DNA of 20,259 nt from Candidatus Eiseniibacteriota bacterium (GTDB taxonomy: Bacteria; JAFGKV01): contig JALOPK010000080.1 in assembly GCA_025453925.1 (NCBI GenBank), positions 1-20,259 of the forward strand, written 5' to 3'. The notes under the pieces are model-generated. The model made no database searches. It saw nothing but the letters and a program-made list of their open reading frames with translations, and was not told where the DNA came from. How positions within the stretch are numbered: the stretch's first letter is position 1; the number at the start of each line of letters is the position of its first letter. The translations under genes and the position numbers were made by a program. Below, in pieces: positions 1 through 20,259 of the stretch.

Positions 1-30
1 GATGGAATGGGCTGAACAGCCCCCTCCATC
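1..30. other. Interrupted hairpin, possible terminator of a gene left of the window
   Basis: The first 30 bases fold as GATGGA - AT - GGGCT - GAAC loop - AGCCC - CC - TCCATC, giving 6 bp plus 5 bp of perfect pairing around a symmetric 2-nt internal bulge. No T-tract follows, so it may be a REP-like element instead of an intrinsic terminator. It lies at the edge of the window, so what it would terminate cannot be seen. Confidence 0.35.
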
Positions 31-50
31 GTCATGAACCAATGCGAAGT

Positions 51-93
51 GTTACCTATGTTCTGAACCTAAAACGTTACCCATGTTCTGACT
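51..93. repeat. Two direct repeats (GTTACCyATGTTCTGA), possible insertion-sequence end remnant
   Basis: GTTACCTATGTTCTGA at 51-66 recurs as GTTACCCATGTTCTGA at 76-91, one mismatch in 16 with a 25-bp period. Repeated blocks of this kind resemble the multiple terminal repeats of IS481/IS21-type elements, but no transposase reading frame is present in the window. The IS assignment is recall-based inference; the repeat itself is directly visible. Confidence 0.4.
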
Positions 94-106
94 TGACCCC
101 CCCTAC

Positions 107-148
107 AGCTGATAGCCGAGAGCCGATAGCTGACAGCCGAGAGCCTTT
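107..148. repeat. Heptanucleotide tandem array, AGCYGAN x6
   Basis: Six contiguous 7-nt units can be read: agctgat, agccgag, agccgat, agctgac, agccgag and a decayed agccttt. The same unit in the opposite orientation forms another array at 4202-4243, so this is a dispersed low-complexity family and not a one-off. Confidence 0.75.
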
Positions 149-187
149 CAGCTGAACCCCTTGGACTCGCCGCGGGGCGACAAGAAA

Positions 188-215
188 CGGTGAACCGTGA
201 ACTGTGGACCGTGAA
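188..215. repeat. Heptanucleotide tandem array, CCGTGAA x4
   Basis: Four contiguous 7-nt units: cggtgaa, ccgtgaa, ctgtgga, ccgtgaa, followed by a decayed ccgctggtgaag. The motif differs from the AGCYGAN array about 40 bp away but has the same period. It ends just before the stop codon of the downstream methyltransferase (minus strand). Confidence 0.65.
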
Positions 216-232
216 CCGCTGGTGAAGCGAGG

Positions 233-907
233 CTACGCGCCGAGCTGCAGCACCACCAGCATCGGCCACCCGACGTACTTGGCGGCGCGAGGGTAGCGGG
301 CAGCGAAGTCAGCGTCCGGGGCGAACTCCTCCATGCTCTCCAGCCGGAACCCGGCCCGGCCCGCCGCCATCACAAACGCGCTGATCGGGTGAGCGACACT
401 TCCGGGCTGCACCAGCTCCCCGGAGTCAGGGTCGGTGAACCGGGCCTGGGAGCTGCGCAGGAACATGGCGGGGTGCATGGCCGACACCACCGCTCGCCCG
501 TCCGGGACGAGGACTCGGTGGATTTCGCTGAAAAACCCGTCCAGTTCCCGCAGATGCTCCAGAACCAGGCCGCTGACCACCAGATTGAATGCGTCGCCAT
601 TGAAGGGCAGCGGTTGGTGCAGGTCGTGGGCGATAAACCTGACTGCGTCAGCCCCCGGCTTCTTGCACGCCTCCGCGAGCATCCCTTCGGAGAAGTCCAG
701 TGCCGTGACCGTTGCACCCGCCTCCGCCAGCCAGAGCGCATGGCGGCCCGTCCCGCATCCGAGATCGAGGACGACGAGACCGCAAGGATCGCCCACTGCG
801 GCCCGGACTCTCGGCTCTTCCAATGCCTGCAGAGGATTGGCATCGTGGTCATAGACGGATGCCCAACGATCATAGCCTGCTCGAACATTGGCCAAAGGAT
901 CGGTCAT
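233..907 (-). CDS. Class I SAM-dependent methyltransferase
   Basis: A 224-residue protein with the Rossmann-type methyltransferase core. Motif I is VVLDLGCGTGRHA (residues 45-57), the SAM-ribose acidic residue is D71 in ALDFSEGML, motif II/III is DAFNLVVSGLVLEHL (105-119), and RVLVPDGRAVVSAMHP (131-146) matches the post-III strand. This pattern fits the Methyltransf_11/25 group, which acts on small molecules, lipids or quinone precursors; the substrate cannot be read from sequence. No membrane segment or signal peptide is seen, so it should be cytoplasmic. The ATG at 907 is supported by GAGGTG about 5 nt upstream. It follows the PIN toxin on the same strand after a 210-bp gap, so it is probably an independent unit. 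Length is normal for the family. Confidence 0.9.
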   Translation of the reverse strand: MTDPLANVRAGYDRWASVYDHDANPLQALEEPRVRAAVGDPCGLVVLDLGCGTGRHALWLAEAGATVTALDFSEGMLAEACKKPGADAVRFIAHDLHQPLPFNGDAFNLVVSGLVLEHLRELDGFFSEIHRVLVPDGRAVVSAMHPAMFLRSSQARFTDPDSGELVQPGSVAHPISAFVMAAGRAGFRLESMEEFAPDADFAARYPRAAKYVGWPMLVVLQLGA

Positions 908-1117
908 GGTTCCACCTCATGGATGGGCGTCGACATACGCGATCGGGAGCCAGTATCGAGGTCGACTCAGGGAGGAATCCACACACCCGTCTGCCCGTGA
1001 TCGCCGCAGAGAAACGGCCGAACAAGATGACACGGAAGCGAGGATATCGGAAGTGCGAAGGCTGCGTCGCACGGGAAGTCCAGCAGGGGAGTCAAGCGTC
1101 GTGGCGGTATCCACGCC

Positions 1118-1495
1118 CTATCGGATGACCACGATCTCGACCGGAAACGTCAGGTTCCGCCAGACGCGATCTGCGGTATATGCCGGGATGCGGCGCGACA
1201 ATGCCAAGGCCAGACATGCCCGGTCTCCAAGGGAGAGACCGAACGACTGCGTGGAAGGAACGAGCGCTGCCGTCAATCCGGCTTCCGCTGCCGAGAACGG
1301 CACCATCTCAATGCCCGACCGCAGGAGGCGCTCGAGCACGGCGCGCGCATCATGGCCATCGCGCACAAACCGCGCGGTCACCTCAGCGAGGTTGACCGTC
1401 GACATGCAGCATTGGTCAAGCACCCCCGCCACGGACTCGTGGCCGTCCTCACGAAACAGGAAGGCCAGGAAGGCCGAGGCGTCCAGTGCGATCAC
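1118..1495 (-). CDS. vapC: PIN-domain toxin ribonuclease (VapC/FitB type)
   Basis: A 125-residue PIN-domain protein, the endoribonuclease toxin of a type II toxin-antitoxin pair. The four acidic metal ligands are in place: D5 (ALDAS), E38 (NLAEVTARF), D91 (SLGDRACLALAL) and D109 (AYTADRVW). The reading frame stays open upstream to 1624, but that part lacks PIN character and runs antiparallel-frame through the antitoxin. The GTG at 1495 overlaps the antitoxin stop as GTGA, the usual coupled arrangement, and puts the first catalytic Asp at residue 5 as in other VapC proteins. All key residues are present, so the toxin looks intact. The RNA target is unknown; VapC proteins commonly cleave tRNA or rRNA loops. 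Confidence 0.88.
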   Translation of the reverse strand: MIALDASAFLAFLFREDGHESVAGVLDQCCMSTVNLAEVTARFVRDGHDARAVLERLLRSGIEMVPFSAAEAGLTAALVPSTQSFGLSLGDRACLALALSRRIPAYTADRVWRNLTFPVEIVVIR

Positions 1496-1740
1496 TCGGC
1501 ATCCTGTTCTCGCCGTGACCGGATGAACTCCTCCGTCACGGCGTGGGGCTTGGACGCTCCATAGAGTTCTGCCACCCAGTCCTGGAGGACTGCCGGCGGG
1601 TCTCCGTTCTCGTCGGTGGCACAAGCCGAGACAAGGATCGCCCGGGCCTCAGCCTCCATACTGCGAGCGGCACGGGCGGCCCTGATCCGCAGTTTCGCAT
1701 GCGTTTCGTCCGGCAACCTCCGGATGTTCAGCACTGCCAT
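1492..1740 (-). CDS. vapB: FitA/VapB-like ribbon-helix-helix antitoxin
   Basis: An 82-residue antitoxin. The N-terminal MAVLNIRRLPDETHAKLRIR block with a following AARSMEAEARAIL helix matches the FitA/Arc-type ribbon-helix-helix DNA-binding fold: one beta strand, then two helices. The C-terminal 40 residues would wrap and inhibit the PIN toxin. An in-frame GTG at 1746 is possible, but GAGGAG ends 6 nt before the ATG at 1740 and would touch the GTG, so the ATG is preferred. Its stop overlaps the toxin GTG by 3 nt. Repeats just upstream (1762-1788) fit the autorepression expected of this family. Confidence 0.87.
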   Translation of the reverse strand: MAVLNIRRLPDETHAKLRIRAARAARSMEAEARAILVSACATDENGDPPAVLQDWVAELYGASKPHAVTEEFIRSRREQDAE

Positions 1741-1761
1741 GGTCACCTCCTCATTGTGCGC

Positions 1762-1807
1762 GCCTATCCAATGTAGGCAATGTAGGCATAGTTGGCGATC
1801 AATGCAA
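1762..1807 (-). promoter_or_regulatory. vapBC promoter with operator-like repeats
   Basis: On the minus strand TTGCAT (1802-1807) and TACATT (1779-1784) are separated by exactly 17 bp, a good -35/-10 pair placing the start near 1772. A 9-bp tandem repeat, ATGTAGGCA on the plus strand at 1771-1779 and 1780-1788, covers the -10. A 5-bp inverted repeat (GCCTA/TAGGC, 1762-1778) covers the predicted start. Ribbon-helix-helix antitoxins typically bind short repeats over their own promoter. The motif match is visible; binding is inferred. Confidence 0.55.
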
Positions 1808-1842
1808 CAACATCCGAGGGATTCGCCCTCATGGGCTGTCCC

Positions 1843-2203
1843 CTGGTGCCGATGCTCCGCGTCGGAACCCCCAGGGCACCGCTCCGCGGTGATGCACGCC
1901 GCAGAGCGACGTGGCTACAGCGGCTCTGCAGCGATGGGCGCACAGCGCCGCGTAGGACGCTCCCACAGGGACCATGGGAGCGACGGAGGAAGGACCTCCC
2001 AAGTCCACACCTGGCGTTCCCTGGTTCCGATGCTCCGAGTCCGGAACCCCCAGTGCACCGCTCCGCGGTGATGCACGCCGCAGAGCGACGTGGCTACAGC
2101 GGCTCTGCAGCGATGGGCGCACAGCGCCATGCAGGACGCTCCCACAGGGACCATGGGAGCGACGGGGGAAGGACCTCCCAAGTTCCTACCTGGCGTTCCT
2201 CGG
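1843..2203. repeat. 179-bp tandem duplication built of hairpins
   Basis: Two adjacent copies (about 1843-2020 and 2021-2199) are nearly identical with a 178/179-bp period, and the first bases of a third copy are recognisable around 2199. Each unit contains several inverted repeats: a REP-like GGTgCCGA/TCGGaACC hairpin, GCAGAGC/GCTCTGC (1901-1907 and 1923-1929), GGCGC-ACA-GCGCC, and an 8-bp CGCTCCCA/TGGGAGCG stem (1958-1965 and 1975-1982; second copy 2137-2161). Reading frames across it are repeat artefacts without protein features. The 509 bases between the vapBC promoter and the proline dehydrogenase gene hold little else. The motif GCGACGTGGCTAC recurs at 5403-5415. Confidence 0.85.
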
Positions 2204-2297
2204 TGCCGATGCCGTCTTGCTCCTCCACTTGCGGCGAGGCGCGTGCGGAAGCTGATTCCGTATCCTTGATCGGTCTGCCCATGGAAGGAGAACCCGT

Positions 2298-3230
2298 ATG
2301 TTGCTGAAGCAGCGCGTGATCGACCTCGCTCCCGACTTCATGGTGAAGCTCTTCGCGGCTCCCTACATCGCGGGAGACTCGGCCGAGGCCGCCGTCAGAC
2401 AGGCCAGCAGCCTATGGTCAGGGCGGAGGCTGAAGTCGACCATCGACCTCCTCGGCGAGGAGCTTACCCGTCGGGACGATGTCCAACAGACAGTGACGGA
2501 GTACCTGCGGCTCGTTGACCTCCTCGGCCGCCACGAGCTCGCGACTCTTTCGCTGAAGCCTACGCAATTGGGCAGCCATGAATCGGTGGACGTGTGCGCC
2601 GACCACATCGGCCGCATCGCCGCCTACGCCGCAGCGCAGGGCATCGGCGTCACCATCGACATGGAGGATCACACCTGTACCGACATAACCCTAGAGGTGT
2701 ACAGGAGGCTTCTGCCGCGTTTCCCGGGCCTCGGTACGGTCCTGCAGACACGGCTGCACCGGACGGCAGCCGACATCGAGGCGCTCAAGGGCAGACAGGC
2801 CCGCATCCGGCTCTGCATCGGCATCTACCTGGAACCCGCTGACATCGCCCTGCAGAAGAAGCCGGAGATGAAAGAGCGGGTGCTGACACAGGGCGAACGG
2901 CTGCTAGACGACGGGCACTACGTCGAGTTCGCCACCCACGATGAGGCGCTCATCGGGAAGATCCTCGACATGATCGCCCGCCGCGGTTTCGGTGGAAGCC
3001 AGTTCGAATTCCAGATGCTCCTGGGCGTGCCCAGGGATGCCGTCCAGCAGCGTCTCATCGCGGAGGGCCACACCGTGCGTCTCTACGTTCCGTACGCAGT
3101 CAAATGGTCCCACGCCTTGGGTTATGCCAAGCGCCGCTTGGCCGCCAATCCGAACATGGGTCTCTATGTCGCCAGGAACTTGATCCGAGGCATCTCCAAG
3201 TCAGCGGCACGACCGTATCGCGCCGTCTAG
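2298..3230 (+). CDS. putB: Proline dehydrogenase (monofunctional, FAD-dependent)
   Basis: A 310-residue PRODH-fold protein that should oxidise L-proline to pyrroline-5-carboxylate, passing electrons via FAD to quinone. Family blocks appear in order: TIDLLGEE (48-55), SLKPTQLG with K87 (85-92), DMEDHTCTD (121-129), VLQTRLHRT (148-156), RLCIGIYLEP (171-180), EFATHDE (210-216), FEFQMLLGV (236-244), and the C-terminal RLYVPY ... KRRLAANP, which keeps the paired arginines R279/R280. Length fits Deinococcus/Bacillus-type single-domain enzymes; there is no aldehyde dehydrogenase domain. Two blocks deviate: the usual RLVKGAY is RLCIGIY (Lys to Ile at 174), and the usual LQAYL is LQTRL. AAGGAG sits 9 nt before the ATG. 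No pyrroline-5-carboxylate dehydrogenase lies nearby. The symbol follows the monofunctional enzyme naming. Confidence 0.88.
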   Translation: MLLKQRVIDLAPDFMVKLFAAPYIAGDSAEAAVRQASSLWSGRRLKSTIDLLGEELTRRDDVQQTVTEYLRLVDLLGRHELATLSLKPTQLGSHESVDVCADHIGRIAAYAAAQGIGVTIDMEDHTCTDITLEVYRRLLPRFPGLGTVLQTRLHRTAADIEALKGRQARIRLCIGIYLEPADIALQKKPEMKERVLTQGERLLDDGHYVEFATHDEALIGKILDMIARRGFGGSQFEFQMLLGVPRDAVQQRLIAEGHTVRLYVPYAVKWSHALGYAKRRLAANPNMGLYVARNLIRGISKSAARPYRAV

Positions 3231-3299
3231 TCGCGACTGAAGTCGCTCCCACAGGAGTCGATGCTCGCTCCCATGGTCCGGGAGGGGTGCTCCCTCCGG
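3231..3299. repeat. REP-like palindromes directly after the proline dehydrogenase stop
   Basis: Immediately after the stop codon, GCGACT-GA-AGTCGC (3233-3246) forms a perfect 6-bp hairpin followed by CTCCCACAGG. This motif is familiar as a dispersed intergenic palindrome in many GC-rich genomes. A second, wobble-containing hairpin spans 3278-3299 (CCGGGAGG.../...CCCTCCGG). The CTCCCACAGG part also occurs in the 179-bp repeats upstream of the same gene. Confidence 0.6.
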
Positions 3300-3328
3300 C
3301 GCAAGAGCACCGGGGCTACCGCAGCGGC

Positions 3329-3371
3329 CTCGCCCCCTCACCTTCGTCCCCCCCAGGGAGAGGAGATCCCG
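3329..3371. repeat. CCCTCACC/GGGAGAGG dispersed repeat, copy 1
   Basis: CTCGCCCCCTCACC followed by a C-rich spacer and AGGGAGAGGAGAT. The same organisation appears at 4251-4296 and 5309-5353, each time in a gap between genes. Copies are diverged but keep the CTCGCC...CTCA head and the GGGAGA-type tail, which can pair with the pyrimidine-rich spacer. Confidence 0.5.
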
Positions 3372-3373
3372 CC

Positions 3374-3404
3374 ACTCCTCGCCACCCCGGCGGGGGCGAG
3401 GAGT
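3374..3404. terminator. Strong hairpin between convergent genes, candidate bidirectional terminator
   Basis: ACTCCTCGCC (3374-3383) and GGCGAGGAGT (3395-3404) pair perfectly over 10 bp around an 11-base GC-rich loop. It lies 6 bp beyond the mobB stop and 143 bp beyond the proline dehydrogenase stop, exactly between two convergent genes. There is no T-run on either side, so factor-independent termination is not assured. Confidence 0.5.
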
Positions 3405-3410
3405 TCGACG

Positions 3411-4046
3411 CTAGTCCATCACCACCTTCAGCACGATTTCCTCAACCTTCTCGGGCATGTCGCGCAAGGTGCTTACCGTGGCCCGCATCTGGGCCTCCAA
3501 CAGATTGGACACGAATTGATTGAGAGGGATGACGCGCCCGTTGACTTTGAGTTCCACCATGGCCTTCCTCCTTGTTTCTGACTCGGGCCCTGACGTGACC
3601 GGCACTTTACAGAACTGACTGGCCAGCATCTCCGCCAGCCATATCGCGGCATCTTCATCCACGGTCCTCAGCCGGGCGATGACCCTGCCTGGCGCAGGCC
3701 GTGGATCGTCCCCGATGACCACGCACCATCCGACCTCCGGGGTGCGCAGCCCCTCAGCGAAGACGAGATCGACGCGGCCAGTCATGATTCCCAGGATCTC
3801 AGGGACACCCAGGATCACGCTGTGTACGACTGCGTTGTCGGGCCCAAGCCCGGCAACGGGAGCCGCCCCCGCTGCGGCGAACCGTGCCGTGTCTTTTCCT
3901 TCGACATCGGGCGACAGGTGGTGGCCGCGCTTGATGGCCCCGCAGCGGATTCCGCGGGCGGTCAGGCGAGAGATGAGGCCCACAATCAGGGTGGTCTTGC
4001 CTGTGCCGGATTCACCGACGATGCTCACGATGGGGGGATGGTTCAT
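3411..4046 (-). CDS. mobB: MobB-like molybdopterin-guanine dinucleotide biosynthesis GTPase
   Basis: A 211-residue P-loop protein. It has the MobB layout: SIVGESGTGKTTL with Walker A GESGTGKT at 11-18, CGAIKRGHH at 35-43, KDTARFAAAGA around 51-61, and DLVFAEGL (93-100). MobB supports attachment of GMP to molybdenum cofactor, usually with MobA. The last ~45 residues (from VELKVNGRVIPLNQFV) form an extra C-terminal domain seen in a subset of MobB proteins. The frame is open to 4406, but the upstream part translates the heptad array and other repeats, so the ATG at 4046 is chosen. Its ribosome-binding site is a GGGGG run 9 nt upstream. No other molybdenum-cofactor gene is in the window, so its partner must lie elsewhere. 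Confidence 0.8.
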   Translation of the reverse strand: MNHPPIVSIVGESGTGKTTLIVGLISRLTARGIRCGAIKRGHHLSPDVEGKDTARFAAAGAAPVAGLGPDNAVVHSVILGVPEILGIMTGRVDLVFAEGLRTPEVGWCVVIGDDPRPAPGRVIARLRTVDEDAAIWLAEMLASQFCKVPVTSGPESETRRKAMVELKVNGRVIPLNQFVSNLLEAQMRATVSTLRDMPEKVEEIVLKVVMD

Positions 4047-4052
4047 GGTGGA

Positions 4053-4073
4053 AATCCCCCGCGATCCCCCTTT
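4053..4073. repeat. ATCCCCC doublet forming the mobB leader
   Basis: Two ATCCCCC units (4054-4060 and 4064-4070) are followed by TTT. On the minus strand this reads as GGGGGAT twice and supplies the only purine-rich ribosome-binding sequence before the mobB ATG. It resembles the widespread AAAGGGGGAT / ATCCCCCTTT dispersed repeat. The 435-base gap 4047-4481 otherwise holds a heptad array (4202-4243), one CCCTCACC-type repeat (4251-4296), and a short CCGAA/TTCGG hairpin near 4304-4320; no gene is seen. Confidence 0.45.
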
Positions 4074-4201
4074 GCAGGACTGGCTGTTGCCCACACCTGA
4101 CACTGCGGGTGGTGGGGAGTCTGCGCATATGCGTCCGTCGTGAGCCACGGAGTCTCCTCGCACGGCGGGAGAGGATGAAGATGAGGGGGCATCACGCGCG
4201 G

Positions 4202-4243
4202 GGCTATCGGCTATCGGCTCTCTGCTCTCAGCCATCGGCTCCC
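4202..4243. repeat. Heptanucleotide tandem array, GGCTATC x6 (inverse of the 107-148 unit)
   Basis: Six contiguous 7-nt units: ggctatc, ggctatc, ggctctc, tgctctc, agccatc, ggctccc. Read on the minus strand the units are GATAGCC/GAGAGCC, the same family as the array at 107-148. It lies in the non-coding leader of mobB. Confidence 0.75.
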
Positions 4244-4250
4244 GTGACGA

Positions 4251-4296
4251 CGCTCGCCCCCTCAACCCCGCCTCCTCCCTCGGGGAGAAGGGGTGT
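4251..4296. repeat. CCCTCACC/GGGAGAGG dispersed repeat, copy 2
   Basis: CGCTCGCCCCCTCAACC, then CCTCCTCCCTCGGGGAGAAGGGGTG. The CCTCCCTC/GGGGAGAAGG segment is self-complementary. It abuts the heptad array, as if the two repeat types travel or accumulate together. Confidence 0.5.
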
Positions 4297-4481
4297 TCTC
4301 TCCCCCGAATCCTTGGTTCGGACTCGTGCTGCCCTGGGCACACATGGCCGTGAGCGAAAGGACGGCGCATTCTGGCAGAGGGCGCACCTGTCTGCTCCCA
4401 CCGCACACCACCCCCACAGTGTTACGTGCGTCCCGTGTCCAGTTTGCGAACGGGGGATGTCGCAGCATGGGCGGGATGCCG

Positions 4482-5213
4482 TCAGTCTGCATCGTCGGAG
4501 GCGTCTCCGTGCCCGAACCGGATTCTGTCCAGGACCGACGTGAACGTCGGCGGGAGCGGGGAGTCCACGGTCACCTCAATGCCCGAGGGCGATCCAAATC
4601 GAACCCGCGTGGCGTGAAGCATGAGACGGGGCAGGCCCAGCTGAGGGCTCCGCTCGCCATAACGTGGGTCGCCGGCAACCGGGTGCCCGATGCTGAAAAG
4701 GTGTACTCGGATCTGATGACGGCGGCCGGTGCGCGGCGTGACCCGCAGCAGCGTGAAGCCGTCAAGGCGCTCCTCAACATCGTACGCAGTCTGCGCCGGT
4801 TTCCCCCGCCGCTGGTCGACACCCATCCTGCCTGAACCGAACTCCCGGATCGGCCGGCGAATCATCCCCTGGTTCCGGAGCATCACTCCAATCACAAGAG
4901 CCGTGTAGTGCTTCTCTACACAACCTCGACGGAACTGTTCATTGAGGTTTCGGTGCGCCTCGGCGGTCTTGGCGAAAAGGATCACGCCGCTGACTTCCTT
5001 GTCGAGTCGATGGACTACGAAGAGCCGTTGGCCCCGCTCGTCTGTCAGTTTCCGAAGGAGTGAGGGGATCTCATGGTTTCGTTCGGGGATGGACGCGAGC
5101 CCTTCCGGTTTGTCCACCGCGAGGATGTGGTCGTCTTCGAAGAGGATCATGTGCTGGCTCACATCACGGCTGACGCCGTTCCCACGGGACGAAAGGGCGC
5201 ATGTCCCGTCCAT
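4482..5213 (-). CDS. RluA-family RNA pseudouridine synthase
   Basis: A 243-residue pseudouridine synthase that isomerises uridine in rRNA or tRNA. The catalytic block HRLDKEVSGVILFAK places the nucleophilic Asp at residue 71, and RTGRRHQIRVHL (161-172) and LPRLMLHA (194-201) are the other RluA-family signatures. There is no N-terminal S4 domain: the protein starts directly with ILFEDDHILAVDKPEGL, as in the short RluA/RluC-like group. Substrate position cannot be assigned. The ATG at 5213 gives the longest frame. An internal ATG at 5150 (MILFEDDH, residue 22) matches the usual family start equally well, and neither has a strong ribosome-binding site. It precedes mobB on the same strand but is separated from it by 435 bp of repeats. 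Confidence 0.88.
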   Translation of the reverse strand: MDGTCALSSRGNGVSRDVSQHMILFEDDHILAVDKPEGLASIPERNHEIPSLLRKLTDERGQRLFVVHRLDKEVSGVILFAKTAEAHRNLNEQFRRGCVEKHYTALVIGVMLRNQGMIRRPIREFGSGRMGVDQRRGKPAQTAYDVEERLDGFTLLRVTPRTGRRHQIRVHLFSIGHPVAGDPRYGERSPQLGLPRLMLHATRVRFGSPSGIEVTVDSPLPPTFTSVLDRIRFGHGDASDDAD

Positions 5214-5308
5214 CAGGGGATACGCATCCTTGGGGAGGAAGGGCCGAAGTGTGGAGTCGCGCGGCTGAGACTGCTTCCTCCCGCCGTTCTTGGACGGCCG
5301 CTTTCCAT

Positions 5309-5353
5309 CGCTCGCGTCCTCGCCCTCACCCTCTGCTGGGAAGAGAGGGGATG
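5309..5353. repeat. CCCTCACC/GGGAGAGG dispersed repeat, copy 3
   Basis: CGCTCGCGTCCTCGCCCTCACC, a short spacer, then GGGAAGAGAGGGGATG. The 297-base gap 5214-5510 also contains a GCCGT/ACGGC hairpin near 5283-5298 and the GCGACGTGGCTAC motif (5403-5415) shared with the 179-bp tandem repeats. No gene is seen in it. Confidence 0.5.
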
Positions 5354-5510
5354 TCGTTGCTGCGGCTCCAGCGCTCTCGCGCCCGGAGGGGCAGGTCGCT
5401 GAGCGACGTGGCTACGTCCGAAGACCACGACAGCGGTGCAGATGGGCAGTGGGGTTCCCCGTGAAGCGCTGCTCACCGTCAATGGTGACCCGTAGACCCT
5501 GAACTGCCTC

Positions 5511-6167
5511 TTACCGAATCACGCCGAGCCAGGTGCGGAACAGGAAGTCCGCACGGCCGATCAGGAGCGAAATCCGCGCCATGACCGTGAAGCCGAAAGT
5601 CGCGCCGAAGCCGATCATCAGAGTCCAGACGCCGACCCGTGCGACGGCCCCCACCGTTCCGCGATGGGGCTTTGAGAAGAAGAAGTAGGTGATCCCGCTG
5701 ATGGCGCCGAGAATCACCAGCAGGCCGTTGATGCCGTCCCACGTGCCCAGCGTCCGGAGGTCGATCATGCTGGCCTGGATCTGTCGGATCACCTTTGTCT
5801 GAAGGGAGAGGGGCACCACGAAACCCGCGCCGATGCCCCAGATGATGGCGATGGGGATTCGCGCCAGCCACGAATAGCGCCGGCTGTAGCGGGTGAAGAT
5901 CAAGAGACCGAGCGCGGCCGCCATGAGAAGCAGGAAGATGCCCACAGGGCCGGGGACTACGTTCCAGTTGTGGTCCCGGAACACGGGGATGATAAAGTAG
6001 GGGACGAAGGTCTGCCGGAGAAGAATGACCAGCCAGTACCCCGCTGACACACCGACCACCAGATACTCGGCAATGCGGTAGAACATGTTGTCGCGATGAA
6101 GGAACGAGAAGATGCAGAGGGTCAGCAAAGAGGCGACCCAGACGCCGGGATCGGTCGACAGGTGCAT
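5511..6167 (-). CDS. Polytopic membrane protein of unknown function (fourth gene of membrane operon)
   Basis: A 218-residue protein with about six hydrophobic segments (roughly 10-24, 31-52, 70-93, 103-122, 144-164, 179-200) and short polar loops. I do not recognise a family. The ATG at 6167 shares a base with the preceding gene's stop (TGATG), indicating translational coupling to the membrane operon that begins at 8731. Its position as last gene suggests a structural membrane partner of the upstream products. No catalytic motif is visible. No convincing terminator follows; the downstream gap is repeat-rich. Confidence 0.75.
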   Translation of the reverse strand: MHLSTDPGVWVASLLTLCIFSFLHRDNMFYRIAEYLVVGVSAGYWLVILLRQTFVPYFIIPVFRDHNWNVVPGPVGIFLLLMAAALGLLIFTRYSRRYSWLARIPIAIIWGIGAGFVVPLSLQTKVIRQIQASMIDLRTLGTWDGINGLLVILGAISGITYFFFSKPHRGTVGAVARVGVWTLMIGFGATFGFTVMARISLLIGRADFLFRTWLGVIR

Positions 6168-6991
6168 CAGACGCCCCGCTTCCTGGTCGCCAGGTAGGCG
6201 ATATTGCCCACAACGATGAGGGCCACAATGAGGACGTGGCAGACCGACTGGATGTTCATCCAGATGATGGCGCGATCACCCTGGCCCAGCAACGTTTCGT
6301 ATTCGGCTGCACCTTTGAGGCCGCCCAGAATCCCCTCGATCTGCCCCGACTGGAGGTAGTTGTAGTAGTCTGCCGCCATGACCGCGGTGACGCCGAGCGC
6401 CAGCGGGAAGTTGTAGCGCTCGTGGCCATACATGATCCAGTAGTCGACGCCGCTGGTAGAACTCACCGACATGACAAAACGCAGGTCCGCATAGTTCCTG
6501 ATCCCCCGCATGAGCGGCAGACTGTCCAGCGGGTTGTTGTAGAAGTCGATGGGGAAGGATTGCCGCATATTCTGCCCCATCGAGAGAATCACCGATGCGG
6601 GATACGGGCGATAGCCAAGAAAGACATAGTCCTCTCCGTAGGTCTTTCCCTTCTCCTGGGCGATGTGCCGAATCTCCGACTCGATGAGGCTGACGCCCGT
6701 CGCCGAGAGGCAGGTCGACACGAAGCGTGCCCCCCGGTCAAAGACATGCCGCATGATGGAGTAGGACATGGGCTCCAGCTCTGCCATGGTGTCGGGGCCG
6801 TAGTCCATGTCGATCAGAATGACGTCGCCGGGCTGCAGCCCATCCACCATGTCGTAGACCTTCTTGACCTCGGGTGTGACGCGCACGGGCAGCTTCACCG
6901 GGAAGAGCAACGGCAGGACCAGCGCCAGGGCCAGCAAGAGGAAAATGATGCGGCGGTCCATCCCCAGAATCCAGACCATCAGGCGGCGCAT
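6167..6991 (-). CDS. Membrane-anchored protein with large extracytoplasmic-type domain (third gene of membrane operon)
   Basis: A 274-residue protein with one hydrophobic segment near the N terminus (13-31), a soluble domain of about 200 residues (35-240), and a second membrane segment near the C terminus (245-267). The domain opens with QPGDVILIDMDYGPDTMAEL (53-72), a strand-then-acidic-loop pattern of an alpha/beta fold. Cys94 is its first cysteine. I recognise no named family. The frame is open to 7099, but that extension overlaps the preceding gene out of frame. The ATG at 6991 lies one base after the previous stop with GGGAGA upstream, so that start is taken. It is coupled to both neighbours, which argues for a stoichiometric complex. 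Confidence 0.75.
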   Translation of the reverse strand: MRRLMVWILGMDRRIIFLLLALALVLPLLFPVKLPVRVTPEVKKVYDMVDGLQPGDVILIDMDYGPDTMAELEPMSYSIMRHVFDRGARFVSTCLSATGVSLIESEIRHIAQEKGKTYGEDYVFLGYRPYPASVILSMGQNMRQSFPIDFYNNPLDSLPLMRGIRNYADLRFVMSVSSTSGVDYWIMYGHERYNFPLALGVTAVMAADYYNYLQSGQIEGILGGLKGAAEYETLLGQGDRAIIWMNIQSVCHVLIVALIVVGNIAYLATRKRGV

Positions 6992-6992
6992 C

Positions 6993-7622
6993 CTAGTCTC
7001 CCGCCATGTAGCTGCGTTCGATGCCCAGCATGACCCGCAGCGCCATGGATGCCTCGCCCAGGCCGATCCCGATGAGGATGGCCCGCTTCGCCGCCACATT
7101 GGGGACGTTCAGGAGCCAGTCGGCGATGGCGGGGAAGAGCCCGGCGCTCATCCGGTCGCCCAGGGGGACACGGCCCAGCATCACGAATGCGGCGGCAAGA
7201 AGCAAAATCGTGGACATCGCGCTGCGCGCGCGGAAGGCGCGGAACGCAGCCGAGGCGATGAAGAAGGCAAGCAGGCTGAACATCGTCGCGGAAATGGGAT
7301 TCAGGACATTGTTGTACATCCACATGAAAATCCCGCCGCTCCCCGCCTCGACAGAGCCGAAGAGCCCTCCCGCCACGGTCAGCACGAGCCCGACGATGGT
7401 GATGATGCTGTACTGCCACTGGGCCTGGCGCCGACGGATCTTCTGGAGGTGTGACTCCACGAGGCTCATGATGCCGATCAGGATCGTGAATACGCCGAGA
7501 ATCTGGAGCCAGATGTTGGAGACCTCGTATACCTGCTCGAACGAACGGTGGGGCACGAAGAACTGCACCGTGAGAACGAAGGCGCAGAGGAAGGTCAGGA
7601 AGACGGGCAGTTGCCGTTTCAT
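6993..7622 (-). CDS. Polytopic membrane protein of unknown function (second gene of membrane operon)
   Basis: A 209-residue protein with about six membrane segments (5-22, 38-56, 69-88, 110-132, 135-152, 183-203). A positively charged loop (HLQKIRRRQAQW, about 58-69) follows the second segment and would be cytoplasmic by the positive-inside rule. I recognise no family. The ATG at 7622 overlaps the preceding gene's TGA as ATGA and has no strong ribosome-binding site of its own, so translation probably depends on re-initiation. The next gene begins one base after its stop. Confidence 0.75.
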   Translation of the reverse strand: MKRQLPVFLTFLCAFVLTVQFFVPHRSFEQVYEVSNIWLQILGVFTILIGIMSLVESHLQKIRRRQAQWQYSIITIVGLVLTVAGGLFGSVEAGSGGIFMWMYNNVLNPISATMFSLLAFFIASAAFRAFRARSAMSTILLLAAAFVMLGRVPLGDRMSAGLFPAIADWLLNVPNVAAKRAILIGIGLGEASMALRVMLGIERSYMAGD

Positions 7623-8731
7623 TGCACGATATCCAGGAGGCGAACTACGGAGTCGGAGCCCAGCGTGACGGCGAGCGTGCCGGCAATCACCAGCGCGACT
7701 ACGATGAGCTTGGCGATGTCCTGCGCCTTGAGCGTGCCCAACTGCAGCGGATCGTTGGAAAGGTAGGCGCTGGCCGCGTAGAGCTCCTCACCCATGAGCG
7801 TGTAGTCGCATGCCGCCACGAAGAAGGGAATTTGCGTCAGCTCGTCGGTGCCGGCGATCTGGATCGAGCCGGCCTGAAAACCGGTCTCCGCCAAAATGAG
7901 CGACTCCGCGTAGAACTTGCCCAGGTAGAAATTGGTCGCGGGTCTCTCCCGGAGCATCAGCCCGTTCACGGCGGCGGTGAAGGGAAACTGCTCCGACGTC
8001 ACGTAGAAGACGTCTCGCTCCTGGTACGCCTCGGGCCGGCCCGCATTGATACAGGAGGCCTTGACCACTTCCTGCGCGATGATCATGACCGTGGCATACG
8101 TGTTGGGTACGATGAGCCGCGTCCCATACTCCGCGGTTCGCTTGGCGACGCGGCCCAACACGGTGAACGCGGCGATGGTGGCCACTTCGGACGCCTCCCC
8201 GATGCCGGGCACGAACAGGATGGGCTTCCCCATCTCCGTTGCCCGGCCGATGGCCTCATCAACGGCACCGATGCCCGCGATGGGTCGCACGTAAAGCTGC
8301 ATGCCTCGCCGTGCGTGGTGGATCATGAGCAGCATTATGGCGGCAAACCCCACGCTGAAGACCAGTACCACTGCCTTGCCGCGATGGAACCACTGTGCCA
8401 AGGGGATGGCCTGCGCTGAAGGATACTCGCGGCTCCACCTCTCGGCCTGAGCGATCAGCCGGTAGTAGTAGGGCTGCCCGTCGGTGAGGCTGTCGGAGTC
8501 TGAATAGCGGAGCGCAGAGGCAGGGAGCACCGCGACGGTGTCGAAGGGGCCTGCCTCGACCGCCGCGCGGAGCACCAGGTAGCGATCCGGCTGACCTTCC
8601 GCGGGAGGTGCCCAGGACAGGGCAACCGTGCCTCCATGGTCGTTGGGCGTGTCCACGGCCTCCAGGCCGGCCGCGGGCGCCGGGCCCCGGAGGGCCAAGA
8701 GAATCAGGGTGATGATCCAGCACGCGGGCAC
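7619..8731 (-). CDS. Fn3-containing membrane protein with a conserved domain of unknown function (first gene of membrane operon)
   Basis: A 370-residue protein. Residues 1-21 look like a signal peptide (ends PAPAAG), about 25-108 read as a fibronectin type III domain (VALSWAPP ... YYYRLIA), a membrane segment spans 119-138, and a soluble block of about 200 residues (146-345) precedes a last membrane segment (349-368). The block carries dense invariant-looking runs: GAVDEAIGRATEMGKPILFV, GKFYAESLILAETGF (271-285), QIAGTDELTQIPFFVAACDY and TLMGEELYAASAYLS. I associate this with a DUF family (possibly DUF6754) but cannot verify that. An ATG at 8746 is in frame, yet its first codons are themselves the AAGGAGG ribosome-binding site for the GTG at 8731, so GTG is preferred. 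Confidence 0.8.
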   Translation of the reverse strand: MPACWIITLILLALRGPAPAAGLEAVDTPNDHGGTVALSWAPPAEGQPDRYLVLRAAVEAGPFDTVAVLPASALRYSDSDSLTDGQPYYYRLIAQAERWSREYPSAQAIPLAQWFHRGKAVVLVFSVGFAAIMLLMIHHARRGMQLYVRPIAGIGAVDEAIGRATEMGKPILFVPGIGEASEVATIAAFTVLGRVAKRTAEYGTRLIVPNTYATVMIIAQEVVKASCINAGRPEAYQERDVFYVTSEQFPFTAAVNGLMLRERPATNFYLGKFYAESLILAETGFQAGSIQIAGTDELTQIPFFVAACDYTLMGEELYAASAYLSNDPLQLGTLKAQDIAKLIVVALVIAGTLAVTLGSDSVVRLLDIVQ

Positions 8732-8736
8732 CGGCA

Positions 8737-8743
8737 CCTCCTT
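8737..8743 (-). promoter_or_regulatory. Ribosome-binding site deciding the operon's start codon
   Basis: AAGGAGG on the minus strand sits 5 nt before GTG 8731. It overlaps codons 2-4 of the longer frame beginning at ATG 8746, which has no ribosome-binding site upstream. The predicted transcription start (near 8754) would leave the ATG only an 8-nt leader. Confidence 0.7.
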
Positions 8744-8760
8744 CATCGACAGAGGTGAAC

Positions 8761-8794
8761 AGTATGCTCATCCCGGGGGGCGAGGTCAACCTCG
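8761..8794 (-). promoter_or_regulatory. Promoter of the membrane operon with overlapping dyad
   Basis: TTGACC (8784-8789, minus strand) and CATACT (8761-8766) are spaced by exactly 17 bp. A perfect inverted repeat CGAGG-TCAA-CCTCG (8781-8794) covers the -35 hexamer and lies between this promoter and the divergent one for 8861. It is a plausible operator or activator site; which protein binds is unknown. Confidence 0.6.
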
Positions 8795-8808
8795 AGGCGT
8801 GTACAGGC

Positions 8809-8836
8809 TTGCCATGGCCGCGGGACGACGTAGTAT
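8809..8836 (+). promoter_or_regulatory. Promoter of the HEAT-repeat membrane protein gene
   Basis: TTGCCA (8809-8814) and TAGTAT (8831-8836) are separated by 16 bp, predicting a start near 8843 and an 18-nt leader that contains AAAGGAG before the GTG at 8861. It is back-to-back with the membrane operon promoter, about 20 bp apart. Confidence 0.5.
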
Positions 8837-8860
8837 ACGACCCGCGAAAGGAGCAACAAG

Positions 8861-9832
8861 GTGGCACGTCACGATGACAGCACACGGCAGAATCTGTCCG
8901 CCCTCCCCGAGGGATTCCTCTGGGATACCCCACAGTGGATCCGAACCGATCACCTGAAGGCCCACCCGGCGAAGTTCATCGCCCGCGTACTCATCGGGGG
9001 ATTCGTCGGGCTCCTATTCGGGCGAGTGCTGGGCAGTCTGCAGGGTCTCTTTCTTCAGTGGGTCTATGATGGAGTACTCCGTGCCATGCCAGGTGTGGAG
9101 GGAAGCGTGGGGCGCATCATCCATGCGGTGGCGGCCGGGCTGGGAACCATGGTGGCTCCACTCCTGTTCTCCAGTCCGCTTTCGACCAGTCTGTCCGAAC
9201 TCCGTGACACGGGCGGGGGGTCGGCGGCGATTCTGTTTCTTGCCCAGCTTCACGGATCGGTCAATGGGATCTTCCAGGGGGTGCGCCCGACGCTGGGAGA
9301 CCGGTGTCAGACCGTGGTCGAACGTGTCCTTCTCGGGTGGGGGATGCTCTGGCGGCTCATCACCCGGCCCCTGCGGGCGTTGATTCAACGACCGCCCTCG
9401 ACCCGAGAACTCCACGTCTTGTTGTCGGATGCGGGCAGACAGGAAACGGCGAAGAAGCTGATGAACCTCTTGCGCCGGGGCCTGCTCCCCACCCCCGAGG
9501 AGACGCAGGGTGGAGAGGAGATCCTGCTGGCCGCCTGGCCCGGCAAGATCCCCCCCGAGAAACGGCCCGAACTGTGGTGGACGAAACCCGCGGTGCGGGT
9601 TGAGGTGTACCGTTGGATTGAATCCACCCGCCGGCCCGATGCGCTGCCCTTACTCGCGCGGGGGCTGAACGATCCGGATCCAGATGCCCGACGGGCCGCC
9701 GTCGTCGCGCTCGCCGCACTCGGCACGCAGGAGACGGTGCCCTACCTGGTGTCGCTCCTTGACGAGGGCCCCGAGATCCGCACGGTTGCGGTTGCGGGCC
9801 TGAAGCGATGCGCAGCGGAGATGGAAGCATAG
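8861..9832 (+). CDS. Membrane-associated HEAT-repeat protein
   Basis: A 323-residue protein. The N-terminal third has two or three hydrophobic stretches (about 39-63, 85-108 and possibly 121-141). The C-terminal region holds two HEAT-type helical repeats (about 258-318: DALPLLARGLNDPDPDARRA, then ETVPYLVSLLDEGPEIRTVA), a protein-interaction scaffold. No enzyme motif is visible. The start is GTG, with AAAGGAG 8 nt upstream; no ATG fits as well. Its promoter is divergent from the membrane operon across about 130 bp, so co-regulation or joint function with that operon is reasonable to suspect, but this rests on position alone. Confidence 0.78.
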   Translation: MARHDDSTRQNLSALPEGFLWDTPQWIRTDHLKAHPAKFIARVLIGGFVGLLFGRVLGSLQGLFLQWVYDGVLRAMPGVEGSVGRIIHAVAAGLGTMVAPLLFSSPLSTSLSELRDTGGGSAAILFLAQLHGSVNGIFQGVRPTLGDRCQTVVERVLLGWGMLWRLITRPLRALIQRPPSTRELHVLLSDAGRQETAKKLMNLLRRGLLPTPEETQGGEEILLAAWPGKIPPEKRPELWWTKPAVRVEVYRWIESTRRPDALPLLARGLNDPDPDARRAAVVALAALGTQETVPYLVSLLDEGPEIRTVAVAGLKRCAAEMEA

Positions 9833-9882
9833 ACGCTCGCCCACGTCCGCCCCGCTGAGGCGGCCGCAGGGAAAGGAACACA

Positions 9883-10218
9883 ATGATCACAGAAGAGACC
9901 GTTCGGGAGGCCCTCAGGCAGGTGTTCGACCCGGAGATTCCGATCAATGTCGTGGACATGGGGCTCATCTACCGGGTCGCGATCGCGGGAGGGGACGTTG
10001 TCATTGACATGACATTGACCGGCCGCGGCTGCCCGATGCACGGATTGATCGCCGACATGGTCCGCAGGAAGGTCGCCGAGATCTCTGGGGTGAGCAGTGT
10101 CCAAGTGAACGTTGTGTGGGACCCGCCGTGGAATCCGACAATGATGAGTCGCGACGTGCAGATCCGCTATGGGTTCGCCACGGCGGACGAGGGCCACGCT
10201 TCCCCGGACACCCCCTGA
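9883..10218 (+). CDS. MIP18/DUF59-family iron-sulfur assembly protein (SufT/PaaD-like)
   Basis: A 111-residue protein of the MIP18 (DUF59) family, linked to Fe-S cluster maturation. The block DPEIPINVVDMGLIY (16-30) and the TGRGCPMHG segment with conserved Cys50 are the family signature. VWDPPWNPTMMS (78-89) is the usual C-terminal motif, extended by a short polar tail. It is single-domain and has no Suf or Isc genes around it. AAAGGA lies about 6 nt before the ATG. It begins 50 bp after the HEAT-protein stop on the same strand, so it may be co-transcribed. It could serve a specific Fe-S client and not general assembly; the sequence does not say. Confidence 0.88.
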   Translation: MITEETVREALRQVFDPEIPINVVDMGLIYRVAIAGGDVVIDMTLTGRGCPMHGLIADMVRRKVAEISGVSSVQVNVVWDPPWNPTMMSRDVQIRYGFATADEGHASPDTP

Positions 10219-10324
10219 CCTGCCGCCGGCCGGGCATGTGCACCGGCATTGACCGGGGACGGCGCGTACGCGGCGGTAGACACAGGCCTTCGATGGTGGC
10301 GAGGGGCGTGTTTCGGAGGTGTGA

Positions 10325-11071
10325 ATGATACGAGTGATCCCCGCCCGGGAGCGTCACTTCTCTGATTTCGAGTGGCTCAGGACTTACTGGCTCTTCTCGT
10401 TCGCAGAGTACTACGACCCATCGAACATCCAGTTCGGCCCCCTGCGGGTGTTCAACGACGATGTGGTCGCCCCGGGTGCGGGGTTTCCCACGCATCCGCA
10501 CCGGGAGATGGAGATCATCACCATTCCCCTCAGCGGCGAGATCACCCACGCCGACAGCATGGGCAACCGTGCCATCATCGTCCCCGGAGACGTCCAGCGT
10601 ATGTCTGCCGGCACGGGACTGACCCACTCGGAGTACAATCTCGGAGAGTCGCCAGTCCACTTCTATCAGATCTGGATCTACCCCGATCAGAGGGGTCTTC
10701 CGCCCGGCTACGATCAGCGGCGGTTCGATTCCTCTGAATGGCACAATCGCCTGTGGCCGGTGGCGTCAGGCCGAGGACTGCCCGACGTGGTGACGTTGTG
10801 TGCGGACGCTACCATCCTCCGGGCGGAGCTGGATTCCGGCGTGTCGTTCCTCCACGATCCCGGAGAGGATCGGCGTCTCTTTCTGTATCTCACCTACGGA
10901 GCAATCACCCTCAACGAGAGCGAGTTGGCAGCGCAGGATCAGGCGAGGGTCGACGGTGTGCCCCGAATCCATGTGACGGCACGGAGTGCCAGCGGCCTGG
11001 TGCTTGTGGACCTCCCGTCCGGCAGGGGAGTTGGCTACGATGCCGCAACGTTGCGGGGCGCGCGGGCATGA
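10325..11071 (+). CDS. Pirin-family cupin protein (YhaK/quercetinase-like)
   Basis: A 248-residue bicupin of the pirin family. Metal ligands of the first cupin are present: H57 and H59 in PTHPHREMEI, then H101 and E103 in GTGLTHSEYN. RVFNDDVVAPGAGF (41-54) and YQIWIYPDQRG (114-124) are the other conserved blocks. Some relatives are quercetin 2,3-dioxygenases, but most have unknown substrates. GGAGG about 5 nt upstream supports the ATG at 10325. Its last four bases overlap the next ORF as ATGA. A perfect 14-bp palindrome, CCGCAACGTTGCGG, occurs at 11043-11056 inside its last codons. The 106-bp gap before it has no convincing promoter. Confidence 0.9.
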   Translation: MIRVIPARERHFSDFEWLRTYWLFSFAEYYDPSNIQFGPLRVFNDDVVAPGAGFPTHPHREMEIITIPLSGEITHADSMGNRAIIVPGDVQRMSAGTGLTHSEYNLGESPVHFYQIWIYPDQRGLPPGYDQRRFDSSEWHNRLWPVASGRGLPDVVTLCADATILRAELDSGVSFLHDPGEDRRLFLYLTYGAITLNESELAAQDQARVDGVPRIHVTARSASGLVLVDLPSGRGVGYDAATLRGARA

Positions 11072-11277
11072 AGCCCCGACCCGTCCTGCCACGGATCGAC
11101 GGCATCACCGATCTGGTGGAACTCGGCGTCCAGGTGGACCGCCATCTGGAGGAGATCGGGGAGTTCCGGCCAGGCGAGGCGTGGGGTGATTGCGCGACAC
11201 GGGTTGACGCCATGGATCCGGCCCTGGCTTCCTGGCTGCGCACCGCAGACCGGCGGTGGGATGAGCTGATCGCCTGA
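11068..11277 (+). CDS. Small hypothetical protein coupled to pirin
   Basis: A 69-residue ORF that starts in an ATGA overlap with the pirin stop. It is polar and mildly acidic, with heptad-like helices (LVELGVQVDRHLEEIGEF and SWLRTADRRWDELIA) separated by a small loop containing Cys42. No family is recognised and no ribosome-binding site of its own is seen. The overlap and protein-like composition favour a real gene, with lower certainty because it is short. Confidence 0.5.
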   Translation: MKPRPVLPRIDGITDLVELGVQVDRHLEEIGEFRPGEAWGDCATRVDAMDPALASWLRTADRRWDELIA

Positions 11278-11371
11278 GCCGGGAGGCGCGTGTGAGTCTA
11301 GCCGGTGGTGCGGCGGGATTTTCGACGAGGCGGCAAGGGCGAAGCGCAGCTCCCCCGCCCGGCGGGCCTCT

Positions 11372-14300
11372 CTACATTCGGTTGAGCTTCTCCTCCAACT
11401 CGGCGGCCCATTCAGGCACGGGGACATCCAGGTCCTCCACGATCCGGGTCTTCATCAGCCCCAGGTAGTAGCGCGCTTTGGTCGGGAGGTTCAGCTGTAT
11501 GCAAGTCGAAGGGATCTCCGCCAGGGCATGCAGGCATCTCACCAGCAATTCGCTCAGGAAGGCCCTCCTCGACTCTGCGAATGATTCGTATCGCGCGTCC
11601 TCGAGAAACTTCCCACGGTAGAGGGTGGCGGCCGCACGGAGGAGAGGGACGGCTTCGTCGTACTGACGCCCTGCAACGGCCGCAAGGCCTCGTTCCGCCG
11701 ATCTCTCGAAGGCCCGGTCGGTAATCTCCACGTCATCCGCACAGTAAAGCCTGTACGACCCGTGCTCTGTCCTCACCTCGACGTGGCCCCCGGCGCCGGC
11801 GGCCGAGAGGATCTTCCGCAGGTTGCTGACCTCGTTGTGCAGGCTGTGTTTGATCTTGTCCGGGTCCCCGTCGGGCCAGAGAGTATCGGCGGCTTCGTCC
11901 AGGCTGATGCGATGCGAGGGGCTCGCCAGCAGCAACCCGAAGAAACGCTTGGCTTTGCGGTTCGCATTCCATCCACGCTCCTGAGTCGCCCCCCCCACCA
12001 GCAACTGCAGGGCACCAAGGGTGTGAATCTCGATCCGTGCGCGCGGTGCATCGGCGACAACAGGCTGATCGCGACCTGCTGCCGCGGCGATGATCCGGCG
12101 TGCAGCGAGACGGCGGTCCGGCCACCACGTTGAGGCCGCTCGCTCCGCCCAGAGGACGAGATCAGAGTCACTGGCGGGTAGGAACTTGAAGCCGTGGAGC
12201 ACCATCGCCTCACAGAATCGCAGCAAGTCGGCCCGCGCGCCCTCGCCGTCTCCACGCCGCTCGGATGCATACGCCCTGCACACCATGGCGTTGGCCCACA
12301 CGTGTGCGGCGCGTTCAGCATCGGCGCGGGCCGTCACGTCGTCAAACAACTCGCCGGCGGGCTCCGCGTAGCCCTCACGTAGCAACAGGAACCCAAGGAG
12401 CAACCGATCCCACAGCCGAGCACCATCGCCATGCGCCATCTCCCCCCCGGCTCCATCGGTCGCAGGCACCGAAGACCCCGTGCTACGTGCGATCAAGCGA
12501 CGGCAATGGTCGATGCGAAACGACGCCATTCCCTCCGCCTCCGCCTCCGCCGCCCGTGACCTGGCCCCCTCCAGATCGCCTCCCCACACGGCACACATCC
12601 CCGCCAGACCCATCAGCTCCCGCCTGAGGCCAGTCGCGCGAAGACGGGCCGAGAGATCCATCATGCTCTCCACCCGGTTGGTCGCCGATGCGAGATCCCC
12701 CTCGAGGGCGTCGGCCTCGGCCAGCCATCTTTCCCTCATCAGCGAGGTGAACGCGGAATCCTCCCCTGCGGTGATGCGTGCAAGCGCGGCCCGGGCGGCC
12801 CCGTACTCACCACGGTGGCAGTGGAGCCGCGCCCTGCAGATCAAGGCAAGGCTCCAATGGAAGCCGTGGGTATCGCCTGCCAAGGTCTCCATGGCCTCTC
12901 TGATCAGTGGTTCGGCTTCACGGCCCGCGCCGATGTCGAGGAGGCGCCACGCATCCCACACCAGGGTCCATGGGGTTGCTTCCGGGAGCAGCCTTGCGAT
13001 CTTCCTCCAGCCCCAGAGCAGGCCGGGTTCTTCGCCGGCGTCAGGCGAGGCCGGTCTGGCCTCGGGGATGCTGCCGCGATCCGTGCCCGATGGTTCTATC
13101 GCCGGGTGGAGAGAATGTGTCCCCCTCACCAGAGCCATGAAACCGAGGAGCGCGCGGCCATGGTCGTCCACTCCGGCACATCGCACCAGTCCATCAGCCA
13201 GGGGACAGAGCAGACCTGGATCTTGGTCGAGCACAACGGAGAGCCCGATGGCCTGCAGGACCCTCGACGCCTGCGCCCCGTCCCCGGCCTTCACATAGGC
13301 CGAAATGGCGTCTTCCAGGTTTCCCCGGGCCTCCAAGATCCGTCCTGCCGCGGCCCACCGCTCAGACATCCGCGCGGCCCCGATCTCGGCTGCCAGGACA
13401 GCATTGAGCCGGTCCCGCGTGCGGTTTTCGATCACGTACCGTCCCCCCACGCGGGCCATCGGAGCGGTGCCGGATTCGAGGAGTCTGCGGAGTCGCTGCC
13501 CCATACCCGGGACTCCCGTGAGCGTGTCCGCATCCGCGGGCTCGATGGCGGGAAGAAGCGAAATCGAGAGCAGAAGCTCGCGGTCAACGAGATCGAGTGA
13601 GCGCAAGGCGCTGTCGCCCGGAGGTCTACAGGCCCAGATAACAGACGAGCGGAGCATCTCTCCCTCAGCGGGCTTCTCAGGGAAAGCTGCCGCGATGGCG
13701 GCGATGCCCCGCGGCCAACCCGCAGTGACCCGGCACGCAACGTCTATGATCTCGTCTTCCTCGAGGCAGGCCCACCGCCTGAGCGCTTCGTTCACCTCAC
13801 TCCGGCTCAAGGCCAGCCGGTCGGGTCCGACGATCGCCAGCTGTCCGATCCGGGCCAGACTGTCCAGGGCGGCAACAGGCATCACCGTGCCAGTGATCGC
13901 GACCTTTGCCCCTGGTGGTGTGGCGCTGAGAAGCCGGAGTGCGAACGCGACAACCAGGTCGGGGGATGGGGATCGATCGACGCCATCGAGCACGACGTGG
14001 AGTCCAGAAGAGTCCCCGCCCTGCAACAAAGAGGCCAAAACCCTTTCGCACTCCACGGCCGGCGCGTCGTGGGGGCCGGGACGGACCGCCGGGGCGGCCT
14101 CGATGCTGGAGGCTTCTTCGGTCACGCGCTGGGCGAGCCTCTCCGCCGAGGAGTCATCCGCCGTGATTGTCAGCCAGATCACCTGGGAGCCGCACTCCGT
14201 CACCGCATCGCGGAGTGCAATGGTTTTGCCGAAGCCCGACGGAGCGACGACGAGGGTCAGTCGTCGTTGGAGCGCCTTGAGGAGCAATGCCCGGAGGCGG

Positions 14301-14398
14301 GGGCGCTGAATGGGAGGTATCGGTCCTCCTGCTTCGGCCAGCGGCTCAAGGATATCACCGGGGGACTCGGACTCCGTCGCCTCGCGCGCTGGCTTCAT
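11372..14398 (-). CDS. STAND-ATPase transcriptional regulator with C-terminal SARP-type DNA-binding/BTAD module
   Basis: A 1008-residue regulator. The N-terminal part is a MalT-like NTPase: Walker A APSGFGKT (52-59) and Walker B HVVLDGVD (134-141), followed by a long alpha-helical, TPR-like middle (about 330-780). The C terminus (786-890) is an OmpR/SARP winged helix (IEIHTLGALQL ... HRISLDEAADTLWPD ... SLHNEVSNLRKIL ... GSYRLY) followed by a bacterial transcriptional activator domain (892-1005, YDEAVPLLRAAATLYRGKFL). The order is ATPase-TPR-DNA-binding, opposite to AfsR-type SARPs where DNA binding comes first. Such proteins activate target genes after ligand-driven ATPase switching; the ligand is unknown. 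GGAGG precedes the ATG by about 5 nt. It is divergent from a kinase-like ORF and faces the pirin pair tail to tail. Confidence 0.88.
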   Translation of the reverse strand: MKPAREATESESPGDILEPLAEAGGPIPPIQRPRLRALLLKALQRRLTLVVAPSGFGKTIALRDAVTECGSQVIWLTITADDSSAERLAQRVTEEASSIEAAPAVRPGPHDAPAVECERVLASLLQGGDSSGLHVVLDGVDRSPSPDLVVAFALRLLSATPPGAKVAITGTVMPVAALDSLARIGQLAIVGPDRLALSRSEVNEALRRWACLEEDEIIDVACRVTAGWPRGIAAIAAAFPEKPAEGEMLRSSVIWACRPPGDSALRSLDLVDRELLLSISLLPAIEPADADTLTGVPGMGQRLRRLLESGTAPMARVGGRYVIENRTRDRLNAVLAAEIGAARMSERWAAAGRILEARGNLEDAISAYVKAGDGAQASRVLQAIGLSVVLDQDPGLLCPLADGLVRCAGVDDHGRALLGFMALVRGTHSLHPAIEPSGTDRGSIPEARPASPDAGEEPGLLWGWRKIARLLPEATPWTLVWDAWRLLDIGAGREAEPLIREAMETLAGDTHGFHWSLALICRARLHCHRGEYGAARAALARITAGEDSAFTSLMRERWLAEADALEGDLASATNRVESMMDLSARLRATGLRRELMGLAGMCAVWGGDLEGARSRAAEAEAEGMASFRIDHCRRLIARSTGSSVPATDGAGGEMAHGDGARLWDRLLLGFLLLREGYAEPAGELFDDVTARADAERAAHVWANAMVCRAYASERRGDGEGARADLLRFCEAMVLHGFKFLPASDSDLVLWAERAASTWWPDRRLAARRIIAAAAGRDQPVVADAPRARIEIHTLGALQLLVGGATQERGWNANRKAKRFFGLLLASPSHRISLDEAADTLWPDGDPDKIKHSLHNEVSNLRKILSAAGAGGHVEVRTEHGSYRLYCADDVEITDRAFERSAERGLAAVAGRQYDEAVPLLRAAATLYRGKFLEDARYESFAESRRAFLSELLVRCLHALAEIPSTCIQLNLPTKARYYLGLMKTRIVEDLDVPVPEWAAELEEKLNRM

Positions 14399-14591
14399 CG
14401 GGAACCCTCCATGTCGGCCGCGGGCCGCATGATGTCAGTTGAAGAGCCGCGGAATCATGGAATGGTGGACCATGGGCTCCTCGCACCCTCATCATGATGG
14501 AGTGTACGGACGGACGAAACCGTGGTCAAGACTCCCCAGCGCCGAGGCCTGGCGAGGGTGACGCACGATCGGATGTCGAGCCGAGGCACTG
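14399..14591. other. Divergent intergenic region with a short perfect dyad
   Basis: The 193 bases between the STAND regulator and the kinase-like ORF contain ATGGT-GG-ACCAT (14462-14473), a perfect 5-bp dyad about 65 bp upstream of the regulator ATG, and an ATCATGAT palindrome at 14491-14498. No convincing -35/-10 pair was found in either direction. The dyad would suit an operator, but that is speculation from position. Confidence 0.3.
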
Positions 14592-15116
14592 ATGTCCGTA
14601 GCTTGTCGTCCGAGGCGCGTTGACTGTCCGCGTGAGCCGGTCAGCCTCGGGCAGATCTTGAGCAGCGATGCTACCACCCGCGACAACAGTGAAGCACCGC
14701 CTTCATCCGAGAACGTCCCGCTGCGTGCAGTGCTATCGGACGGTCCTGTCATGTCCACGACAGAATCGTTGCGCATCGGTGCCGCGATACTGGCGGCACT
14801 CGCGAAGGCGGAAGAACACCGCGTCACCGGGGTGACTCCTGACCAGGTACTCCAGTCTCCCGACCGGACGCGGGCTACGGTTCTTCCCACAGCCGGCGGC
14901 CATGCCGGCGCTCAGAGCGGAACGGGAGCCGATTGCACCGCTTCTCTGGTCTGGTCTGCCGGCGCGATTCTGCTGGAGATGTTCACGGGAGAGCCCTTTC
15001 AGGCTGACCGGCCTTTGCCGGATCTCCGCGTTTCCCGACCCGATGTACCCTTCGGCGTCATCGCCGCGGACCTATTGGCGCGCGAGTCGCCGACGCAAGA
15101 CGACGCCACGGCCTGA
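14592..15116 (+). CDS. Degenerate serine/threonine-kinase-like C-lobe protein (pseudokinase or pseudogene)
   Basis: A 174-residue ORF whose residues about 40-170 follow the C-lobe of bacterial Ser/Thr kinases by eye. LRAVLSDGPV ... STTESLRIGAAILAALAKAEEH fits helix E, GVTPDQVLQSPDR fits the segment after the catalytic loop (compare KPxNVL), and WSAGAILLEMFTGEPF (121-136) matches subdomain IX almost perfectly. The HRD catalytic Asp is absent (VTG in its place), the DFG position reads PTA, and there is no N-lobe with a glycine loop. It is either a pseudokinase remnant or a decayed gene. GAGG sits 5 nt before the ATG. The alternative start at 14751 would cut into the homologous part. It is divergent from the STAND regulator. 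Confidence 0.45.
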   Translation: MSVACRPRRVDCPREPVSLGQILSSDATTRDNSEAPPSSENVPLRAVLSDGPVMSTTESLRIGAAILAALAKAEEHRVTGVTPDQVLQSPDRTRATVLPTAGGHAGAQSGTGADCTASLVWSAGAILLEMFTGEPFQADRPLPDLRVSRPDVPFGVIAADLLARESPTQDDATA

Positions 15117-15191
15117 GTCGCGCTGCTCAGAAGCCCGTCGAAGACGTCGGCCCTCTCTCCTCGCGAGGCGGCCGCGGGCCGAGATGTGGGC

Positions 15192-16253
15192 TCACCGACC
15201 TCTCTCGCCTACCACCAGGAGAGACAGCGTCCGCCACGCATCACGCTGCCTTGACACCACCACCAGGTAGCTGCCCCGAGCGAGGTGTTCACCTTGGTCG
15301 GAAATCAGATTCCACGTGATTGTCCCGGACTGCGGGTCTGACGTAGTAAGGGAATGAACGGTGCGGCCGGCAAGGTCACAGACCCGAGCGGTGGCGCCCG
15401 GCTCGCGGAGCACGTCGCCATGGAGCCTGACATAGCCGACTGCGGGGTTTGGCCAGATCGAAACGACGAGTTGATCGCCGTTCTCCACGGGTTCCCCGCT
15501 TCCCGGGTCGAACCCGTTCACCAGCGATCGCGCGCGGGCCGCACACGCACCGTTGGCCGAGCGGTTCATGTGGTTGTCGGGGTAGGAGATCTCGTACTCG
15601 GCACGAAGCGTGTTCTCGTCTGGCTGCCCGGCAGGCCGCGCCGTATGGGCGAATGCGCTGAACCCCACCACGTTACCATGGGTCGAGTGCGAGCTGAGCC
15701 CCACACCAGTGTCTTCGAGCCACGCTCCCCATGACCTGCCTCGCGCACGCACTGCCTGCGGAGGGCAGTTCTCACCTTCCCGGTGATGGGGCACCGACGA
15801 ACAGAACACGAGCTTCTGCTCCGCGTGGTTGTTGAAGTAACCGACGATATCGGAGACGGAATGATCGATCCACCCCTGGAGTACCGCATCACTGACCAGG
15901 TACTCAGTGGGGTAGAAGCACGACTTGATGATGATGATGTCCGCATCCTTCGCATCAGCGGGAAGCCTGGCGCCATCGTTGATGAAGAGCGCGCACAGCC
16001 CCTGCCACTCCGGATCCCATTCGCAGTAGGGCGCATTGTCATCCTCGTGCCAGTTGTCCGTCACGGTATGGCCGTCGGTCTCCAAGTCGGCCCTGAGGTT
16101 CCCGCCGCCCCAGTCGGGATCCCACTCATCATAGTCGCGCAGCCAATTGTCGCCGGTGGATTGGTGGATGAAATGCACATGGGCAGCCCTGGTGCCAATG
16201 CAGAGAACCGCCAGGAATACGCACGAGCACAGCGCAATCTTCGTCGTGTTCAT
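15192..16253 (-). CDS. Secreted SGNH-like protein with C-terminal sorting domain
   Basis: A 353-residue exported protein. Residues 1-23 are a signal peptide (hydrophobic core LCSCVFLAVLCI). The body opens with HVHFIHQSTGDNWLRDYD, a pattern I associate with a group of secreted proteins of SGNH-hydrolase-like fold. Ser32 and the late DNHMN (226-230) could supply catalytic Ser and Asp/His, but this is inference. The C terminus (about 261-353) is a FlgD-like sorting domain: VSIWPNPAVG, ... VCDLAGRTVHSL, ... GSYLVVV. Its last strand is where T9SS-type cargo is recognised. The frame is open to 16760, but the upstream part lies antisense-frame in the esterase gene. AAGGAGG 8 nt before the ATG at 16253 fixes the start. 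It is the third gene of the secreted operon, 53 bp after the esterase. Confidence 0.78.
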   Translation of the reverse strand: MNTTKIALCSCVFLAVLCIGTRAAHVHFIHQSTGDNWLRDYDEWDPDWGGGNLRADLETDGHTVTDNWHEDDNAPYCEWDPEWQGLCALFINDGARLPADAKDADIIIIKSCFYPTEYLVSDAVLQGWIDHSVSDIVGYFNNHAEQKLVFCSSVPHHREGENCPPQAVRARGRSWGAWLEDTGVGLSSHSTHGNVVGFSAFAHTARPAGQPDENTLRAEYEISYPDNHMNRSANGACAARARSLVNGFDPGSGEPVENGDQLVVSIWPNPAVGYVRLHGDVLREPGATARVCDLAGRTVHSLTTSDPQSGTITWNLISDQGEHLARGSYLVVVSRQRDAWRTLSLLVVGERGR

Positions 16254-16306
16254 CGGTGGGACCTCCTTGGGATGCGGTGGGTACTCACGAGGGTGTGTTC
16301 CATTCC

Positions 16307-18439
16307 CTACCTGATGCGGATCACGCGCACAGCCCCTGCGTCGCCGTCTGCCGTCGTAAGGCGCACTGCATAGACGCCCGCCGGTACCGGTGCGCCGAGG
16401 GCATCGGTGCCATTCCATCTCTCGACATGGGTGCCCTGGCCCACGGTGCCCTCCTTCAGCGTCCTCACCTTCTCTCCTACAAGCGTGTAGACCCCCACCT
16501 CGACCTTGGCTGCGCGTGGCATGGTGTAATGAATCGATGTCTCGTGGAGAAACGGGTTCGGCGTGGGACGCGACAGCGTTGGGGTGACCGGTACACCATG
16601 GTCCTGTTCGTCCGCTGGCGTCGATGTCGAGATCACCAGCCGATTGCCCGCCTTGGTCACGGTGGCGGCCACCAAAGTCACGATCCCGGTGTCGCTGGGG
16701 GTGGTCTGTCCGGTCTGGACGACTTCGTTGCCGGGTAGTTGGAAGTTTCGCCAGTAGCACTGCGTCCCGGGCGGGGGCAGGAACTGCCGGACCCGCCGGG
16801 TTGTTACGTCAACGGTGCCGTGATCCGGCATTGTCTCGAGGCCCGGCAGCCCAGGGTCGTAGAGCCTGAGAGCAACCTCCCAGCGGTCGGGCGTTTCCAC
16901 AACATCGCCGGCGAAGTCATTCCAGGGGCACGACCACTCGATGCCGAAGTTGTAGTAGGCGAGGCTGTCGGGCACGACGAGGTTGAGCGTGGAGTTCGAG
17001 AAGCCGGGAAAGCTCCGGTCCTTTCGGAACGAGAAATCACCGAAGGTGAAGTTGGGTGTGTCGAGAAAGCCCCACCACGTGTGGTCGATGGGGAGGGCGG
17101 CCCCGACCCACCCCTGCGTCCGGCCGTCCATGATGTCATACCACGGCGCTCCCTGAGTTTCCCAGTCGACGACCTCATCCTGCGTCCCGTGGTAGGTGAC
17201 TATGTAGGCCATGTCGTCCCGCCACCGATCGACCATGCCTGCCCTGTGGTTCATCCAGAGCCAGACATTGGTGCCATCGTATTGAGTCAGATGGCTCGCG
17301 AAGGCCCCCTCGTTGATCACGGGGAGCGCATGGAAGGGGAGACCCCACTTGGGGGCGGTGTCGCCCATCCACAGCTCGCTCGCGTCGTAGTTGGTCATGG
17401 GCTCACTGCAGTAGACCGCGGCGAACACGTTGGGATAGCGCATGCCCAAGGCCAGGGCCCCGCTGCCGCCCATGGAATGGCCATAGGCGTAGATTCGGTT
17501 CTCATCCACGTTGAAACGAGCATCGCGCACTACGTCATGAATCGCACGGAGCAACCGTTGTTCGGTGAAGTTGCTGACGCTGCCTGCCTCGGGATTCGAC
17601 GGCAGCTCGCCCCAGATGTATTGGGGCCACTCATCACCCCAGGAGTGGTCCTTGGCGTACCCGTAGTACCAGGACTGGTGGGGATCATCGCCGAAGATCT
17701 GAATCGCGGGCCATCCGTAGCCAGTGCCATTCGCATGGTCGGTGAACGCCTCGACGTATCTGGTGCCCCACCCGCTGATCTGCAGAAACAGTGGATACTC
17801 CTGGCCGGGATCATATCCCTCCGGCAGACTGACGAAGTAGTTGTAGACATAGCCGTCCATGGTGGGATTCCACGCGCGGAAGTCCATGAACTGGGTGAAG
17901 ACCATGGCACGGCCGTTGGTTGATCGCCATACCATGACCGGGAGAGGTTCGTCAAACCCTTCAGCCACGCCGGCAGTGAGGGAGTTCTGGCCGGGCGCGA
18001 TGGTCCTATTCTCAGTTCCCTGCGCAACGCTGGTCACCGCATAGTAGGCGAGCGCTTCCTCGCCCTCGTGGACCGTGAAGACGTGCATCCCCTGTGTGTC
18101 CTCAAGCTCGGGGCCGAGATCGGCGATGATGAAGTTCTGCTGGACCGGGGTCATGCCGTAGTCGGTCATCCACCGCTCCGTCAGGTACATTGCGGAGGAA
18201 TCGGGAATCTGTGCCACCTGCATGGCGGAGGCGAGGTTGGCCGACGTGATGGGCTGCACGTGCCGGTAGATCCGGTAGTGCTCGTTGCCCACTCCGGGAA
18301 GCTCCCGCCACGTCAGAATGGTCTGGCCGGCACGATGAGTCGCGGCCAGTTCCGTGGGGGTTTGGGCGGCCAAGGGGCCCCATGAACCCAGCAGGGTTGC
18401 TGTGAGAAGCGTGAGAGCAAAGCGGCGTGTGCTGCGCAT
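16307..18439 (-). CDS. Secreted esterase/peptidase-like alpha/beta-hydrolase with FlgD-like sorting domain
   Basis: A 710-residue exported protein. Signal peptide is 1-25 (ends PLAAQ). An Fn3-like domain spans about 27-160. The alpha/beta-hydrolase is about 196-460: nucleophile Ser322 in YGHSMGGSGALALG, acid D421 in YHGTQDEVV, and His453 in IDHTWWG. This matches the esterase/prolyl-oligopeptidase-like (PHB-depolymerase or feruloyl-esterase-like) group; the substrate is unknown. A beta-rich linker follows, then a C-terminal FlgD-like/type-A sorting domain (about 623-710: RPTPNPF ... VYTLVGEKVRTL ... WNGTDALGAPVPAGVYAVRL). The triad is complete, so it is probably active outside the cell. GGAGG 5 nt upstream supports the ATG at 18439. 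It begins 28 bp after the FG-GAP gene. Confidence 0.85.
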   Translation of the reverse strand: MRSTRRFALTLLTATLLGSWGPLAAQTPTELAATHRAGQTILTWRELPGVGNEHYRIYRHVQPITSANLASAMQVAQIPDSSAMYLTERWMTDYGMTPVQQNFIIADLGPELEDTQGMHVFTVHEGEEALAYYAVTSVAQGTENRTIAPGQNSLTAGVAEGFDEPLPVMVWRSTNGRAMVFTQFMDFRAWNPTMDGYVYNYFVSLPEGYDPGQEYPLFLQISGWGTRYVEAFTDHANGTGYGWPAIQIFGDDPHQSWYYGYAKDHSWGDEWPQYIWGELPSNPEAGSVSNFTEQRLLRAIHDVVRDARFNVDENRIYAYGHSMGGSGALALGMRYPNVFAAVYCSEPMTNYDASELWMGDTAPKWGLPFHALPVINEGAFASHLTQYDGTNVWLWMNHRAGMVDRWRDDMAYIVTYHGTQDEVVDWETQGAPWYDIMDGRTQGWVGAALPIDHTWWGFLDTPNFTFGDFSFRKDRSFPGFSNSTLNLVVPDSLAYYNFGIEWSCPWNDFAGDVVETPDRWEVALRLYDPGLPGLETMPDHGTVDVTTRRVRQFLPPPGTQCYWRNFQLPGNEVVQTGQTTPSDTGIVTLVAATVTKAGNRLVISTSTPADEQDHGVPVTPTLSRPTPNPFLHETSIHYTMPRAAKVEVGVYTLVGEKVRTLKEGTVGQGTHVERWNGTDALGAPVPAGVYAVRLTTADGDAGAVRVIRIR

Positions 18440-18467
18440 GACAACCTCCGCGTGGTGTGGTTCCCCA

Positions 18468-20024
18468 TCAGGGGAGATCGCCGCCGAAGTCGGTCTCGCC
18501 CACGATGTTGGACTCAGGCGATGCCTGGCCCGGGCCGGTGGCAATGCCCAGGTAATAGTAGTTGATGTCGGGATTGCCAATGCCTGTGGTGAAGGTGTAC
18601 TGGGTGGTGGGCGCCAGAACTACTGTCCACGGCGTGGCTGCGCCCGCGTGGAAGTAAGGCAGTGTGCTCCGATAGAGATGATACTGGGTGGCGCCCGAAA
18701 TCGAGTTCCACCACAGGCGGGCGGATGTGCTGCTGATCAGCTCCAGGTGGAGTTCCATGGCTGGCAGGCCGGGAAGGTCGTCCCACTCATATGCATAGGC
18801 GGAACCGGAGTACGTGCCGTTCGGGTTGTCTTGGGGCGCGCCGGTGAGGATCCGCGTCGCAATGCTGACGGACATGCCGAAGCAATCCCCCGCGTTTCCA
18901 TCAATGGGCGTGCGCTTCGCGTGAGACGACCACGTCGAACCGTCACGGGCAAAGGAGTAGATGGCCCCCGAGCCTTCACCATTGGCGTCTTCCCCGTGGG
19001 CACCAATGATGGCGTGGGTTCCCAACCCGTCCATGCTCACCGACCAGCCGAAGTGGTCCCAGGCGGCGGCATCGGGAGCCACAAGCTTCGCCTGCTGGCT
19101 CCAACTCCCGGAGGAGTAGTAGTACACATAGGCTGAACCTGAACTCCCGCCGTCGTCGTCGTCACCGGGAGCACCCACAATAACGTGAGATCCGATTGCC
19201 GATGCGGCGACGGAATGTCCGAACTCGTCGCTGGAGGCACCGTCGGACGCCTGGAGTGCTCCCGATGGATTCCAACTCGACCCGCTCAACAGGAACACCC
19301 GGGCGGATCCCTGATCCTCATTGCTTCCGACGCGATCACCGGGGGCTCCGACGATGGCGACGGTGCCCAGCCCCGAGATGGCCACCGAATAGCCGAAGTG
19401 GTCGCCGGCGGCGGGGTAGGTATTGGCCAGCTCGGCCTCCTGCACCCAGGTGGTGCCGGTGGTTCGATGAAACACGTAGGCCGATCCGGAATCCTCGCCG
19501 TCCTCATCATCATAGGGCGCGCCGATGAGCGCATACTCGACGTTCACGACCGAGGAGATCGAGACCGAGGTTCCAAACTCGTCATACGCCTTCCAGGAAT
19601 CCGTGGGAACGAGCTTGGCCTGCTGACCCCACGTGGTACCACTGCGCTTGAAGACATACGCCGCCCCGGCCCCGGTGCCTCCACTCCACTCCTGCGGCGC
19701 CCCGACAATGGCGTAGTCGCCGCTGATCGCCACGGAATGGCCGAAGAGGACGCCGGGTTCGCCGTCGGACGCCGTGAGTTTGGCCTGCTGTGCCCACGTG
19801 CCGCCGCCCCGGTAGTAGATGTACGCCGATCCCTGGTTGTTGTTGCCGTTGACCTGATCCTGGGGAGCGCCGATGATGGCGTAGTCGCCATTGGTCGCCA
19901 CCGACCAGCCGAACCGGTCGTTAGCGGCGCCATCGCTGGGGTCCAGCTTCTGCTCGACGGCGTGCGATGCGGTGATGAGGACGAGAGTAGCGAGTACTGG
20001 GAGATACGATCTCGAGGCCTTCAT
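18468..20024 (-). CDS. Secreted seven-bladed FG-GAP beta-propeller protein
   Basis: A 518-residue exported protein. Signal peptide is 1-22 (cleavage after ASHA). Seven repeats of about 57 residues follow, each with an FGxSV signature (F38, F94, F150, F210, F268, F325, F382), a YAIIGAP-type strand, an acidic glycine-rich loop suited to calcium (for example DDEDGEDSGSAY), and a GxTWxQQAKL end. Seven repeats match the closed integrin-alpha propeller. An Fn3-like domain fills about 420-505. Unlike the two downstream genes it has no obvious PNP-type sorting domain and ends ETDFGGDLP. Likely an adhesive or matrix-binding surface protein. GGAGG 5 nt before the ATG at 20024 sets the start; 12 extra codons to 20060 are open but lack support. 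First gene of the secreted operon seen here. Confidence 0.9.
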   Translation of the reverse strand: MKASRSYLPVLATLVLITASHAVEQKLDPSDGAANDRFGWSVATNGDYAIIGAPQDQVNGNNNQGSAYIYYRGGGTWAQQAKLTASDGEPGVLFGHSVAISGDYAIVGAPQEWSGGTGAGAAYVFKRSGTTWGQQAKLVPTDSWKAYDEFGTSVSISSVVNVEYALIGAPYDDEDGEDSGSAYVFHRTTGTTWVQEAELANTYPAAGDHFGYSVAISGLGTVAIVGAPGDRVGSNEDQGSARVFLLSGSSWNPSGALQASDGASSDEFGHSVAASAIGSHVIVGAPGDDDDGGSSGSAYVYYYSSGSWSQQAKLVAPDAAAWDHFGWSVSMDGLGTHAIIGAHGEDANGEGSGAIYSFARDGSTWSSHAKRTPIDGNAGDCFGMSVSIATRILTGAPQDNPNGTYSGSAYAYEWDDLPGLPAMELHLELISSTSARLWWNSISGATQYHLYRSTLPYFHAGAATPWTVVLAPTTQYTFTTGIGNPDINYYYLGIATGPGQASPESNIVGETDFGGDLP

Positions 20025-20225
20025 GGTCTCCTCCGTGCGGATGAATGCGAGGTGGCACAAGAGCGCCGCTATCAGGCCCCATGTGTGGATGATCTCAGGT
20101 CTCCATGGAACGGAACGGGGCCACTACTCCTCAGTGTATGAGCCTCGCTCAGGGTTTTCTCAGATTCCGGGTATCAACAGGCGCGAAGGGAAGCCAGGTC
20201 ACCCTTGGCTCTGCTCGATTCCCTC

Positions 20226-20259
20226 CTATCGCGACAGAATCAGAACGCCCGGATCAGCG
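20226..20259 (-). CDS. Possible 3' end of an upstream gene (partial)
   Basis: The minus strand entering the window reads ADPGVLILSR then TAG (20226-20228). A hydrophobic run ending in Arg resembles the tails of sorting-domain proteins. A downstream imperfect hairpin (GCCAAGG/CCTGGC, about 20190-20207) could be its terminator. Only ten codons are visible, so this is a weak call. The gap 20025-20225 shows no other feature. Confidence 0.2.
   Translation of the reverse strand, partial: ADPGVLILSR

Follow-up and report, generated by a model that had tools for sequence, protein, structure and literature searches.

ECF transporters share an energising module between several membrane modules and have a pair of ABC ATPases as their engine. 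In the PilMNOP and GspLM platforms, an actin-fold cytosolic protein is coupled to inner-membrane partners, both bitopic and polytopic. Finally, a chaperone role, the reactivation of glutamate mutase, has been described for MutL/GlmL (PMC4682846). The cassette of four membrane-protein genes described here, A-B-C-D, together with three further components designated c2, c1 and c0, resembles each of these in part. Two of its components fall within named families, one of which (DUF6754) has no known function. The initial annotation knew of no described system of this composition, and neither the family searches nor the literature provided a counterpart. In the open-access literature searched, outside which most subscription journals fall, we found no mention of DUF6754 or PF13941 and no description of a GlmL-linked membrane cluster of this kind. 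To our knowledge, no known system matches the combination of components, the shared-engine layout and the predicted inverted topology.

The window, that is the whole stretch of DNA analysed, is 20,259 nucleotides long and holds the cassette as follows:

8761..8789, minus strand: promoter-like site TTGACC-17-CATACT, 5' of gene A, 9 of 12 consensus matches
7619..8731, minus strand: gene A (the alternative start ATG gives 7619-8746)
6993..7622, minus strand: gene B, 209 aa, without named family
6167..6991, minus strand: gene C, 274 aa, without named family
5511..6167, minus strand: gene D, 218 aa, without named family

A check of the open reading frames returned the four overlapping minus-strand genes as initially annotated, together with their junctions: A and B overlap in ATGA, B and C are separated by a single nucleotide (TAG-G-ATG) and C and D overlap in TGATG. 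Across cassettes the gaps are very short, with a median of -1 base both between B and C and between C and D. Each of the four proteins contains membrane segments, as had been proposed. The GTG at 8731, chosen earlier as the start of gene A, is preferable to ATG 8746, the first in the frame, since AAGGAGGT, a strong Shine-Dalgarno sequence, lies shortly 5' of the GTG. The longer mechanical reading frame of gene C starts at 7099 and extends into gene B; ATG 6991 is the sensible start. The promoter with 17-bp spacing fared less well: the pattern is present, but it is weak when compared with shuffled sequences (two promoter-type sites found versus 0.7 +/- 0.8 expected).

Gene A has the following parts, numbered in the 375-aa reading from ATG 8746:

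N-terminus: signal peptide
Residues ~26-118: Fn3-like domain
Residues 122-146: membrane helix
Residues 157-330: Rossmann-like DUF6754 domain, predicted cytosolic
Residues 333-361: membrane helix

DUF6754 (Pfam PF20539) is the sole named domain family within A-B-C-D, and its Pfam entry gives neither a function nor a system. Gene A is a clear member (379.8 bits against a cut-off of 27 bits, E 6.8e-114, 251 of 257 positions), as are all 78 aligned A relatives, whereas B, C, D, c0 and c2 fall outside any family found. The HMM search that had been suggested for the soluble block of A thus identifies it as the uncharacterised DUF6754, and the three runs in it that had looked invariant all hold invariant residues. 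Among the 78 relatives the residues A280, E281, E287, T300, P307, F308, D314, G319, E320 and E321 are invariant. In the AlphaFold2 model of A (pLDDT 93.1) residues 26-118 match Fn3 domains (Z 11.9, rmsd 1.8, 84 residues aligned), and the A-family profile matches titin Fn3 with an E-value of 2e-22; Pfam fn3 itself is matched by only 9 of the 78 family members. The mean identity of the Fn3 region is 27.5%, versus 61% for the soluble DUF6754 part, and such a variable extracytoplasmic part would be fitting for module-specific partners.

B and D, predicted six-helix membrane proteins, have six hydrophobic segments each and C has two. The family searches matched no named family to B, C or D, and PDB sequence searches with the three proteins gave no match either. 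In addition, the Nqr/Rnf membrane subunit families found no match in 31 relatives each of B and D, and Pfam found no PilN, PilO, PilP or GspM in A, B, C or D. The AlphaFold2 model of C (pLDDT 95.6) places a Rossmann-like domain (residues 40-235) between the two membrane helices. In the models, the soluble domains of A and C are both Rossmann-like and follow an identical order of a helix, six strand-helix units and a membrane helix, with ~25 additional residues between strands 3 and 4 in C as compared to A. Foldseek returned no close solved structure for C, its matches reflecting a general Rossmann resemblance; the best VIA-align match was MT0777 (Z 10.0, rmsd 3.2, 138 aligned), and C also resembled RCK domains (Z ~9) and, without a sequence match, Sir2 1s7g (Z 8.6). 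The DUF6754 domain of A distantly resembled Sir2 1ma3 (Z 11.1, rmsd 3.6, 143 aligned), likewise without a sequence match, in a list that was filled by Fn3 matches and hence scarcely covers this domain.

The C-terminal strand ends are the usual ligand edge of Rossmann-like folds. In A these ends carry the invariant or near-invariant residues G181, G276/A280/E281, G299/T300 and G319/E320/E321, and in C they carry P66/E71, G126, T202 and G224/G227/E230; a putative ligand may be accommodated in the strand-end clefts of both domains. Charge bias across relatives, considered together with hydropathy, predicts that the A domain is cytosolic and the C domain outside, and that both termini of B lie inside and both termini of D outside. 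With these orientations the cassette looks like a module of two opposed halves, one facing each way. A common origin of the halves was tried and rejected: HHalign gave a probability of ~2% or less for A-C homology, with and without predicted secondary structure, and no B-D homology without predicted secondary structure. The idea of an inverted pair therefore rests on topology and not on descent, and what we claim for A and C is a matching predicted architecture rather than homology.

A contig scan with A retrieved 79 distinct loci, which came from Fermentibacteria (82% and 70% identity), Zixibacteria, WOR-3, Eisenbacteria, Latescibacteria, Gemmatimonadetes, Cloacimonadota, Coatesbacteria, Poribacteria, Planctomycetota including the anammox Brocadiales, Acidobacteria, Armatimonadota, Eremiobacterota and others. 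No homologues were found on plasmids. Iterated searches yielded ~100 relatives each of B, C and D adjoining A relatives, and the order A-B-C-D was kept at nearly all A loci, often in tandem (ABCDABCDABCD). There are also lone A genes and A-A-B-C-D runs, which bear on the stoichiometric envelope complex that the initial annotation proposed and that the four proteins may form. Contiguous complete cassettes numbered 88, at 68 loci from more than ten phyla. For the 79 usable cassettes the distance matrices of all six protein pairs correlated with r 0.81-0.87, values that were reached in none of 500 within-locus cassette reshuffles, and it follows that the cassettes duplicate and evolve as units. 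The proposal of a co-conserved four-gene system is thus borne out by the number of cassettes, by the co-evolution of the six pairs and by the near-identical distribution of A and C over genomes (see below): the genes are neighbours elsewhere, and they do not each belong to a characterised unrelated family. As a description of the complete unit, however, four genes fall short, since the conserved system also has c2, c1 and c0.

When the flanking genes were clustered, these additional components emerged as c2-c1-c0, a block that recurs 5' of A. The protein c1 spans the whole MutL/GlmL domain (PF13941; 417 bits, E 1e-124) and is an ASKHA protein, and the phosphate/ATP-binding motifs of the MutL/ASKHA type are conserved in it (ATDCGSTTTKAIL, GVDIGGATTD and GSGGVLSHAPRR). 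With ~600 aa it is longer than the classic short GlmL forms (455-510 aa). The soluble c0 (~376 aa, 58% mean column identity) and the small conserved protein c2 fell in no family that we could find. A PDB sequence search with c0 gave chance-level matches only. Its sub-threshold matches to the barrel-sandwich hybrid domains of RnfC/NqrA (E 0.013 and 0.036) constitute a likeness to NQR/RNF, from which the system differs in that B and D match no NqrB/D/E or Rnf protein and in its extra MutL ATPase. The cluster occurs in various orders across lineages: c2-c1-c0-ABCD, ABCD-c2-c1-c0, c2-ABCD-c1-c0 with overlapping genes, and c2-ABCD-c1. ABC ATPases, of the Opp/Dpp type, adjoin in few lineages only. 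In one Gemmatimonadetes operon (L082) a complete Opp/Dpp transporter is interleaved: its solute-binding protein and its two permeases are encoded between c1 and c0, and its two ATPases 3' of D. At three other loci (L026, L065 and L076) two response-regulator-type genes (c6) follow the cassette, a rare arrangement.

Each part was searched in one set of 270 genomes, nearly all of them metagenome-assembled. A and C were each present in 74 genomes, 72 of which were common to both. All 69 genomes with c0 belonged to the A set (69 of 74), with a p-value of 7e-59 that, like the other co-occurrence p-values, ignores shared ancestry and is indicative only; among the 270 searched, no genome without A had c0. 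A strong MutL match (E below 1e-30) was found in 77 genomes, 69 of which also had A. Hitch-hiking is an unlikely explanation, because linked and unlinked arrangements alternate between genomes. Five genomes had ABCD without detectable c0 (G032, G060, G079, G219 and G257), one of which, G060, is a single-contig assembly. That c2, c1, c0 and A-B-C-D form one system is well supported.

The copy numbers reveal a shared-engine pattern. At least two A genes, and up to seven, were found in 36 genomes, and c0 was present in all 36. These multi-A genomes have one full-length separate c0 each, the match in G104 being partial (295 of 374 positions). Similarly, a genome usually has a single separate long c1 next to its one to seven copies of A. 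Several multi-A genomes also carry diverged c1-c0 fusions. The numbers are observed, whereas their mechanical meaning is inferred. The layout recalls the ECF transporters: in these 36 genomes, too, one engine goes with several modules, which can be located at other chromosomal sites. The predicted engine is, however, of the ASKHA (MutL) type instead of an ABC ATPase pair, each module has four membrane proteins, and none of the components matches an ECF family.

Our best reading, which we advance tentatively, is that of an ATP-energised machine in which a shared engine serves several exchangeable membrane modules and which probably moves or senses a small ligand. It may even constitute an undescribed class of ATP-driven system, although we would put this at somewhat less than an even chance, in which c1-c0-c2 would power exchangeable modules, with A and B facing the cytosol, C and D facing outside, and a Rossmann-like ligand-binding domain on either face. 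In such a machine c1 would bind and hydrolyse ATP and, via c0 (and c2) as adaptor, would drive a conformational change in a docked ABCD module. The conserved clefts at the strand ends of the A and C domains would bind a small ligand, which the module would carry through the membrane or, with lower probability, report. Exchangeable modules on one engine would amount to an ECF-type mode of work, in which the variable Fn3 region of A may set the partner or substrate of each module outside the cell membrane. Several features hint at transport: copy numbers that suggest a shared engine, the polytopic nature of B and D, domains on both sides of the membrane, and the Opp/Dpp operon of L082. Counting against the reading are the confinement of the Opp/Dpp link to few lineages, the genomes with ABCD in which no c0 was detectable, the lack of A-C and B-D homology in the profile comparison, and the lone A genes and A-A-B-C-D runs.

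There are two chief rivals. In the first, put forward because GlmL has been described as a reactivation chaperone (PMC4682846), a membrane-bound enzyme comes with a dedicated activating chaperone. According to this explanation, which we regard as unlikely, c1 would use ATP to re-activate a cofactor-bearing c0 or the A and C domains, and ABCD would perform redox or cofactor chemistry. The membership of c1 in the Pfam family of GlmL, the occurrence of c1-c0 fusions and the sub-threshold resemblance of c0 to the RnfC/NqrA domains are all in line with it. Moreover, Rossmann folds often bind cofactors. However, none of the components showed a recognisable Fe-S, flavin or heme motif or enzyme family, and several modules per single c0 are a less natural fit for an enzyme. 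The second, a structural or sensory envelope complex, is less probable again. Here c1 would be an actin-fold platform that docks on membrane proteins in the manner of PilM/GspL, and ABCD would position or sense envelope components via Fn3. The ASKHA fold family of c1 fits this, as do its bitopic and polytopic membrane partners, which recall PilMNOP/GspLM; Fn3 is a typical binding module, and response-regulator-type genes occur at the three loci mentioned above. Yet their link to the cassette is rare, no PilN/O/P or Gsp family or other secretion component is found among the components or recurs in the neighbourhood, and the strand-end clefts are conserved as though for a ligand.

It is highly improbable that c1 is an ordinary GlmL, a glutamate-mutase accessory with ABCD adjacent by accident. 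In favour of it c1 has the MutL Pfam family, the whole MutL domain and its phosphate-binding motifs, but apart from its length of ~600 aa it is set apart by its linkage to a membrane module, by the lack of a mutase partner and by its score of 223.6 bits against the GlmL equivalog (NF040745), the cut-off of which is 475. Strong matches to the mutase subunit (PF06368) occur in just five of the 270 genomes. Of these, G121 alone has the system, and next to its mutase it encodes a short GlmL as a separate protein. The glutamate-mutase reading is thus contradicted both by the score of c1 and by the near-absence of the mutase subunit from system genomes. Chance co-transcription of four unrelated membrane genes, to which B, C and D lend themselves in so far as they have no family name to tell of a related function, is scarcely credible and contradicted by the conserved order in 88 cassettes over many phyla, the co-duplication and the co-evolution.

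The preferred reading, that of an ATP-energised machine, concerns a system that is present in about a quarter of a diverse sample of 270 genomes, often in multiple copies, and that is found in candidate phyla, Planctomycetota including anammox bacteria, Gemmatimonadota, Acidobacteriota and others. A conserved seven-protein membrane system with its own predicted ATPase suggests an envelope function that models built on E. coli and Bacillus lack. The genome of the window itself has the c2-c1-c0 block on a contig (C314) separate from ABCD and a c1-c0 fusion on another (C148), as well as three ABCD cassettes (in the window, on C207 and on C195) and a lone A on C45.

The four overlapping minus-strand membrane genes A-B-C-D are accompanied in the window by the following genes and frames:

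3411-4406, minus strand: MobB-like P-loop protein with about 120 additional N-terminal residues (PF03205, E 6e-19)
4482-5213: pseudouridine synthase, with the MobB-like gene downstream
8861-9832, plus strand: HEAT-repeat protein, divergent from gene A
15192-20060, minus strand: long overlapping frames that contain FlgD_ig, esterase and FG-GAP repeats

The HEAT-repeat gene is followed by genes for a FeS_assembly_P protein and a pirin. The products of the frames at 15192-20060 resemble secreted proteins that carry a FlgD-like domain at the C-terminus.

Gene A carries the domain DUF6754. The order A-A-B-C-D, with one B-C-D per two A genes, is found in WOR-3 genomes (L027, L028, L032, L039). Some A proteins are held in open frames of 930-990 aa with a long additional N-terminal region (G143:C1, G005:C7, G037:C48). 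The same arrangement is seen in the 935-aa frame of locus L057 (6045-8849), where no recognised domain was found in the additional region. In two related genomes (G108:C102 and G244:C3) each DUF6754 match contains one in-frame TGA.

The gene of the predicted ATPase c1 (MutL/GlmL-type) and that of the soluble protein c0 are fused on contig C148 of the window's own genome, G000 (L097 3600-6686, minus strand), into one diverged protein of about 1030 aa; comparable fusions occur in G001, G002, G083, G117, G242 and G254. In a Gemmatimonadetes bacterium (L082 2505-6788 and 11491-13485) the seven genes (A-B-C-D, c0, c1 and the small-protein gene c2) are interleaved with a complete Opp/Dpp ABC transporter, and in Latescibacteria two Opp/Dpp ATPases are retained after D, together with a large PD40-repeat protein.
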